The notes beneath the pieces are model-generated. The model was given only the letters and a program-made list of their open reading frames with translations. It was not told the origin of the DNA and did not search any database. From the NCBI RefSeq assembly GCF_003208435.1, contig NZ_QKMF01000002.1, positions 1-64,000 on the forward strand: a stretch of 64,000 nt of DNA, read 5' to 3'. This DNA is from Pelagimonas varians. GTDB lineage: Bacteria > Pseudomonadota > Alphaproteobacteria > Rhodobacterales > Rhodobacteraceae. The translations under genes were made by a program, and so were the position numbers. Every line of letters begins with the position of its first letter. Within the stretch, counting starts at the first letter, position 1. Shown piece by piece: positions 1-64,000 of the stretch.

Positions 1-110
1 ATCATGTCACCGTTGTTAACCGTCGCAATCGTGATCGTCTCCGCAGATGCTATACCCGCGCTCAATCCCAATCCAACAACTGTCGTTAGTAGTGTTCTCT
101 TAATAGACAT
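1..110 (-). CDS. Partial polyol-type ABC transporter substrate-binding protein (N-terminus only)
   Basis: Only the first 36 codons lie in the window; the gene runs off the left edge. The start ATG (complement of 108-110) follows a GGGAGG ribosome-binding site. The visible peptide is a signal sequence (MSIKRTLLTTVVGLGLSAG, then IASA before the likely cleavage) followed by ETITIATVNNGDMI. That mature N-terminus resembles family 1 sugar-binding proteins, in particular the sorbitol/mannitol (SmoE-like) binding proteins of Rhodobacterales. The role would be periplasmic capture of a polyol or sugar for an ABC importer. The family call rests on a short stretch recalled from memory, so the exact substrate is uncertain. 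Confidence 0.6.
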   Translation of the reverse strand, partial: MSIKRTLLTTVVGLGLSAGIASAETITIATVNNGDM

Positions 111-1078
111 GGTTGTCCTCCCTTAGACACTTCAAAAGTTATGCGGCGATACACGCATGTGTCAAGAAAAACTTTACACGCGTCAAATAAGAGTAAATAA
201 ACGTAGTAAAAACAATTGGATGAGTGAATTCTGTTTTGCAGAATTTTTGCAGAGTTTGGATGCGGTTCTGTGTTGTTATTGGCAAGGAAATCGATTTTCC
301 CATCGGGATTTATGAATTATTTTGATGGTTGATCTGTCCTTGCCTGTCGGACTTCGACCGGCCTCATTGGCAAGGCGGGCAAGTCCGGCCCATTGGACTA
401 TGTCTTTGAATTTGATAGAAAGATCGACCGAAGCAGATGGGACTCAAGTGGTGCGTTGAAGGACTAGGCGTGAACTATTGTCTTGGTTTGGACGGTCGCG
501 CAGTAAAATCAAAACAATCATCTTCGTGGAGTGCCCAACATCCAGGCCAAAAGCTGCCGAATCGAATGCTACATTATACTTTGCGGATCTGGCCGGGGGC
601 CGCCACTCCACATATTTCCGGTCAAGCAAAGAGAGGCAGGTGGCCGATGGATTTGCGTTCTCTTGCAAGTGTTGCATGGTTTGCCGATTGGCTATGTGTG
701 CAATTGTTCAATCGATTGGCGAGCTATTGGTTGCCACGGGTACACCCGTGCAGGAGCTTATGCACGGGCGGGCAGAAGAGAAGAGAGGGGGCAGGGGCGA
801 CTGCTTCTTTGGATGCACTGACCTCAATCGCGGCCGGCTTACGGATCGTTACCAAGAAAACATCCTATTGCAGCTCTTTTTTTCTTGAAGTTGCGCAGGC
901 TTCGCGACTCGCCCCCAAAATTGCAGCAGGGAAAAGGGCAGATGCTTATGCGGAGCCGTAGAAGGCCAAACGTTCGACCTGTCAAAGCAATTCAAACAGA
1001 CCAAGCATTGACATCTTTGACGTGAGCTTCTTTCTTTTATTTCTGAGGGGTATGTAGCCCGGTGATCGGACAGACAAA
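111..1078. other. Gene-poor region of about 970 bp
   Basis: No convincing gene is visible. Several overlapping open frames occur between 437 and 1370 on both strands, but none has a good ribosome-binding site, a recognisable motif or natural-looking composition (they are rich in Cys, Arg and Ser). The left 100-200 bp should hold the promoter of the leftward binding-protein gene. Between 735 and 768 three short arms (CACGGGT, ACCCGTGC, GCACGGG) can form two mutually exclusive hairpins. The stretch may be decayed coding sequence or may hold an RNA; I cannot decide. Confidence 0.5.
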
Positions 1079-1531
1079 ATGAAGCATGAAGATGCGCAGC
1101 CAATCGCGCAGGATTTTCTGGATCGGCAGGGCGAGGCGACAATTGCAGGTGATGTCGATGCAACCTTGGAATGGTGCGATATTCCTTGCACGCTTGAAAG
1201 TATGGAAGGCCGTGCTGTTGCCAAGAATGAAACCGAAATGCGTGCAATTTGTTTGAGTTTTATCAATGGCCTGAAGGGGAACCGCTTTACGCACATGGTC
1301 CGAAAGGTTCAAGAGGCCATTTTCAAGGATGAGGATACAATCTGGGCTACATATGAGACGCGCTATGTTCAAAACGGAAACTTTCTGCCCGAAGAGCCCT
1401 ATGTCGGATTTGTCATTCTTAAACGTAAAGATGATCGCTGGAAAATCAGCACTATGCAGTTCGCAGTTAGCAGCAACAGCCTTGCAAACGTCACGCTTAG
1501 GGATTGGGCGTCCGGCCGACAGGAAAGCTAA
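1079..1531 (+). CDS. NTF2/SnoaL-like hypothetical protein
   Basis: A 150-residue soluble protein with no signal peptide or membrane segment. The N-terminal helix (FLDRQGEATIAGDVDATLEW) followed by alternating strands and a WKISTMQFAV strand near the C-terminus fits the cone-shaped NTF2-like/SnoaL fold, in which small ligand-binding proteins and some enzymes occur. The ribosome-binding site is weak, and the start was chosen as the first ATG of the frame. It stands alone, with more than 250 bp on each side. No catalytic residue can be assigned, so the function is unknown. Confidence 0.6.
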   Translation: MKHEDAQPIAQDFLDRQGEATIAGDVDATLEWCDIPCTLESMEGRAVAKNETEMRAICLSFINGLKGNRFTHMVRKVQEAIFKDEDTIWATYETRYVQNGNFLPEEPYVGFVILKRKDDRWKISTMQFAVSSNSLANVTLRDWASGRQES

Positions 1532-1789
1532 GCGTCAATCTGGACAGTTTTGCAGTTTAGGCAAGATGTAATCTGGCTGAAATCTCTTGCACCGTCTTGT
1601 CAACCCGCCGCGGGTCAAGCGCTACCACGGCTTAAAACTTGTCCGAAACACCCCGTCTCTTCGTCATTTCTGTAACTTGTCGTCAATTTTGGATACATCT
1701 TAAAAAGCTATCCAGTGAAAAAACGTCTCTGCCACCGAATTGTCTAAATCCAAACAAGAGATCCATGGTTCCACAGACCTACATGTGAC

Positions 1790-2839
1790 ATGGACAACGT
1801 CCCAAAAAATAAAGGATCGGGCATGCAACGAGACGTTTTCGAAACCAAGAAAAATCCGGATGAGCTGATAGATGCCGTCATTACGTGGGTTGATGGAAGT
1901 TCGAGAACACACAGCCAGAAACGCAATAAATATATGGCGCAATCACCTCTGCCGCTTCATGAAAATGCCATCAATCCCCATCGTTGGGTTTGCAGTGATG
2001 AAATCTTGTTCTGCCTGCAGTCGATTGAAAATTTCGCCCCATGGGTCAGAACAATCTGGATTGTGGTCGACATCGAAACGCCGGATTTAACATGCCTTTC
2101 AGCGGACTTGAGGGCGAAGATACGATTTGTCGATCACACGGAAATATTCGACGGGTTTACCCAAGTGCTGCCGACATTCAATTCGCTCGCAATTGAAAGC
2201 ATGCTTTGGCGGATCGAGGGGCTGAGTGAGCGGTTTGTTTATTTCAACGACGATGTTTTCCTTGCCGCACCATTGGAAGAGGTGGATGTTTTTGACGGCG
2301 GCAGGCCGGTTTTACGCGGAAAATGGGTGGACTACAGTCGCGCGTTATATGGATCGGACGTGCGCAGTGATCCTGCGAAATTCAATCATTTCATGCAGCT
2401 CAAAGCAGCGCAAATGATGGGATTTGGTGCAGATAATCTATTTGCATCCGCGCATGTGATTCATCCGGTTCGCCGGTCGGTCATGGCAGGCCTATTTGAT
2501 CACCACCGCGCAGCTTTTCTAACGAATATCAGCCACCGGTTCCGGGATTTGAGCCAGTTTTTACCACAAGGTCTGCACAACCACGCTTGTATTGCAGCGC
2601 AGAATGCTTTGATCCAAACGTCCAAGGATCATCTGCATATTTATAGTGGCCAAGGGATTGGGCAGCCATCTGATGAAACGCGTGCAGTGCTAACAGGTGC
2701 CACGGATGCTGAAATCAAATTTTTATGCGTCAATGATTTGCCGCAGCTGGAACAGGTTGTTCCCGAGGCTCGGGAATTGATTGGTCAGGCAATTGGCGGT
2801 TGGTCGCGCGGTGGGACCTGCGAAGACCCAAGCGGTTAA
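1790..2839 (+). CDS. Stealth-family protein (polysaccharide phosphotransferase-like)
   Basis: The 349-residue frame contains the hallmarks of Stealth proteins, which are sugar-phosphate transferases related to GlcNAc-1-phosphotransferase and capsule polymerases. Conserved region 1 is IDAVITWVDG at residues 27-36. Conserved region 2 spans about 130-158 and includes FNSLAIE and the acidic YFNDDVF. A conserved region 3-like part follows near 240-270. It is expected to act in the cytoplasm on exopolysaccharide or capsule. A second in-frame ATG at 1823 (residue 12) is preceded by AAAGGA at suitable spacing and is probably the true start, giving 338 residues. No other polysaccharide gene is adjacent, which is odd for the family. 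Confidence 0.85.
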   Translation: MDNVPKNKGSGMQRDVFETKKNPDELIDAVITWVDGSSRTHSQKRNKYMAQSPLPLHENAINPHRWVCSDEILFCLQSIENFAPWVRTIWIVVDIETPDLTCLSADLRAKIRFVDHTEIFDGFTQVLPTFNSLAIESMLWRIEGLSERFVYFNDDVFLAAPLEEVDVFDGGRPVLRGKWVDYSRALYGSDVRSDPAKFNHFMQLKAAQMMGFGADNLFASAHVIHPVRRSVMAGLFDHHRAAFLTNISHRFRDLSQFLPQGLHNHACIAAQNALIQTSKDHLHIYSGQGIGQPSDETRAVLTGATDAEIKFLCVNDLPQLEQVVPEARELIGQAIGGWSRGGTCEDPSG

Positions 2840-2969
2840 AGAATAAGCCAAATTGATGCTGCCACCCCCGCGAAGTTCAGGAGCGGGACCCACAGCGCAG
2901 GCCTTGCAATGCTGCATGTTCTAACAGGTTCAGTTGTTGATAATTTGAACGGAATGAATTGCGTTTGGA

Positions 2970-3217
2970 GTGCTCAAGCAGCTTTCGGATTTGGACTTGG
3001 TTTTTGATGTGTCCGGCCCGGATGTTGTGCGTCTTGCACAGTCAGATTCTTCATCCGTTGTTGAACTAGAAAGCCTCAAGGGGCAGGTTTTTGACGCGGA
3101 ACTTGTTGAACCTTTTTCCCAAGCGGGCGCGTTCGGGTTTCGGTTCCTCATGGTGCGCCGATCCTCGCGGGTATGGTTGGCAATATCGTTAAATCCTCGG
3201 CAACCGGAAACGAACCC
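2970..3217 (+). pseudogene. Remnant of RND periplasmic adaptor (membrane fusion protein)
   Basis: The reading frame from 2970 encodes VFDVSGPDVVRL, VVELESLKGQVFDAELVEPF and then, after a frame change near 3150, APILAGMVGNIV. This matches the beta-barrel domain near the C-terminal half of HlyD/AcrA-type adaptors. Everything N-terminal (signal or lipid anchor, hairpin, lipoyl domain) is missing, and so is the end of the protein. At about 3217 the frame runs directly into RND pump sequence, so a deletion appears to have removed the adaptor C-terminus and the pump N-terminus. It cannot make a working adaptor. Confidence 0.7.
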
Positions 3218-4957
3218 AGATTGCCACGCTTTGAAGATCCTGAATTTATCAATCGTCAGGCCCAAATTATCTCACCCTGTCCTGAGCCCGGTTCCGATGA
3301 AGTGGCGCGCGAAGTCACTGATGTTATTGAAAATGGCCTGCAGCAATTGCTTGGCGTGAAAAAGGTCGGGCCCCTTTCGTCGCCAGATGTCAGTGAAGTC
3401 ATCGTCGAATTCACGATCGCATCCGTCAAGAACCGTGCAGAGCTGTATCACCGGTTCGCACAAATGCGGGCAAAAATAGATGACGTTCAATCAAGCTTGC
3501 CGCCCACCGCCTTAAAAGCCAAGTTTATGATGACTTCGGCGACGTTCAAGCGCGTTTCTTTGGCATCACCGGAGCAGGCTATTCGATCACTGAGCCGTAT
3601 GATTATGCCAAACAGTTGCAGCGCGGGTTGATCTTGGTGGAAGGGGTGTCAAAAGTCGTCCTGAAAGGCGTTCAACCTGAAGTGATCTGTGTCGAATACA
3701 CATTGGCACGGCTGATTGAATTTGATTTGTCACCGCCCCAGATCGGCCACGTCTTGGAAAGGTCAAAACTTGGTGACGCCGGGCGGCACAGTGCTTGGAG
3801 GGTCAACCCGTTTTGAGATCAGGCCGGAAGGCGCATTCGACTCCATCAAGGCGATTGAGGCTTGTTATCTCAAACGCACAGACCGGTGCTTCTTTTCGGT
3901 TATCCGAAATCGCGACCTTGTCTCGCGGGTTACAAGACACTGCGCGCAGCTTGCATCATATTGACGGAAAACCAGCCATTGGTTTGGGTGTTGGGAACTC
4001 ATACAATGGTTGGAAGCACCACATCCGTTTCATGTTGATTTATGATTCCGAAAACAGCAGCTCAAGCTATGGCCAAATCTTTGTCGACGTTGCAGACGAC
4101 ACTCAAATTGAAGGGCTCCAAGGCCCGATAGAATCCTACATTCAGGAAAACTATCCAAACCCACGCATCCAAGGTGTGGAAGTTTGTCCTTGGGCAGTGA
4201 TGCGGCTTCTTTGCAGCAGGTACAGGTGTTTAGCGAGGCAATTGGCGACTACACCCCAATCGGGCAGGTCGTAGATGATTTTGAACAGGTCTTTGAATCT
4301 GGGAACTTGCGCCGGATCGACCGTGCGCTTGCCATAACGGCACAGGCGGACAACGCCCCGGGGTCTTGTCAGGCGATTTGTTCCACACAGTGAAAGAGGA
4401 AGTCGAAGCTATCGCACTACTGCGCGGCTACAGTTTTGAATGGAAGGGCGAATTCGGGAATTCGGCAGAAGCCAACGCTGGTTTGGGGTTGACGATGCCG
4501 CTTGGCTTTGGTGCCATGAACATATGGTGATCTTATTGTTCAACGCGGTTCGGCAACCATTGATCATTTGGCACACTGTGCCTTTGTGTCTGATTGGCGT
4601 GGTTTGGGGGCCGTTCCTGACACGAACAGCGCTCGAATTCATTGCAATCTTGGGGGTTTTGCGACTGACAGGGATGTGGATCAAAAACGCGATGGTTTTG
4701 ATTGACGAGACGGATTCACAGATTGCTGATGGCAAGGAGGGTATGCAAGCGGTGGTTGATGCCGCTGTCAACCGTGTCAGGCCGGTATAGCTGGGGGTGT
4801 TGACCACGGTTCTTGGGGTGAATTGATCTGGGACCTTTTCTTCAAGTCGCTAGCGGTGGTCATCATTTGTCGCCTGAGTTTCGCAACCGCTCTTGCCCTG
4901 ATTATTGTTCCGACACTTTATGTCGTGTTGTTTACGGTAAATCCGAACGAGGTTTAG
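3218..4957 (+). pseudogene. Decayed RND (AcrB/HAE1-type) efflux pump
   Basis: Successive pieces in different frames are recognisable as one RND pump. They include LPRFEDPEF and VAREVTDVIENGLQQL (3221-3360), FTIASVKNRAELYHRF (about 3412), GLILVEGVSKVVLKGVQPE (3625-3680), GPIESYIQENYPNPR (about 4120), GNLRRIDRALAITAQADNAPG (4302-4366) and VLIDETDSQIADGKEGMQA (about 4695), ending LYVVLFTVNPNEV with TAG at 4955-4957. At least five frame changes are needed. Near 3990-4030 the text jumps from the first periplasmic domain to the second, implying loss of the central membrane helices. An intact pump is about 1,030 residues; about 580 codons remain here. Clearly non-functional. Confidence 0.88.
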
Positions 4958-5040
4958 ACCTGCGAAGACTGAAACTATGCCGTCCCGCGTTGACATGCTT
5001 GCGCATTTGACACGCGGGGTGGTCTGCCCCACTGTTCTCA

Positions 5041-5054
5041 TAGTTTCGAAACTA
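5041..5054. promoter_or_regulatory. Palindrome TAGTTTCGAAACTA upstream of the LysR gene
   Basis: A perfect 14-bp palindrome lies 14 nt before the start codon of the LysR-type gene at 5069. Its half-site AGTTTCGA also forms the arms of the inverted repeat at 6088-6112, in front of the demethylase gene that follows. Autoregulation by the LysR protein is the natural inference. The overlapping half-site geometry here differs from the spaced one at 6088, so the two sites may bind differently. Confidence 0.5.
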
Positions 5055-5068
5055 AGGGATATCAGTCT

Positions 5069-6031
5069 GTGCCGCTCCCCCGAATTTCCCTTCAGGCACT
5101 GGATGCCTTTGAACGCGTTGCCCGCTCTGGTTCTGTGCAAACCACGGCTGCAGAGATGAAACTGTCGATTTCTTCCGTGTCGCATCACATCGCGCGACTG
5201 GAAGACCAACTTGGGGTGGTCTTGTTTGACAGGTCCTCACGGCCCTTCGCTTTGACCCGCGAAGGCCATCAAGCGCTGCAACATCTGTCCAAAGGCTTGC
5301 TGCATATCCGGCGTGCAACGAATGAAACGGCGATCTCCGGCTTGCTCACGACCCGCTCTTTGCGCATTGGGATTGTCGAAGAGTTCGAGAGTACCGTCAC
5401 ACCCGAACTCGCGGCGTTTTTAACGAAACAGATGCCTCAGGCGACGCTATCGATTTGCAATATCCTGAGCCACCAAGCAGCCGACTTATTGCAAAAAGGC
5501 GAGGTCGATCTTGCCGTTGTATCAGATGCTGGAAGCGCCAATTCCGAATTGGCGAGCGTGCCACTGTTGCGCGACCCGTATGTCTTTGCGATGCCGGAAG
5601 GTCTGCGCGTGGCTCCGGCAGATTTGCTCGCTGATGCAGAGGTTCTACCATTTTTAAGGTTCAACCAAGGTCACTTGATCGGCAAACATATCGAAGCGCA
5701 TTTGGCCCGCAATAATGTCGAGCTTCCCAACAGGTTTGTTTTTGACAGCGTTCAGTCGATTATGGCGATTATTGCCAGCGGCGCTGGCTGGTCGATTATT
5801 ACGCCGCTCGGGTTTATGCGGGCCCAGCGGTTTGCAGCAAACGTGCGTTTGTATCCTGTGCCAATGTCTGCGTTTTCACGCGACATAACTCTTTTGTCAC
5901 GAGGCGATTTTGACAGCCCGACCCGGCAGGCCCTCGCGGGTCTTTTGCGTCAGATTATGAATCGCGAAGTTGTCGGGCCAGCGTGCAAAGCCTACCCGTG
6001 GCTCACCAGCCAGCTGACACTCAAAGAGTGA
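5069..6031 (+). CDS. LysR-type transcriptional regulator
   Basis: A 320-residue LTTR of normal length. The N-terminal winged helix-turn-helix is clear at about residues 8-65 (LQALDAFERVARSGSVQTTA, then SISSVSHHIARLEDQLG and LFDRSSRPFALT). The effector-binding domain begins about residue 95 (LRIGIVEEFESTVTPELAAF). The frame opens with a GTG at 5069; no strong ribosome-binding site is visible, so the start is provisional. Palindromes sharing AGTTTCGA half-sites lie just upstream and in front of the next gene at 6149. This suggests that it regulates itself and the demethylase/methyltransferase genes downstream, probably in response to a methylated amine. Confidence 0.88.
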   Translation: MPLPRISLQALDAFERVARSGSVQTTAAEMKLSISSVSHHIARLEDQLGVVLFDRSSRPFALTREGHQALQHLSKGLLHIRRATNETAISGLLTTRSLRIGIVEEFESTVTPELAAFLTKQMPQATLSICNILSHQAADLLQKGEVDLAVVSDAGSANSELASVPLLRDPYVFAMPEGLRVAPADLLADAEVLPFLRFNQGHLIGKHIEAHLARNNVELPNRFVFDSVQSIMAIIASGAGWSIITPLGFMRAQRFAANVRLYPVPMSAFSRDITLLSRGDFDSPTRQALAGLLRQIMNREVVGPACKAYPWLTSQLTLKE

Positions 6032-6087
6032 AACTGCTCATGCCTTGCGGGTCATTACGCAAAAACTAACACGGATTTTTGTCAAAA

Positions 6088-6112
6088 ACAGTTTCGAAAT
6101 TATCGAAACTGT
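6088..6112. promoter_or_regulatory. Inverted repeat with 10-bp arms (ACAGTTTCGA) before the demethylase gene
   Basis: The arms ACAGTTTCGA (6088-6097) and TCGAAACTGT (6103-6112) are perfectly complementary around a 5-nt A/T-rich spacer, as expected for a dimeric regulator. The site is 36 nt upstream of the ATG at 6149 and shares its half-site with the palindrome at 5041-5054. The LysR protein encoded between the two sites is the obvious candidate ligand. Confidence 0.6.
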
Positions 6113-6148
6113 GTCTGTGGAATTGACGACTTCGCCATTCCTGCTTTG

Positions 6149-8623
6149 ATGAGCGCAACAAAGGTTCATAGCACGGATTCGAAAAACATGAGAGATCAAG
6201 CACGGGTAGTCGTTATTGGTGGGGGCATTGCGGGGTGCTCGGCATTGTACCACTTGACCCAAGAGGGATGGACGGACGTCATGCTGATTGAGCGTGACGA
6301 GCTGACATCCGGGACAACTTGGCACTCTGCGGCACAGGTGACGAATTTCGGAATGACGCAAACGATGGTTGGTTTGAAAACCCACTCTATCAACCTGTAT
6401 AAAGAACTGCGTGATGATCCCGAATACCCTGTTGGATATAACTTTGGAGATGGCGGAATTCGCCTTGCCAATACGCAAGCCCAAATGGATGGCTACAAAC
6501 ACTTTACCTCGATGGCCGCTGCAATGGACGTTGAATTCGAAGTGATCGATGCGGCGGAATGCGCGCGTCGCCATCCGCTAATTTCGACCGAAAACCTGCT
6601 TGGTGGCCTTTGGGATCCTACCGATGGCCATATTGACCCAGCGCAGCTGTGCCAAGCGCTGGCGCGCCGCGCGCGTTTGGCCGGTGCCGAGGTCAACCGT
6701 CACACGCCGGTCACCGGGCTGACCCAACATGCCGACAGCACTTGGACCGTGCATACGGAAAAGGGCGACGTGAAATGCGAAATCGTCGTGAATGCCGGCG
6801 GGTATCGTTGCAATGAAATCGGCGCGATGATGGGTGTACAGCATCCTGTCGCGTCGATGGAGCATCAGTATTTTTTGACCGAAGACATTCCCGCGATCAA
6901 AGAGGCAGGCCACCGTATCCCGCTGCTGCGTTGCCCGATCAGCGATTACTATTCGCGTCAGGAAAAGAACGGCTTGCTGATCGGTTTTTACGAACAAGAT
7001 TGCCGGACATGGGGCATGGATGGCATTGACCCCAAATTCACAAATGCGCTGTGCCCTGACGATTTGGACCGCGTGACCGACGTTCTTGAAGGTGCGTTCG
7101 AACGGATGCCGGCCTTGATGGAAACCGGTATCCGCGAGGTCGTGAATGGCCCGATCACTTACACCATTGATGGTGCGCCCTTGGTTGGCCCTATTCCGGG
7201 CAAACGCAATGCGTTTTGCATCATCGGTTTGCGCGCGGGCCTTGGCGAAGGCGGCGGACATGGCTGGCTGCTGGCTCAGCAAATTGTGCATGGTGAGGCG
7301 CAATATGACACTTGGGTAATCGATCCGCGCCGCTTTGTCGGACATTGTACGGTTGAGCTGACAGCGCTGAAGGCTGTCGAAGACTATCAAAACGAATTCC
7401 GGTTCCATTTCCCGCACGAACACCGTCCTGCCGGTCGCCCTATGAAGACAACGCCGCTAACCGCTGTATTCGAAGCTGATGGTGCGGAAATGGGCATTGT
7501 GAACGGCTGGGAACGGATTGATTATATCAAACCCTCGCCGGATTTCACCGAAACATTGGGTTTTCGCTTTAATGAGCTGCACGATGTGATCGCCGAAGAG
7601 GTAAATGCTGTCGCGACCGGCGTCGCCATGACCGAAGTGTCAGGGTTCAACCGGTTTGAAATGACGGGCGCGGATGTGCACAGCTTCCTTGATCGTATGA
7701 TGTGCGGCACGGTTACAAAACGCTGGGGACGTGTAGGTCTTGGATACCTGCTGAACGAACATGGGATGGTTAAGGGCGAAGCCACAATTGCCAACATTCC
7801 TGCCTCTGATCGTGGAGAAAACCGCGTTTGGTACGGGTCCGCCGCAGCATCCGAATTCCACGACATGGACTGGTTGCAAACGCATCTGCGCGAAGATGAG
7901 GACGTAACGATCCGGTCGTTGACCAATTCCCAGACGATCCTGATTTTGGCCGGGCCCAAATCCCGTGATGTTCTGGCTGCCGCCGCGCGCGGTGATTGGT
8001 CACGCGAAGCCTTTCCCTGGCTTTCGGTTCGCGAAACTCATATCGGTATCGCACCGGCCACGGTTTTGGGTATTAGTTTCTCAGGCGAATTGGCCTATGA
8101 AATCCACGTTCCAAACGAAAGCCTGCACGCGGCTTATGCTGCGCTTCGCAAAGCGGGGGCCGAGCATGGTCTGAGGTTGTTCGGCGCGCGTGCAGTCGAT
8201 TCCATGCGGATCGAAAAAGGGTTCTTGCATTGGAAAGCGGACATTCTGACCGAATTCGATCCATTCGAGACCAGCCTCGAGCGGTTTATCAAAATGGACA
8301 AGGGCGATTTTGTTGGCAAGGCGGCCCTTGAAAAACGGGTGAGTGCAGGCCCGCAGCGCAAGTTGGTGACGCTGGTGGTTGATACAAAAGATGCGCCAGC
8401 CCATGGCGGAGCATCGGTGCGCATTGATGGCCGCATTGTCGGGACAGTGACTTCAGGCGATTGGGGGCACCGCACGGGCCTGAACCTTGCCTATGCCTTT
8501 GTCGAGCCGGATTTTTCAGCGCCTGATACAGAAGTCACTATCGACGTGATCGGAAGCCCGGTTCCAGCCCGTGTCATCCCGGCTGGGCCGTATGATCCAA
8601 CTTATGCGCGGATGAGGGCCTAA
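6149..8623 (+). CDS. FAD-dependent oxidoreductase with GcvT domain, dimethylglycine/sarcosine dehydrogenase-like
   Basis: This 824-residue protein has the two-part architecture of dimethylglycine and sarcosine dehydrogenases. An N-terminal DAO-type FAD domain has VVVIGGGIAG near residue 20, and TTWHSAA carries the His (about residue 59) that binds FAD covalently in the family. A C-terminal aminomethyltransferase (GcvT) domain from about 430 (FTETLGFRFNELHDVI, GVAMTEVSGFNRFE) passes formaldehyde-level carbon to tetrahydrofolate. The probable reaction is oxidative N-demethylation of a methylated glycine or related amine. A TTG at 6146 precedes the ATG, and another candidate start is ATG 6188. 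The MttB-like gene downstream and the LysR gene upstream suggest a methylated-amine pathway. The exact substrate is not readable from sequence. Confidence 0.85.
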   Translation: MSATKVHSTDSKNMRDQARVVVIGGGIAGCSALYHLTQEGWTDVMLIERDELTSGTTWHSAAQVTNFGMTQTMVGLKTHSINLYKELRDDPEYPVGYNFGDGGIRLANTQAQMDGYKHFTSMAAAMDVEFEVIDAAECARRHPLISTENLLGGLWDPTDGHIDPAQLCQALARRARLAGAEVNRHTPVTGLTQHADSTWTVHTEKGDVKCEIVVNAGGYRCNEIGAMMGVQHPVASMEHQYFLTEDIPAIKEAGHRIPLLRCPISDYYSRQEKNGLLIGFYEQDCRTWGMDGIDPKFTNALCPDDLDRVTDVLEGAFERMPALMETGIREVVNGPITYTIDGAPLVGPIPGKRNAFCIIGLRAGLGEGGGHGWLLAQQIVHGEAQYDTWVIDPRRFVGHCTVELTALKAVEDYQNEFRFHFPHEHRPAGRPMKTTPLTAVFEADGAEMGIVNGWERIDYIKPSPDFTETLGFRFNELHDVIAEEVNAVATGVAMTEVSGFNRFEMTGADVHSFLDRMMCGTVTKRWGRVGLGYLLNEHGMVKGEATIANIPASDRGENRVWYGSAAASEFHDMDWLQTHLREDEDVTIRSLTNSQTILILAGPKSRDVLAAAARGDWSREAFPWLSVRETHIGIAPATVLGISFSGELAYEIHVPNESLHAAYAALRKAGAEHGLRLFGARAVDSMRIEKGFLHWKADILTEFDPFETSLERFIKMDKGDFVGKAALEKRVSAGPQRKLVTLVVDTKDAPAHGGASVRIDGRIVGTVTSGDWGHRTGLNLAYAFVEPDFSAPDTEVTIDVIGSPVPARVIPAGPYDPTYARMRA

Positions 8624-8687
8624 AACAGACAGCCTGTGGGCATCGAATGATTTTGGAGACAACCGTTAAACTCAGGAGCGACCAAGG

Positions 8688-8723
8688 ATGAAGCGATGCC
8701 CGTCAGGACAATTACGCATATGA
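8688..8723 (+). CDS. Possible 11-codon leader peptide overlapping the methyltransferase start
   Basis: ATG 8688 lies 8 nt after CAGGAG (8674-8679), the best ribosome-binding site in this gap, but opens a frame different from the methyltransferase. It reads MKRCPSGQLRI and stops with TGA at 8721-8723. That stop overlaps an in-frame methyltransferase ATG at 8720 as ATGA. This is the usual geometry for translational coupling. It could equally be coincidence. Confidence 0.25.
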   Translation: MKRCPSGQLRI

Positions 8724-10249
8724 CCGACACCATTGGCAAGCCGTCTCGGCGCAGTGGTGGCCGTGCGACACGTTTGGTTAAACGGGCGTCTAAACCGGTT
8801 ATTGACCCTTGCCCCCCCGGCCAGATCGGTGGGGCATACAGGCCGCTTTCGGAAAGCGATCTGCACAGAATTTACGACACGGCCTTGCGCCTTTTGTCCG
8901 AGCTGGGCATGGGTGAAGTCCCCGACAGGCTGGCGCAAGATCTGTTAAAAGCAGGGGCCGAAGACGACGGGCAGGGGCGTTTGACCTTTCCGCGCTCTTT
9001 GGTTGAGGATGCCAGCGCAAAGGCTGCCAAGACGTTCATCTTACATGGTCGTGATGACAACCGGTCAATCGAGGTGGGCGGCAATAAGGTCTATTTTGGC
9101 ACTGGCGGCGCGGCGGTTCAAACCCTGGACATGGACAATGGGCTGTATCGGCCATCCACCCTTGCGGACCTGCATGACTTTACCAGACTGCAAGACACAC
9201 TGGCGAATGTCAGCTGGTACACCCGCTGCTGCGTTGCAACCGATGTTCCGGATAACTTCGATCTGGATGTAAACACCGCCTATGCTTTGCTGCGCAATAC
9301 GACCAAACCAACGGCGACCTCATTCACGCTCGCTGAACATATAGATCCCATTGTGAAAATGCTGGATATCGCTGCGGGCGGCGACGGAGCGTTTTCAAAA
9401 CGCCCCTTCATGAAGGCCCATATCAGCCCGGTGATTTCCCCCATGCGCTACGGCGAAGATGCGGTTGATGTGGTTTATGACTGTATCCGGCACAACATCC
9501 CGATGTCTTGCATCACAGCAGCGCAGGCCGGTGCTACAGCCCCTGCAACAATGGCTGGTTTTTTGGCGCAGTCTTTGGCGGAAACATTGGCCAGTTTGGT
9601 GATGGTTCACGCCATTGCGCCGGGCTATCCTATGGTCTTTTCGAACTGGCCATTGGTTGTTGATCTGCGCACCGGCGCGTTTTCTGGCGGTAGCGGTGAA
9701 AGCACCGTTTTGAATGCGGCCTCTGCGCAATTGTCGAATTGGCTGGGGTTGCCTTCCGGTGTCGCCTGCTCAATGACCGATGCCAAGGCGATTGACGCGC
9801 AATATGGCGCTGAAAAGGGCATGAGCTCGCTCGCGGCAGCGCTGGCGGGCGGCAATTTGATTTACGAAAGCTCGGGCATGACCGCGTCTTTGCTCGGAGC
9901 CAGTTTCGAAGCCTTTGTGCTGGATGACGAAATGCATTCCAACACCTATCGCGCCCTGCGAGGAATAGAGGTGAGTGAAGACAATCTTGGGTTTGAGGCG
10001 ATCAAGGAAGCGGTTCTAGGGGCCGGTCACTTTTTAGGCGGGGATCATACAATCACAGCGATGGAGCGGGACTATTTCTATCCAACGCTTGCGGATCGAT
10101 CAGAGCCCAGAACATGGGCTGAAAACGGAGCGAAGGATGCTTGGACTTTGGCACGGGCGCGTGCGCGCGAGATTTTGACAACCCACCATCCCGAATATCT
10201 ATCGACAGATCAGGATGCTGAGATCAGGCGCCAGTTCAAAATCCTTTAG
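8696..10249 (+). CDS. MttB-like trimethylamine methyltransferase family protein (non-pyrrolysine)
   Basis: A 517-residue member of the COG5598 family, which contains trimethylamine and glycine-betaine:corrinoid methyltransferases. Family-like segments include LHRIYDTALRLLSELGMGEV, NKVYFGTGGAAVQTLDMDNG and YESSGMTASLLGASFEAFV. The frame reads through with no internal TAG, so it lacks the pyrrolysine codon of archaeal MttB and belongs with the non-Pyl members, of which MtgB acts on glycine betaine. No corrinoid protein or RamA-like activator is seen in the window. Translation may start at ATG 8696 or, better coupled to a tiny leader frame, ATG 8720. It lies 72 nt downstream of the demethylase and is probably cotranscribed with it. 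Confidence 0.82.
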   Translation: MPVRTITHMTDTIGKPSRRSGGRATRLVKRASKPVIDPCPPGQIGGAYRPLSESDLHRIYDTALRLLSELGMGEVPDRLAQDLLKAGAEDDGQGRLTFPRSLVEDASAKAAKTFILHGRDDNRSIEVGGNKVYFGTGGAAVQTLDMDNGLYRPSTLADLHDFTRLQDTLANVSWYTRCCVATDVPDNFDLDVNTAYALLRNTTKPTATSFTLAEHIDPIVKMLDIAAGGDGAFSKRPFMKAHISPVISPMRYGEDAVDVVYDCIRHNIPMSCITAAQAGATAPATMAGFLAQSLAETLASLVMVHAIAPGYPMVFSNWPLVVDLRTGAFSGGSGESTVLNAASAQLSNWLGLPSGVACSMTDAKAIDAQYGAEKGMSSLAAALAGGNLIYESSGMTASLLGASFEAFVLDDEMHSNTYRALRGIEVSEDNLGFEAIKEAVLGAGHFLGGDHTITAMERDYFYPTLADRSEPRTWAENGAKDAWTLARARAREILTTHHPEYLSTDQDAEIRRQFKIL

Positions 10250-10288
10250 AAACCAGCCTTCTTGGGTTGGCTGCGCAGGTTTGGTCTC

Positions 10289-11086
10289 TTATTGCTGAAC
10301 CTGCAAGGAGACATGCATTGTCTCAAGGGCATTGCCCAGCGTCATCCCCGATACAGGCGCGGCATCCTTTGAATCGCGTCCAGTTGCCAATCGCACATAG
10401 CGTTCATCCGGCGAGATACCGTTGGACACGTCGAAAGCGACCCATCCCAAGCCGTCTACATGGGCCTCGGCCCAAGCATGGCTGGCATCTTGATCTATTC
10501 TATCATCCATCATCAGATAGCCGCTGACATAGCGCGCGGGGATACCGGCGCACCGCAAGGTTGCGATAAAGATTTGCGCGTGGTCCTGACACACACCACC
10601 ACCAGCGCTCAGGGCGTCTTCGGCAGTTGTAGCGACGGTTGTCGCGGTTTGGATGTATGGGGTGGCCGCCAAAATCGCGGCGGACAGCCTATGCAATTCT
10701 TCTAGGGAACCGGCTGTATTTGTGATCAGCTTTGAAAGGGCCTGGATACCCGGTCCGGCCCTTGTCCGTTCGGTCGCCTGGACAAAGTGCCACAACGGCG
10801 CGGCACCATAAACCATGCCGTAGATACCGTCCGAAGAGCGCGTTTCAATATCACCAGAGACTGTCAACTCCATCTCCGTCGCGCCATCATGCGCTTTGAT
10901 CAGCATGCACTTGTTCCGGTATTGATCGAAAAATGTCAGCTCTTCGTCTCCGCCGATGACATCAACTTTCCAGTTGAGCACCGTTTGATGCCGATCAGAA
11001 GCGGGTATGAGCCGAACTTGCTGTAACCCGTAGAGCACCGGCGCGTCATAGGTGTATTTCGTCGTGTGCGAGATCTTGAGTTTCAT
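10289..11086 (-). CDS. Transglutaminase-like cysteine peptidase-fold protein
   Basis: A 265-residue protein starting MKLKISHTTKYTYDAPV, the beta-sandwich N-terminus typical of bacterial transglutaminase-like proteins. The catalytic triad is visible: Cys166 in GGGVCQDHA, His203 in ASHAWAEAHV and Asp219 in WVAFDVSNG. There is no signal peptide, so it should act in the cytoplasm. It is the third gene of a leftward operon behind an ATP-grasp gene and an alpha-E gene, with an 8-nt gap to the latter. Proteins of this class are thought to cleave or form amide bonds in the Anbu-linked peptide-modification system. The actual substrate is unknown. Confidence 0.85.
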   Translation of the reverse strand: MKLKISHTTKYTYDAPVLYGLQQVRLIPASDRHQTVLNWKVDVIGGDEELTFFDQYRNKCMLIKAHDGATEMELTVSGDIETRSSDGIYGMVYGAAPLWHFVQATERTRAGPGIQALSKLITNTAGSLEELHRLSAAILAATPYIQTATTVATTAEDALSAGGGVCQDHAQIFIATLRCAGIPARYVSGYLMMDDRIDQDASHAWAEAHVDGLGWVAFDVSNGISPDERYVRLATGRDSKDAAPVSGMTLGNALETMHVSLQVQQ

Positions 11087-11094
11087 TCGATTGC

Positions 11095-12036
11095 TTATCC
11101 ATCAAACCGGTAGTCGAGTTGGATTTGTGCGCCTATTGCATTGTTACTGCGCAAAAAATCACCAATGAACTGGTGTAGCCCGCCTTCGAAAATCGACGCG
11201 ATTGTGTGCTGGCGCATTTTGGTCACCTGTTGGTCGATCAATGCATGACATGGCATTGTGGCACCATAGTCTTTTTCTAGATAGCCTAGGTTGGCTCTGA
11301 TCGTCCGGCTTGCGAAATACAGCGACCGTGGGAAGCGGCTGTCAAGAATGACAAACTCGGCGATGCCTGAAGATGTCATTTCATTTGCGTTGAGCCAGCG
11401 GAACGACCGGTGTGCGGAAACGGACCGTAAAATTGTTTCCCACTGCACATTGTCCATCGCAGAGCCAATAAAGCTGGCCGAGGGCAAAAGCGTATAATAC
11501 TTGACGTCGATGATGCGGGCTGTGTTGTCGGCCCGTTCCAGTGCTGTTCCGATTTGGGCGAAATCATAGGCATCATTGCGCAGCATGGTTCCGTGCAGGG
11601 CACCGCGCACCAAAGCACTGTGGCGGCGGATTTCACCCAGCAAGGCCGGAAGATCGGTTTCTGGAATTGGCTTCTTGAGCGCGGCCTTCATCGCCATCCA
11701 GTTTTCGTTGACGGCTTCCCAAACCTCGGTGGTAAGGGCCGTGCGGACCATACGGGCATTGGTACGGGCGTTTTCAATCGCGCACATAACGCTTGAGGGG
11801 TTGCTGGTGTCGCGGAGCAGATAGTCGACGACATGTTGCGCTGTGTAAGTGTCGTATTTTGCATCATAACCGGCCCGAACCCCTGCGGTGGTGACAACCG
11901 ATTTCCATTCAGAATCGGAATCGCGTGAACGGGTCAACGCAATCCGAAACCCGGCTTCGATCAGACGGGCTGTGTTTTCGCTGCGCTCCAAAAAGCGGAA
12001 CATCCAATAAAGGCCACCTGCGGTTTTACCTAGCAT
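11095..12036 (-). CDS. Alpha-E domain protein
   Basis: A 313-residue all-helical protein of the alpha-E family (COG2307). The diagnostic N-terminus is LGKTAGGLYWMFRFLERSEN, followed by TARLIEAGFRIAL; later RSFRWLNANEM and SRFPRSLYF are also typical. The family has no known enzymatic residue set and is found almost only beside circularly permuted ATP-grasp and transglutaminase-like genes, as here. It is the middle gene of the leftward operon, 3 nt from the ATP-grasp gene. It is a full-length stand-alone version; a second copy is fused to an ATP-grasp domain in the gene at 17106-19529. Confidence 0.88.
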   Translation of the reverse strand: MLGKTAGGLYWMFRFLERSENTARLIEAGFRIALTRSRDSDSEWKSVVTTAGVRAGYDAKYDTYTAQHVVDYLLRDTSNPSSVMCAIENARTNARMVRTALTTEVWEAVNENWMAMKAALKKPIPETDLPALLGEIRRHSALVRGALHGTMLRNDAYDFAQIGTALERADNTARIIDVKYYTLLPSASFIGSAMDNVQWETILRSVSAHRSFRWLNANEMTSSGIAEFVILDSRFPRSLYFASRTIRANLGYLEKDYGATMPCHALIDQQVTKMRQHTIASIFEGGLHQFIGDFLRSNNAIGAQIQLDYRFDG

Positions 12037-12039
12037 TCC

Positions 12040-13467
12040 CTAGTCCTCCAAAACCCAAGTGTCTTTGGTGCCGCCGCCTTGGCTGGAATTCACCACAAGA
12101 GAGCCTTCTTTTAATGCGACGCGGGTCAATCCTCCGGGGGTGATGTCAATTCCGCCCGGCGAAACGAGCACAAACGGGCGCAGATCGACATGTCGGGGGG
12201 CAAGACCCTTTTTCTTGAAAATGGGCACGGTCGACAGCGACAAAGTCGGTTGCGCAATATAGTTGCCCGGGTTCTGTTTCAGCTTTTCCGCGAATTCGGC
12301 CACTTCGGCTTTGCTGGCCGCGGGCCCGACGAGCATGCCGTATCCGCCTGACCCATGAACCTCTTTGACCACCAGTTCCGCGAGGTTTTCGAGAACATAT
12401 TTTAACGTGTCCGGCTCGGAACAGCGAAATGTCTGCACGTTCTTCAAGATGGGCTTTTCGCCGGTGTAGAACTCAACAATATCGGGCATATAGGAATAGA
12501 TCGCCTTGTCGTCCGCAATCCCTGTTCCGGGGGCATTTGCGATCGTGATGTTTCCGGCGCGGTAGACATCCATAATACCGGGTACGCCCAGCATGGATTC
12601 GGGGCGGAAATTGAGCGGGTCCAGATAGTCGTCGTCCACACGGCGGTATAAGACATCAATCACTTGATAGCCTTGGGTCGTGCGCATGGCGATATGGCCA
12701 TCGATTACCTTTAGATCATGCCCTTCAACCAGTTCGACACCCATCTGGTCGGCTAAAAACGAGTGTTCAAAATAGGCCGAATTGTGGATGCCCGGCGTCA
12801 AAATCGCCACGGTGCAGTCGTCGCTGCAATTCACGGGTGCACAGGCGGCTAACGATCTGCGCAGGTTTTTAGGATAGTCGCTGACCGGCTGGACTTTGTT
12901 CTGGCTGAACAGTTCGGGAAACATTTGCAACATCGTTTCGCGGTTTTCCAGCATGTAGGACACGCCGGAAGGAGTGCGTGCATTATCCTCAAGCACGAAA
13001 AAATCATCTTCTCCGGTGCGCACGATATCCGTGCCTACGATGTGTGTGTAGACATTGCCCGGCGGGGTAAAGCCCATCATTTGCGGCAAGAAAGCGTCGT
13101 TCTTGGCGATCAGATCAATCGGAATTATTCCGGCGCGCAAGATTTCTTGACGGTTATATATATCGTGCAAAAACATATTGATTGCGCGCACGCGTTGTTC
13201 AATACCTTTGGACAGCTTGGTCCATTCACGGTTCGAAATGATACGCGGGATCAAATCAAACGGGATCAGCCGTTCCTGCGCTGCTTCTTGGCCGTAGACA
13301 TTGAAGGTGATACCCGTTCGCCTAAAGAAGGCCTCTGCTTCTTTAGATTTTTTCGCGAGCCGGGAAGGGTCTTCGTTGGAAAACCACCTCTGATACTTAT
13401 TATAAGGGTCACGTACGCCATCTGTTGCCAGCAGCATTTCGTCGAAGTGGTTTGTTTTTGATTTCAT
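12040..13467 (-). CDS. Circularly permuted ATP-grasp type 2 protein (stand-alone)
   Basis: The protein of 475 residues (start chosen at MKSKTNHFDEML) belongs to the circularly permuted ATP-grasp family (DUF404/DUF407, COG2308). Recognisable segments are TFNVYGQ, RGIEQR-like KGIEQRVRAINMFLHDIY, FVLEDNARTPSGVSYMLENR and, near the C-terminus, KEVHGSGGYGMLVGP and HVDLRPFVLVSPGG. ATP-grasp enzymes join a carboxylate to an amine using ATP, so a peptide or amide ligase activity is expected; its substrate is unknown. It heads the leftward operon with alpha-E and transglutaminase genes. The frame extends 26 codons further upstream, but that part is not family-like. No strong ribosome-binding site is visible. 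Confidence 0.88.
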   Translation of the reverse strand: MKSKTNHFDEMLLATDGVRDPYNKYQRWFSNEDPSRLAKKSKEAEAFFRRTGITFNVYGQEAAQERLIPFDLIPRIISNREWTKLSKGIEQRVRAINMFLHDIYNRQEILRAGIIPIDLIAKNDAFLPQMMGFTPPGNVYTHIVGTDIVRTGEDDFFVLEDNARTPSGVSYMLENRETMLQMFPELFSQNKVQPVSDYPKNLRRSLAACAPVNCSDDCTVAILTPGIHNSAYFEHSFLADQMGVELVEGHDLKVIDGHIAMRTTQGYQVIDVLYRRVDDDYLDPLNFRPESMLGVPGIMDVYRAGNITIANAPGTGIADDKAIYSYMPDIVEFYTGEKPILKNVQTFRCSEPDTLKYVLENLAELVVKEVHGSGGYGMLVGPAASKAEVAEFAEKLKQNPGNYIAQPTLSLSTVPIFKKKGLAPRHVDLRPFVLVSPGGIDITPGGLTRVALKEGSLVVNSSQGGGTKDTWVLED

Positions 13468-13777
13468 GGTTTGATCGTATCCAAAAAGTAGAGGACTGCA
13501 ATGGGCGACCGAGATCACAGACGCGCGGCCAAAACGAGCGGGCAAAAATTAATCGACAGGTTAAAAAATGGGCAAGTGCGGGGCTGGATCGGCTGAAATT
13601 CCTGCCTTTGTTGCATTTTTCCTGACTTAAATGTCTACCGTCACAAGGCCGAACTTCATCTGGTGGGGACATCAGAGCCGGGTAAGGTGCCGCATCTTTG
13701 ACCGTTTCGATCTGTCGGACACCGGTTCTGGTGCTATGCAAAGCAATGTCCATGATGGGCGCAAGGAGACAGCCAAC
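13468..13777. other. Divergent intergenic region of the ATP-grasp/DUF2126 operons
   Basis: About 310 bp separate the leftward ATP-grasp operon from the rightward DUF2126 operon. The frames of both neighbours extend into it, but without family-like sequence. The only clear signal is AAGGAG at 13762-13767, the ribosome-binding site of the rightward gene. Both promoters should lie here; I could not pick reliable -35/-10 boxes or an operator. Confidence 0.4.
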
Positions 13778-16700
13778 ATGTCAATCACAGCAAGCATCTA
13801 CCACCTGACGCATTATAAGTACGATCGACCGGTAACGCTTGGCCCACAATCTATTCGGCTCCGGCCCGCTCCGCATTCACGCACACGGGTTATTTCGCAC
13901 AGTTTGACGGTTTCGCCCTCGGCCCATTTTGTGAACCACCAACAAGACCCCTACGGGAATTGGCTGGCGCGGTTTGTGTTTCCTGAACCGGTGCGTGAAT
14001 TCAAGATCGAAGTTGATTTGGTCGCTGACATGTCCGTCTATAACCCCTTTGATTTCTTTGTTGAGGACAGCGCCAAGACCTTTCCACTACGCTATGATGA
14101 TGACATCGCGCCGGACCTGAGTATTTATCTGCGGACGGCCCCTGTGGGCCCGCTTTTGCAAAGGTTTTTGGCGTCGGTTCCGCGTTCACCGATGGTGACA
14201 ATCGACTTTCTGGTGATGCTCAACAGCCGTTTGGCCAATGAGATCAACTACGAAATCCGTATGGAGCCCGGTGTGCAAACCGCCGAGGAAACTTTGGGTC
14301 GCGTTGCAGGATCTTGCCGCGACACCAGCTGGCTTTTGGTGCAGGTATTGCGCAACCTTGGCCTCGCGGCGCGGTTTGTGTCGGGCTATTTGATCCAGCT
14401 GAAACCGGACCTGATCGCGATTGATGGCCCCGCAGGCACCGATACTGATTTCACTGATTTGCACGCGTGGGTCGAAGTGTATTTGCCCGGCGCAGGCTGG
14501 GTTGGTCTTGATCCGACATCGGGGCTTTTGGCGGGTGAAAGCCATATCCCATTGGCTGCAACCCCTGACTACCGCCACGCGGCCCCCATTTCCGGTGTGG
14601 CAAGCGCGGCAGATGTCGAGTTTTCCTTCGACATGAAGGTGACACGCACCGCCGAACACCCACGCATCACCAAACCGTTTTCTGACACCGCTTGGGATGC
14701 TTTGAATTCATTGGGGCATGCGGTTGATAAACGTCTTGAAGCAGGCGATGTCCGCCTGACCATGGGCGGCGAACCGACGTTTGTGTCGATTGATGATTTC
14801 GAAAGTCCGGAATGGAACTCCGATGCTGTTGGCCCAACCAAAAGGGCGCTGGCCGACACCTTGATGCGCCGTTTGCAGGGGCATTTTTCCAAGGGTGGTT
14901 TGCTGCATTACGGTCAAGGGAAATGGTATCCCGGCGAAACGCTTCCACGTTGGACCTTCTCGCTGTATTGGCGCAAAGACGGGGTGCCGATTTGGCATGA
15001 CCCTGACCTGTTGGCCCGCGAAGACACCAGCGAGGCAGTCGGCCCGCAAGATGCCCAAGCCTTGCTATCCGGGATTGCGGCCAGCCTGTCGGTGCCCGCG
15101 GAAAATGTGGTGCCTGCGTTTGAAGACCCTGCCGATTGGATCATCAAAGAGGGCAATTTGCCCGCCAACGTCACGCCCGAAAACTCCAAACTTGCCGACC
15201 CAGAAGAACGGGCGCGCATCGCTAAAGTGTTTGAGCGCGGGTTGAACACGCCGGCGGGCTACGTGTTGCCGGTGCAGCGCTGGCAGGCCCGCGCCTCAAG
15301 TCGTTGGATGTCGGAAGTCTGGAACATGCGTCGTGGCAAGGTGTTCCTTGTCGCGGGCGATAGCCCTGTAGGGTACCGCCTGCCGCTAGGCACCTTGCCG
15401 CATGTTCCCGAAAGCGATTATCCGTTTATCACGCCTCAAGATCCGACCGAGGCGCGCGCCCCTTTGCCTAAAGACCCGCCCAAAGCGGAGCGTCAGGAAC
15501 CCAAACAGGCAATTGCGCACCAAACGGGCGCAAGCGTCGGTCAGGAACAGGTTGCGCAAACCCTAAGCGATTTGGATGGCCGTGTGCGCACCGCCATCTC
15601 GGTCGAGGCACGGGACGGGCGGCTTTGTGTTTTCCTGCCGCCGGTTGAAACGCTTGAGGACTATTTGGAGCTGATTGCAGCTGTCGAAGCCGCCGCGCGG
15701 GAAACCGGCCGCAAGGTCTTGATCGAAGGATATGCCCCGCCGCATGATCCGCGCGTTGAAGTGATGCGCATAGCCCCAGATCCCGGAGTGATTGAGGTCA
15801 ATATTCATCCTGCGTCCAATTGGTCTGATTGTGTTGCCACCACGCAAGCTGTCTACGAGGAGGCCCGCCAGTGCCGTTTGGGCGCGGATAAATTCATGGT
15901 CGACGGGCGCCACACAGGTACAGGCGGCGGCAACCATGTTGTCGTCGGGGGCGCGACGCCTATTGACAGCCCGTTCTTGCGCCGTCCGGATCTGCTCAAA
16001 AGCTTGATCTTGTTTTGGCAACGCCACCCCAGCCTGTCCTATCTGTTTTCCGGCACATTTGTCGGCCCCACATCGCAGGCTCCGCGCATCGATGAAGCCC
16101 GTCATGATGTGCTTTATGAGCTTGAAATCGCGCTTGATCAGATCTGGCCCCCAACGGATGGCGCGGTGCCACCGCCTTGGCTGACTGACCGGTTGCTACG
16201 CAATGCGTTGATTGATGTGACCGGCAACACCCACCGTACCGAGATCTGCATCGACAAACTGTTTTCGCCCGATGGCCCAACAGGGCGCTTGGGCTTGGTT
16301 GAATTTCGCGGATTTGAGATGCCGCCAAATCCGCGCATGAGCTTGGCGCAACAGGTATTGTTGCGGGCGATCATTGCGCGCTGTTGGGAAAACCCGATCA
16401 GTGGCAACCTGACCCGTTGGGGCACCACTTTGCATGACCGTTTCATGCTACCCGCGTTTTTGTGGGAGGATTTCCTAGAGGTCTTGGGGGATTTGAAGGC
16501 CCATGATCTGGTGCTTGACCCTGCATGGTTCGAGGCGCAGGCCGAGTTCCGCTTTCCGTTCTGCGGAGAGGTCACTTATGAAGGGGCGACACTTGAGCTG
16601 CGCCAAGCCTTGGAGCCGTGGCATGTGATGGGCGAGACTGGTGCGATTGGCGGCACGGTCCGCTATACCGACAGTTCGTCCGAGCGGTTGCAGGTGACGC

Positions 16701-17101
16701 TGAAAGGGGCCAATCCAGATCGATATACGGTGACAGCCAACAGCCGTGTGGTGCCGCTGACTGCGACGCAAGCCAATGGCACGTTGGTGGGAGGCGTGCG
16801 TTTCAAGGCGTGGAAACCTCCGATGTCGTTGCATCCTGTGCTTGAAGTCGACGCGCCGTTGACGTTTGATATCTACGATACATGGACCGGAAAATCACTA
16901 GGCGGTTGCCGATACCATGTCGCGCACCCAGGGGGGCGCAATTTTGATACCTTCCCGGTCAACGGCAACGAGGCAGAGGCGCGGCGTTTGAGCAGATTTG
17001 AAAAACTGGGCCACACGGCAGGGGCTTATCAGCCTGCGCCAGAGAGGCCTCATCCGGAGTTTCCGATGACCCTTGATCTGCGCCGCAGACCCGGATTGTA
17101 A
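13778..17101 (+). CDS. Giant transglutaminase-like + DUF2126 protein
   Basis: The start at ATG 13778 is set by AAGGAG 8-13 nt upstream and by the family-typical [19 protein letters not shown]; the frame is open further upstream but unlike the family. The protein has 1,107 residues. Residues 1 to about 290 form a transglutaminase-like domain with Cys180 (GSCRDTSW), His229 (LHAWVEVY) and Asp245 (GLDPTSG). From about 325 the DUF2126 region begins with [14 protein letters not shown] and continues through [16 protein letters not shown] and [20 protein letters not shown]2126 has been proposed to hold a glutamine-synthetase-like carboxylate-amine ligase domain, so one chain may both make and break amide bonds. 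It heads a rightward operon with a fused ATP-grasp/alpha-E gene and another transglutaminase. Confidence 0.9.
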
Positions 17102-17105
17102 CCCT

Positions 17106-19529
17106 GTGCAAAAAACCGCCCCCCAAACGAGCGATCAATCGCGCCCAGACGACTTGTTGTTGGCATATGCCAATTATGTTGCTGCGGGGGGCGCGCATTC
17201 GGATGAAATGCTGGGCACAGACGGGCTGGTAAAACCTGTCTGGGCTTCGTTTTTTGACCACCTTAGTCGCCTGACGCCCGAAGACTTGTCCTTTCGGTTC
17301 GCCCGAGGCGATCAATACCTGCGCGATGCTGGGGTTCTTTTCCGCCAATATGATGAAACCCTGTCGACAGAACGCGAATGGCCGCTGAGCCATATTCCGG
17401 TCATCCTGGATGAGGATGAGTGGAAAAGCATTTCTGCAGGTTTGATTGAACGCGCCGAGTTTTTGGAATTTGTACTGCGTGATTTCTATGGCGACAATAC
17501 GCTTGTCAGCTCGGGGCAATTGCCTGCAACCTTGCTGAGCCAAAACCCCGCTTGGTTGCGACCAATGGTTGGCTTGGGCGGGGGGAGCGCGCATCTGCTC
17601 AATACCTTGTCGTTCGAAATCGGGCGGGGACCGGATGGAAGATGGTGGGTGATCAGCGATCTTGTCGAAGCGCCGTCAACTGCGGGTTTTGCGATCGAAA
17701 ACCGCATCGCAATGAGCCGGGTTTTCCCGGGATTTTTGAACCACAGCAACATTCACCGGCTTGCCGGATTTTTTCGCAACTTCCAGCAAACATTGTTCGC
17801 GGTAAAGGGGCGGACAAAAGGTGAAATTGCCCTTTTGTCGCCCGGTCCGATGAACCAGAACTATCCTGAGCACACATATATTGCCCGCTACCTTGGTTTG
17901 CTTTTGGTCGAAGGCGAAGATCTGATCGTCCAAGACGGCAAAGCCATGGTTCGCACGGTTGATGCTGCCAAACCTATCAGCCTGCTCTGGAACCGGTTGC
18001 CAAGTACGATGTTCGATCCGCTAGAACTGGACCCTACCTCGATGTTGGGGGCTGCCGGTTTGGTGCAGGCGGTGCGCGATGGCGCGCTGAAAACCGTGAA
18101 TATGGTTGGGGCAGGGGTGTTGGAAACCCGCGCCTTGATGGCCTTTTTGCCAAAAATTGCGAGGGCGCATCTTGGGCGCGGCTTGGCGCTTCCTAATATC
18201 GCAACATGGTGGTGCGGTCAGGAGGCGCAGCGCGATCATGTGTTGGCCCATAGTGAGCAAATGATGGTGGGCAATGCTTTTTCAACGCGCCCCTTGATGG
18301 CTGATCCCGCCACACTGACGATTGGCAATGGCCCAGACAATACTAGCGCTGACAGTCTGGAGAAAATGCTGCGCACCGCTGGCCGGGACTATGTTGGGCA
18401 AGAGGCGGTCACCTTGTCGACCACTCCGTCCTTTGAGAATGGTGAAATGGTTGCGCGGCCGATGTGTATTCGGATTTCACTGGGCCGCACGGCGGATGGT
18501 TGGGAGGTCATGCCAGGGGGCTACGCCCGTATCAGTGCTGGCGCGGATGCCAAAGCGATGGCCATGCAACAGGGGGGCAAAGTTGCTGACGTCTGGATCG
18601 CTAGCAAAACAAAGCTTCCTGCCAGCACCCTTTTGTCACAAGAAACGCAGGCGATCACGCGCCGGTCGACCCATGCCATTTTGCCAAGCCGTGCTGCGGA
18701 TAACCTGTTCTGGCTTGGCCGCTATGTCGAAAGGTCGGAGCAGAACATGCGCCAGTGCCGTGCGTATTATGCGCGCATTTCTGATGGCGCGGACCACAAT
18801 GATGCCATTCCGGCCTATATGCGCGCCCACCTCATGGACAATGTCGCCCCGAAGGCGCGCGATATCACGCAGCGCTTTGCTGAACCGCTTACCCTTGGCC
18901 TGCAATCGGCGTCACGGATAAACGACCGGTTTTCACCGGATGGGATGATGGCTTTGCGCGGTCTTGCAGGGCAAATTCAAGCGTTTCAAGGTCGATCATC
19001 TCTGATCGACGAAATCCCGGTCGAGATCAGCAGCCTTTTGCGTCAGACCACCGGTTTTTCGGGACTGGTGCATGAAAATATGTACCGGTCGGACGGCTGG
19101 CGATTTTTGAGCATTGGGGTGTCGTTGGAACGTGCGGCCAACATGTGTTCTGTTCTGGCGGCCTGTATCGGCAAGGATGCACCAACCGGTGCGCTGGATT
19201 TATCGCTTGAAATTGCGGACAGCGTGGGATCACACCGGTCGCGTTTTGTTGTTCTGGCGAACACTGCTTCTGTGGTTGATCTGCTTGGGCTTGATCTGCA
19301 AAACCCGCGCTCTATCCGGTATCATATATCGCGGACAAAAGATCATATTGCCCATTTACCGCGCCAAGATACCGGCCATCTTTTGTCCGAAGTGGCGCGC
19401 CAGACTTTGATGGTTGAAACGCAATTGGCGACAAGCCAGCCTGATGAAATCACACCCGAGGGGCTGATCCAAATGAGACAAGATATCTGGGATATTTCAA
19501 ACGCCCTGAATGAGTATTATTTGGTTTAG
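17106..19529 (+). CDS. Fused circularly permuted ATP-grasp + alpha-E protein
   Basis: The chain of about 807 residues combines two families that are separate genes at 12040-13467 and 11095-12036. Residues up to about 500 are ATP-grasp (GDQYLRDAGVLFRQYDE, then SAGLIERAEFLEFVLRDFY, and VLLVEGEDLIVQDGK-like text). From about 520 the alpha-E domain starts with RAADNLFWLGRYVERSEQNM. I place the start at GTG 17106, 4 nt after the upstream stop; a TTG at 17073 is also possible, and the ribosome-binding site is weak. Expected function is ATP-dependent amide ligation coupled to the neighbouring transglutaminase-like proteins. Substrate unknown. Confidence 0.88.
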   Translation: MQKTAPQTSDQSRPDDLLLAYANYVAAGGAHSDEMLGTDGLVKPVWASFFDHLSRLTPEDLSFRFARGDQYLRDAGVLFRQYDETLSTEREWPLSHIPVILDEDEWKSISAGLIERAEFLEFVLRDFYGDNTLVSSGQLPATLLSQNPAWLRPMVGLGGGSAHLLNTLSFEIGRGPDGRWWVISDLVEAPSTAGFAIENRIAMSRVFPGFLNHSNIHRLAGFFRNFQQTLFAVKGRTKGEIALLSPGPMNQNYPEHTYIARYLGLLLVEGEDLIVQDGKAMVRTVDAAKPISLLWNRLPSTMFDPLELDPTSMLGAAGLVQAVRDGALKTVNMVGAGVLETRALMAFLPKIARAHLGRGLALPNIATWWCGQEAQRDHVLAHSEQMMVGNAFSTRPLMADPATLTIGNGPDNTSADSLEKMLRTAGRDYVGQEAVTLSTTPSFENGEMVARPMCIRISLGRTADGWEVMPGGYARISAGADAKAMAMQQGGKVADVWIASKTKLPASTLLSQETQAITRRSTHAILPSRAADNLFWLGRYVERSEQNMRQCRAYYARISDGADHNDAIPAYMRAHLMDNVAPKARDITQRFAEPLTLGLQSASRINDRFSPDGMMALRGLAGQIQAFQGRSSLIDEIPVEISSLLRQTTGFSGLVHENMYRSDGWRFLSIGVSLERAANMCSVLAACIGKDAPTGALDLSLEIADSVGSHRSRFVVLANTASVVDLLGLDLQNPRSIRYHISRTKDHIAHLPRQDTGHLLSEVARQTLMVETQLATSQPDEITPEGLIQMRQDIWDISNALNEYYLV

Positions 19530-19532
19530 ACC

Positions 19533-20408
19533 ATGAACTACAACATTCGCCTCACTATCACCCACTCCTACGAGCGGCCCGCCGCAAATGGCCGTCATCT
19601 GATCCGTGTTTTGCCAAAATCAATTGCTGGCAGACAGCAGCTTTCGAACCACCTTTTGGAGGTGTTTCCCGAGGCTGAGACCCGGACCGATTCCGTTGAT
19701 TTCTTTGGCAACCGAACGACCACCTGCACGCACATTACACCGCATGATGATATGTCCATTCGGCTGGCCTGCCATGTTGAGATGCATCCCCCTCCGCCTT
19801 GGCGTGACGTATCACCGGACGCGGAAACTGTGTGCCAACAATGGCAAGCAAGCAGGGATCTCGGTCCGGAATCGCCAGTGCATTTCCTGGGCCCGACTTT
19901 GCGTTTGCCGCCGAATGCGGACATCGCCGCATTTGCGCGCGATCTACATGATCCCAGCGCCAGCGCCGCCAGCACTGTGATTACGATCGGTCAGGCTCTG
20001 TATGAGAAGATGGCGTTTGATGCCTCCGCGACCACTGTAGACACCAGCGCCGCTGAGGCGTTCAAGATAAAACGTGGTGTATGTCAGGACTTTAGCCACA
20101 TTATGATTTCGGCTTTGCAGGCTTTGGGCATTCCGGCAGCCTATGTTAGTGGCTACCTGCGCACCTTGCCGCCCGAAGGCGGTGTCAAACTTGCCGGTGC
20201 AGATGCGATGCATGCATGGGTTCGGGCGTGGTGCGGAACCGAGATGGGCTGGATCGAATATGACCCGACCAATGCCACCCTTGTCAGCACCGACCATATC
20301 GTTGTCGGCTATGGGCGAGACTATTCAGATATTTCACCAGTCAGTGGTCATTTGCGATCGTCGGGCAGCCAGCGCAATACACAAGCGGTTGATGTCACGC
20401 TCCTCTAG
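19533..20408 (+). CDS. Transglutaminase-like protein (second operon)
   Basis: A 291-residue protein starting MNYNIRLTITHSYERPA, with the beta-sandwich N-terminal domain and a C-terminal papain-like core. The triad is Cys184 (RGVCQDFSH), His227 (MHAWVRAW) and Asp244 (IEYDPTNAT). There is no signal peptide. The start codon is 3 nt after the stop of the ATP-grasp/alpha-E fusion, so the two genes are certainly cotranscribed. It is the counterpart of the protein at 10289-11086 in the leftward operon, giving the locus two parallel ATP-grasp/alpha-E/transglutaminase sets. Confidence 0.87.
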   Translation: MNYNIRLTITHSYERPAANGRHLIRVLPKSIAGRQQLSNHLLEVFPEAETRTDSVDFFGNRTTTCTHITPHDDMSIRLACHVEMHPPPPWRDVSPDAETVCQQWQASRDLGPESPVHFLGPTLRLPPNADIAAFARDLHDPSASAASTVITIGQALYEKMAFDASATTVDTSAAEAFKIKRGVCQDFSHIMISALQALGIPAAYVSGYLRTLPPEGGVKLAGADAMHAWVRAWCGTEMGWIEYDPTNATLVSTDHIVVGYGRDYSDISPVSGHLRSSGSQRNTQAVDVTLL

Positions 20409-20410
20409 AG

Positions 20411-20430
20411 ACACCCATCATTACGGGTGT
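20411..20430. terminator. Hairpin between convergent genes
   Basis: ACACCC (20411-20416) and GGGTGT (20425-20430) form a 6-bp stem around an 8-nt loop exactly between the convergent transglutaminase and Anbu genes. It has no U-tract on either strand, so if it terminates transcription it does so weakly or with help. Confidence 0.35.
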
Positions 20431-21164
20431 TAGCTGCGTTTATAACTTGGCAAGTGCATTAAGGCCGTGCGCAATGCATCGCCCCAGCCTTGGGAAATAG
20501 ACTGATAATACGCGTCGTCCGTTTCAATGCGTGGCTGATCACTAACCGCAAAGCTGTCTGTTTCATAGACTTGCAGATCCAGCGGCAAGCCAACGGACAG
20601 GTTCGCCTTGATGGTTGAATCAAATGAAACCACCAAGAGCTTGATCGCATCCTCAAAGCTCATATCGGGCTCATAGGCGCGGACCAGGATCGGTTTCCCG
20701 TATTTGGCCTCGCCAATCTGGAAAAACGGCGTGTCGTCGGTCACTTCGATAAAGTTGCCTTCTGGGTAGATCAAAAACAACGTCGGATTACCGCCCGCAA
20801 TCTGACCGCCGACAATCACGGATGCCGTGAATTTCGACGATCCGGTTTGACCGCCCGTGGCGCTGTTCTGGATCACTTCCTTTAGCGTCGCGCCAACCAA
20901 TCTTGCGACCTGAAACATAGTGGGTTGCTCAAGGATCGTGGGGTTGCGTTCCGAAACCGTTTTGGACCGTTCTTCAAGCAAACTGATCAAGGCTTGGGTC
21001 GTGGCAAGATTGCCCGCGGTCATCAGTGTTATGGTCCGCTCGCCGGGGACATTCCACGTGAACATCTTTTTGGTGGTCGAAAAGTTGTCAACCCCGGCGT
21101 TGGTGCGCGTGTCCGACATGAAAACAAGGCCACTGTTCAAGCGAAGGCCAACACAATAGGTCAT
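20430..21164 (-). CDS. Anbu, proteasome-like Ntn-hydrolase subunit
   Basis: The 244-residue protein begins MTYCVGLRLNSGLVFMSDTR, so removal of Met exposes a Thr nucleophile as in proteasome beta subunits and HslV. Counting from that Thr, Asp17 (SDTRTNAG) and Lys31/Lys32 (STTKKMF) sit where the family has its catalytic partners. GNLATTQALISLLEE and SKFTASVIVGGQIAGG follow the beta-subunit fold. The frame is open 15 codons further upstream, but only the MTY start gives the Thr1 terminus. Anbu genes are known to co-occur with ATP-grasp, alpha-E and transglutaminase-like genes, which surround it here. It probably forms a cytoplasmic self-compartmentalised or helical assembly; its substrate is unknown. 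Confidence 0.88.
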   Translation of the reverse strand: MTYCVGLRLNSGLVFMSDTRTNAGVDNFSTTKKMFTWNVPGERTITLMTAGNLATTQALISLLEERSKTVSERNPTILEQPTMFQVARLVGATLKEVIQNSATGGQTGSSKFTASVIVGGQIAGGNPTLFLIYPEGNFIEVTDDTPFFQIGEAKYGKPILVRAYEPDMSFEDAIKLLVVSFDSTIKANLSVGLPLDLQVYETDSFAVSDQPRIETDDAYYQSISQGWGDALRTALMHLPSYKRS

Positions 21165-21286
21165 TTCAGAGATCCAGATCAGATAAGACACCGTGCGATA
21201 TGCACGCAAGCTGTCTAGGATCGAATGCAGTTATATTCAATCAAGGAATGGGCGGCTTTTGAATATTAGCCCTAGGGGGGGCGGTG

Positions 21287-22105
21287 TCACGCGTCTGCGC
21301 GGCGCACATCAACGGATTGCTCTATCAGGTCCATCCATCCATAGGAGGTCAAAAAGGATGCATCCGAGGCATCGCGCCCGACACAAATACGAATGATTTC
21401 GGTGGGGATGGCCATACCAGTCGGGTCCACAATATACCACGCGTCCTCCAGATAGACCTCAACCACAGCGTGGAAATCCTGCGGCACCACATCGGGTGCA
21501 TACACACTGACAAAGCGGGCGGGAATGCCGGCCGCCCGTGCCAACGATATCAGAACATGGGCGTAGTCGCGGCAAACCCCTGCTTGGCTGCCAAAACTGT
21601 CGGTTGCGCTGGTTCCAGCATGGCTTATGCCATTGTCATAGGTGAAGTTTGTGTAGATCCAGTGGCTCATGTTTTCAATCAAGTCACCGCCGGACATGTC
21701 GCGGAACTGAGAGGAGACAAAGTCCAAAAACAGTTCTGATTGGCAATAGCGGGAAGGCATTAGATATTTGACCACCTCGCTGGGGATCTCCACCCATGGG
21801 GTCTGGCCGAGGCCGTTCAGTGCAATGGCAGGGCGGGTGACTTCAACCAACGCGGTGTAGCGACATTCAAACCGGGGTCCGGCTTTGATCCACCGGCGCG
21901 TACCCATGCCCTCTTCTCCAGAGATTTCACGATGCACAGACACATAGTCCAAGGTAAGCTGTGCCTCGTGACACTGCTGGGCACCGTCCGAAAACGCTTC
22001 GACCTGTAGTAACAAATCGCAAGGCTGGGACGTAGCATACAAAAGGTGGGTCTGAATTGACAAAAGCACGACGTGATCCAAACAAGTGGAAGGAGAGCCA
22101 AACAT
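21287..22105 (-). CDS. Transglutaminase-like protein upstream of Anbu
   Basis: A 272-residue frame with a transglutaminase core: Cys178 in QAGVCRDYAH, His212 in DFHAVVEVY and Asp227 in YIVDPTGMA. The N-terminal domain (LLLQVEAFSDG) is shorter than in the other copies. The start is uncertain. The ATG at 22105 overlaps head-to-head with the start codon of a small rightward frame, and a GTG at 22069 would give MLLSIQTH-like text closer to relatives. It is transcribed toward Anbu with a 122-nt gap and probably belongs to its operon. It is the fourth transglutaminase-like domain in 12 kb. Confidence 0.82.
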   Translation of the reverse strand: MFGSPSTCLDHVVLLSIQTHLLYATSQPCDLLLQVEAFSDGAQQCHEAQLTLDYVSVHREISGEEGMGTRRWIKAGPRFECRYTALVEVTRPAIALNGLGQTPWVEIPSEVVKYLMPSRYCQSELFLDFVSSQFRDMSGGDLIENMSHWIYTNFTYDNGISHAGTSATDSFGSQAGVCRDYAHVLISLARAAGIPARFVSVYAPDVVPQDFHAVVEVYLEDAWYIVDPTGMAIPTEIIRICVGRDASDASFLTSYGWMDLIEQSVDVRRADA

Positions 22106-22229
22106 GAGCTATCGCAGCCGGTCACGGTTCTGTCGATACAATACGCAAGCAGCGCATGGGTTTCTGATGGCAGCTGCACTTCGTGATGAACGTTTGGGCA
22201 GCTACGTGCCCGGCCATGCCAATCGCTAG
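22104..22229 (+). CDS. Small basic ORF with strong ribosome-binding site (41 aa)
   Basis: ATG 22104 follows AAGGAG at good spacing and opens a 41-codon frame (MSYRSRSRFCRYNTQAAHGF, then LMAAALRDERLGSYVPGHAN and R) ending TAG at 22227-22229. Its stop lies inside the likely ribosome-binding region of the DedA-like gene at 22238, so the two could be translationally coupled. Its start codon shares the sequence CATG with the leftward transglutaminase start at 22105, so one of the two starts may be wrong. I recognise no family. The peptide is Arg-rich at its N-terminus and has no membrane segment. Confidence 0.4.
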   Translation: MSYRSRSRFCRYNTQAAHGFLMAAALRDERLGSYVPGHANR

Positions 22230-22237
22230 GATACAAG

Positions 22238-22675
22238 ATGATTGGATATATGGGGCTTTTTGCCTCGGCCTTGATTGCTGCAACGATATTGCCCATGCAA
22301 TCCGAAGCAGTGCTGGTTGGTTTGTTGCTTGAGGGCAGCCGATCAGTCGGTGTCCTTCTTGTTGTCGCGACGGTTGGAAATGTGCTGGGATCAGTGATCA
22401 ATTGGTATCTTGGTGGCTTTGCATTGCGCTTTCGGGGGAAATCATGGTTTCCGGCCTCGGATCAACAACTAAAACAGGCAGAAAACTGGTATCACCGGTA
22501 TGGTCGCTGGTCGCTGCTAGGAAGCTGGCTTCCGGTTGTCGGGGACCCATTGACGGTTGTCGCCGGAATTTTGCGCGAACCGCTTTGGTCTTTCGTAATC
22601 CTTGTTACCTTGGCAAAAGCCACCCGGTACATATTGCTTGCGGCAGTCACTCTGGCCTGGCTTGATCAGAGCTAG
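22238..22675 (+). CDS. YqaA/DedA-family (SNARE-associated-like) membrane protein
   Basis: A 145-residue protein with hydrophobic segments at about 3-25 (LFASALIAATILP), 35-58, and two near 100-142 (LWSFVILVTLAKATRYILLA). The segment WYHRYGRWSLLGSWLPVVGDPLTVVAGILR matches, in pieces, the re-entrant loop of YqaA-type members of the DedA/VTT family. It should be an inner-membrane protein, perhaps linked to lipid or envelope homeostasis; no substrate can be named. The ribosome-binding site is TAGGATA before ATG 22238. Confidence 0.75.
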   Translation: MIGYMGLFASALIAATILPMQSEAVLVGLLLEGSRSVGVLLVVATVGNVLGSVINWYLGGFALRFRGKSWFPASDQQLKQAENWYHRYGRWSLLGSWLPVVGDPLTVVAGILREPLWSFVILVTLAKATRYILLAAVTLAWLDQS

Positions 22676-22781
22676 ACTATAGGGGCGCAGCTGGCTGGAA
22701 AGCAAAGCCCGTGCAGAAGTGGGCTGTTTCCATCCAGCATCAGACCTTCTATGTAAGCAAGACATCTGGAAAGGATATTCC

Positions 22782-22931
22782 ATGCCTAAATCTAAAAAGC
22801 CGAAGGCAAAACGTCCTGGTGCAAACCCTGTCCAAAAGCCCGCTTGGTACCAAGCGCTAAACGGAAATGGCGGACAGCACAGTGATCGTCCGGTCAAAAC
22901 TGGCAAGAAAGCCCAAAATAAATCGGGATAA
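22782..22931 (+). CDS. Small Lys-rich protein (49 aa)
   Basis: ATG 22782 has a strong ribosome-binding site, GGAAAGGA, at good spacing. The 49-residue product begins MPKSKKPKAKRPGANPVQKP and is strongly basic, with Lys clusters at both ends and a central WYQALNGNGG. It is followed directly by a good rho-independent terminator at 22947, which supports a real short transcription unit. Composition suggests nucleic-acid or ribosome binding, but I recognise no family. Confidence 0.55.
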   Translation: MPKSKKPKAKRPGANPVQKPAWYQALNGNGGQHSDRPVKTGKKAQNKSG

Positions 22932-22946
22932 GCGGCCAATTTGGTT

Positions 22947-22986
22947 AAGTGCAGCACATCAAAATGTGCTGCACTTTGCATTTTTG
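22947..22986 (+). terminator. Rho-independent terminator
   Basis: The arms AAGTGCAGCACAT (22947-22959) and ATGTGCTGCACTT (22964-22976) are perfectly complementary over 13 bp with a 4-nt loop. A T-rich run (TTTTT at about 22980-22985) follows on the plus strand. It ends the transcript of the Lys-rich small protein. Confidence 0.9.
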
Positions 22987-23048
22987 GGTGTTCGCGGCAC
23001 CAATTGGATGCATTTCAGAAAAAAATGCCGTTTTAAATTCATTTCGTC

Positions 23049-24011
23049 TTATAGCCACTTGGACAGTTTGAAGATTAAAAACAGCGCAATCCCTGCGATC
23101 GCAGACCCTCCCGTTACAAACCAAAATGCCAGCGGTTCGGCCGTTCCGGGCATGCCAGCGACATTGATCCCGAACAAGCCGGTCAAAAACCCCAAGGGCA
23201 AGAAAATCGCGGCCACAACTGACAGAATATAGCTGTTCCGGCTTAGGGCATGGGTACGCTCTGCATCAATGAATTCCTGCAATGCGGCCAGTCTGTCCCG
23301 CGTTGCATCCAGTTCTTCAACAATTCGGCGTGTCTTATTGCTTGTTTCACGCAACTGAGCCAATTCGTCAGCCGAGAAAATCCAGTTCTCTTGGGCTGCG
23401 AGCGTGGCGACGGCTTCGCGTTGTGGATTGATGAACCGGCGCATCTTGATGACGGTTTGCCTTAGGTTTCCCAGTTGACCAAGGGCCAAGGCATCGCCTC
23501 CTAGAACGGTTTCCTCCAGCAGGTCTGTCTGATCTTCGAGCCCGAGTGAAATCGCCTCGATCCGGTGGGCAAGACCATGGGTTAATTCGGCCAGAAATAG
23601 TCCGACAGTCGCTGGTGCAACACCTTTGTCGGCGGATTGTCGGATAGCGTCGGCGGCCCAGACCTTGCGGGTTCGGGCAGTGACAACTGCGGACTTTGTC
23701 ACCCACATACGCAAGGAAACCATGTCTTCCGGGTCGGAACCCGGGTTCAGGTTGACGGCCCGCAGATTCAGGATCAGCCCGTTGTCATGACGTTCGCACC
23801 TTGGGCGGGTTTCTTCTTGCCACAATGCCTTTGCCGCAATCTCTGGCAGATTTTCGGTGATCCAAGGCACGGTTTCGGGGTTGATTAAGTCAAGATGCAG
23901 CCAGCGGTATCCGGCAGCCAAGTCCAAATGAGGCCAGCTTTGCACGGTTTGTGTGACATTCCCGCCTTGAATGTCAAAAGCAGCGATAGGGCTAAGTTTG
24001 TGCGATGTCAT
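23049..24011 (-). CDS. ZntB/CorA-family metal transport protein
   Basis: The 320-residue chain starting MTSHKLSPIAAFD has the CorA-superfamily layout: an N-terminal cytoplasmic alpha/beta domain, a long helix (about 150-250, ending RDRLAALQEFIDAERTHALS) and two C-terminal membrane helices. The loop after the first helix reads FGINVAGMPG; a GIN-type loop replaces the GMN of CorA and is typical of ZntB zinc transporters. It would form a pentameric inner-membrane channel. The frame extends 20 codons further upstream without family-like sequence. No metal-responsive site is evident nearby. Confidence 0.87.
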   Translation of the reverse strand: MTSHKLSPIAAFDIQGGNVTQTVQSWPHLDLAAGYRWLHLDLINPETVPWITENLPEIAAKALWQEETRPRCERHDNGLILNLRAVNLNPGSDPEDMVSLRMWVTKSAVVTARTRKVWAADAIRQSADKGVAPATVGLFLAELTHGLAHRIEAISLGLEDQTDLLEETVLGGDALALGQLGNLRQTVIKMRRFINPQREAVATLAAQENWIFSADELAQLRETSNKTRRIVEELDATRDRLAALQEFIDAERTHALSRNSYILSVVAAIFLPLGFLTGLFGINVAGMPGTAEPLAFWFVTGGSAIAGIALFLIFKLSKWL

Positions 24012-24190
24012 GGATCCAGCCTTTGCAGCGAGCAATAGACTAAAACAACGCCTTTTTACCCGGTTGTACAAGTGCTCAGGGGCTGCATCACTTGATGATC
24101 GGACCCGTCAGAAACAGACTGTGGTGGCGACGTGTCAAACCCTGAGTCTAATACTGTTTCGCGTTGGATTGGGATGCAAGAAAGGAATTC

Positions 24191-24200
24191 TTGTATACAA
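24191..24200. promoter_or_regulatory. MatR-like operator TTGTATACAA
   Basis: A perfect 10-bp palindrome preceded by TTC lies 69 nt upstream of the malonyl-CoA decarboxylase start. From memory, MatR, the GntR-type repressor of rhizobial malonate genes, binds a site containing TCTTGTATACA. No matR gene is within the window, so the regulator would be encoded elsewhere. Confidence 0.6.
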
Positions 24201-24268
24201 TATAGTTGACCTAGAGTGCAGTTTGTGGCAATGTGAGCTGGCTTAAGTCCAATCAAGGAGACCGCAAC

Positions 24269-25510
24269 ATGAGCTTGTTTGGGGATCTGATCTCAACCGT
24301 TTTTGAGCGTCGATATCTAAGTTCTTTGTCAGGGCAGTCTGATAAACGCCCTCCACAGGAGCTGGCGATTGATCTGCTGGGCAACCACGGAGAGGTGTCT
24401 GGTGGCACGCTGGCGACATTGATACTGGACCGTTATGCAGCAATGGATATCGACCAAAAACGAGCGTTTTTTGAGTTCATGACCCATGAGTTGGAAATTG
24501 ACCCCGAGCAGGTCATTGCAACGCTTGAAGCCTATAAAGAAATGCCATCGAAAGGCAGTTATCTGGCATTTGCCGCAGCTTGTGAGCCGCGTCGTCAAGA
24601 GTTGGCACGGCGGTTGAATCAAGTGCCGGGCGCAACCGGTCAGTTGGTGGCAATGCGTAAGGATTTGCTTGGGCTGTTGCGTGACCACCCGGACCTTGCT
24701 CCGCTAGATGTCGATTTCAAACATCTGTTTTCATCTTGGTTCAATCGTGGCTTTTTGGTTTTGCGGCCCATTAACTGGTCCAGCCCAGCCGAAATTTTAG
24801 ACAAGATCATTGCTTATGAAGCTGTGCATGCCATCGACAGCTGGGATGATTTGCGCCGGCGTTTACAGCCCGCCGACCGGCGATGCTATGGGCTTTTTCA
24901 TCCTGCCATGGCGGATGAACCACTTATCTTTGTCGAGGTTGCCTTGACGCGCGGGGTTCCGAATTCGGTTCAAGTGTTGCTTGCAGACGGGCGAGATTCC
25001 ATCACCGCACAAGAGGCAGATACGGCAGTTTTCTATTCAATTTCAAACTGTCAGGCGGGGTTGGCAGGGATTTCCTTTGGGAATTCATTGATCAAACAGG
25101 TTGTGTCTGATTTGTCGCGCGACCTGCCTGCTTTGTCCAACTTTGTGACATTGTCTCCGATTCCGGGGCTGAACCGATGGCTAGATGCAAATGCGCAGGC
25201 CAAACCGGACACGCCAGAAGGCGAACAGGCGGTCGCAGCACGGTATTTGCTGGAGGCAAAGCGTGCGGACGGCTTGCCCGTTGATCCGGTGGCGCGCTTT
25301 CATTTGGGCAACGGGGCGCAAGTCCACGCAGTTCATGCCGGTGCGGATATTTCAGAAAACGGAATGGCCCAATCGAACGGAGCCATGGTAAACTATCTCT
25401 ATGATCCGTCCCAAATCACCAAAAATCATGAAAAATTCGCAACTGAAAAAACCGTCGTCGCGTCCTCGGAAGTCCGGGCGCTCAGTGCTTTGGCCGATAA
25501 CGACAGCTAG
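24269..25510 (+). CDS. matA: Malonyl-CoA decarboxylase
   Basis: A 413-residue protein starting MSLFGDLISTVFERR behind AAGGAG; the frame opens 12 codons earlier, but that start lacks a site. It catalyses malonyl-CoA to acetyl-CoA plus CO2. The N-terminal helical domain and the C-terminal acetyltransferase-like catalytic domain are both present. Conserved segments include YEAVHAIDSWDDLRRRLQ, ADTAVFYSISNCQAGLAGIS and FHLGNGAQVHAVHAGADIS with a late LYDP. The malonyl-CoA synthetase gene follows after 3 nt, making a two-gene malonate-use operon, and a MatR-like palindrome lies upstream. The length is normal for bacterial MatA. Confidence 0.93.
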   Translation: MSLFGDLISTVFERRYLSSLSGQSDKRPPQELAIDLLGNHGEVSGGTLATLILDRYAAMDIDQKRAFFEFMTHELEIDPEQVIATLEAYKEMPSKGSYLAFAAACEPRRQELARRLNQVPGATGQLVAMRKDLLGLLRDHPDLAPLDVDFKHLFSSWFNRGFLVLRPINWSSPAEILDKIIAYEAVHAIDSWDDLRRRLQPADRRCYGLFHPAMADEPLIFVEVALTRGVPNSVQVLLADGRDSITAQEADTAVFYSISNCQAGLAGISFGNSLIKQVVSDLSRDLPALSNFVTLSPIPGLNRWLDANAQAKPDTPEGEQAVAARYLLEAKRADGLPVDPVARFHLGNGAQVHAVHAGADISENGMAQSNGAMVNYLYDPSQITKNHEKFATEKTVVASSEVRALSALADNDS

Positions 25511-25513
25511 GAG

Positions 25514-27034
25514 ATGATGATGACCAACCCGTTATATGACACCCTGTTTGGGCAGCATCACGCCAAAACATCGCCCTTTTTACACCTGCCTGACGGATCG
25601 TCGATCAGCTACGCCGACTTTTTGGGAATGGCAGCACAATACGCAGGGCTCATGACCGAACTGGGGCTCGTGGCGGGGGATCGCCTTGCGGTTCAGATCG
25701 GAAAATCCCCTCAGGCGTTGGCTGTTTATGCCGCCTGTGCACAGGCGGGCGTCGTGTTTTTACCGCTTAACACCGCCTATACTGCGGGCGAAGTCCGCTA
25801 TTTCGTTGAAAATAGTGGCGCGCGTCTACTGCTATGCGACCATTCCAATGCTGATGAGCTGCAATCCGTCGCGGACAGTTGCGGCGCTGTGCTGGAAACT
25901 TTGAACAGCGACGGCACAGGCAGCTTTCACGTCAAGGCGCAGGCCTTGCCAAACCGATTTGAAACGGTGTCCCGCGGCGAAGACGATCTGGCGGCCTTCC
26001 TCTACACGTCAGGGACAACCGGGCGGTCCAAAGGTGCGATGCTGACACAAGGCAACCTGCTTTCGAATGCGAAAACTCTGACGGAAGAATGGCAGTTCAC
26101 CGACAAGGATGTCTTGCTGCACGCGTTGCCGATCTTTCACACGCATGGGCTTTTTGTGGCGTCTAACATCACGTTGTTGGCAGGCGGGCAGATGATCTTT
26201 CTGCCCAAATTCGATTTGGATCAGGTGATTGCCCAGTTGCCATCGGCGACTGCAATGATGGGTGTGCCGACCTTTTACACCCGTCTGCTGGGGGATGCGC
26301 GGTTCACCAAGGATCTTGCCCAGCACATGCGGTTGTTTGTGTCGGGCAGTGCACCATTGTTGTCGGAAACCCATATCCAGTTCGAAGAGCGCACAGGGCA
26401 CCGCATTCTTGAGCGCTATGGAATGACAGAAACCAATATGAACACCTCCAACCCTTATTCGGGCGAACGGCGGGCTGGCACAGTTGGTTTTGCACTGCCG
26501 GGGACAGAGGTGAAAATCACGGATAGCAACACAGGCGAAACATTGCCCCAAGGCGAGATCGGCGAGATCGAAGTGCGCGGGCCAAATGTTTTCAAAGGTT
26601 ACTGGCAAATGCCCGAAAAAACCGCAGAAGAGCTGCGCGAGGACGGGTTTTTTATCACTGGTGATCTTGGGCAATTTGATTCGGACGGGTATCTTACGAT
26701 TGTAGGCCGCAACAAGGATCTGATTATTTCTGGGGGCTACAATATTTACCCCAAGGAAATCGAACTGTTGCTGGATGACGAGGATGGCGTTCTTGAAAGC
26801 GCGGTCATCGGTGTCCCGCATCCAGACTTTGGCGAAACTGTTGTTGGCATCTTGGTGGCAAGTGGCGATCAAGACCCTGATTTGGTGGCGATCAAGGCCA
26901 ATATCGGCAAGTCCTTGGCACGGTTCAAACATCCGCAGCGTTTAATCGTATTGCCGGAACTGCCGCGCAACACGATGGGCAAAGTCCAAAAGAAAGCCCT
27001 GCGGGATCAATACGCAGATCTGTTCACCAGCTAG
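25514..27034 (+). CDS. matB: Malonyl-CoA synthetase
   Basis: A 506-residue ANL-superfamily acyl-CoA synthetase. The ATP-binding motif YTSGTTGRSKG is at residues 164-174. RYGMTETNMNTSNPY and FITGDLGQFDSDGYLTIVGR follow, and the C-terminal catalytic lysine motif is PRNTMGKVQKKAL. MatB joins malonate to CoA with ATP, feeding the decarboxylase encoded 3 nt upstream. Three consecutive ATGs occur at 25514, 25517 and 25520; TAGGAG just upstream fits the third best. The identification rests on both the sequence and the MatA neighbour. Confidence 0.92.
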   Translation: MMMTNPLYDTLFGQHHAKTSPFLHLPDGSSISYADFLGMAAQYAGLMTELGLVAGDRLAVQIGKSPQALAVYAACAQAGVVFLPLNTAYTAGEVRYFVENSGARLLLCDHSNADELQSVADSCGAVLETLNSDGTGSFHVKAQALPNRFETVSRGEDDLAAFLYTSGTTGRSKGAMLTQGNLLSNAKTLTEEWQFTDKDVLLHALPIFHTHGLFVASNITLLAGGQMIFLPKFDLDQVIAQLPSATAMMGVPTFYTRLLGDARFTKDLAQHMRLFVSGSAPLLSETHIQFEERTGHRILERYGMTETNMNTSNPYSGERRAGTVGFALPGTEVKITDSNTGETLPQGEIGEIEVRGPNVFKGYWQMPEKTAEELREDGFFITGDLGQFDSDGYLTIVGRNKDLIISGGYNIYPKEIELLLDDEDGVLESAVIGVPHPDFGETVVGILVASGDQDPDLVAIKANIGKSLARFKHPQRLIVLPELPRNTMGKVQKKALRDQYADLFTS

Positions 27035-27040
27035 GTGGGA

Positions 27041-27070
27041 CTGGCTTGGCGGCGTTGGCTACCAAGCCAG
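27041..27070. terminator. Hairpin at the matB/permease convergent junction
   Basis: CTGGCTTGG (27041-27049) and CCAAGCCAG (27062-27070) form a perfect 9-bp stem with a 12-nt loop between two convergent genes. It overlaps the last codons of the leftward permease gene. No U-tract is present on either strand, so termination is plausible but not certain. Confidence 0.4.
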
Positions 27071-28453
27071 AACAACGAAAATGCCGACAAAAACCGCATA
27101 GCATAATACTGCGTAACGCAAGTTCCAGCGCCATGTGAGTGTCGTTGGGGCGATCCCCGAAGTGGCCGCGATCAAGAGCGTCGCTGTGGCATTGGGCGAG
27201 GCCAACATGCTGATCGCCCAACCCGCGCTAAGGGCAAAAACAATGTGGGTTGGCTCGGCTGGAAGCACCGGCAGTGTTTGGATAACTTGCCCCAAAAACA
27301 CCACAAGCATGATGGGGCTGATTGCAACCTGTCCGCCCAGTGTGATGAGCAGTGGTAGGCAAGCCAAGAACACCCAGCCGGGCAGGGCGCTTAGGTCAAT
27401 ATGGTTGGAAATCTCTTCAATGGGCAGAACCTCGGCCAATGCGCGGCCGATAAACCCCGATAGGCCCAAGGCCATAGCGCTGCGGGTCAACCCGGCTGCA
27501 TTGGCAGCCAGCAATGGTCCGAGCTTCCAAAGATGCTGACAAATTTCACTGACCTTGGGTGTTTGTAGCCCGAACCAAAAGATTGTGATGGCCGGGGCCA
27601 CAAACATCAAAGCCAGTGCTGTGCTATATCCCGCAGAAAGTTGCAGCAGAACTGTTGATGTGATCAGTCCGAAGCAAACACACCCCACAATGCCTATCGC
27701 GCGCCAAGGCGGAATTGGCGCTTGCTTTGCAGCAGTCCGGCGGGGGGCGTTGCGCCATTCATAGCGATCATACATCCGGCCAAGCAACATCATCAAAAAG
27801 GCGGTGGCCAATCCCATGCCAAAGATCTGGCTCATGTTCACATCCGTAAACAGTGTCAGCAAAACGGCCTGACTGAGGGTCGTTGGTGCCCAAAGTAGTA
27901 TCCACGAAAACCCGCGCAGCAAGGCTGAGAGTTGGCGGCGTTCAAGGTCCGGATCAGGCTTGGTCCCAGTTATGATGGCCCCTTTTTGAATAAGCGGAGC
28001 CATCAGGCTGACGGCTCCGAAATTTAAAAATACCCCAAGAACATGACCGCCCAGAGCTGTTGCGTAAAAGCGCCGCCCTGGTGGCTGAGATGTCAAGAAG
28101 CGGCCCACAGCCAAGATTGACCGTGACCGTTCAGCAGCAACCTTGAGCACCGTCAGCAATACAATAAAGGCCGCAAAAAAGGCCGCAAGATCGGCAGCGG
28201 CATTGAGATCTGCCGATCCTGGATTTGACATGGTCAAAATCAAGGCCAGAGTCGCGGCGACAGCTGCAAGCAACCATTCGCGAATGCTGCCATACCGCAG
28301 GCCAAACAGGCACAGCGTCACAAACAACCCCCGCGCCGCAGCCGAAGCAGTTGGGGCGTCATATGTCTTTGAAATTAAGACACATGTGGAGAGCGCTACC
28401 AAGAGAAGCGTCAAGCTGGAATTGAGCCATTTTGGCGGCGGCTTTGCGCTCAT
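27059..28453 (-). CDS. Polytopic membrane protein, probable ion/organic-acid permease
   Basis: A 464-residue protein with about 11-12 hydrophobic segments spread along its length, for example LTLLLVALSTCVLI, LLITLGGQVAISPIMLVVFL and YAVLCYAVFVGIFVVLAW. Pairs of re-entrant-looking segments (GLTRSAMALGLSGFIGRALA and ALSAGWAISMLASPNATATL) recall the ion-transporter superfamily to which DASS and ArsB permeases belong. I do not recognise a specific family. It converges with matB and is not in its operon, so a malonate link is only suggested by proximity. Confidence 0.6.
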   Translation of the reverse strand: MSAKPPPKWLNSSLTLLLVALSTCVLISKTYDAPTASAAARGLFVTLCLFGLRYGSIREWLLAAVAATLALILTMSNPGSADLNAAADLAAFFAAFIVLLTVLKVAAERSRSILAVGRFLTSQPPGRRFYATALGGHVLGVFLNFGAVSLMAPLIQKGAIITGTKPDPDLERRQLSALLRGFSWILLWAPTTLSQAVLLTLFTDVNMSQIFGMGLATAFLMMLLGRMYDRYEWRNAPRRTAAKQAPIPPWRAIGIVGCVCFGLITSTVLLQLSAGYSTALALMFVAPAITIFWFGLQTPKVSEICQHLWKLGPLLAANAAGLTRSAMALGLSGFIGRALAEVLPIEEISNHIDLSALPGWVFLACLPLLITLGGQVAISPIMLVVFLGQVIQTLPVLPAEPTHIVFALSAGWAISMLASPNATATLLIAATSGIAPTTLTWRWNLRYAVLCYAVFVGIFVVLAW

Positions 28454-28515
28454 TTGGATAGGCCATATGATGAGAATATGCTATGATCTGCTATGGTACT
28501 AAGCGGGGAAAAACA

Positions 28516-29106
28516 ATGCACATGAGCTTGATTCAAGGGGGCATTTTTTCGCAAGATGCCGCCATATATTGCACCGCGCAGTGGACGAAGTTGGCAAGCA
28601 CAGCGGACGCTCACCCTGCGGGGCAGGGGACCATTGGTGAGGATGCCAATATGCCTGTGGGCAGTTTGGGCTTTGTCTTGTCGGATGTCCCTTTGGTCGG
28701 CGACGTGGTGATGGCCAGCCATCGTTTGGACATGCCTGCAAACGCCAGCCAGGTCTTGGTCCGGCTTGACGAGGTCTGTTTTCCCGTCGGGGCGGTTGCC
28801 CATCGGCATACCCATTGCGGACCTGGAATTCGGCATCTGGTACGTGGGTCGCTGCGGATCGAGGCGGATGATCATACTCAAGTCATGCAGGCCGGTGACA
28901 GTTGGTTCGAAGCGGCGCAATCGCCGGTTAGGGCAGTGGCCATGCAACGCCAAGGTGTCACCAGTTTTGTCCGTTGCATGGTTTTGCCGGTTGACTGGCA
29001 GGGCAAGTCTACGTTCGCTTTGATGGACGCCAAGGACGGCCAGTTGCCGCGTCTTCAAGTGACCCACCGCCACATTGATCACATTCTTCAACTCGACGCG
29101 GGATAG
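28516..29106 (+). CDS. Cupin-domain protein
   Basis: A 196-residue protein (start MHMSLIQGG, after an AGCGGGG site) with a cupin barrel. The first metal-binding motif is visible as VGAVAHRHTHCGPGIRHLV, and the later AGDSWFEAAQSPVRA is the second motif region. There is no signal peptide. The gene is divergent from the permease with a 62-nt gap. It overlaps the 3' end of the convergent GlcG/HbpS-like gene by 19 nt. The substrate is unknown; it could be a sensor, an isomerase or a dioxygenase-type enzyme. Confidence 0.75.
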   Translation: MHMSLIQGGIFSQDAAIYCTAQWTKLASTADAHPAGQGTIGEDANMPVGSLGFVLSDVPLVGDVVMASHRLDMPANASQVLVRLDEVCFPVGAVAHRHTHCGPGIRHLVRGSLRIEADDHTQVMQAGDSWFEAAQSPVRAVAMQRQGVTSFVRCMVLPVDWQGKSTFALMDAKDGQLPRLQVTHRHIDHILQLDAG

Positions 29107-29585
29107 TGATCCGAAAGCGAAGAGGTCTTCCATTCCGGGTTTGGCTCTGCCGGTTCGGGAAAGGCCCCTGCTTGTTTGATCGCTTCGATTGCGCAGTATT
29201 CGTCTTTGTCAGACGTATCGCCGCTGATCCCCACTGCGCCTATGGTTATCCCGTCCTTTGTTTCGACCAAAACACCACCCGGAACGGGGATAAGCCGGCC
29301 ATCCGATGCTGCCGCAAGGGAGGTTTGAAACACTGGGCGCTCTGACAAGCGGTCGCGGATCAGGCGGCTGGAAATTCCCATTCCCAACGCGCCCCAAGCT
29401 TTTCCAAAGGCGACGTCGTAACGCATGATGCCCGACCCGTCTTCGGACTGCATGGCAACCAGCCGCCCGCCCGCGTCCAGCGCCACAACAGTGAGCGGCA
29501 GTAAGCCCGCCTCCCGGCCCAAGGACAGGGCTTTGGTGACGATTGCATTGGCCATTTCCAGCGACAAAGAGGTTTGAAGGCGCAT
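29088..29585 (-). CDS. GlcG/HbpS-like protein
   Basis: A 165-residue protein of the GlcG/HbpS (DUF336) family. Typical segments are AIVTKALSLGREAGLLPLTV, VALDAGGRLVAMQSEDG and PVPGGVLVETKDGITIGAVG. The family includes heme-binding HbpS and many small proteins in oxidative or aromatic catabolic operons; a direct enzymatic role is rarely shown. It is the last gene of the leftward dctPQM operon, 13 nt after dctM, so it probably helps process or sense the substrate imported by that transporter. Confidence 0.85.
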   Translation of the reverse strand: MRLQTSLSLEMANAIVTKALSLGREAGLLPLTVVALDAGGRLVAMQSEDGSGIMRYDVAFGKAWGALGMGISSRLIRDRLSERPVFQTSLAAASDGRLIPVPGGVLVETKDGITIGAVGISGDTSDKDEYCAIEAIKQAGAFPEPAEPNPEWKTSSLSDHYPASS

Positions 29586-29598
29586 GTTATTTCCTAAC

Positions 29599-30954
29599 TT
29601 AGTTTGCCACAGCCCAAAGACCGGACCACCATGCTTCGAAGTCGAAATTCGGCAACCATGTCACGATATCGGGGAATGCCAAAAGCATGGCAATGGTGAT
29701 CACATCGGCGATAAAAAACAGCGCGACCCCGCGAAAGACCTGCCCAAGAGGAATGTCCGGTCGCACTCCGTTAACCACAAAACAGTTCAATCCGATTGGC
29801 GGGGTGATCAAGCAAATCTCGGCCATTTTAACAGCGATGATGCCAAACCAGATCGGATCAAAGCCAAGGGCCATGACCGCTGGGTAAACCACGGGCAAGG
29901 TCAGCAACAGCATGCCAATTGCGTCCATGAACATACCCAAGACGGCATAGCCCAGCAAAATGCAAATCATGATTGTCATGGGTTCTACATCGAGCCCGAC
30001 GATCCACTCGGTAAAGCTGCCGGGGATACCGGAAAAGCCCAAGAAACGCACAAAGACCAAAACGCCCCAGATCAACGAAAAGATCATCACCGTCAGTTTG
30101 GCCGATTCCATCAAGGAGTCTTTGATTGATGACAACGGTGTGCCGCGGATCAAGGCCAGAACAAAAACCACAGACGCACCGAGCGCGCCCGCCTCGGTCG
30201 GGGTGGCCCAACCGCCGTAGATCGAGGTCATGATAATCAGAACAACAAGGAAAATCGGCGAAATTCCGGGTAAGGTTTCCATACGCTCACGCATGGAATA
30301 GGCCCGAACGCGCGGCGCTGCTTCGGGTTTGATCATGGCCCAAACGATGATGATCCCAGCGTAAACCAGTGCAGACACGATCCCTGGCAAAAAGCCGGCC
30401 AAGAGCAGTTTTCCAACGGATTGCTCAACGATAATGGCGTAGATCACCAAGATCGCAGACGGTGGGATCAAGGTTGCAAGTGTGCCTGCCGATGCCACGA
30501 CACCTGCCGCCATTTTGCGATCGTAGCCATATTTTAGCATTTCAGGGATTGCGACACGTGAAAACACCGCCGCTGTTGCGGTCGATGCACCTGATACGGC
30601 CGCAAACCCTGCCGTCGCAAAGACCGTTGCCACAGCCAAACCACCCGGCAACCAGCCCAACCATTTGCGCGCTGCGTCAAACAATTGCTGTGTCATTCCA
30701 GCGTGGAATGCCAAAAAACCTATAAAAATGAACATCGGCAAGACGCTCAGTGCGTAGGTCGATGACTTTGAATGCGGGATCGTCCCGACGATGCCTGCAG
30801 CAGGACCCCAGCCCCGCAGCTCGACCAGCCCAAGCAGGCCAACAAAGGCAGCAGCGAAAACAACCCGAACGCCGAGGACAATCAGCAGCAACAGCAGGCC
30901 CAGTGTGATTATGCCGACCAAAAACGGATCGGACATTCCAATACCCAAAATCAT
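29599..30954 (-). CDS. TRAP transporter large permease (DctM)
   Basis: A 451-residue integral membrane protein with about 12 helices, starting MILGIGMSDPFLVGIITLG. The start overlaps the upstream dctQ gene as ATGA. Family segments include FAAVSGASTATAAVFSRVAI and LIPPSAILVIYAIIVEQSVG, and the C-terminal GFDPIWFGIIAVKMAEICLI. It moves organic acids across the inner membrane using the Na+ gradient and a periplasmic binding protein. The open frame extends 67 codons into dctQ, but that part is a different frame of the neighbour. Confidence 0.93.
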   Translation of the reverse strand: MILGIGMSDPFLVGIITLGLLLLLIVLGVRVVFAAAFVGLLGLVELRGWGPAAGIVGTIPHSKSSTYALSVLPMFIFIGFLAFHAGMTQQLFDAARKWLGWLPGGLAVATVFATAGFAAVSGASTATAAVFSRVAIPEMLKYGYDRKMAAGVVASAGTLATLIPPSAILVIYAIIVEQSVGKLLLAGFLPGIVSALVYAGIIIVWAMIKPEAAPRVRAYSMRERMETLPGISPIFLVVLIIMTSIYGGWATPTEAGALGASVVFVLALIRGTPLSSIKDSLMESAKLTVMIFSLIWGVLVFVRFLGFSGIPGSFTEWIVGLDVEPMTIMICILLGYAVLGMFMDAIGMLLLTLPVVYPAVMALGFDPIWFGIIAVKMAEICLITPPIGLNCFVVNGVRPDIPLGQVFRGVALFFIADVITIAMLLAFPDIVTWLPNFDFEAWWSGLWAVAN

Positions 30955-31577
30955 GATGCGTCTCCGGATTTGGGGGTGTCGCCCATAACTTCGTGGATTT
31001 CGTCCTGCGCTTGTTCTGCCACGTCTTTGACGACGACAACGCCAGCTTTGGAACGGTCTGGATTGATCAACAATCGCAGTGTTCCTGCGAGCTGAATGGC
31101 CAGGCGGCAAAACCAGATGGAAAAGGCTGCCGGAACCAGAAGTTTGGATGGCCAAACCGGAAACTCGGCGTCAATTGTGGTATCCCCAAGGGTGTAGGCG
31201 CGCATAAAGTGGCCCCAGCTATAGTAAACCAATACTCCGATAATAAAGAGTGCTACCGCCGCGCCGAACGCTTCAACCAGCCAAAGTGACCTGCCTCTGA
31301 GCCTTCCGACCAGCATTTCCATACGGATGTGACTGCCCAGTCTTTGGCAATAAGCGGCCCCTAAAAAGGCCATGCTGGCCATCGAGAGTTCGACCAAATC
31401 GATATAACCGGTGATCGGGGTGTTGAAGACGGTGCGAAGTACGATCTGCAAGACGCCCAGTATCATCAAGGCCATAATGGCAAAAGCTGCGATCAGGTTG
31501 GCCATGTCTTCGAGCGGGATCAACAGTCGGTCAAATCGGCCAATAAGGCCATCAGAGGGTGCATCAGTCTGGGCCAT
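30951..31577 (-). CDS. TRAP transporter small permease (DctQ)
   Basis: A 208-residue protein with four hydrophobic segments (at about 28-48, 60-78, 100-122 and 145-165) and the DctQ motif-like region ITGYIDLVELSMASMAFLGA. The C-terminal 45 residues are charged and longer than usual. ATG 31577 is 6 nt after AAGGA, so it is preferred over the GTG just before it. It overlaps dctM by 4 nt. Partner of the large permease in the same operon. Confidence 0.88.
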   Translation of the reverse strand: MAQTDAPSDGLIGRFDRLLIPLEDMANLIAAFAIMALMILGVLQIVLRTVFNTPITGYIDLVELSMASMAFLGAAYCQRLGSHIRMEMLVGRLRGRSLWLVEAFGAAVALFIIGVLVYYSWGHFMRAYTLGDTTIDAEFPVWPSKLLVPAAFSIWFCRLAIQLAGTLRLLINPDRSKAGVVVVKDVAEQAQDEIHEVMGDTPKSGDAS

Positions 31578-31667
31578 CACACGTCCTTAGGTGAAGCAAG
31601 TGGGCAAAATCCAAAGGGCAAAGCTGCCCTTTGGAGTCGCATTTTTATTTGTTTGAAAAGGGCCGGC

Positions 31668-32708
31668 TTACTGGCTTGCTTTCGCGTCTTCTGCATATTG
31701 GAAGACCGCGTCAAACACGCCTTGTGCATCAAATTTGTCGGCGTTTGCAGCGATCCATGCATCCCACACCGGCTGGCCGGCAATCTTGCGGAATTCAGCA
31801 AGCTGTTCGTCGGAGTAGGTGATTTCGGTCATTGTTTCGCGGAAAACCGGCATGTTCTTTTCGTCTTGCGTTGCATAGGCCGCCTGTTCGACGTCCATGC
31901 CCATGTCGCGCAAATCCATCAGCAGGGTTTGATACTGCTCGGGCAGGGCTTCGTAGGCGGTTTTGTTCAAGACCCAGCCACATTCAGAGGTGCCCGGTGC
32001 AAGGTTGCCTGTGAACCAGTCTGCTTCGTCTGCGATGCCAAAGGACACATGCGCATAGGTGAACGGAAAGGCCGCTGCATCAACTGCGCCGCGTTGGAAC
32101 GCGGTAGATGTTTCGCCTGCGGGCAAGGTTTGTTTAACAGCGCCCAGAACTTCCATTGCGCTGCCAAGACCGCCACCGGCGCGAACGCGCATGCCGGACC
32201 AATCCGACAGTTCGGTAGGCGCATCGCCTTTGCCTAGGATTTCATACTGCGGCAAAAGTCCGGACAGGTAGGGAAGAGCATTCCAGCGTTCCATGTCGGC
32301 AACAATTGCAGGATGCTCGAACATCCGCGAACGGACCACTTTGTCGATCGCCGGATCGCCAAGAGGCAGGAATGGAAGCGAGAACACCATCCAGGCCGGG
32401 TTTTTGCCGGGGTGGTAAAAGTTGCAAATGGCCGCGCCTTCAAAGGCGTTCAGTTGCAGACCATCCAGATTTTCGCGGGCTCCGGAAAGTTGACCACCGT
32501 AGAATACATTGATCTTGAAGTTTCCGCCTGTCGCCTCTTCGACACGGTCAGAAATCGCTTCGATACCAGCTGAAAGCGCGCGGGGGTTGCCCCACATCGA
32601 CAAGCTCCAGTTTACTTCGGGCCCGTCCACTTCGGCCGCGTTGATCGCAGTCGAGGCCAAGAGCAACGTTGCCAGTATAGATTGCTTTTTGATCGTCGAA
32701 AATTTCAT
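31668..32708 (-). CDS. TRAP transporter substrate-binding protein (DctP)
   Basis: A 346-residue periplasmic protein with a signal peptide of about 24 residues (LATLLLASTAINA) and a GGGAGG ribosome-binding site. DctP-type features include GGNFKINVFYGGQLSGARE, LSDWSGMRVRAGGGLGSAME and the FQRGAVDAAAFPFTYA segment, where an Arg normally holds the substrate carboxylate. First gene of the dctPQM-glcG operon. A 16-nt sequence shared with the FAH/YciI control region lies 71 nt upstream, suggesting control by the GntR protein encoded next to it. Confidence 0.9.
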   Translation of the reverse strand: MKFSTIKKQSILATLLLASTAINAAEVDGPEVNWSLSMWGNPRALSAGIEAISDRVEEATGGNFKINVFYGGQLSGARENLDGLQLNAFEGAAICNFYHPGKNPAWMVFSLPFLPLGDPAIDKVVRSRMFEHPAIVADMERWNALPYLSGLLPQYEILGKGDAPTELSDWSGMRVRAGGGLGSAMEVLGAVKQTLPAGETSTAFQRGAVDAAAFPFTYAHVSFGIADEADWFTGNLAPGTSECGWVLNKTAYEALPEQYQTLLMDLRDMGMDVEQAAYATQDEKNMPVFRETMTEITYSDEQLAEFRKIAGQPVWDAWIAANADKFDAQGVFDAVFQYAEDAKASQ

Positions 32709-32778
32709 CCCATCCTCCCAGATGATGTGCGCGTGTTGGGGCGCTTATGTCTTCAGCCTAGATAAACTGGCACAAATT

Positions 32779-32794
32779 TCAAGAAATATCGATA
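32779..32794. promoter_or_regulatory. Putative GntR operator, copy 1
   Basis: TCAAGAAATATCGATA at 32779-32794 recurs exactly, in inverted orientation, at 33985-34000. This copy lies between the GntR gene and dctP, 71-86 nt upstream of the dctP start. Its core ATATCGAT is near-palindromic. Confidence 0.55.
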
Positions 32795-32886
32795 AAAATA
32801 ATTTATGACACTCAAAATCGGTTTTATGGAGGTGGGGCGCAAAAAGGATGCGCCGAAACGCAACCCTTTTTGAATGTGGGAAAATC

Positions 32887-33555
32887 TTAGATGTCGGCCA
32901 GTTGTGCTGTCAGGTATTCGCCAGTCAATCGGTAATGAGTGATCAGCCGGTCCGCAGCCAGAGCGCTGTCGCGTTGAACTGCGGCAGAGAGAATCTCTTC
33001 GTGTTCAGCAGGAATGTTGCGCGATTGGTAGGATTCGCTGCCCGCAGCCAAATACCGGTAGCGGATGTTCAGATCATACAGCTGGCTGCAATATTTAAGC
33101 AGCATAGGCGATCCGCAATTGTCCAGAAGCGCCATGTGAAAGGATTTATGAGCATCTTCAAAGGTTGCATCGCCGTTCGCAGCCAGTTTCTTCATTCTAT
33201 GGTGGCTTAGGACCAGTGCATCTTCCCAATCGGAATCGGCCTTGTCCACGGACATGCGAACCGCCATGTCCTCAAGCGAGCATCGCAGCATCAAGATTTC
33301 TTCGAAATTGGACTGACTTGCGGGCGCGGCGCGAAATCCGCGCTGATCAATACGTTCGACCAGCATATCCGAGGTCAGCAGGCTCAGCGCCTCGCGTACG
33401 GGGGATGCGCCGGTGTTCAACATCATGCGCAGTTTTTCGATCTTAAGCTTGTCGCCGGCAGGAAGTTGGCCGGTCAAGATCATGTCCCGAATAGAAAGGT
33501 AGGCCCCTTGTGTGGCCGACGTTTCTTTTTGACCCCTATCGTTTTGAATGTTCAT
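32887..33555 (-). CDS. GntR-family (FadR/FCD) transcriptional regulator
   Basis: A 222-residue regulator with an N-terminal winged helix (YLSIRDMILTGQLPAGDKL, ASPVREALSLLTSDMLVERI) and an all-helical FCD effector domain from about residue 85. It is placed between a YciI-like gene and the dctPQM operon, and opposite a catabolic operon. Two copies of TCAAGAAATATCGATA, one in front of dctP and one in the yciI/FAH divergent promoter, are good candidate binding sites. FCD domains usually bind carboxylates, fitting a TRAP substrate or pathway intermediate as effector. Confidence 0.88.
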   Translation of the reverse strand: MNIQNDRGQKETSATQGAYLSIRDMILTGQLPAGDKLKIEKLRMMLNTGASPVREALSLLTSDMLVERIDQRGFRAAPASQSNFEEILMLRCSLEDMAVRMSVDKADSDWEDALVLSHHRMKKLAANGDATFEDAHKSFHMALLDNCGSPMLLKYCSQLYDLNIRYRYLAAGSESYQSRNIPAEHEEILSAAVQRDSALAADRLITHYRLTGEYLTAQLADI

Positions 33556-33573
33556 AAAACCAGTTTCCCAAAA

Positions 33574-33960
33574 TTATCTAAGGTCCACTGATTTTGTGGA
33601 CAGCCCAACAGACACCGAAAAAGAACCTTCGTTAATCATCCAGCGGCGTAACGTATAAGTCCGGGCTCCGCTAGCGTGCATCGGGTCTGATTCGGCGAGC
33701 GCGCGGGCATCCTCAAGACTGTCGGCACGGTAAACGATCATTCCAACGCCTTGCATGTGCGCACCGGTTTCATCCGACATTGGACCTGCAAACGCCAGTT
33801 GGCCCCGCTTTTCGAGGTCAGCCTGATAGGCCAGATGATCGGGCAGCGAATCCTTAACGTCTTCTGGTTTTTTTGCAGGCGTGCTGTGCGCAACATACAG
33901 TTCCAGCGCCAATGCCCCGCGGGATTTTGCCTCTGACTTATAGTCTGTCCAAGCCACCAT
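33574..33960 (-). CDS. YciI-like protein
   Basis: A 128-residue protein with the YciI/ferredoxin-like fold: LALELYVAHSTPAKKPE, DHLAYQADLEKRGQLAFAGP, GVGMIVYRADSLEDARALAE, then SDPMHASGARTYTLRRWMI. Family members act on small aromatic or lactone-like compounds, and the fold resembles muconolactone isomerase. ATG 33960 follows AAGGGAAA; the frame is open far upstream, but that part reverses through the FAH gene. It is cotranscribed with the GntR gene (18-nt gap) and divergent from the FAH-family hydrolase operon. Confidence 0.8.
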   Translation of the reverse strand: MVAWTDYKSEAKSRGALALELYVAHSTPAKKPEDVKDSLPDHLAYQADLEKRGQLAFAGPMSDETGAHMQGVGMIVYRADSLEDARALAESDPMHASGARTYTLRRWMINEGSFSVSVGLSTKSVDLR

Positions 33961-33981
33961 GGATTTTCCCTTCAAAATTAA

Positions 33982-34002
33982 AAATATCGATATTTCTTGA
34001 CA
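33982..34002. promoter_or_regulatory. Putative GntR operator, copy 2, overlapping a TTGACA box
   Basis: AAATATCGATATTT (33982-33995) is a perfect 14-bp palindrome within the 16-nt sequence shared with 32779-32794. TTGACA at 33997-34002, a good -35 box for the rightward FAH operon, directly abuts it, so a bound repressor would block the promoter. The matching -10 box is not clear. Confidence 0.6.
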
Positions 34003-34053
34003 CCAGAGGGTATAGTAGTCATTTTTTTTGTCAAACGAACAAGGAATGTGAAA

Positions 34054-34935
34054 ATGAAATATCTGGTGGGTGAGACGGAAGCCGGCACAGCGGTCTTTGC
34101 GATCAATGGCGATGCGGCGGTAAATTTGACGGCCCTTGATGCCCGTGTCGGCAATGATTTGATGGGTTTGATCAATACACCCGATCTTGCAGCGTCGATG
34201 TCTGATGCAATCGCGGGCGCTCCGTCGGTACCGGTTGCCTCCATCGTGCCTGCCCTGCCTGTTGCAAATCCCGGGACGATTATTTGTCTTGGTCTTAATT
34301 ATATCGATCACATCAAAGAGGGCGGCTACGAAGTTCCAGAGTATCCGGCGTTGTTCATGCGCAGCAAGAAGTCGATTATGGCGGCCGGTGCCCCAATGGT
34401 GCGCCCCACTGTTTCGGAAAAGCTCGATTACGAGGTCGAACTGATGGTGATTGTTGGCAAAGGGGGCCGCCATATTGCCGAAGAAGACGCCTTGGACCAC
34501 GTGTTCGCTTACACTGTTTTGAACGACGGGTCGGTGCGGGATTATCAGCGTAAAACCCACCAGTGGACCCCCGGCAAGAACTTTGACAACACCGGAGCGA
34601 TTGGCCCGATCTCAGTGACACCGGACGAATTGCCGGTTGGTGCTGTTGGCCTCAAAATCGAATCTCGTGTTGGCGACGAGATTCTTCAAAGCGCAAACAC
34701 AGACGACATGATGTGGTCGGTTGCCAAAACAATCGCATTGATTTCGGTCTACACCACACTTGAGCCAGGTGATTACATCGCGATGGGAACCCCCCCCGGT
34801 GTTGGTCATGCGAAAACGCCACCACGTTGGCTGCGTCCGGGCGAAACTGTTGATGTCGAAGTCGAAGGAATCGGCATCTGCTCCAGCCCGATCGTTGATG
34901 AAAAGGATTTTGATGCCAAGGTGGCCGCACAATGA
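34054..34935 (+). CDS. Fumarylacetoacetate hydrolase family protein
   Basis: A 293-residue FAH-superfamily enzyme starting MKYLVGETEAGTAVFAINGD behind AAGGAA. The catalytic domain shows PGTIICLGLNYIDHIKEGGY, the metal-binding acidic motif LDYEVELMVIVG and FAYTVLNDGSVRDYQRKTHQ, ending with GTPPGVGHAKTPP. Members hydrolyse or decarboxylate beta-diketo acids from aromatic breakdown (fumarylpyruvate, oxalocrotonate and similar). First gene of a rightward operon with a nitroreductase (4-nt overlap), OsmC, a TRAP system and an intradiol dioxygenase, so it probably works on a ring-cleavage product. Confidence 0.9.
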   Translation: MKYLVGETEAGTAVFAINGDAAVNLTALDARVGNDLMGLINTPDLAASMSDAIAGAPSVPVASIVPALPVANPGTIICLGLNYIDHIKEGGYEVPEYPALFMRSKKSIMAAGAPMVRPTVSEKLDYEVELMVIVGKGGRHIAEEDALDHVFAYTVLNDGSVRDYQRKTHQWTPGKNFDNTGAIGPISVTPDELPVGAVGLKIESRVGDEILQSANTDDMMWSVAKTIALISVYTTLEPGDYIAMGTPPGVGHAKTPPRWLRPGETVDVEVEGIGICSSPIVDEKDFDAKVAAQ

Positions 34936-35597
34936 GCGCACCAACCGGCAAAGCTTTGGAAGAGGTTCGCGCAAAGGCTCAGGCCGATGTGCGGGCGCTT
35001 CGGAAACGCGTTGATCATTTGGACAATGATGCCATTGATCTGATTTTGCGTCAGGCGCGGTCCCATTATGCGTGGACGGACAAGCCCGTCACAGACGAGA
35101 TTATCCACGAGTTGTATGAGATTACCGCCGGTGGACCGACCAGCATGAACACTTGCCCGGCGCGATTTGTGTTTGTCCGCTCGCAAGAGGGCAAAGAACG
35201 GCTGGCCAAATCGCTTAAACCGGCCAATGTTCCCAAAGTTATGGGCGCACCAGTCAGCGTGATCATTGCGCATGATCTGAACTTTTGGACAGAACTGCCG
35301 TTCTTGTTCCCGCACGAAGACCGCCGTCCGCATTTTGAAGGCAAAGCCGAACATGCAGAGGTTACTGCCTTTCGGAACGGCACTTTGCAGGGGGGCTATT
35401 TCATGATTGCCGCCCGTGCTTTGGGGTTGGACGTCGGTCCAATTTCCGGCTTTTCAAATGAAATCGCGGATGCGGAATTTTTCGCGGGCACCAGCCTGAA
35501 ATCCAACTTCTTGTGCAACATCGGTTATGCAGACGAGACAGCTTTGTTCCAAAAGCTGCCACGTTTTGCCTTTGACCAAGTTTGCAGTTTCGCGTGA
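34932..35597 (+). CDS. Nitroreductase-family protein, RutE-like
   Basis: A 221-residue flavin protein of the nitroreductase fold, closest in feel to RutE/HadB-type malonic semialdehyde reductases. DAIDLILRQARSHYAWTDKP, GGPTSMNTCPARFVFVRS and FRNGTLQGGYFMIAARALGL are typical, and SNFLCNIGYAD closes the domain. It would use FMN and NAD(P)H to reduce a nitro, quinone or aldehyde group. It overlaps the FAH gene by 4 nt. Its place in an aromatic-type operon suggests a ring or semialdehyde substrate rather than pyrimidine degradation, as no other rut genes are present. Confidence 0.85.
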   Translation: MSAPTGKALEEVRAKAQADVRALRKRVDHLDNDAIDLILRQARSHYAWTDKPVTDEIIHELYEITAGGPTSMNTCPARFVFVRSQEGKERLAKSLKPANVPKVMGAPVSVIIAHDLNFWTELPFLFPHEDRRPHFEGKAEHAEVTAFRNGTLQGGYFMIAARALGLDVGPISGFSNEIADAEFFAGTSLKSNFLCNIGYADETALFQKLPRFAFDQVCSFA

Positions 35598-35607
35598 GGG
35601 CATTCTG

Positions 35608-36066
35608 ATGGCAGTCAAAATGAAAACCGTCGTTACCTATCGGATGAAGGCAGACTGCCCGAGCCATGCGCGGACAGAAGTCGCCATTCGGGATCTGACC
35701 TGCATCGTTGACGAACCGGTTGAACGCGGCGGCACCAACTTAGGGGCTTCGCCGACTGAAACGGCGATTGCATCGTTAATCGCATGCACAAACGTTATCG
35801 GGCACAAATGCGCGAAACGTTTGGGAATCGATGTCGGAACACTGACAATCGATACTGCCGCACAGTTCGATCGCCGCGGCGTGCTTATGGAAGAAGAAAT
35901 CGACCTACCGTTCCCAAGCATCACGCTGACGGTGCGTTCGGATGGGCCTGCAACAGCTGAAGATATTGCTTTGGTCGGTGAGGAGACCGCCAAATATTGC
36001 GCGATAGCAAAGCTGTTCAAGGCCGCCGGTAGCGATCTGACGGTCAACTGGATCAAGGTCGAATAA
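35608..36066 (+). CDS. OsmC-family peroxiredoxin-like protein
   Basis: A 152-residue OsmC/Ohr-fold protein with the two expected cysteines at Cys60 (ASLIACTNVIGHK) and Cys131 (ETAKYCAIAKLF). The GGTNLGASPTETAIASL segment is the typical lead-in to the first. Members reduce organic hydroperoxides, or in some operons serve other roles. ATG 35608 follows GAGGG. It is within the catabolic operon, 10 nt after the nitroreductase. It may detoxify peroxides made during ring oxidation. Confidence 0.85.
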   Translation: MAVKMKTVVTYRMKADCPSHARTEVAIRDLTCIVDEPVERGGTNLGASPTETAIASLIACTNVIGHKCAKRLGIDVGTLTIDTAAQFDRRGVLMEEEIDLPFPSITLTVRSDGPATAEDIALVGEETAKYCAIAKLFKAAGSDLTVNWIKVE

Positions 36067-36106
36067 TACAAGCAGACAACAAATAGACATCTAAGGGAGG
36101 AAACAG

Positions 36107-37177
36107 ATGACACATTGGACAAAAGGACTTGCCCTGAGCGCGCTTATGGCCTGCACAGCGGTTCCGGCCATGGCGACCGAGACGATCTCGGCGGTGGTGA
36201 TTGATGGTTATCCGGCGCGTGCGCTTTGGGTGAAAGAGTTTACAAACTTCTTTATCCCCGAAGTCGACAAGCGCCTTGCCGAAACCGGCAACTACGCCAT
36301 GGATTGGCAAGAAAGCTATGGCGGATCTATCGTCAAACCCAAAGGCGTTCTTGAAGGGGTTCAACTGGGACTTGGCGACATTGGCATTGTGACGACGATC
36401 TTCCATTCGTCCAAGCTTCCGAGTCAGGGCATCGCGGCAGTGACACCTTTCGTGTCCACCGATGCGCGCGCTGTCGCAAAAGCGGTTGACGAAATCGCCC
36501 GCGAATTCCCTGCCATGCAAAATGAATTTGCCAAGCAAAATCAGGTCTATCTGGCCACTGGCGTGGTGCTTGATACTTATCAGGTCTTCTCGACCAAAGA
36601 AGTCGCTTCCGTATCTGATCTCGAAGGCTTCAAAATCGCTGGTGCGGGTATGAACCTGCGCTATCTTGAAGGCATCGATGGTGCTGCAGGCGTGCGCGGC
36701 GGCCTGACAGACTTCTACAACATGTTGCAAACCGGACTGGTTGATGCGGCCCAACTTTGGCCAGAAGCGGCTGCAACGTTCAAAATCTCTGAAGTTGCTC
36801 CCTACATGTTGCGAGCCGATCTGGGCGCTGTGAACTCCAAGACAATCACCGTGAATGCGGACTACTGGAAGAAGTTGCCTGACGAAGTCAAAGAGACCCT
36901 GCAGGCTGTCGCTTTGGACTACCGTGATCATCTTGCCGGAATGGCAATGGACCGCGCTGCCGCTGCAGCCGACGCCTATGTCGCCGCTGGCGGAACAATC
37001 GTCGAAGTCTCGGCCGAGGATCGCGCGGCTTGGGCCAACGCCATGCCAAATATTGCGCAAGAATGGGCCAAAACCCTGAATGACGCAGGTGAGCAAGGCA
37101 CAGAAATGCTGGCCGCATACTTGGGCAAACTAGAAGCTGCAGGCCACACTGGCGTGCGTGACTGGACACAAGAGTAA
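36107..37177 (+). CDS. TRAP transporter substrate-binding protein (second system)
   Basis: A 356-residue DctP-type protein with a 23-residue signal peptide (ALMACTAVPAMA) and a strong AGGGAGG site before ATG 36107. Family-like segments include GGSIVKPKGVLEGVQLGLGD, VFSTKEVASVSDLEGFKIAG and GGLTDFYNMLQTGLVDAAQL. It differs strongly from the DctP at 31668-32708, so the two flanking TRAP systems are not recent duplicates. Its location between the ring-modifying genes and the permeases implies an aromatic or organic-acid substrate. Confidence 0.88.
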   Translation: MTHWTKGLALSALMACTAVPAMATETISAVVIDGYPARALWVKEFTNFFIPEVDKRLAETGNYAMDWQESYGGSIVKPKGVLEGVQLGLGDIGIVTTIFHSSKLPSQGIAAVTPFVSTDARAVAKAVDEIAREFPAMQNEFAKQNQVYLATGVVLDTYQVFSTKEVASVSDLEGFKIAGAGMNLRYLEGIDGAAGVRGGLTDFYNMLQTGLVDAAQLWPEAAATFKISEVAPYMLRADLGAVNSKTITVNADYWKKLPDEVKETLQAVALDYRDHLAGMAMDRAAAAADAYVAAGGTIVEVSAEDRAAWANAMPNIAQEWAKTLNDAGEQGTEMLAAYLGKLEAAGHTGVRDWTQE

Positions 37178-37202
37178 CCGCACCTAAAGGGAGGTCAGTA
37201 TC

Positions 37203-37754
37203 ATGTTCAAGACCGCTGTTGCTGGCCTTTCAAAGGTCGCGAACGCCGCGGCAATCGCCGCCAATGCCTTGGGAACACTTGTTGTTCTGGCCTTGGTTCT
37301 GGTTGTAAATTACGATGTCGTGGCGCGGGGCGTGTTCAGCGCCCCATTCCGCGGTGCTTATGAAGTGGTGCAGTTTTCGGTCGTGTTGATCGTCTTTTTG
37401 CAGCTTCCTGATGTTGTGCGCGTTGATCGCTTGACCCGCTCTGACGGGTTCCTCAACGTCCTGCATCACCGCCGTCCTGGATTAACCGCCAGTATACGCC
37501 GGATCATCAATGCGATCTCGGCGATCTTTATGGCACTCATTGCCTATATCGTCTGGCCCGAGTTCATCGAAATGTATCACACCAAAGACTACTTTGGCGT
37601 GCCGGGCATCTTTACCGCGCCTTGGTGGCCGATCAAGCTGGTGATCGCGGCCAGTGCTACTTTGTGTAGCCTTATGTTCGCTCTCAAAGTCATCTCTGCC
37701 CAAGACCGCCCGCACCTTATCCGAGCCCCTGAACATGACGAGCCCAAGACATGA
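37203..37754 (+). CDS. TRAP transporter small permease (second system)
   Basis: A 183-residue protein with four hydrophobic segments, the first at about 18-38 (ALGTLVVLALVLVVNYDVVA). The DctQ-typical FRGAYEVVQFSVVLIVFLQL lies at about 47-66. It overlaps dctM by 4 nt (ATGA). Its ribosome-binding site is GGGAGG. Works with the permease encoded downstream. Confidence 0.87.
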   Translation: MFKTAVAGLSKVANAAAIAANALGTLVVLALVLVVNYDVVARGVFSAPFRGAYEVVQFSVVLIVFLQLPDVVRVDRLTRSDGFLNVLHHRRPGLTASIRRIINAISAIFMALIAYIVWPEFIEMYHTKDYFGVPGIFTAPWWPIKLVIAASATLCSLMFALKVISAQDRPHLIRAPEHDEPKT

Positions 37755-39058
37755 CTCCCATTGAAATTGGCCTGATTTCGGTCATTGCCATCGTCTTTTT
37801 GATCTATGCGGGTGTCTATATCCCGATTGCGTTGGGCACAGTGTCCTTCATATCGATCTGGTTGATGCGCGACAATTTTACCTTGGCCCTGAACCTGCTC
37901 AAGGTTGCCGTGGGCGACAGCGCCATGGAATACAGCTTTGCCACTATCCCGTTATTTACCTTTATGGGGCTCATAGTCTCGAAGGCGGGACTTGGGCGCG
38001 ATATCTACGAAGTCATGACCATGCGGTTCCGTAAGGTCAAAGGCGGCATTGGTATGGCCACGGTTGGTGCCAACGCAGTGTTCGCCGCTGTGACTGGATC
38101 GTCGATCGCTTCGGCATCAGTCTTTACCAAAGTGTCGGTTCCGCAGATGATCGCCCAAGATTACAACCCGCGCTTTGCGGTTGGCGTTGTGGCAGGCAGC
38201 TCAGTTCTGGGAATGATTATTCCGCCCTCGGCGATGTTGATCATCTACTCTTTTGTCGCCGAACAGTCGGTCGGGGATATGTTCCTTGCTGGTGTCATTC
38301 CCGGCATGATGCTGGCCGTTGCCTATGTCGGCGCGATCTGGTTCATGGGCCGCTTTACCCCCGGTTTTGTCGGCGGGCGTCCTGCCGAAGACTATGAATT
38401 GATGTCGGGCCGTGAAATCGCCTCCAAAACCTTGCCGACCCTTGGATTGATCACCGTTGTTCTTGGCGGGATCTATACCGGCTGGCTCACAGCGGTTGAA
38501 GCCGGTGCCACCGGAGCCTTGGTTGCCTTGGTTATTGCACTGGTCCGGAGATCCATGTCGCTCAAAGGGTTCTGGGAGGCACTGCTTGAGACCGGTCATA
38601 TCACGGCCGCGATCTTGTTCCTGATCACTGCAGCCTCGATCTATAGCCGGATGCTGGGCCTTGCTGGCCTGCCCAACCAGCTACAAGACATGTTGGCGGG
38701 CAATCAGTCATCCTTCTTTATGATCATGGTCATCTATGTCGTCATGATGCTGTTCCTTGGCACATTGTTGGACACCGCATCGATCATTCTGATCGTGGTT
38801 CCGCTGTTCCTGCCTTTGGTCGAAGCGATGGATTTGTCGCTAATCTGGTTTGGCATCATCACCGTTGTTGGCGCGGAAATCGGACTACTGACACCGCCGC
38901 TTGGAATATCTTGCTTTGTGATCAAATCGACCCTGAACGATGACCGGATCTCGCTCAAAGATGTGTTTATGGGGGCGCTGCCCTTTGCCTTTGTCATGCT
39001 GATCGTTCTGATCATCCTGATCCGCTTCCCGTCACTCAGCCTTGCAATACTGAACTAG
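37751..39058 (+). CDS. TRAP transporter large permease (second system)
   Basis: A 435-residue DctM-type permease with about 12 membrane helices. FAAVTGSSIASASVFTKVSV and MIIPPSAMLIIYSFVAEQSV are the conserved half-repeat motifs, and LIWFGIITVVGAEIGLLTPP lies near the end. It starts inside the dctQ stop codon. The intradiol dioxygenase gene follows after 11 nt, tying transport to ring cleavage. Confidence 0.93.
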   Translation: MTPIEIGLISVIAIVFLIYAGVYIPIALGTVSFISIWLMRDNFTLALNLLKVAVGDSAMEYSFATIPLFTFMGLIVSKAGLGRDIYEVMTMRFRKVKGGIGMATVGANAVFAAVTGSSIASASVFTKVSVPQMIAQDYNPRFAVGVVAGSSVLGMIIPPSAMLIIYSFVAEQSVGDMFLAGVIPGMMLAVAYVGAIWFMGRFTPGFVGGRPAEDYELMSGREIASKTLPTLGLITVVLGGIYTGWLTAVEAGATGALVALVIALVRRSMSLKGFWEALLETGHITAAILFLITAASIYSRMLGLAGLPNQLQDMLAGNQSSFFMIMVIYVVMMLFLGTLLDTASIILIVVPLFLPLVEAMDLSLIWFGIITVVGAEIGLLTPPLGISCFVIKSTLNDDRISLKDVFMGALPFAFVMLIVLIILIRFPSLSLAILN

Positions 39059-39069
39059 GAGACGTTGCC

Positions 39070-39942
39070 ATGCGCGATGTAACTGCCGAAAACATCACCG
39101 AAGTCTTCACCGGATACTTTGGCGAAGACACCGATCCGCGTACCCGTGAAATCATGATCTCGCTTGCCCAGCATTTGCATGACTTCACCCGCGAAGTGAA
39201 CTTGACCCATGATGAATGGCGCAAAGGTCTGGCGATGCTGGAACATGCGGGGCGGATCACAACGCCTGAACGCAACGAATTTGTGCTGTTCTCTGATGTG
39301 TTGGGCCTGTCGTCGCTGGTCGATATGATTCACAGCAATCCCGAAGCGACCAGTTCGTCGGTGCTTGGGCCTTTCCATGTGTCCAACCCTCCGCCATTGG
39401 CGATTGGCGGCGACATGAAGCGTGACTTCGAAGGACCGGTTTTGCTGGTCGAAGGTCAGGTGCGCGACGTTGATGGAACCCCGATTGCAAACGCGCAGAT
39501 CGACATTTGGCAAACGGCCCCCAACGGCATGTATTCCAGCCAAGACCCCGGTCAGGACATTCATTCGTTCCACGGATTGATGACGGCGGATGGAAACGGC
39601 GATTTCTCTTTCACCACTGTGCGTCCGGTCAGCTACACCGTACCGTCTGATGGTCCGGTTGGTGAATTGCTGGACGCGGCTGGCCGCCATCCTTGGCGCC
39701 CGTCGCATCTGCATTATATAGTCACCGCACCGGGCTATAACAGCTTGGTGACTGAGGTGTTCCCCGATGATGATCCCTATCTGGACGAAGACACCGTGTT
39801 TGGTGTGCGCAAGGATCTGGTCATGACCTATGAGACACGCAAACCAGAAGAATTTCCTGACGGTTTAGCGCTGTCTGGCACGGTCAACGATCCGTTTTTG
39901 TATGTGAAATTTGATCTGATTTTAGCCAAAGGCAGCCTTTGA
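39070..39942 (+). CDS. Intradiol ring-cleavage dioxygenase, hydroxyquinol 1,2-dioxygenase-like
   Basis: A 290-residue member of the catechol/hydroxyquinol 1,2-dioxygenase family. The four Fe(III) ligands are visible: Tyr155 (NGMYSSQD), Tyr189 (RPVSYTVPSD), His213 and His215 (RPSHLHYIV). The N-terminal helical dimerisation domain (about 1-100) and VLGPFHVSNPPP precede the catalytic beta-sandwich. It inserts O2 between two ring hydroxyls. Length and the DGPVGELLDAAGRHPWRPSH stretch favour hydroxyquinol over protocatechuate enzymes. Last gene of the operon, followed by a strong terminator. Confidence 0.9.
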   Translation: MRDVTAENITEVFTGYFGEDTDPRTREIMISLAQHLHDFTREVNLTHDEWRKGLAMLEHAGRITTPERNEFVLFSDVLGLSSLVDMIHSNPEATSSSVLGPFHVSNPPPLAIGGDMKRDFEGPVLLVEGQVRDVDGTPIANAQIDIWQTAPNGMYSSQDPGQDIHSFHGLMTADGNGDFSFTTVRPVSYTVPSDGPVGELLDAAGRHPWRPSHLHYIVTAPGYNSLVTEVFPDDDPYLDEDTVFGVRKDLVMTYETRKPEEFPDGLALSGTVNDPFLYVKFDLILAKGSL

Positions 39943-39973
39943 TAGGCGCACACAGGACTTGGTTCAGATTCGG

Positions 39974-40007
39974 CGGGCCCCCATCTCAGGCGATGGGGGC
40001 CCGTTTT
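39974..40007 (+). terminator. Rho-independent terminator of the catabolic operon
   Basis: CGGGCCCCCATC (39974-39985) pairs with GATGGGGGCCCG (39992-40003) around a 6-nt loop, and TTTT follows on the plus strand. The poly-T lies only on the dioxygenase side, so it ends the rightward operon and not the leftward ABC operon whose last gene stops at 40012. Confidence 0.9.
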
Positions 40008-40011
40008 CGTA

Positions 40012-40860
40012 TCAGCGTTTCTGAAAGGCGATCATAAGCAGTGCCAAACAGGACGATCCAACCATCAGCAAAAGCGACACGGCATTCAACAAAGGGGTGG
40101 ACCCCTCTTTGAGGCGGTCGAACATGGCAATGGTCAGTGGTGCATCTGATCCCACCAGCATGAGCGTGGTGTTGAAGTTCTCAAAGCTCATAAGGAAGGC
40201 CACAACAAAGGCCCCGATCATCGCGGGTGCCAAATAGGGCAGGGTGATCGTGCCGATAGCAGCCATACGGCTTGCCCCAAGGTTCAGCGCGGCTTCCTCT
40301 AGCGTACGGTCAAACTTTTGCAGACGGGCCCCGATCACCAATGTTGCGATGGTGGTGATGAAAGAAAACTGCCCCAAGACAACCAGCCAAAGACCGGGGC
40401 GCAATGCCTCTACATCCCAGCCAAACCCATCCCAAAGGCCGTTGGCAACGCGGCTGGTTGAGACAAGGATAGAAATGCCCAATACGATGCCGGGAATGAC
40501 CAAAGGCAGCAACATCAGCACATATAAAATGCTTTGACCGCGGAATTTGTACCGGTTGAACAAGAATGCATTCGACAAGCCGACACAGATCGACAGGGCG
40601 GATACACAAAGCGCCACAAACACTGACGTGCCAATTGCGCGCAGGATTGAACGCTCGTGAAAAACACCGATCATCGGACGTTCGGACCCGAAAAACCAGT
40701 TCCATGTAAAGCCTTCCCAAGGCAGGGACGGGAACTGGCTGTCGTTAAAGGCAAAACCGGCGACGACGATCAGCGGTAGCGCGAGAAACACAAAAAATAG
40801 AGTGACATAGGCTGCGTAGCTGACGGTCAAAAATTTGGATTGAGGGATTGAAGGGATCAT
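40012..40860 (-). CDS. ABC transporter permease, PotC-type
   Basis: A 282-residue inner-membrane permease with six helices. The EAA loop is visible as EEAALNLGASRMAAIGTITLP, in which the Gly contacts the ATPase. The family is that of the spermidine/putrescine (PotBC) and related importers. Fourth and last gene of the leftward operon, 11 nt after the PotB-type gene. Confidence 0.9.
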   Translation of the reverse strand: MIPSIPQSKFLTVSYAAYVTLFFVFLALPLIVVAGFAFNDSQFPSLPWEGFTWNWFFGSERPMIGVFHERSILRAIGTSVFVALCVSALSICVGLSNAFLFNRYKFRGQSILYVLMLLPLVIPGIVLGISILVSTSRVANGLWDGFGWDVEALRPGLWLVVLGQFSFITTIATLVIGARLQKFDRTLEEAALNLGASRMAAIGTITLPYLAPAMIGAFVVAFLMSFENFNTTLMLVGSDAPLTIAMFDRLKEGSTPLLNAVSLLLMVGSSCLALLMIAFQKR

Positions 40861-40871
40861 AGTGCTTCTCC

Positions 40872-41729
40872 TTACCCCATTGTCTTTTCAAGCGATTGTC
40901 CGGTCAGCCGAAGCATGCCCCAGACGATCACAGAGGAAAGGATCAGCAACAAGAAGCCAAAGGCCGCGCCCAGCTCCCAGTTGAACCGGACGATGAATTG
41001 CGAATAGATCAGTTCGGTAAACCAAAGGCTCTCTTTGCCGCCCAGCATGGTCGGGGTCAGGTAGTTGCCAAGGCACAGCATGAAAACCACGATGCAACCC
41101 GATACGATACCGGGCATGGCATGTGGAATGATGATTTCGCGCAAAACGCTTAGCCCGTTGCCGCCCAGATCATAGCCTGCTTCGACCACCTCATCCGCAA
41201 GACTTTCAAGTGTTGTGACCAGTGGCACCACCATGAACAGCATCGACGTATAGACAAGCCCAACCATGATTGCAGCATCGTTGTACAGCATCTCAACCGG
41301 TCCTGAGGCAAGGCCGACGGATTGCAAAAGGTTCGAGATAATGCCGGTTTCACGCAGCAAGATCATCCAGCCGAAGGTGCGTACCAGCTCTGACACCCAA
41401 AAGGGCACAAGACATAGCAAAAACAACGCGGATTGTGTGCGGCCTTTGACCATTTTAGCGATGTAATAGGACACGGGAAACGCGATGAGCAGTGTAATAA
41501 CTGTCGCCACTACAGACATCACGGCGGTGCGCAAAAAGGTCCACATATAGAGCGGTTCGTTGATAAACGTCAGATAGTTGGCCAGACTGATGTCATATTT
41601 TCCAACCCCAACCCGTTCGCGCAACGACACCAAAAACAGATCGATATGGGGGATGAAAATCAATAGCGAAAGCCACAACAATAACGGCGTCAAAAGTAGG
41701 GCCAATCCAAACTTGGCATCGCGGCGCAT
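40872..41729 (-). CDS. ABC transporter permease, PotB-type
   Basis: A 285-residue six-helix permease beginning MRRDAKFGLALLLTPLLLWL. The EAA loop reads DEVVEAGYDLGGNGLSVLRE and continues IIIPHAMPGI. Its start abuts the ATPase stop codon, and the second permease follows after 11 nt. It forms the membrane channel with the PotC-type subunit. Confidence 0.9.
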   Translation of the reverse strand: MRRDAKFGLALLLTPLLLWLSLLIFIPHIDLFLVSLRERVGVGKYDISLANYLTFINEPLYMWTFLRTAVMSVVATVITLLIAFPVSYYIAKMVKGRTQSALFLLCLVPFWVSELVRTFGWMILLRETGIISNLLQSVGLASGPVEMLYNDAAIMVGLVYTSMLFMVVPLVTTLESLADEVVEAGYDLGGNGLSVLREIIIPHAMPGIVSGCIVVFMLCLGNYLTPTMLGGKESLWFTELIYSQFIVRFNWELGAAFGFLLLILSSVIVWGMLRLTGQSLEKTMG

Positions 41730-42827
41730 TTACACGCCCCCCGCAAAGCAATTGGCCTGATCGCTGGACCAGCCGATGTGGACTTCGGCCCCTTTGGTCA
41801 GGGAGGCGAATTCGCCAGACTGGGGCAGATTGACCTCGACTTCCTCACCGCCCTCAGCACCTTGAACCAGCACGCGGCTGGCGGCACCGTTGAAGAGTAG
41901 GGACGTCACATGACCCGATATCCGGTTGTCGAAACTGGCCAGTTCGGTCGCGTTGTGCGCGATGCGAATGGCTTCGGGGCGTACAAAGGCATCTGCTTGA
42001 TCGCCAATGCTCAAGGCCCGTTGATGCGTGGCACCGCGCAGGGTCAACCCGCTGCTGGTTTGCACCTCAACATGGTCTCCGTTTTGCTTGGTGACGCGGC
42101 CGTTCCAGCGATTGCTGTCACCCACAAAGCCAGCCACAAAAGCGGTGTCGGGTCGGTAATACAAATCGCGGGCACTGCCCATCTGTTCAAACCGGCCTTC
42201 ATTCATTACCGCAATATTGTCGGACATCACCAAGGCCTCGGATTGGTCATGGGTGATATACACAAAGGTGGTGTCAAAGGCGGCTTGCAGCGATTTCAGC
42301 TCAACCTTCATCCGTTCGCGCAGTTTCAGATCCAGCGCGCCAAGCGGTTCGTCCAGCAGCAAAACATCCGGTTCCAACACCATACAGCGGGCAATGGCCA
42401 CGCGCTGTTTTTGTCCGCCTGACAGTTCATCGACTTTGCGGTGCCCAATGCCCGGAAGGCCGATGCGCTCCAAGGCTTCGCCAACTTTGCGGGTGATCTC
42501 CTCTTTGGGCAGGCCAGCGCGGCGCAACCCATAGCCAATGTTCGCTTCGATATTCATCATCGGGAACAGCGCCAGATGCTGGAACACCATGTTCACAGGG
42601 CGTTTGTTCGGCGGCACATTCAGCACCGATTTCCCTTTGATCTGGATGTCGCCGCTTGTGGGTTCCAAGAATCCGGCAATCATCCGCATGATCGTGGTTT
42701 TACCGCAGCCTGACGGCCCCAAAATCGAAAAGAAAGACCCCGGCGGTACCGAAAAGGAAACATTGTCAACGGCGGTGGTATCGTCAAACCGTTTGGTCAA
42801 ATCGGTGCAATGCAGGTCGGGTGTCAT
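41730..42827 (-). CDS. ABC transporter ATP-binding protein, PotA-type
   Basis: A 365-residue ATPase with start MTPDLHCTDLTKRFDDT, placed by AAGGAC just upstream; an 11-codon upstream extension is not family-like. Walker A is GPSGCGKTT (about 38-46), the signature LSGGQKQRVAIA, and Walker B VLLLDEPLGALD. A C-terminal TOBE domain starts at about residue 270. It powers uptake of a polyamine-like or similar substrate with the two permeases downstream and the binding protein upstream. Confidence 0.92.
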   Translation of the reverse strand: MTPDLHCTDLTKRFDDTTAVDNVSFSVPPGSFFSILGPSGCGKTTIMRMIAGFLEPTSGDIQIKGKSVLNVPPNKRPVNMVFQHLALFPMMNIEANIGYGLRRAGLPKEEITRKVGEALERIGLPGIGHRKVDELSGGQKQRVAIARCMVLEPDVLLLDEPLGALDLKLRERMKVELKSLQAAFDTTFVYITHDQSEALVMSDNIAVMNEGRFEQMGSARDLYYRPDTAFVAGFVGDSNRWNGRVTKQNGDHVEVQTSSGLTLRGATHQRALSIGDQADAFVRPEAIRIAHNATELASFDNRISGHVTSLLFNGAASRVLVQGAEGGEEVEVNLPQSGEFASLTKGAEVHIGWSSDQANCFAGGV

Positions 42828-42849
42828 ACAGGGTCCTTGAAATAAAGAT

Positions 42850-42874
42850 GCGCCCGCCAACGAGGGGCGGGCGC
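42850..42874 (-). promoter_or_regulatory. GC-rich inverted repeat between binding protein and ATPase genes
   Basis: GCGCCCGCC (42850-42858) and GGCGGGCGC (42866-42874) form a 9-bp GC stem in the 67-nt gap between the PotD/F-type and PotA-type genes. Such hairpins commonly stabilise or attenuate the transcript after the highly expressed binding-protein gene. The T-run follows only on the opposite strand, so full termination is unlikely. Confidence 0.5.
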
Positions 42875-42894
42875 GTTTTGTACCAAAACAGGGT

Positions 42895-43965
42895 TTACTT
42901 GGCCGCTTTTACACGATCCAGAACACCGCCTTCGATGGCTTCAAGACCGGCTGGAACCGGTGGATACCACTTGATGTTGTCGATCGCTTCGGCAGGGAAG
43001 CTGGCCTGATAGCGTGCTTTAAGATCGGCAGACGCAAATTCATCCGCACCTTGGGACGCGGTGAAGTTGCCCGCTGCGGCTGTGATCATTGCGGCCACTT
43101 CGGGCTGCATCACAAAGTTGATCCATGCATAGGCCGCATCATCTGCTTTGCCTTTGGCGGGCAGAACAAATGTATCGACCCAGCCCAAAGCGCCAGCGGC
43201 AGGAGCCACAAAGGTGATGTCAGGCTTGTCTGCATTCAGCTTCCAGCCGCCAGTATCCCACGCCATCGAGGCCACAACTTCGCCAGAGCGCAGAAGGCCC
43301 ATCAGCTCATCGCCGCCGCCCCAGTAGGTTTTCACACCGGGCTTACATTCGATCAGTTTTGCCTCAACCTGACCCATGATGTCTGTATAGGCCGCTTCGT
43401 CGCCATAGGCTGCAAACGGGTCAAGACCCATCGAGAAAGCGAAACCGATCAGGGTCGGGCGCTTCAGGCGATAGGACACTTTGCCCGCAACGTCGGGGCT
43501 GCAAAGATCGGTGTAGTCTTTGACCATACCGGCCATCGCTGTGTCGACAACCAGACCGCTGGTGCCCCAAACATGGGGGACGCCATAAACCGCGTCACCG
43601 ACCATGGTGTTGCCTTTGGTGGCCTCAAGCATCGACGGGATGAACAAAGATGTATCGATTTTGGACATGTCCATCGGCTTGTAGATGCCGAATTCGGCCT
43701 GTGGACCGGCAATGCGGTCTTGGCTGGGCTGGGCCAAATCAAAGCCGCCGCCGCCGGTGGCGCGCAGCTTGGCAATCATTTCTTCGTTGTTGGATTTGGT
43801 CACTTCAACGGTGTGGCCAGTCATGTCTTCGAATTTCGCAACGACATCTTCAGGCGCATATCCGCCCCAAGTCAGCAAGCGAAGGGTATCCGCAGACGCA
43901 GCGGTTGCACCGGCAATAACGGCAAAAGCAACAGCGCTAGAAAGCATAAGTGATTGTTTTTTCAT
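42895..43965 (-). CDS. ABC transporter substrate-binding protein, PotD/PotF-type
   Basis: A 356-residue periplasmic protein. The start MKKQSLMLSSAVAFAVIAGA follows AGGGAC, and cleavage is likely after ATAASA. The mature protein opens DTLRLLTWGGYAPEDVVAKF, typical of family 1 polyamine-type binding proteins. Later features are GVPHVWGTSGLVVDT and MAWDTGGWKL. The first gene of a complete four-gene importer. Polyamine is the family's usual ligand; other amines or small organics are possible. SpeD, a spermidine enzyme, is encoded 3 kb away. Confidence 0.9.
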   Translation of the reverse strand: MKKQSLMLSSAVAFAVIAGATAASADTLRLLTWGGYAPEDVVAKFEDMTGHTVEVTKSNNEEMIAKLRATGGGGFDLAQPSQDRIAGPQAEFGIYKPMDMSKIDTSLFIPSMLEATKGNTMVGDAVYGVPHVWGTSGLVVDTAMAGMVKDYTDLCSPDVAGKVSYRLKRPTLIGFAFSMGLDPFAAYGDEAAYTDIMGQVEAKLIECKPGVKTYWGGGDELMGLLRSGEVVASMAWDTGGWKLNADKPDITFVAPAAGALGWVDTFVLPAKGKADDAAYAWINFVMQPEVAAMITAAAGNFTASQGADEFASADLKARYQASFPAEAIDNIKWYPPVPAGLEAIEGGVLDRVKAAK

Positions 43966-44145
43966 AATCTTGTCCCTGTTGAGGCACATCGGAAGATGCA
44001 TCGCCGAAGTGTGGATGCCTTTTATCATTTGGTCAAATAAAAACCGGCCCTGTCACAGAAGTTTCAAGGTTCACCGCCGACTTATCGGGGAAAACCCTGC
44101 GGGACGCCTGCATTTTTGGCCATCGTGTGATTTAAGAGCCAAAAT

Positions 44146-44739
44146 TCATATCGGTAAAGACATCTGCGCCTTGATCCGTGTCTGGGCAATCTGTTCAAAG
44201 CTTTGGCGGAGCCGCTCTTCAGCCAACATCACAACTTGGGCCGAGGCGCGCGCATCTTCGCCGGCGTCGTGGTGTTTGAAGCTCAGGTTTAACGCCGTTT
44301 TCAAATGTCCAAGCCCGTGGCCGCCATTGCCCTTAAACTCTGGCCAAGCTTGCCGGGCGATTTTGACGCTGTCGCTCCAACTCAGGTCAGGTGAGGGCAA
44401 GCGATAGGCCTTGCAAGCCGCGCCGATGGCGTTTTTGTCGAAATTGCTATGCTGGACTAAATGGTAAGGCGTTAAAAAGGGCAACAACGCGGACCAGACT
44501 TCGGGGAAGCTCGGGGCCTGTGCGACGGTTTCGGGCCCAATGCCATGCAGTTGCACGTTGAAGGGTGCAAAGGCTGTTTCGGGGTTCACATAGGTTGTGT
44601 AGCTGTGGATGGAGTTGCTGTGATCAACACAGGCCAAGCCTATTTGGCAGATGCTTGCGCTGGATCCGCTGGCCGTTTCAACGTCCAGCGCGATAAAGCG
44701 AAAAGGGCCTTTGGGCAGGTGTTGGTGCATATATCTCAT
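44146..44739 (-). CDS. DnaQ-like 3'-5' exonuclease
   Basis: A 197-residue DEDDh exonuclease: Asp19 and Glu21 (IALDVETASG), Asp101 (HSNFDKNA), and His157 and Asp162 (HHDAGEDARA) are the metal and catalytic residues. It is similar to the epsilon subunit domain of DNA polymerase III but lacks the polymerase-binding tail, so it is more likely a repair or nucleic-acid turnover enzyme. It stands alone, with about 180 nt to the upstream ABC gene and 30 nt to the MarR gene. Confidence 0.85.
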   Translation of the reverse strand: MRYMHQHLPKGPFRFIALDVETASGSSASICQIGLACVDHSNSIHSYTTYVNPETAFAPFNVQLHGIGPETVAQAPSFPEVWSALLPFLTPYHLVQHSNFDKNAIGAACKAYRLPSPDLSWSDSVKIARQAWPEFKGNGGHGLGHLKTALNLSFKHHDAGEDARASAQVVMLAEERLRQSFEQIAQTRIKAQMSLPI

Positions 44740-44769
44740 AGGTTGGGGTGGGTTTGCGTTGCGTCTTTG

Positions 44770-45213
44770 TTACCCGTCTTGGGGCGGTGACAGCAACCCT
44801 AGCATGGTGCGAAAGGTTTGCTGCTGGTCAGGTGGCAGTGGTGCAAGAACACGCTTTTCGACCGCTGCAACGTGCACATATCCTGCTGCAAGGCGATCTT
44901 GCCCTGCTGGTAACAAGCGCAGGGATTTGCTGCGCCGGTCGACTGGCATATTGCGACGTTCCAATAAACCTTGGTGCACCAGCCGGTCCACCATGCGGCC
45001 AAAGGTGCTGACATCCACCGCCAGTTGCTCGGCGTAGTCGCGCTGGCACAAGCCCGGGTGAACGGACAGGCGGATCAGCAACGAAAATTCCCGCAGCGGC
45101 AGATTTATGTCGCAAAGTGCTTCGCTGGTCTCGGTCTCGATCCGGCGGGCAAGGTGATGCAACAAACTGCCGATCGGCAAAGGCATGGGCTGTGCGATTT
45201 TTGATGTCTTCAT
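44770..45213 (-). CDS. MarR-family transcriptional regulator
   Basis: A 147-residue winged-helix regulator with LLHHLARRIETETSEALCDI, then LREFSLLIRLSVHPGLCQRD and the recognition region STFGRMVDRLVHQGLLERR with the wing DRRSKSLRLL. It is divergent from two pirin genes. A palindrome TTGATA-TAA-TATCAA in the gap is a likely operator controlling both directions. Cysteines at positions 34 and 56 could sense redox state; this is speculative. Confidence 0.87.
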   Translation of the reverse strand: MKTSKIAQPMPLPIGSLLHHLARRIETETSEALCDINLPLREFSLLIRLSVHPGLCQRDYAEQLAVDVSTFGRMVDRLVHQGLLERRNMPVDRRSKSLRLLPAGQDRLAAGYVHVAAVEKRVLAPLPPDQQQTFRTMLGLLSPPQDG

Positions 45214-45244
45214 TTGCGCACCGTTCCCCTTGGGATGTGATTAA

Positions 45245-45259
45245 TTGATATAATATCAA
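45245..45259. promoter_or_regulatory. Likely MarR operator TTGATATAATATCAA
   Basis: TTGATA (45245-45250) and TATCAA (45254-45259) form a 15-bp near-perfect inverted repeat around TAA in the divergent gap between the MarR-type regulator and the pirin genes. Its size, symmetry and A/T-rich sequence fit MarR operators. Confidence 0.6.
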
Positions 45260-45333
45260 ATGACAGTATTTTGAGTGGCATCACAGTTCAACCTGATTGT
45301 TAGGGTGGTTTAGTCCCGCCCAAGGAGCCCACA

Positions 45334-46029
45334 ATGAAATACCTGAGATCAGCCCGATCCCGCGGCCACGCCAACTTTGGTTGGCTCAATAGCAAACACA
45401 GCTTTTCCTTTGGTCAATACCATGACCCGGCGCATATGGGGTTCGGCAGTTTGCGGGTGATAAATGATGATCAAGTTACCGCAGGCCGGGGATTTGACAC
45501 TCACCCTCATGCCAATATGGAAATCATGACTTATGTGACCAAAGGTGCGCTAGAGCATCGCGATTCCATGGGCAAAGCATCAATCATCAAGCCCGGAGAT
45601 CTGCAAGTGATGAGCGCAGGCACAGGGGTTAGTCATAGCGAATTCAATGCGTCGCAAACCGATCCGGTGCATTTCCTGCAAATCTGGGTGGTGCCAGAAA
45701 CGCAGGGTTTAAAGCCCAGTTACGATCAAAGGCACTTTGACGATTTGGGCGGGAAATTGCGCCTACTGGCTTCGCGCGGGGGGCGGGGCGGGTCCCTGAC
45801 CGTGCATCAAGATATTGACCTCTATGCCAGCCATCTGGAGGCAAACGAGACCGCCAACCTACCGCTTCGCGAAGGGCGTGGGGTTTGGGTGCAGCTGGTC
45901 AAAGGGGCTTTGGTGGTCAATGATCAGGTAATGCAACCGGGGGATGGCCTTGCCCTGGCCGAAGAAACCCACGTCGCCATCAGTGCCACCCAGGACGCTG
46001 AATTTCTACTGTTTGATTTGGCCCTATAG
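45334..46029 (+). CDS. Pirin-family protein (YhhW-like)
   Basis: A 231-residue bicupin beginning MKYLRSARSRGHANFGWLNS. The metal-binding region DTHPHANMEIMTYVTKGALE supplies His57, His59 and later His/Glu ligands. Bacterial pirins of this type (YhhW) can act as quercetin-type dioxygenases or redox sensors. First of two pirin genes, 6 nt before the next. Confidence 0.88.
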   Translation: MKYLRSARSRGHANFGWLNSKHSFSFGQYHDPAHMGFGSLRVINDDQVTAGRGFDTHPHANMEIMTYVTKGALEHRDSMGKASIIKPGDLQVMSAGTGVSHSEFNASQTDPVHFLQIWVVPETQGLKPSYDQRHFDDLGGKLRLLASRGGRGGSLTVHQDIDLYASHLEANETANLPLREGRGVWVQLVKGALVVNDQVMQPGDGLALAEETHVAISATQDAEFLLFDLAL

Positions 46030-46035
46030 GAGAGC

Positions 46036-46974
46036 ATGATGAGTTGGAACCCTGCGATTGAGCCGCATTGCCCGCAGACTGCGGATGTCGATGCCATTGA
46101 AACATTGATCATTCCACGTGCCCGCGATTTGGGTGGATTTGAAGTGCGCCGCGCTTTACCGTCTGCCAAGCGGCAGATGGTGGGGCCGTTTATCTTCTTT
46201 GATCAAATGGGGCCGGCCGAGTTTTTGACTGACGGGGGCATCGACGTACGCCCGCATCCTCATATCGGCATCTCGACGGTGACATACCTGTATCAAGGTG
46301 AATTTGAACATCGTGACAGCACAGGTGCGCATCAGCTGATCTACCCGGGTGAGGTGAATCTGATGACCGCAGGGCAGGGCGTCACCCATTCCGAACGCAC
46401 CAGTGAAAAAACCCGCGCGGGACGCAACGCATTGTTTGGCGTGCAAACATGGATTGCCTTGCCGGATGAGCATGAGGAAACCGAAGCCGCCTTTGAACAC
46501 CACGGTCAAGACGCGCTACCGTTTTTGCAAGGGGAAGGCAAAGAGGTGCGTTTGATCCTTGGCACCGCATGGGGTGAAAAAGCCCCCGCGAACACCTATT
46601 CCGAGATGTTCTACGCCGATGCAGTGCTTGCGGCGGGGGCAAAAATCCCGCTGCCTGACGACCATGAGGATCGCGGCATATATGTCGTGCAAGGGACGAT
46701 CGAGGTCGCAGGGCAAAGCTTTGCGGCGGGTCAAATGATGGTGTTTCGCCCCGGTGACGCAATCACGGTTGCGGCTGGAGAGGCTGGCGCTCGTTTGATG
46801 CTTTTGGGCGGCGCGACATTGAACGGTCCGCGTCACATCTGGTGGAACTTTGTGGCCTCCTCTAAGGAGAGGATAGACGCGGCCAAGGAATCCTGGGCGG
46901 CTGGGGATTGGGAAAACGGCCGCTTTCACTTACCGCCCGGTGATGACCAAGAGTTTATTCCGCTGCCCAAGTGA
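46036..46974 (+). CDS. Pirin-family protein (second copy)
   Basis: A 312-residue pirin with the N-terminal domain ARDLGGFEVRRALPSAKRQM, VGPFIFFDQMGPAEF and the metal motif RPHPHIGISTVTYLYQGEFE. The C-terminal cupin shows IPLPDDHEDRGIYVVQG. It is longer than and diverged from the preceding copy, so the pair is an ancient duplication or two subfamilies. They are probably cotranscribed under the MarR operator. Confidence 0.88.
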   Translation: MMSWNPAIEPHCPQTADVDAIETLIIPRARDLGGFEVRRALPSAKRQMVGPFIFFDQMGPAEFLTDGGIDVRPHPHIGISTVTYLYQGEFEHRDSTGAHQLIYPGEVNLMTAGQGVTHSERTSEKTRAGRNALFGVQTWIALPDEHEETEAAFEHHGQDALPFLQGEGKEVRLILGTAWGEKAPANTYSEMFYADAVLAAGAKIPLPDDHEDRGIYVVQGTIEVAGQSFAAGQMMVFRPGDAITVAAGEAGARLMLLGGATLNGPRHIWWNFVASSKERIDAAKESWAAGDWENGRFHLPPGDDQEFIPLPK

Positions 46975-47060
46975 TGTTGCCAGTTGTGCCAGTCTTGTTT
47001 TGAGCGGCCGTGCTTTGTAGTGTGAGGAGGGCCTTTGGTGCCCTTTAGTAGGGACATGTT

Positions 47061-47441
47061 TTGAACAAAGCGTTTTCAGTACCACCGCCCGCACTTGGCC
47101 GTCATCTGCTTGTCGATTTCTGGGAAGCGGGTCAATTGGTCGATCCGGCTCCGCTAAGGCCGGTGTTGGAGCAGGCGGCACAATCCGCAGGCGCGGTGGT
47201 GCTAGAGGTGAAGTTGCATGATTTTGGCGATCGGGCGGGGTTTACCGGTGTGGCGCTTTTGGCGGAATCGCATATTTCAATCCACACTTGGCCCGAACAT
47301 GGCTATGCCGCGATTGACGTTTTTATGTGCGGGGATTGCGATCCGATGGCCAGTATCAATGTGCTGCGCCGGTATTTTGCCCCCCGACACGAAGACCTTC
47401 AGGAATTGAAACGCGGCACCCTGATCACTTCAAAACCCTAA
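47061..47441 (+). CDS. speD: S-adenosylmethionine decarboxylase, prokaryotic class 1B type
   Basis: A 126-residue short SpeD. The proenzyme cleavage site is AESHISIHTWPE, with Ser70 becoming the pyruvoyl cofactor; His75 and Cys90 (FMCGDCDP) are the catalytic partners. It makes decarboxylated SAM, the aminopropyl donor for spermidine. The start is a TTG; an ATG at 47056 in another frame makes only ATG-TTT-TGA and its stop overlaps this TTG. No spermidine synthase is in the window. It ends with a 4-nt convergent overlap on the binding-protein gene. Confidence 0.9.
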   Translation: MNKAFSVPPPALGRHLLVDFWEAGQLVDPAPLRPVLEQAAQSAGAVVLEVKLHDFGDRAGFTGVALLAESHISIHTWPEHGYAAIDVFMCGDCDPMASINVLRRYFAPRHEDLQELKRGTLITSKP

Positions 47442-48460
47442 CGTTGCTCCAGCGAGCTTTCCCAGTTCTTCAAGAAGCTGGCCCGTTTAAGCTGGTCCAG
47501 AAACACAAGTAACCCCGGTCCAAAGCGAATGGGCCGCAGGGCTGTGTTGGATTGAAACAAAGCGCTGTCGATTGCAGGCAATCCGGTTGCGTCGATGAGA
47601 TCGGGCCGCTGATTGTAGGCCAGTAAAAAGTCAATCATAGCCTGCGCGCCTTGTTCGTTTTGAACGGTGGCAGGGATTAGGGCAGTGCGCGACATAACAT
47701 TGGTGAAATCGCTCATCTCAACGATTTGAAACCCCGGTGTGTCTGCGGCCTGGGCTGCCGCGTAGCTGCCCAGTACATTGTAAGCCAGTGCCAAACGCCC
47801 CTCGGCCACATCGCGGATCATATCGCTTGAGCAGCAATACAGCCGCGCGTTCAATCGCCCCATCACCTCCATCAACCGCCAGAAGGCTTCGGAGTTTCGG
47901 CTGTCTTGGGTGGCCATCAGGTAGCCAAATCCGGACCGGCGCACATCATAGGTGCCAATTTTCCCATCAAACCGCTGGGGGCTTTCGCGCAGCAGCGCAA
48001 TCAACTCATCGCGGTTGCGAGGTGTTTCATCCAGCGCAAAAAAAGCGTCCGAGACAACCAGAACCGCAGGCTCTTGGGTAAATGCAAACAGCTGATCCCG
48101 CCAATTGGCCCATTCAGGCAGATCGATCGCGGTGGGCTCATAGCGCACGGCGTAACCGTCATTCGCCAATTTTGTTTGCAAATCCATGGCCGAAGAAATG
48201 GCCACATCAAAGGATGCCCCTTCATCATAAATCGCAGCCATCAAATCCGACGTGCCGGTAACGGTGTAGTCGATGCTGATGTCGGGATGGGCGGTTTGAA
48301 AAGCCAGTAAAACCGGCTCAAACACCCCGAGGTCTGCTGTCGAAATGACCCGTAGCACAGTTTGTTCGTCTTGCGCGGGATAGTGCCGGTGGTCTTCGAC
48401 TTCGAACCCGTGGGCCGCGCCGGCCATCAGCACCGCTATCAGAAAACCAATGATACGCAT
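47438..48460 (-). CDS. Periplasmic substrate-binding protein linked to TctDE
   Basis: A 340-residue periplasmic protein with an 18-residue signal peptide (MRIIGFLIAVLMAGAAHG). The ABC-type family 1 (iron/AfuA-like) fold is suggested by VLRVISTADLGVFEPVLLAF and AYNVLGSYAAAQAADTPGF. No permease accompanies it. Its start overlaps the sensor kinase gene by 22 nt, so the natural reading is an accessory periplasmic sensor delivering ligand to the TctE-like kinase. Confidence 0.8.
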   Translation of the reverse strand: MRIIGFLIAVLMAGAAHGFEVEDHRHYPAQDEQTVLRVISTADLGVFEPVLLAFQTAHPDISIDYTVTGTSDLMAAIYDEGASFDVAISSAMDLQTKLANDGYAVRYEPTAIDLPEWANWRDQLFAFTQEPAVLVVSDAFFALDETPRNRDELIALLRESPQRFDGKIGTYDVRRSGFGYLMATQDSRNSEAFWRLMEVMGRLNARLYCCSSDMIRDVAEGRLALAYNVLGSYAAAQAADTPGFQIVEMSDFTNVMSRTALIPATVQNEQGAQAMIDFLLAYNQRPDLIDATGLPAIDSALFQSNTALRPIRFGPGLLVFLDQLKRASFLKNWESSLEQR

Positions 48461-49803
48461 GCGCCGCCCCCGTCCGTGTTTTCGCTGATTTCCAAGCGTC
48501 CGCCGTGCACACGGGCAACTTCATCCGCGATGGTCAGCCCAAGGCCTGATCCGACCACGTCGCCGACGTTGCTGCCGCGTGTGTAGCGCTTGGTAACTGA
48601 CGCGGGATCGGCCCCGCCAAAACCGCGTCCTTGGTCTGTGATGCTCAGGCGGATGGTATCGCCGCCGGTCAAACGCACGGTTATATCGCTTTCGGCAGGG
48701 GAATATTTGATCGCGTTATCAAGGATGTTCTGCATGGCGGCTTGCAACAAAATCCCGTCGCCTTGAATGGTAACCGGCTGATCCGGCAGGTGCCGGTCCA
48801 CGGCAATATCCTTCAGTTCTGCGGTGGGATCCAGCCTGTCGCAGGTCTCGTTCACCAAGGCGCGCAGGTCCAACACATCGCGCGCCAGACTGTCAGCCCG
48901 AAAGGTCACCATGGCATGATCCAGCATTTGCCCTGCTGAGCGAGAGCTTTCGTCGATTGCGCGGATCATTTCGCGGATAGCTTGCTTGTGCTCGGGTTTG
49001 TTTAGCTTGCGGTGGGTGATTTCGGCCTTGGCCCGCACGGTGGCAAGCGGCGTGCGGACGCGGTGCGCGGCTTCGGTGATGAAATCTTCGGTGCGCGAAA
49101 GCGATGCACGCAGGCGGCCCATAAAGGAATTCAATGCTTCGACCAAAGGCACCAGTTCTTCGGGTGTTTGGGCCCGTACAGGGCGCAGGTCACCGGGACC
49201 GCGCCGAGTCATGGATCCGGTCATGCGGCTGATCGGTGCCAGTGCTGAATTGGCGGCCCAAAGGCTGAGCGCGGTCGCCAAAAGCAAAAAGGCCAAGCCG
49301 ACGCCGGTGGCTGTCAGCGTGATTTGCCGTGAAATCGCCTCTAGCCCCAGCCGCGTTTGCGCGACAGTGATCACAGCCGTGGCGGCATTGATAGCGGGGC
49401 CAACCCGACGGCTCACCGACACGGCGCGCACTTCTTCGCCGCGATAGGTCAAGGTCTCCAGCTGGCGTGCGCCAACCAAGGGCACTGCGGTTGGCAAGGG
49501 CAGGTCAGAATAGCCGGTCAAGGTCTGCCCTGCGACGGAGACGTGATAGAAAACCCTGTCTTGGTTTATGGTGCCAAGCATGGACAGGGCTGAATAGGGT
49601 AGGTCCAGTGTGACGCCACCGCCTTCACTGCGCAGGCTGTCGGCAATCGCTGTGGCGGACGCGGTCAAAATGTCATCTTGGGTGCCTTCGGCGGCGCGTT
49701 CGGCAACACCGCGCACCACCAGAATGAAGACCAGCGACAAAATCGCCGCGACGCCCGCCAACTGGAAAAACAACCGTCTGCGGATCGAGCCGTGCGGCTT
49801 CAT
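48439..49803 (-). CDS. TctE-like sensor histidine kinase
   Basis: A 454-residue membrane kinase. Two membrane helices at about 12-31 and 164-185 flank a periplasmic domain. The phosphoacceptor is His247 in TEAAHRVRTPLATVRAK. The ATPase domain carries the N box NILDNAIKYSP and the G boxes DQGRGFGGADP and GSGLGLTIADEV. A HAMP linker with LAPISRMTGS precedes the His domain. It overlaps the TctD gene by 4 nt and is read with a periplasmic binding protein. It should sense a tricarboxylate-like substrate for the TctCBA genes opposite. Confidence 0.9.
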   Translation of the reverse strand: MKPHGSIRRRLFFQLAGVAAILSLVFILVVRGVAERAAEGTQDDILTASATAIADSLRSEGGGVTLDLPYSALSMLGTINQDRVFYHVSVAGQTLTGYSDLPLPTAVPLVGARQLETLTYRGEEVRAVSVSRRVGPAINAATAVITVAQTRLGLEAISRQITLTATGVGLAFLLLATALSLWAANSALAPISRMTGSMTRRGPGDLRPVRAQTPEELVPLVEALNSFMGRLRASLSRTEDFITEAAHRVRTPLATVRAKAEITHRKLNKPEHKQAIREMIRAIDESSRSAGQMLDHAMVTFRADSLARDVLDLRALVNETCDRLDPTAELKDIAVDRHLPDQPVTIQGDGILLQAAMQNILDNAIKYSPAESDITVRLTGGDTIRLSITDQGRGFGGADPASVTKRYTRGSNVGDVVGSGLGLTIADEVARVHGGRLEISENTDGGGACVSLVF

Positions 49804-50465
49804 ACGGCGACCATCCGGTATCCCAAACCGCGCACGGTTTCGATTTTTGCTCCGGAACCTTCCAGCCGTTTACGCAAGCGTCCAACATAGACTTCGATGG
49901 CGTTTTCGCTGGCCTCATCCGAGAGGGAAAACAACCGGTCCATCAAGTGCGACTTGGAAAAAACCTGACCGGGGGCGTTAAAGAAAACCTCCAAGACACG
50001 CAATTCACGGTTGCGTAGTGCAATGGCCTGCCCCCCGAAACGCAGCTCGGCACTGGCCGAATCAAGGGTGGTGTTTGCAAAGCTCTTTTGGTTGTCCGCA
50101 GCCCCGCCTTGGCGGCGCAGCACCGCCCGGCATCGGGCCTCCAATTCGGAGAAATCGAAAGGCTTGGTGATGTAATCATCCGCGCCAAGGTCGAGCAATC
50201 CAACCCGATCCGACACGGCTGAACGGGCTGTGACCACGATAACTGGCGTGCGTTCACGGGCCTGACGGTGTTTTTCCAAAAAGCTGCGACCATCGCCGTC
50301 TGGCAGCATAATATCCAGCAATATCAAATCAAAAGAAGCCACAGCAATCAGGTCGTCCGCCGCTTCAAGCGTGTCGGCGTGATCGACCGCGTGGCCATCG
50401 AGCTGCAAACGCTCCACGATATTGGCCGCCAGCTGCATGTTGTCTTCGATCAGCAAAAACCGCAT
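49800..50465 (-). CDS. TctD-like OmpR-family response regulator
   Basis: A 221-residue regulator. The receiver domain has the phosphorylated Asp51 (LILLDIMLPDGDG) with acidic EDN at 7-9 and a Lys at about 101 (ITKPFDF). The OmpR winged helix follows (AIALRNRELRVLEVFFNAPG and ENAIEVYVGRLRKRLEG). It is divergent from tctC; two direct repeats TGWCAGGTTC, 11 nt apart, lie in the gap and match the tandem sites used by this class. Confidence 0.9.
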   Translation of the reverse strand: MRFLLIEDNMQLAANIVERLQLDGHAVDHADTLEAADDLIAVASFDLILLDIMLPDGDGRSFLEKHRQARERTPVIVVTARSAVSDRVGLLDLGADDYITKPFDFSELEARCRAVLRRQGGAADNQKSFANTTLDSASAELRFGGQAIALRNRELRVLEVFFNAPGQVFSKSHLMDRLFSLSDEASENAIEVYVGRLRKRLEGSGAKIETVRGLGYRMVAV

Positions 50466-50486
50466 GGCGGAGCCTTTTTCGTCGGG

Positions 50487-50507
50487 TGACAGGTTCTTGT
50501 CAGGTTC
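50487..50507 (+). promoter_or_regulatory. Tandem direct repeat, candidate TctD binding site
   Basis: TGACAGGTTC (50487-50496) and TGTCAGGTTC (50498-50507) lie head to tail with an 11-nt period, about one helical turn. This is the pattern bound by OmpR/PhoB-class regulators. The site is 58-78 nt before the tctC start codon and 22 nt before the tctD start on the other strand. Confidence 0.6.
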
Positions 50508-50564
50508 AGCGGGTTGTTTGCAAGCATGGGCGGATCAAACCGCCATGTCAAATGGGAGGAAACC

Positions 50565-51530
50565 ATGACAAAACGTCTTTTTAAGGCGCTGATGACGAGT
50601 GCCGTTCTCAGTGTAACCGCTACCACAGCTTTTGCCGCTGAGTGCATCGCACCCGCAAACCCCGGTGGTGGCTGGGATTTCACATGCCGCCAGATCGGCA
50701 AAATCATGTATGATATCGGCGCTGTCGATAAGCCCGTGCAGGTCACCAATATGGCTGGTGCCGGTGGCGGTCTTGCGTTCAACCACGTTGTTTCGGAACG
50801 CGGCGATGACGCGGATCTGATCATTGCGGCTTCGTCTGCCACCTCGACTCGTCTGGCGCAAAACGCCTATGCTGGCATGACCGCTGATCAGGTGCGTTTC
50901 GTTGGTGCGATCGGTGCTGATCCCGGCGTGATTGTTGTGGCGGCTGACAGCCCTTATCAGTCCCTCACCGATCTGGTTGACGCGATCAAGGCCGAGCCGG
51001 GCAAACTGGCCTTTGCGGGCGGTTCTGCCGTTGGCGGTTTTGACCATATCAAGCCCTTGATGATCTTGCAGCGTGCAGGCGTCATGGATGTCAAAGCGAT
51101 CAAATACATCGGTGTTGATGGCGGCGCGGATGCGATCACCCAAACCGTTGGCGGATTTACCCAAGCGATGACAGGCGACATGTCTGAAGTTGTTGGTTTC
51201 CTCAAGTCCGGTGACGTGCGCGCAATCGCGGTTCTGACCGAAGAGCGTGTTCCCGGTTTTGACGACATTCCGACAGCCAAAGAACAAGGCCTGGATGTGG
51301 TCGCGGTCAACTGGCGCGGTCTTTATGTGCCCAAAGACATCAGCGATGACGACTTCAACATGTGGGCCGAGCGTCTGCAAAAGGTTGCGGATTCTGCTGA
51401 GTGGCAAGAAGCCATGACAGCGAACGGCCTTGCGCCCTTCACCAAAGTTGGCGGTGATTTCCAAGCCTATGTTGACGGTGTTGTCGAAGAAATTCGCACG
51501 TTGTCAAAAGAGATCGGGGTGATCCAGTAA
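50565..51530 (+). CDS. Tripartite tricarboxylate transporter substrate-binding protein (TctC)
   Basis: A 321-residue periplasmic protein starting MTKRLFKALMTSAVLSVTAT behind GGGAGG. Cleavage is likely after TTAFA. The mature protein opens AECIAPANPGGGWDFTCRQI, the PNxPGGGxD-like motif of Bug/TctC proteins that closes over a carboxylate. It captures a tri- or dicarboxylate for TctBA. Its gene overlaps tctB by 1 nt. Confidence 0.92.
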   Translation: MTKRLFKALMTSAVLSVTATTAFAAECIAPANPGGGWDFTCRQIGKIMYDIGAVDKPVQVTNMAGAGGGLAFNHVVSERGDDADLIIAASSATSTRLAQNAYAGMTADQVRFVGAIGADPGVIVVAADSPYQSLTDLVDAIKAEPGKLAFAGGSAVGGFDHIKPLMILQRAGVMDVKAIKYIGVDGGADAITQTVGGFTQAMTGDMSEVVGFLKSGDVRAIAVLTEERVPGFDDIPTAKEQGLDVVAVNWRGLYVPKDISDDDFNMWAERLQKVADSAEWQEAMTANGLAPFTKVGGDFQAYVDGVVEEIRTLSKEIGVIQ

Positions 51531-51970
51531 TGGCATCTGACCGCATCTTTGGCGCGGTCGTGACTCTGATTGCACTGGCGTATATCGCCAGTGCAACACA
51601 GATCCAGACCAGCTTCATGGCCGACCCGGTTGGCCCGAAAACATTTCCCATCATCATCGGTGCTGTGGCCGCGATTTGCGGGATCATCATGACCCTCAAA
51701 CCCGACGAAGAACCCGAATGGCCCGAACTCAAAACGATGGGGTCGCTGTTGATCGCCGTTGTGGTTCTGGTGGGCTATGCCTACGCGCTTAAACCTCTTG
51801 GATTTATCCTTCCGACTGCGGTGACCGCCGCAATCCTGAGTTACCAGATCAACCCGCAACCCGCCAAGGCGGCTGCTGCCGGTGTGGGCCTGTCAATTGG
51901 CCTGTTTGTGATCTTTAAATTCGCACTTGGACTAAGCCTGTTCGGGCTGCCCAAGTTTGTGACTGGCTAG
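51530..51970 (+). CDS. Tripartite tricarboxylate transporter small membrane subunit (TctB)
   Basis: A 146-residue protein with four hydrophobic segments. GRVVTLIALAYIASAT-like text and DPVGPKTFPIIIGAVAAICG are typical of TctB. It stabilises the TctA permease. It is tightly packed between tctC and tctA. Confidence 0.9.
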   Translation: MASDRIFGAVVTLIALAYIASATQIQTSFMADPVGPKTFPIIIGAVAAICGIIMTLKPDEEPEWPELKTMGSLLIAVVVLVGYAYALKPLGFILPTAVTAAILSYQINPQPAKAAAAGVGLSIGLFVIFKFALGLSLFGLPKFVTG

Positions 51971-51981
51971 GGGCCAAAATC

Positions 51982-53487
51982 ATGGATTTGCTATCTAACC
52001 TGGCGATGGGGTTCGACATCGCCCTGTCTCCGTTCACCCTGATGTTGGCGGTGTTTGGCTGTTTTATCGGCACCATTATCGGTGCGCTTCCGGGTCTTGG
52101 CCCGTCGAACGGCGTTGCCATTTTGATCCCGCTGACCTTCTCGATGGGCCTCGATGCGACCTCGGCGCTTGTTCTTATGACTGCGGTTTATTACGGCGCG
52201 ATGTATGGCGGGCGGATCAGCTCGATCTTGTTGAACATCCCCGGTGATGAACCTGCTCTGATGACAACGCTGGATGGTTATCCAATGGCCAAGCAAGGCC
52301 GCGCAGGAGATGCGCTGGTGATCTCGGGTGTTGCATCCTTTGTGGGGGCGTTTTTGTCGACCATTGGGTTGATGTTGCTGGCCCCGTTGCTGGCCGGTGT
52401 TGCGTTCTTGTTTGGTCCGGCGGAATATTTCGCGCTTTATTTGCTGGCTTTTGCCACACTGGGCGGAATCGGATCAAACAACCAGGCCAAAGCGGCGATT
52501 GCATCTTGCATCGGCCTTGGCATTGCAATGATTGGCGTCGACAATAACTCCGGTTTGCCGCGCCTGACGGGCGGCAATATGCACTTGTTTGACGGCATCG
52601 ACTTCCTTGTTGCCATTGTTGGCCTGTTCGCGATTGCCGAAGTGTTCTTCTTTATTGAAAGCCACGGCAAAGACACGTCGATTGGGGTCAAACTTGATAA
52701 AGTTACCATCCCGGTCAGAGAAATAATGGGATCAATGGTGACCATGGTGCGCTCGTCTGCGGTTGGGTTCGTCGCAGGTATTTTGCCGGGTGCCGGGGCT
52801 TCGCTTGGGTCTTTCTTGGCCTATATGACCGAAAAATCCATCGCCGGTAAAAAAGGCGGATTTGGAACGGGTGTTGCCAAAGGCGTCGCTGCGCCCGAGG
52901 CTGGCAACAACGCGGCCGCTGGCGGAGCGCTGGTGCCGATGCTGACGCTGGGTGTGCCCGGTTCCGGCACAACTGCCGTTTTGCTGGCGCTGTTGATGAC
53001 GCTCAACATCACCCCTGGTCCCACACTTTTCACGGACCGGCCCGAAGTGGTCTGGGGCCTGATTGCCTCACTGTTGATTGCCAACTTTGTGCTGCTGGTG
53101 ATGAACGTCCCCATGGTCAAGGTTTTTGTAAAGATCTTGATGGTCCCGCCTTGGATCTTGCTTCCGGGGGTTACAATGGTGTCCTTCGTCGGGATTTACT
53201 CCCTGTCGGGCAGCTATTTCGATCTGGTGCTGATGGTTGCTTTCGGGATGCTGGGCTGGGTGCTTCGTAAACTGGATGTGCCGACCGTACCGATCATTCT
53301 CGGCATTTTGCTGGGCGGCAACATGGAAGACGCGCTGCGCCGCGCCATGGTGTTGTCGGACGGGGATTGGACCTATTTGTTCAGCTCCGGCATTTCGATC
53401 GGGTTGTGGACTGTCGCTGTGCTTGGCTTTGTTGCGCCAATGTTCCTGCGCCGCTACTTGACCAAACCACAAAGGATAACTGACTGA
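51982..53487 (+). CDS. Tripartite tricarboxylate transporter large permease (TctA)
   Basis: A 501-residue permease with about 11-12 helices. The two inverted half-repeats are marked by GALPGLGPSNGVAILIPLTF and GILPGAGASLGSFLAYMTEK, with the family PE-NNAA region APEAGNNAAAGGALVPMLTL. Na+-coupled uptake of citrate-like acids is the usual role. It shares 1 nt with the following DUF1446 gene, linking transport to that pathway. Confidence 0.93.
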   Translation: MDLLSNLAMGFDIALSPFTLMLAVFGCFIGTIIGALPGLGPSNGVAILIPLTFSMGLDATSALVLMTAVYYGAMYGGRISSILLNIPGDEPALMTTLDGYPMAKQGRAGDALVISGVASFVGAFLSTIGLMLLAPLLAGVAFLFGPAEYFALYLLAFATLGGIGSNNQAKAAIASCIGLGIAMIGVDNNSGLPRLTGGNMHLFDGIDFLVAIVGLFAIAEVFFFIESHGKDTSIGVKLDKVTIPVREIMGSMVTMVRSSAVGFVAGILPGAGASLGSFLAYMTEKSIAGKKGGFGTGVAKGVAAPEAGNNAAAGGALVPMLTLGVPGSGTTAVLLALLMTLNITPGPTLFTDRPEVVWGLIASLLIANFVLLVMNVPMVKVFVKILMVPPWILLPGVTMVSFVGIYSLSGSYFDLVLMVAFGMLGWVLRKLDVPTVPIILGILLGGNMEDALRRAMVLSDGDWTYLFSSGISIGLWTVAVLGFVAPMFLRRYLTKPQRITD

Positions 53488-54836
53488 TGGTTAAGGTTCT
53501 TATCCCGTCCGGGGCGCTTGGTCTCGGATATGACAGGGCGGCGTTGGCGCGCGGAATTGCAGCCAAGCCTGACATTATCGCCATCGATGGGGGGTCCACA
53601 GACAGTGGACCCCACTACCTCGGCACAGGTACGTCCAAGTATTCCCGCAATTCAACCAAGGCCGAATGGGCCGAATTGATGGAGGCGCGTGCGCAGGCCG
53701 GTGTGCCGTTGATCATTGGCACCGCAGGCACCTGCGGCGCAGATACTGCCGTGGATTGGCTGGTCGAAATCACCCGTGAAATCGCTGCCGAGCGCGGCGA
53801 GAGCCTAAAGCTGGCGGTGTTGAAAAGCGGTCAGGACATCGAAGCGCTTGTCCATGCGCTTGGCGCGGGGCGGATCACTGATTTGCCAGCGGCGCCTGAA
53901 ATCAGTGCCTCCGTTTTGCGCGATTGCACCAATGTTGTGGCCCTTGCCGGGGCAGAGCAAATCCAAGCGGCTTTGGACACCGGAGCAGATATTGTGATTG
54001 CGGGCCGCACGACGGATACTGCGATCTTGTCGGCGCTGCCCTTGGCACGTGGCTGTCATGCGGGCGGTGTTTGGCATGGGGCCAAGATCGGGGAATGTGG
54101 GGCTTTGGCGACAACCAGCCCCAATTCGGGCACCATTTTGATCGAATTTGATGAAACCGGCTTTACCATGACCCCGATGGGGGCCGATGCCCGTGCGACG
54201 CCGCATACGGTTTCGGCGCATATGCTGTATGAAAACTCTGATCCCTATATTTTGTATGAACCGGGCGGACATTTGGATGTGCGAGGGGCCACTTATACGG
54301 CCCTTGATGATCGCACGGTTCGCGTCGAAGGTAGCAAATGGGTGGTTTCGGACCGCTATACCGTCAAGCTCGAAGGTGCGCGCCAAGCCGGATTTCAAAC
54401 TGTCTCGCTCGCACTTGTTCGCGACGCGCGGTATGTCGAACACATCAACGCGTGGTGTGCGGACATTGTCGAGAAATGCGCCGCCAAAGCGCAGGCCCGC
54501 GTGGACGGCCAGTTCGGTATTGAACTGCGGATCATTGGTCAGAATGCGACGCTGGGGGAGCTGGATTCTCAGGCGGTTGCAGGCACGGAACTTGGCGTTA
54601 TGGGCATTGTCACTGCCGAAACCGAGGCGCTGAGCCGCGAAGTTGCCAAGATGCTCAATCCATATTTGTTGCACCATCCGCTGACCGAACAAGAGGAAAT
54701 GCCGACCTTTGCCTTTCCTTTTTCACCGCCTGAAATGCCGCGCGGTGCAATTTACGAATTTTGTCTCAATCACGTACTGGAGCTGGATGATCCCATGCAG
54801 GCTTTCCGCCTCAGCGTCGAGGAAATCAAACCATGA
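53487..54836 (+). CDS. DUF1446 / AtuA-like protein
   Basis: A 449-residue acyclic-terpene-utilisation AtuA-like protein (DUF1446). PDIIAIDGGSTDSGPHYLGT opens the domain, followed by GAGRITDLPAAPEIS and GADIVIAGRTTDTAILSALP. The reaction has not been established for the family. It is cotranscribed with tctCBA and overlaps a DUF4387 gene by 4 nt; the DUF1446/DUF4387 pair is a recurring unit. It may rearrange or hydrate the imported acid. A 9-bp inverted repeat lies inside its 5' end (53591-53613). Confidence 0.88.
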   Translation: MVKVLIPSGALGLGYDRAALARGIAAKPDIIAIDGGSTDSGPHYLGTGTSKYSRNSTKAEWAELMEARAQAGVPLIIGTAGTCGADTAVDWLVEITREIAAERGESLKLAVLKSGQDIEALVHALGAGRITDLPAAPEISASVLRDCTNVVALAGAEQIQAALDTGADIVIAGRTTDTAILSALPLARGCHAGGVWHGAKIGECGALATTSPNSGTILIEFDETGFTMTPMGADARATPHTVSAHMLYENSDPYILYEPGGHLDVRGATYTALDDRTVRVEGSKWVVSDRYTVKLEGARQAGFQTVSLALVRDARYVEHINAWCADIVEKCAAKAQARVDGQFGIELRIIGQNATLGELDSQAVAGTELGVMGIVTAETEALSREVAKMLNPYLLHHPLTEQEEMPTFAFPFSPPEMPRGAIYEFCLNHVLELDDPMQAFRLSVEEIKP

Positions 54837-55132
54837 CCCGCCTTGTTGATGTCGCCGTCAAAATCAGATCCAAAAACGCGGGCCCCTTTTGGCTGACGGT
54901 CGATATTTTTTGCGGATCGGCCGAGGTATTCGATCGGGTCAGCGCTGCGCTCAAAAGCGACGAGGTTGCCAAACTGTTTCAAATGCAAACGGAAAACCTC
55001 AAACGGTTTGATATTGCGGATCTCTATGTGGTGAAATTCAGCCTGCCGCGTCCGCAGATACAGGGCGTTCGGGCGGATCGCGATATGCACGGGGCGTCAT
55101 TTGCGAACCTTTTAGCGGAACTCGTGGTCTAA
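54833..55132 (+). CDS. DUF4387 protein
   Basis: A 99-residue protein starting MTRLVDVAVKIRSKNAGPFW and containing FCGSAEVFDRVSAAL and FSLPRPQIQGVRADRDMHGA. This matches DUF4387, found next to or fused with DUF1446 proteins. It is likely the small subunit of one enzyme. Last gene of the tct operon. The 90 nt after it contain no clear terminator. Confidence 0.85.
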   Translation: MTRLVDVAVKIRSKNAGPFWLTVDIFCGSAEVFDRVSAALKSDEVAKLFQMQTENLKRFDIADLYVVKFSLPRPQIQGVRADRDMHGASFANLLAELVV

Positions 55133-55222
55133 TCTGATCAACCTGCCGCTGCGCTTTGACAATACTGGCAGACTGCCATAACAGTCCTTTTGCGCCCTTA
55201 AACGCGACAGGACTAACTGACC

Positions 55223-56629
55223 ATGTCTTTGACAGATCCCGACCGTCTCTTTCCAATAGATGACGCGCTGCGCGGCCTTTCCCGCGCCATTTATGACACC
55301 ATCAAAGACCTGCCGATCCTAAGCCCGCACGGGCATTGTGATCCTCAATGGTTTGCGAAGAATGAACGCTTTCCCAACCCGGCTGAGCTATTTGTGATCC
55401 CCGACCATTATGTGTTTCGCATGTTGGTCAGTCAGGGCGTGCCTATGGATGATCTGGGGATTCCACGTATTGATGGCGGGGCTGTTGAACAAGACCCGCG
55501 CAAGATCTGGCACTTGTTTGCAAAGCATTTCAATCTGTTTCGCGGGACGCCTTCAGGCCTGTGGTTGAACCATTCGTTCGAGCATGTCTTTGGGTTTTTG
55601 GAACCGCTGACGCCGGATAATGCGGACGAATACTACGACCATATCGACCAGACTTTGGCGATGGATCAGTTCCGTCCACGGGCAATGTTTGACCGTTTCA
55701 AGATCGATTGTCTGGCCACCACCGAAGGGGCCTTGGATAATCTGCAATGGCATAAAATGATCCATGACAGCGACTGGCAGGGCAGGGTGATCACCACCTA
55801 TCGCTCAGATGCCGTCGTTGACCCTGAATTCGAAGGGTTTGTTCAAAACATCGCGCAGTTCGGGGAATTGACTGGCGAAGATATTGCCAGCTATGACGGC
55901 TATCTGAATGCGCACCGCGCCCGCCGCGCTTTTTTCCGCAGTCACGGGGCCACGGCCACCGATCACGGCCATCCGACCGCGCGCACCGAAGATTTGCCAC
56001 ACACAGAGGCCGCCGCGCTCTATGCCAAAGCGATTTCGGGTCAGATCACCGCGTCTGAGGCGGATGCCTTTCGCGGGCAAATGTTGACCGAAATGGCACG
56101 GATGAGCGTCGAAGACGGCATGACCATGCAAATCCACGCAGGTTCGACCCGCAATCATTCGGCGCAGGTATTTGCCAGCCATGGGCGCGACAAAGGGTTT
56201 GATATCCCGCGCCGTACTGACTTTGTGGATGCGCTCAAGCCGATGCTGGATGCCGTTGGGATGGAGCGTGACCTGAACATCTTGTTGTTTACACTGGATG
56301 AAACAACATATGGCCGCGAACTGGCCCCTTTGGCCGGTGCTTATCCGGCGTTGAAACTTGGCCCGGCATGGTGGTTCTTTGACAGCCCCGAAGGCATGCG
56401 CCGTTTCCGCCAGCTGACAACTGAAACATGCGGTTTCTATAATACCGCCGGTTTCAATGATGACACGCGGGCATTTTGTTCGATCCCCGCGCGGCATGAT
56501 GTGGCGCGGCGTACGGATGCTGCCTATTTGTCGGAATTGGTTGCCACCGGAAGGTTGGAGGAAAACGACGCCTTTGAAGTGGCACAAAGTTTGACCACCG
56601 ATTTAGTGAAATCCGCCTATAAGCTTTGA
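55223..56629 (+). CDS. uxaC: Uronate isomerase
   Basis: A 468-residue amidohydrolase-fold enzyme. LPILSPHGHCDPQWFAKNER contains the two metal histidines (His34 and His36 region). The family segments FVIPDHYVFRMLVSQGVPMD, MQIHAGSTRNHSAQVFASHG and AYPALKLGPAWWFFDSPEGM are all present. It converts D-glucuronate to D-fructuronate or D-galacturonate to D-tagaturonate. The reductase gene follows, with a TGGTATACCA site between. Complete length. Confidence 0.94.
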   Translation: MSLTDPDRLFPIDDALRGLSRAIYDTIKDLPILSPHGHCDPQWFAKNERFPNPAELFVIPDHYVFRMLVSQGVPMDDLGIPRIDGGAVEQDPRKIWHLFAKHFNLFRGTPSGLWLNHSFEHVFGFLEPLTPDNADEYYDHIDQTLAMDQFRPRAMFDRFKIDCLATTEGALDNLQWHKMIHDSDWQGRVITTYRSDAVVDPEFEGFVQNIAQFGELTGEDIASYDGYLNAHRARRAFFRSHGATATDHGHPTARTEDLPHTEAAALYAKAISGQITASEADAFRGQMLTEMARMSVEDGMTMQIHAGSTRNHSAQVFASHGRDKGFDIPRRTDFVDALKPMLDAVGMERDLNILLFTLDETTYGRELAPLAGAYPALKLGPAWWFFDSPEGMRRFRQLTTETCGFYNTAGFNDDTRAFCSIPARHDVARRTDAAYLSELVATGRLEENDAFEVAQSLTTDLVKSAYKL

Positions 56630-56637
56630 TCGTCATT

Positions 56638-56647
56638 TGGTATACCA
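56638..56647. promoter_or_regulatory. Hexuronate operator TGGTATACCA, copy 1
   Basis: A perfect palindrome in TTTGGTATACCAAA context lies in the 51-nt gap between uxaC and the reductase gene. The same 10-mer occurs at 60870 and 60901, in front of other sugar genes. It resembles operators of GntR-type uronate regulators. Confidence 0.65.
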
Positions 56648-56680
56648 AAGCCTGAACGAATTCGCTTTCAGGACTGATCA

Positions 56681-58117
56681 ATGACCAATGCCCCCCGTTT
56701 GACCCGCAAAACCACCGCTCCTAAGGCGGGGATTGTTCACCTTGGGCCGGGCGCTTTTTTCCGGGCGTTCAATGCGATCTATAGCCAAGACGCGATGGAC
56801 CATTCGGGAGGGGATTGGGGCATTGTGGCTGTGTCGCTGCGCAGCCCCACTGCGCGCGATCAATTGCGTCCACAGGGCGGGGCGTTCACCTCTGTCAGCT
56901 TGGGGCCGGATGGCGCGGACTACCGACAGATTGAAAGCATCGTGGATGTGTTGGTGGCACCTGAAGATCCGGCGGCCGTTGTGGCAGCTATGTCCGATCC
57001 TGCGATCAAAATCGTATCGCTCACCATCACTGAAAAGGGATATTGCCACGCGCCGTCTACCGGCCGCCTGAATCTGGATCACCCTGATATACTGCACGAT
57101 CTGGCGAACCCCGCCACGCCGCGATCTGCGCCTGGCTTTATTGTGGAAGCACTGGCCAGTCGCCGTGCTGCGGGCACCAAGGGGTTTACTGTACTCAGCT
57201 GTGATAACTTGCCATCGAATGGTCATTTGGCCCGTGAAATCATCCTATCTTTGGCGGCGGAGCGGGACAGTGGACTGGCGGATTGGATCGCCGAGAATGT
57301 GCCGTTCCCCGCAACGATGGTTGATAGGATCACACCGGCGACAACCGACAGAGATGTCGCCGGTCTGGCGCAAGCGCAGGGTATCTACGATCCTGCTTGC
57401 GTCAATCACGAACCTTTTCGCCAATGGGTGATTGAGGACAGTTTTGCCGATGGGCATCCAGCTTGGGATGTGGGCGGTGCGCAGTTTGTGCGCGATGTCG
57501 AGGCGCATGAAAACATGAAACTGCGCTGCCTGAATGGCACCCATTCGGCTCTGGCCTATCTGGGGTACCTTGGCGGATATGAGACGATTTCAGACACGGT
57601 TTCCGATCCCGCCTATGCCGCGTTTTGCCAAAACCTGTGGGCGCGGGAAATTTTGCCAGCGGTTGAAAAGCCGGAAGGGGAGGATTTGAACGCCTATACA
57701 GCTGCACTGCTTGATCGCTATCGCAACCCGTCTATCCGGCACAGAACGTGGCAGATCGCGATGGACGGATCGCAAAAACTGCCACAACGGATATTGGGCA
57801 CGCTGAGCGCGGGCTTGGCGGAGGGTCGGGACTGTTCGGGATTGATTTTGGTGGTTGCGGCCTGGATGCGTTATGTGGGCGGCGTGGATGAAGCCGGGCA
57901 GCCCATCGATGTCAAAGACCCGCTTGCTGATAAATTGCGTGCAGCGTCTGACAGCGCGGTCGATCCCGCGGGCAAGGTCGCGGCCTTGCTGGCGGTAGAG
58001 GATGTGTTCGAGGCAGGTTTGGCGGCGAATCCGGAGTTCCGCAGTTCTGTGACACAGGCCTTTGAAGGGCTCTGCGAAAATGGCGCGCGGGCCTGCGTAG
58101 CCAAGGCGTTTAGCTGA
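56681..58117 (+). CDS. uxuB: Mannitol dehydrogenase family protein, probable fructuronate reductase
   Basis: A 478-residue long-chain polyol dehydrogenase. The Rossmann start is AGIVHLGPGAFFRAFNAIYS; the family signature FTVLSCDNLPSNGHLAREII and the catalytic segment MKLRCLNGTHSALAYLGYLG contain the conserved Lys and His. Because uxaC is adjacent, reduction of D-fructuronate to D-mannonate (UxuB) is more likely than mannitol oxidation. The symbol is therefore contextual. A TGGTATACCA site lies 34 nt upstream. Confidence 0.85.
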   Translation: MTNAPRLTRKTTAPKAGIVHLGPGAFFRAFNAIYSQDAMDHSGGDWGIVAVSLRSPTARDQLRPQGGAFTSVSLGPDGADYRQIESIVDVLVAPEDPAAVVAAMSDPAIKIVSLTITEKGYCHAPSTGRLNLDHPDILHDLANPATPRSAPGFIVEALASRRAAGTKGFTVLSCDNLPSNGHLAREIILSLAAERDSGLADWIAENVPFPATMVDRITPATTDRDVAGLAQAQGIYDPACVNHEPFRQWVIEDSFADGHPAWDVGGAQFVRDVEAHENMKLRCLNGTHSALAYLGYLGGYETISDTVSDPAYAAFCQNLWAREILPAVEKPEGEDLNAYTAALLDRYRNPSIRHRTWQIAMDGSQKLPQRILGTLSAGLAEGRDCSGLILVVAAWMRYVGGVDEAGQPIDVKDPLADKLRAASDSAVDPAGKVAALLAVEDVFEAGLAANPEFRSSVTQAFEGLCENGARACVAKAFS

Positions 58118-58331
58118 AAATCCACCACAAAACGGATCCCCAAAACACCACCGCAAAAATCGCGGCGAAAGGCACCCACCATCCACAGGGCATGGGGGGA
58201 CGGTCAGATTGGCTAAATGTGTCCAGCGTTTTGCGCTGGTGTGTCTTTGCTTGATCGAACTGTATCGGAACAGATGTGGTCACCGTCAAGTCGCCCTCTA
58301 TGGTCGCAAAAAATTGCCTTCTAGCAACCAT
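58110..58331 (-). CDS. Possible small membrane protein (73 aa)
   Basis: The frame ends with a Trp-rich hydrophobic segment (CGWWVPFAAIFAVVFWGSVL then WWIFS), plausible as a single membrane helix, after a polar N-terminal part. It overlaps the end of the uxuB-like gene by 8 nt on the opposite strand. The ATG at 58331 has no ribosome-binding site; a GTG at about 58280 with AGAGGG upstream is an alternative. Recognised as no family; may not be a gene. Confidence 0.4.
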   Translation of the reverse strand: MVARRQFFATIEGDLTVTTSVPIQFDQAKTHQRKTLDTFSQSDRPPMPCGWWVPFAAIFAVVFWGSVLWWIFS

Positions 58332-58399
58332 AGGGGGTCAGACTTGCCGAACAAGGTCACCTTCTGTTTCAGGTGGTGACGCTTGTTGGCGTCAGTTTA

Positions 58400-59167
58400 T
58401 TAACGGCCCATCCAGCCGCCGTCGACCACCAGAATTTCGCCATTCACGTAGTCCGAGGCGCTTGATGACAAGAAGACCGCAGGCCCGCCAAAGTCAGCAG
58501 GGGTGCCCCATCGGCCCTGTGGGATGCGTTCCAGAATAGACTTGGACCGCGCCGGATCATCTTGCAAAGCTTGGGTGTTATCGGTTGCAATATAGCCGGG
58601 TGCGATGGCGTTGACGTTAACACCTTTGCCCGCCCATTCGTTGGCAAGGGCCTTGGTCAGCTGTCCGATGCCGCCTTTGGACGCTGCATAGCCCGGTACG
58701 GTGATTCCCCCCTGGAAGGTCAGAAGTGAGGCGGTGAAGATGATCTTGCCATTACCTCGTGCAACCATGCCCCGGCCAACTTCACGGCTGAGCACGAATT
58801 GTGCAGACAGATTGACCTCGATCACCTCATCCCACATTTCGTCGGGATGTTCGGCTGCGGGGGTGCGTGCGATTGTGCCGGCGTTGTTGATCAAAATGTC
58901 GGGGGCAACGCCATCGGTTTCCAGTTGTGCCGCAAAACTGCGCACTGCCGCGCGGTCGCTGAAATCGCACTGATAGGCCTTGAACGAACGGCCCAGTGCG
59001 GTCACGGATTTCTCAACCTCGGATCCGGTCAGTTCCAATGTGGCCGAGACGCCAACAATATCGGCACCCGCAGCGGCCAAGGCTTCGGCCATGCCGCGCC
59101 CAATGCCGCGTTTGCAGCCGGTCACCAACGCGGTCTTGCCGCTGAGATCGAACATGGATTGGGTCAT
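58400..59167 (-). CDS. Short-chain dehydrogenase, KduD-like
   Basis: A 255-residue SDR. Cofactor motif TGCKRGIGRG at about 17-26, NNAG at 94-97, and catalytic Ser147, Tyr160 and Lys164 (YAASK) are intact. GKIIFTASLLTFQGGITVPG and IAPGYIATDNTQALQDD are typical of 2-deoxy-D-gluconate 3-dehydrogenase/KduD. In context it would oxidise or reduce a keto-deoxy sugar acid. It overlaps the alcohol dehydrogenase gene by 4 nt in a leftward operon. Confidence 0.88.
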   Translation of the reverse strand: MTQSMFDLSGKTALVTGCKRGIGRGMAEALAAAGADIVGVSATLELTGSEVEKSVTALGRSFKAYQCDFSDRAAVRSFAAQLETDGVAPDILINNAGTIARTPAAEHPDEMWDEVIEVNLSAQFVLSREVGRGMVARGNGKIIFTASLLTFQGGITVPGYAASKGGIGQLTKALANEWAGKGVNVNAIAPGYIATDNTQALQDDPARSKSILERIPQGRWGTPADFGGPAVFLSSSASDYVNGEILVVDGGWMGR

Positions 59168-60201
59168 ACGTCTTTTCCTACCTTGATTAGGCTTTTCATT
59201 GCGGTGGGGCTGCGGTCCAATGCTTCGAACGCGGTCTGAATGTCGTCCAGCGGGGCAACATCCGTGATAAAGGTTTCGGCATCAACACCGCCACTGGCGA
59301 TGATCGAAATGGCCTTTTCATAGTCAACAGGTTCATAGACCCGAACACCGATCAGTTTGAGTTCGCGCCAGAAGAACTGGAACATGTCTACTGTCGGCTT
59401 TTGGGCGTGGATCGCCACCATAACAATGCGTCCGCGGGTTGCGGCCACAGTGGTCATTGCGTCAACGCCGGGTTGGCTGCCTGACACTTCAAAGACAACG
59501 TCAGCGCCTTTGCCACCGGTGCGTTCATTGATCGTCGCGGCCAGATCGACTTCAGCGGGGTTGACGGTGTCAAAGCCCATCTTTTGTGCAATGGCCAATC
59601 GATTCGGATTGACTTCGGAAATCACCACATTGCCGCCCGCATCGCGCGCGACCATGGCAACCAGAACTCCGATAGGGCCGCCGCCGATGACAACAACATC
59701 TTCACCGCTTTGCAGTTCGGACAGGCGTACATCGTGGCAAGCCACTGCGACGGGTTCGATCAACGCAGCGTGATCAAGACGCATATCGTCGGGTAGGGTG
59801 TGGACAGTATGGGCAGGCACAACCCAGATTTCTTGCATAGCACCATCGGTATCGATGCCGAGGAACTTTAACTTGTGACAGATATGTGTGTGGCCCGCAT
59901 CGCAAGCTGGGCAATCACCGCAGTGATCCAGTGGGCGTACAACGACTTGCTGGCCAAGCGACACGCCTTCTACGTTTGCGCCAATGGCTTCGACCACACC
60001 AGACATCTCATGCCCGATGATCCGGCTTTCTCCGACGCGGGCGTCCATATTGCCGTGATAGATATGCATGTCAGTGCCGCAAATCCCGCAATAGGCAATG
60101 CGGATTGCGATTTCATCGTCCTCCGGCAGGGGGGAGGGGGCGGTTTCGACAACAAAGCTTTTGTTGCGGCGGTAATAGGCTGCGTTGATAGTTTCGCTCA
60201 T
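59164..60201 (-). CDS. Zinc-dependent alcohol/polyol dehydrogenase
   Basis: A 345-residue medium-chain dehydrogenase. Catalytic zinc ligands are Cys38 (YCGICGTD) and His64-Glu65 (IIGHEMSG); the structural zinc cysteines are 94, 97, 100 and 108. The NAD site is VVVIGGGPIGVLVA. Family members include L-iditol/sorbitol and sugar-acid dehydrogenases. It overlaps its neighbours by 4 nt each, so all three leftward genes form one operon, likely for a hexonate or polyol. Confidence 0.88.
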   Translation of the reverse strand: MSETINAAYYRRNKSFVVETAPSPLPEDDEIAIRIAYCGICGTDMHIYHGNMDARVGESRIIGHEMSGVVEAIGANVEGVSLGQQVVVRPLDHCGDCPACDAGHTHICHKLKFLGIDTDGAMQEIWVVPAHTVHTLPDDMRLDHAALIEPVAVACHDVRLSELQSGEDVVVIGGGPIGVLVAMVARDAGGNVVISEVNPNRLAIAQKMGFDTVNPAEVDLAATINERTGGKGADVVFEVSGSQPGVDAMTTVAATRGRIVMVAIHAQKPTVDMFQFFWRELKLIGVRVYEPVDYEKAISIIASGGVDAETFITDVAPLDDIQTAFEALDRSPTAMKSLIKVGKDV

Positions 60202-60839
60202 GCGTGATGCTCCTGATGGGCGGCGTTCAGTTTAATCCAGTCGAATGTAACCCATGTTCCGGATTCGGAAGGGGCCACCGCCATGTGGTTTTCGACCACA
60301 AGCGGACGGGTGGTGTATTGATCAATGGGAAGGCCATGGACTTCGATCCAACCGTTTTCGGGTCGGGCCGAAACCAAGCTGATGTGGAATTCTTGCTTGT
60401 CGTTCGAACAAAGGGAGATGCCACCGCAATTGGATGCATCGGGTCGGATGTCGCTTTGTCGGCCATCCGCAAAGGCATTTTCGCATTCTTGGCGTTTGTG
60501 TAGGTATTTATCCATGGCGAACGGAATGCCGGTTGTATCTGGAATTTGTCCGAAGCCTTTGGTGTCGTCAAAGAACGTTGGCTCTTCGAAACATGTGATG
60601 CTGCAGTCTCTGACGACTTCATCAACTCCGTGCGCATAGTTTGCGCCGTTTATCGCGGCAAACACCCACCCGCCCTTGCCGGCTTTATGGATGCATCCGG
60701 AGCGGGTTGGTCCATCTGTCTGGCGAATCACTGCGGTCTTCAGTCCAAAATGTGTGTGATCGCCATGTTTTTCATCGTTCAGGGCCTCTTTTAGAGGCAC
60801 ATCAAACACTTGAACATCGATTGAGATGATCTGTGGCAT
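60198..60839 (-). pseudogene. Internally deleted enolase-superfamily (mandelate racemase-like) remnant
   Basis: An open frame of 213 codons begins like a mandelate-racemase-type enzyme (MPQIISIDVQVFDVPLKEAL) and ends like one (LPIDQYTTRPLVVENHMAVA). Intact members have about 370 residues. Around residues 55-70 the text jumps from the N-terminal cap to just before the CFEEP strand, losing the K-x-K base and the first metal ligand. The third ligand motif, normally MGE, reads MDK. The frame is preserved, so a short protein could be made, but not a working enzyme. It heads the leftward operon behind two TGGTATACCA sites. Confidence 0.72.
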
Positions 60840-60869
60840 CCAGTTCCCCCGTTTCTTCTCCTGCTAATT

Positions 60870-60879
60870 TGGTATACCA
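60870..60879. promoter_or_regulatory. Hexuronate operator TGGTATACCA, copy 2
   Basis: A perfect palindrome 31 nt upstream of the start of the leftward operon. It is spaced 31 nt from copy 3, about three helical turns, which would place two regulator dimers on one face of the DNA. Confidence 0.65.
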
Positions 60880-60900
60880 TTTATTAATGCTGCGCAATTC

Positions 60901-60910
60901 TGGTATACCA
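60901..60910. promoter_or_regulatory. Hexuronate operator TGGTATACCA, copy 3
   Basis: Third copy of the palindrome, in the divergent region between the leftward sugar operon and the LdtR-like gene. Together with copy 2 it brackets the probable promoter of the leftward operon. Confidence 0.65.
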
Positions 60911-61066
60911 TTTTGCGGAAATTTTCGATTTCGGTAAGAAACGACGGGGTTTACGTTAATACTTGACCAAATTAGATCGCATTTTCACGGTCTTCGATGC
61001 GGTTTAACGCAATATTGGTTTTTTTCCTCAAATCTCCGCTAGAGCTACACAAAGGCGGAGAAAGAT

Positions 61067-61564
61067 ATGAGCATTCATTCGTCCATGGATAAAACGTCCG
61101 ATCAGGGCTTCATGGCGAGCTACCTAGATGCATTGGGACTGGTGGAACGACTTCACCGGCTTCTGCTTGATGTAATCAAGGATGAGTTCGAAAGACTGGG
61201 GATTATTGATGTGAACGCAGTGCAAGCGCTGTTGCTGTTCAACATCGGTGAAAACGAAGTAACGGCAGGCGAGTTAAAATCGCGCGGCTACTATCAGGGC
61301 AGCAATGTCAGCTACAACCTGAAGAAGCTGGTTGAGATGGGATATATGCATCATCAGCGCTGCGAGATTGATCGCCGGTCAGTGCGTGTGCGGTTGACGC
61401 AGCGCGGGCGCGAAATTTGCGAGATCGTCAACGAGCTGTTCCTAAGCCATGCAGATGGTCTGCAGAAAAAGGCAGTTCTGAGCATCGAAGGCATTGATGA
61501 CATCACCATGTCACTGCGCCGGGTCGAACGCTATTGGACTGACCAAATTCGTTACATCTACTAA
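61067..61564 (+). CDS. LdtR-like winged-helix (MarR-type) regulator
   Basis: A 165-residue regulator. LGLVERLHRLLLDVIKDEFE, then AGELKSRGYYQGSNVSYNLK and KLVEMGYMHHQR form the winged helix, with IDRRSVRVRLTQRGREICEI as the wing. This resembles LdtR of Liberibacter and rhizobia, which controls an L,D-transpeptidase and stress genes. GGAG at 61053-61056 is its ribosome-binding site. It is divergent from the sugar operon but its own targets are probably elsewhere; the uronate operators look GntR-like, not MarR-like. Confidence 0.8.
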   Translation: MSIHSSMDKTSDQGFMASYLDALGLVERLHRLLLDVIKDEFERLGIIDVNAVQALLLFNIGENEVTAGELKSRGYYQGSNVSYNLKKLVEMGYMHHQRCEIDRRSVRVRLTQRGREICEIVNELFLSHADGLQKKAVLSIEGIDDITMSLRRVERYWTDQIRYIY

Positions 61565-61619
61565 GATGTTTTCGTCCCATGCAGAGATCTGTCACAGAAA
61601 CGGGCAGGGCAGGGGCGCA

Positions 61620-62321
61620 TTATGGATTGCGAGACAAGACCAGAACGGTCAACTCGCGTTTCAGTTTGCGGATCATCGCCGTTTGGTAATCTTCAAATCC
61701 AAGCGCGGTTTCAACAAAGGCGTCCGCGCCCTGAATGACATAGGTCTGAAAATATCCGGCTAGGGCTGGGAGTTCAGTTTCCTGACTATTTCCCCCAATG
61801 ACCAAAGCATTTATCACGACCCCTTTCGGGTGAATATCTTGTGGCCTTGGCCCGGTGTTTGACATGCCGTCCCCCGAGATGTCCAAGACGTGACGCCAGC
61901 ATTCGGGCTGGGAGTGCAGCAGTGCGCCGCCAAATGATTTTGCGCGCCCAAGCGCGGTTGAAGGCTCGCTGATTTTTCGCTGGCTGCCGCGCAGGATTTC
62001 GGCGGAGCGCCGCAAGTCGTCGGGTGATCCAATCTCGGTCCACTCTAGCAAAAGCCGCTGGGCCGACGGCCCGCTCCATTCAAACACGGCAATACGCGCG
62101 GGAACTTCGGGCATTTGCATAAAAGCGGTTTCAACTTCGGGGTCTGTCAACGCCGCCGCCAGACCATCCAGCTGCAAGCGATATTCTTTGGCGTCAACCG
62201 AGCCGGATACATCGAGACCCAACGCCAGTGCTTGACGGCATTTTGCTGCTGCACCACTGTTGGCGCACAAAGTGGCCACTAGTAGGCCGGTTTTAATCCA
62301 GTGCAAAACCCGCATCTCCAA
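61620..62321 (-). CDS. DUF1194 von Willebrand A-like secreted protein (copy 1)
   Basis: A 233-residue protein with a signal peptide (LLVATLCANSGAAA) and a vWA-like domain. The metal site is LGLDVSGSVDAKEY, and SGDGMSNTG is the later loop. RLQLDGLAAALTDPEV and FVETALGFEDYQTAMIRKLK match DUF1194. It is secreted to the periplasm; function unknown. Its start overlaps the end of the next DUF1194 gene by about 29 nt. Confidence 0.85.
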   Translation of the reverse strand: MEMRVLHWIKTGLLVATLCANSGAAAKCRQALALGLDVSGSVDAKEYRLQLDGLAAALTDPEVETAFMQMPEVPARIAVFEWSGPSAQRLLLEWTEIGSPDDLRRSAEILRGSQRKISEPSTALGRAKSFGGALLHSQPECWRHVLDISGDGMSNTGPRPQDIHPKGVVINALVIGGNSQETELPALAGYFQTYVIQGADAFVETALGFEDYQTAMIRKLKRELTVLVLSRNP

Positions 62322-63009
62322 CCACTCTGCTTTCGATTTCCCGGTACAATTTGCGCGTCATTGCCCGTTCATAACCTTCATATCCGGCTGAGGTTTCCAA
62401 AAACGCACCGGGGCCGCGCAACACCTCATATGTGAAATGATCCACAACATCAGGATCAGCCCCGAGAACGGCCAGCGCATTCACAGTGATTCCGTCGAAT
62501 GGGAAATGCTTATACGCAAGGGCAGGCCAGAACCCGTCATTGGTTATTCCATCCCCGGATAGGTCGATAACTTTGCGGTTACAGGGCGGAGCCTTTGCCA
62601 TCAAACCGGCACCAAACCCCAAGGCATAGCCAAGGGCCGTCGGAAAACGGTGATTGGATCTTTTGGCCGTACGCAGATGATCAGACGCAGCCATAATATC
62701 AGCCGTGCTGCGGAGCATAACCCAATCCAAAACCACAACAGATTGACGGCGGCCGCTCCACTCATAAACCGCCAATGCAATGCCGCCATTCCCTAAAATA
62801 GCGGCTTTGACATCTTCGGATTGCAGGGCGGCGGCTAATCCGTCGCGCTGCAAAATGTATTCGTTTTCGTCCACGGACGACGACACGTCTTGGGCCAGAA
62901 CCAGCGCCAGCGGGCAGGTTTGGGCTGCGACCGCAAGCGGCCACAGTGCAAAAACGGATGCCAGCGCCGTGCGGATCACCAGTGGCCTATATTTTCCATG
63001 TCGGTCCAA
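62293..63009 (-). CDS. DUF1194 von Willebrand A-like secreted protein (copy 2)
   Basis: A 238-residue protein with a signal peptide (ALASVFALWPLAVAAQ) and MIDAS-like LAQDVSSSVDENEYILQRDG. SGDGITNDG and FLETSAGYEGYERAMTRKLY mirror the following copy, so the two arose by tandem duplication but are now well diverged. It overlaps the glyoxalase gene by 34 nt, suggesting one transcript. Confidence 0.85.
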   Translation of the reverse strand: MDRHGKYRPLVIRTALASVFALWPLAVAAQTCPLALVLAQDVSSSVDENEYILQRDGLAAALQSEDVKAAILGNGGIALAVYEWSGRRQSVVVLDWVMLRSTADIMAASDHLRTAKRSNHRFPTALGYALGFGAGLMAKAPPCNRKVIDLSGDGITNDGFWPALAYKHFPFDGITVNALAVLGADPDVVDHFTYEVLRGPGAFLETSAGYEGYERAMTRKLYREIESRVVGDAGFALD

Positions 63010-63404
63010 GGGGCCGCGGGTTCCAACGCCTCACCTTCTTGAAGCAGCTCGACGGAAATATTATCGGGCGAGCGGACAAAGGCCATACGGCCATCGCGGG
63101 GTGGACGATTGATCACAACACCGTTGTCCATCAGATGCTGGCAAGTCTCATATATATTTGGCACGGAATAGGCCAAATGCCCGAAATGGCGCGAATCCGA
63201 CGGAAGCTCATCATCTCCGTCCCAGTTGTATGTCAGCTCGACCGGGCAGTCTTCCTGTCCTTCAGGGGCCAGAAAAATTAAAGAAAAGCGCGCTTGGTCA
63301 TTGTCATAGCGACGGGTCTCTTTGAGACCCAAAAGCTTGTAGAACGCCATAGACGCGTCCAGATCCTTGACCCGAACCATCGTGTGCAAATAACGGATAC
63401 CCAT
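62976..63404 (-). CDS. gloA: Lactoylglutathione lyase (glyoxalase I)
   Basis: A 142-residue glyoxalase I. The four metal ligands are present: His7 (YLHTMVRVKD), Glu57 (CPVELTYNW), His76 (HFGHLAYSV) and Glu119 (NISVELLQE). MAFYKLLGLKETRRYDNDQA is typical. It isomerises the methylglyoxal-glutathione adduct to lactoylglutathione in the cytoplasm. It is the first gene of a leftward unit with two DUF1194 genes. Confidence 0.92.
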   Translation of the reverse strand: MGIRYLHTMVRVKDLDASMAFYKLLGLKETRRYDNDQARFSLIFLAPEGQEDCPVELTYNWDGDDELPSDSRHFGHLAYSVPNIYETCQHLMDNGVVINRPPRDGRMAFVRSPDNISVELLQEGEALEPAAPWTDMENIGHW

Positions 63405-63458
63405 TTGAATTCCTCATGTTGTTGGCGCCGCCATGTCGGGGCGCAGAGCGCTCGAGGA

Positions 63459-64000
63459 TCAGAATACCGATTTGATGCCCAACCGCAAATCAGTACCTTC
63501 GCTTTCGTAAATTCCATAGTTGGAGGTACGGTCGCGGTAGCTAATGCCGATCTCTGGAGCAAAGCCGTAAAAGTCGACTTGCGGCAGCAAGACGTCGACG
63601 GACAGGTTCCATTCCTGATCATGGCGCGTTTGCGTGCTTAGAAACGGAAAGGGTGCGCCATCATAGTCGATATCGCGATAGCCAACCCCGATGCGGGGCA
63701 ACATGCCTTTGATCGGGCGTGCTTTGAAAAAGCTAAGCTGAACACCATTGGTTTGTTTGGCGACTAAATACAGGTCGGACTGCGTGTCCCCATGCCACGC
63801 ATCAAGCCGTAGGCGCCCGGATGCGAATTGTTTGCCCAAAGCGAGGCCAAATTCATGCGTGGTAAGATCGCGGCCGGAACCTTTTACCAAAACCTCATGG
63901 CGCAGTTTGGCCCGCCCACTGAGCGTTAAACCGCGGCCAAGGGCGCGGCCATAAAACAGACTTAAAGTGGCTGAGTCCGAAAAGGCTTCGCCGCGACGAC
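63459..64000 (-). CDS. C-terminal part of an outer-membrane beta-barrel protein, possibly Slam-like
   Basis: The frame is open to the right edge without a start, so the N-terminus lies outside. About 180 residues are visible. Alternating amphipathic strands such as LSLFYGRALGRGLTLSGRAK, RLRLDAWHGDTQSDLYLVA and LRLGIKSVF with a C-terminal Phe indicate a barrel inserted by BAM. The repeat SYRDRTSNYGIYESEG near the end recalls surface lipoprotein assembly modifier (DUF560) barrels. The family is tentative. Confidence 0.6.
   Translation of the reverse strand, partial: RRGEAFSDSATLSLFYGRALGRGLTLSGRAKLRHEVLVKGSGRDLTTHEFGLALGKQFASGRLRLDAWHGDTQSDLYLVAKQTNGVQLSFFKARPIKGMLPRIGVGYRDIDYDGAPFPFLSTQTRHDQEWNLSVDVLLPQVDFYGFAPEIGISYRDRTSNYGIYESEGTDLRLGIKSVF

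Follow-up and report, generated by a model that had tools for sequence, protein, structure and literature searches.

Eight Anbu-linked genes of Pelagimonas varians as a probable two-module system with a pseudo-ATP-grasp

Background

Iyer et al. reportedly proposed in 2009 a peptide-tagging system whose parts are a circularly permuted ATP-grasp and a GS-like ligase, an NTN peptidase and an alpha-helical domain. The canonical Anbu operon, as laid out in the portions of PMC6376114 and PMC5666114 used here, has four genes: ATP-grasp, alpha-E, transglutaminase (TGase) and Anbu. Anbu structures have been solved since 2017, and in the Anbu literature, as sampled through these sources, a substrate is still lacking. 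The excerpted text of PMC6376114 reports no peptidase activity for the Anbu proteins assayed there and no complex in pull-downs of the Y. bercovieri operon proteins. A related NtrC-dependent cluster, I35_5080-83 of B. cenocepacia, is given in an extract of PMC5491218 as DUF404/407, DUF403, a TGase and a large TGase protein, and we infer that the last of these is a TGase-DUF2126 protein. In P. putida, nitrate as against ammonium raised Anbu about 22-fold and the ATP-grasp about 16-fold (PMC8050072, in part), and in marine metagenomes the system is correlated with urea metabolism (PMC3597751, in part).

We analysed a window of 64,000 nucleotides, positions 1 to 64,000 of contig NZ_QKMF01000002.1 of P. 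varians. An earlier reading of the same DNA, the original prediction, saw two parallel ATP-grasp ligases with different substrates feeding one Anbu assembly. We believe the evidence favors a different arrangement of the same parts.

Results

The locus

Eight genes lie at 10289-22105, one more than the seven of the original prediction, and every named domain matches Pfam far above cut-off, so the earlier inventory of ATP-grasps, alpha-Es, four transglutaminases, DUF2126 and Anbu holds. Set A runs leftward on the minus strand and consists of TG_A, a transglutaminase (10289..11086; Bact_transglu_N and Transglut_core), AE_A, a free-standing alpha-E protein (11095..12036; Alpha-E, 289 bits), and AG_A, an intact circularly permuted ATP-grasp (12040..13467; CP_ATPgrasp_2, 550 bits). 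The listed AG_A frame, 12040-13545, begins with TTG at 13545, and the ATG at 13467 is its likely start. Beyond the divergent intergenic region (13468..13777), set B runs rightward on the plus strand: a TGase-DUF2126 protein (13778..17101 within the frame 13631-17101, likely starting at ATG 13778; Bact_transglu_N, Transglut_core and DUF2126, the last at 1314 bits), a fused ATP-grasp/alpha-E protein, FUS (17073..19529; CP_ATPgrasp_2, 373 bits, and Alpha-E, 154 bits), whose frame start overlaps the stop of the DUF2126 gene, and TG_B, a transglutaminase identified by Pfam (19533..20408). The other two genes are both on the minus strand: Anbu (20430..21164 within the frame 20430-21209, likely starting at ATG 21164) and a fourth transglutaminase, TG_C (21287..22105; Transglut_core). 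The four genes of canonical type are thus all minus-strand, yet set B parts Anbu from the other three. The gene maps of three relatives with the ordinary order (G015, G008 and G279) place TG_C directly upstream of AG_A.

A sigma54-like TGG-N9-TGCW match lies between the modules at 13737-13752 on the minus strand. A pattern scan of the window gave 25 such matches against 27 expected, which is chance level, and we reject a sigma54/NtrC promoter there. We also reject a recent island of foreign composition, since GC content over 10-22 kb is 0.51-0.61 per kb, near that of the surroundings. The left neighbors are MTTB-family and DAO/GCV_T genes and the right neighbors CorA and malonyl-CoA genes. As clues to function these say little: among the set-A loci compared, none of them adjoins set A. 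Weak GCVT, MTTB or MatB matches occur near set B in some loci.

An intact ATP-grasp and a degenerate one

AG_A matches PDB 3n6x at 646 bits and carries E160, N162, K368, D428 and N460, which we take, from their conservation, to be the catalytic residues. All five are present in 41 of 42 free-standing ATP-grasp rows. Its partner AE_A has two ER motifs, E17R18 and E167R168, each conserved in at least 93% of 42 aligned rows; by fold, Foldseek gave alpha-E no significant match, the best being NasR at E 0.13. One genome, G016, has a divergent, degenerate free-standing ATP-grasp in its Anbu operon and an intact one elsewhere (L175, L174).

FUS is another matter. All five scored residues are replaced in the window protein, and its fused homologues keep none of them in 122 of 131 rows, one in the other 9, and never more. 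Since L024 and L089 come from one stretch of the same genome, these rows amount to 130 distinct sequences; three rows have gaps among the five scored positions, and the counts omit two short fragments, L073 and the truncated fused protein L096 that our script tagged as free; L170, with alpha-E in a separate frame, is counted as free. E160, N162 and D428 should be given the most weight because K368 and the glycine-loop stretch align poorly in fused proteins. D428 and N162 are kept in no fused row and E160 in one. The original prediction had itself named lost ATP-binding residues in one ATP-grasp as evidence against it, and FUS has lost them.

Despite this the family fold is kept. The AF2 model of FUS (pLDDT 86, pTM 0.84) matches 3n6x in Foldseek with a TMt of 0.85, glutathione synthetases coming next. 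Some residues, W380 and G382 among them, are invariant in FUS proteins in particular, and the alpha-E ER motifs of FUS are still conserved. The structure alignment for the fused proteins took in the window and 45 of 69 usable rows. The FUS ATP-grasp thus looks like a conserved pseudoenzyme, judged from its sequence and predicted fold, and proteins lacking the five residues might still bind nucleotide. FUS sits between TGase-DUF2126 and TG_B, with all three together in 125 of 145 DUF2126 loci, a count taken on fetched stretches of which several end at contig ends. The parts of set B are nevertheless separable, because FUS is missing in some DUF2126 genomes (3 of the 50 family genomes, judged by how many alpha-E matches each has among those listed, a number that is complete for every genome listed) and one genome, G048, has FUS and no DUF2126 match.

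The remaining domains

The DUF2126 model gave matches to several GS-family structures with probabilities of 0.69-0.97, though they are weak (best E 0.011) and the model has a pLDDT of only 73; toxin rows in the same list, at a probability of about 0.1, are noise. Many charged residues are invariant in 145 of 145 rows, and the structure alignment drew on the window and 36 of 80 named loci. DUF2126 is possibly a GS-like amide ligase and would then be the likely ligase of set B.

Anbu matches the solved structures 5loy, 5nyj, 5nyf, 5nyw and 5lox at E values from 4e-86 to 5e-70. Thr1 right after Met, Asp17 and a Lys pair, as predicted, can be read in the protein, the pair at 31-32 aligning with that of 5nyj. 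All four transglutaminases have the Cys-His-Asp triad. With copies of the window itself (L001-L003) excluded, Cys166/His203/Asp219 of TG_A is kept in 24 of 27 aligned rows for Cys and 27 of 27 for His and Asp; C180/H229/D245 of TGase-DUF2126 is kept in 145 of 145; and TG_B has Cys and His in 129 of 129 and Asp in 127, the other two being gapped.

Histories and neighborhoods

A tree of 86 rows and 380 residues, for which we took every row tagged free (32) and 54 of the 129 fused ones, puts 31 free ATP-grasps on one side and the 54 fused proteins with one truncated fragment on the other. In this tree the fused and free-standing ATP-grasps are old, separate clades, which rejects the idea that either set arose locally by duplication of its neighbor. 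Set A of the window is closest to G015 and G279 and set B to G009 (DUF2126 protein 85%, FUS 64%). Separate histories fit these closest relatives, and horizontal transfer of set B is not demonstrated because silent sites are near saturation.

We sampled 150 genomes of the family and 249 of the phylum; DUF2126 occurs in 50 and 80 of them, one genome being shared. Every one of these has a free-standing-type alpha-E gene, meaning the higher-scoring alpha-E match of the genome. Of the genomes without DUF2126, by contrast, only 63 of 100 in the family and 66 of 169 in the phylum have alpha-E. An intact ATP-grasp was taken from this match in most genomes rather than read from residues; in ten DUF2126 genomes without detected Anbu where residues were read, all ten have an intact free ATP-grasp. 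Anbu itself, with the window protein as query, is found in 47 of 50 family and 51 of 80 phylum DUF2126 genomes, and 29 of the phylum genomes lack a detected gene. The original prediction had also counted against itself a set that goes without Anbu in relatives, and this is partly borne out, by these 29 and by the family genomes in which the two sets lie apart. Among the named DUF2126 loci only 1 of 80 has Anbu in its flanks, the flanks being nearly full in 57.

DUF2126 and the free-standing-type alpha-E are no more than 10 kb from each other in 33 of the 80 phylum genomes and only 5 of 50 in the family, where the sets are apart in the other 45, counting loci on different contigs as apart. These co-occurrence and proximity figures are raw counts, shared ancestry included, and the distance tables cover 110 of 113 family alpha-E genomes (without G016, G032 and G085) and 106 of 108 Anbu genomes (without G016 and G147). 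The juxtaposition seen in the phylum is non-random. It takes four different layouts (the window, L044, L067 and L043), and in three hybrid loci (G001, G017 and G065) DUF2126 stands with ATP-grasp, alpha-E and Anbu without FUS, TG_A or TG_B.

Discussion

Three other explanations must be weighed. The idea of two working ATP-grasp ligases has in its favor that both proteins match CP_ATPgrasp_2 strongly and stand back to back beside one Anbu gene. However, with the residues of FUS replaced and no fused row keeping more than one, the pair does not amount to two parallel ligases, and set B mostly lies elsewhere in the family and occurs in 29 of 80 phylum genomes without detected Anbu; we consider this idea very improbable. 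There may still be two ligases in another form, the ATP-grasp of set A and DUF2126 of set B. It is slightly harder still to see FUS as what remains of a second copy of set A, in decay and heading for loss. Its missing residues would fit, as would its faster divergence (FUS is 44% identical between the window and G008, AG_A 84%). But the residue loss is common to a whole deep clade, the place of FUS in set B is conserved, its own invariant residues and ER motifs are kept, and its alpha-E half has a dN/dS of 0.19 against G009; in the ATP-grasp half silent sites are saturated and give no ratio. Open frames are no separate evidence here, because the rows were drawn from open frames.

The chance landing of an unrelated set B beside an ordinary Anbu operon deserves more attention, and we still regard it as unlikely. 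The rarity of adjacency in the family and the different nearest relatives of the two sets speak for it, as does a genome of the same genus (G002), where set A is plain and there is a single alpha-E. Against it stand the alpha-E gene in every DUF2126 genome, the phylum adjacency in its four layouts, and the hybrid loci, one of them from the window's own genus, which couple DUF2126 directly to ATP-grasp, alpha-E and Anbu.

The reading we prefer, and think probable on the sequences, is one of two modules in which the FUS ATP-grasp is a pseudoenzyme. The domains and the phylum adjacency bear out the earlier view of an Anbu-linked system with two modules. The modules would form one peptide-ligation/hydrolysis system, in which the amide ligase that works would be the ATP-grasp of module A (AG_A, AE_A, TG_A and usually Anbu). 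The role of module B (TGase-DUF2126, FUS and TG_B) would be accessory, with any bond-forming chemistry coming from the possibly GS-like DUF2126. FUS could act as a scaffold or present the substrate; that it pairs with AG_A/AE_A or with DUF2126 is somewhat less than an even bet. The product would be cut or transferred by the TGases and Anbu, and published expression data suggest a role in nitrogen-limited growth. Any one named substrate would be a poor guess, and the pull-downs of the Y. bercovieri operon proteins, in which no complex appeared, weigh against the reading. A bolder version, which we hold only tentatively, makes FUS an obligate non-catalytic partner of the intact AG_A and AE_A in a hetero-oligomer where the ATP-grasp and DUF2126 would in turn ligate one and the same peptide and TGases and Anbu would release the product. 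If the hetero-oligomer version is true, the degenerate and intact ATP-grasps of G016 would be a second origin of such a catalytic/pseudo pairing.

This matters for how the system is studied. If the FUS pseudoenzyme accompanies an intact ATP-grasp, single-operon reconstitutions, the published pull-downs without a complex among them, may miss a partner in two-module species, and both modules would be needed together. In AG_A the first mutations should hit E160/N162 and in DUF2126 the putative GS-like site, rather than the ATP site of FUS.

Comparison with known systems

By sequence AG_A, AE_A, TG_A and Anbu are members of the canonical operon described in PMC6376114 and PMC5666114, as far as the excerpts go, but Anbu of the window lies 8.4 kb from AE_A, beyond set B, and does not adjoin TG_A. 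Alpha-E and Anbu are at most 1.5 kb apart in 99 of 106 family pairs. The window shares an ATP-grasp, an alpha-E, a TGase and a large TGase protein with I35_5080-83 and adds FUS, TG_B, TG_C and Anbu, no Anbu being named in the extract of PMC5491218. Glutathione and glutathionylspermidine synthetases are akin to AG_A through its sequence match to 3n6x and to FUS through the fold shared with glutathione synthetases, but the ATP-grasps of the window are circularly permuted, going by the Pfam name, and FUS lacks the scored active-site residues. The parts list of ATP-grasp, DUF2126, alpha-E and Anbu is also said to be that of Iyer et al. The window is a further member of a known system, with an unusual gene order.

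Gene organization of the locus

The original prediction counted seven genes, and the correct count is eight; every domain it listed is confirmed by Pfam. Set A runs leftward on the minus strand and consists of a free-standing ATP-grasp (AG_A, 12040-13467), a free-standing alpha-E protein (AE_A, 11095-12036) and a transglutaminase (TG_A, 10289-11086). Set B runs rightward on the plus strand with a TGase-DUF2126 protein (13778-17101), a fused ATP-grasp/alpha-E protein (FUS, 17073-19529) and a transglutaminase (TG_B, 19533-20408). Beyond set B, on the minus strand, lie Anbu (20430-21164), whose best match to a solved Anbu structure has E 4e-86 and which carries Thr1, Asp17 and the Lys pair, and the fourth transglutaminase, TG_C (21287-22105, Pfam). 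The genome is 4.93 Mb (contig C2). The window also holds a dimethylglycine-dehydrogenase-like DAO+GCV_T gene and, after it, a gene of the trimethylamine methyltransferase (MTTB) family (6146-10249), and a Stealth-type protein (Stealth_CR1/CR2, 1790-2839).

The two ATP-grasps

The two sets were originally suggested to supply two ligases with different substrates; loss of ATP-binding residues in one ATP-grasp was to count against this, and that loss is what we find. AG_A matches PDB 3n6x with 646 bits across almost its full length and FUS with 186 bits. Free-standing ATP-grasps share (AG_A numbering) E160-D-N162, D278-D279, D320-K321, K368, the glycine-rich loop G374-G375-Y376-G377, D428-x-R430, and N460 with GGG-x-K468-D469; we take the metal motif of the glutathione synthetase family to be E-x-N, and its ATP loop to be the Lys/Gly loop. 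Five of these (E160, N162, K368, D428, N460) were scored across all fetched loci. All five are present in 41/42 free-standing rows; fused rows keep at most one, with none in 122/131 and one in 9/131 (N162 and D428 never, E160 once, N460 twice, K368 six times). By these residues the ATP-grasp of set B is degenerate and that of set A intact. We found no description of the fused ATP-grasp as inactive in the portions of the literature available, and we make no claim to be the first to report the pseudoenzyme.

The sole free-standing exception, whose alignment is less certain than the others, is a divergent, degenerate protein within the Anbu operon of genome G016 (L175, C26:240000-256000). An intact copy lies elsewhere in that genome (L174), and the two are possibly a second origin of the catalytic/pseudo pairing.

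Judged from the alignments, the residue loss in FUS is not general decay of the loci. The Cys-His-Asp triad is intact in the DUF2126-protein TGase (145/145 rows) and TG_C (4/4); TG_B keeps Cys and His in 129/129 and Asp in 127, the other two being gapped, and TG_A keeps Cys in 24/27 and His and Asp in 27/27. The alpha-E ER motifs are each kept in at least 93% of free-standing (n=42) and fused (n=127) rows, and numerous charged residues of DUF2126 are invariant in 145/145. FUS also keeps its own invariant residues, such as W380 and G382, and its confident predicted structure (pLDDT 86, pTM 0.84) has the 3n6x/glutathione synthetase fold. It does diverge more quickly than its neighbours: identity between the window and G008 is 84% for AG_A, 73% for the DUF2126 protein and 44% for FUS. 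The three TG_A rows with Cys replaced or gapped (L151, G317; L157, G330; L167, G048) all come from genomes without detected Anbu, and a working TG_A may be linked to the presence of Anbu.

An 86-row tree places 31 free ATP-grasps apart from 54 fused ones and the truncated fused fragment L096. The two forms are found across several Pseudomonadota classes and are adjacent in one Nitrospirales record (L142). They thus separated long ago, and neither set of the window arose by local duplication of the other.

Distribution across genomes

Alpha-E, Anbu and DUF2126 occur in 113, 108 and 50 of 150 family genomes (completeness at least 95%) and in 146, 101 and 80 of 249 phylum genomes. DUF2126 is always accompanied by alpha-E (50/50 and 80/80), in each case including a free-standing type as assigned by match score. 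Anbu was detected in 47/50 and 51/80 DUF2126 genomes; some genes may be missed because a single query protein was used. Ten of the 29 phylum genomes with DUF2126 but without detected Anbu were read for residues (G188, G231, G262, G306, G309, G317, G329, G330, G374, G377), and all ten carry an intact free-standing ATP-grasp. Two alpha-E genes are present in 47/50 family DUF2126 genomes and one in G017, G065 and G181, where FUS was not seen in the fetched loci. G048 (L166, L167) has FUS and TG_B, yet no DUF2126 or Anbu match; elsewhere it has an intact set A, ATP-grasp included, without Anbu. The Anbu matches of G031, G139, G092 and G112 each count one in-frame stop, which may be decay or sequencing error.

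A possible division of labor

By sequence the DUF2126 protein has no solved relative outside its TGase part. Its model is middling (pLDDT 73, pTM 0.70), and Foldseek gives clear matches to the TGase part but, over the remainder, a series of weak matches to glutamine synthetase (GS)-family structures (E 0.011-0.14). DUF2126 has reportedly been proposed to be a circularly permuted GS-like ligase, and these predicted-fold matches agree with that, short of proof. We believe AG_A would form an amide bond on a peptide and DUF2126 a second kind of bond, while FUS would present the substrate or hold the complex together and the TGases and Anbu would release or transfer the product.

In published work, the Yersinia bercovieri ATP-grasp released phosphate from ATP, tests of Anbu as a peptidase came out negative for the substrates tried, and a search for a complex found none (PMC6376114). 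Other papers report that nitrogen supply changes expression of these genes in Pseudomonas putida (PMC8050072), that they are NtrC-dependent in Burkholderia cenocepacia (PMC5491218), and that other conditions gave no change (as cited in PMC5666114).

Placement of the sets and Anbu

FUS and TG_B are both present in 125/145 DUF2126 loci; several of the other 20 end at contig ends, and L004, L049, L051, L064, L074, L084, L114, L124 and L156 are not obviously cut. TG_B precedes FUS in L145 and L148. The TGase-DUF2126 gene of L052 (G014) may be broken or mis-sequenced, since it reads as several pieces in different frames.

Proximity of DUF2126 to free-standing-type alpha-E is non-random. With pairs on different contigs scored as apart, they lie within 10 kb in 5/50 family genomes (G000, G027, G019, G017, G065) and 33/80 phylum genomes, for which a simple random-position model that ignores shared ancestry gives 4e-6 and 3e-55. 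Within the genus, G002 has a plain set A and G001 a hybrid locus: Anbu, AE and AG leftward, TGase-DUF2126 rightward, without FUS. Such hybrids (L064, G001; L049, G017; L051, G065) join AG, AE and Anbu to TGase-DUF2126 without FUS, TG_A or TG_B; since TG_A is missing, the DUF2126 TGase may substitute for it.

The position of Anbu in the window looks derived, because relatives (G015, G008, G279) have the row TG_C, AG, AE, TG, Anbu, and the alpha-E to Anbu distance is 8.4 kb here versus at most 1.5 kb in 99/106 family pairs. Only one of 80 named loci, with flanks nearly full in 57, has Anbu in its flanks: L067 of Pseudooceanicola pacificus, which shares the divergent arrangement of sets A and B with the window but has Anbu at the normal position.
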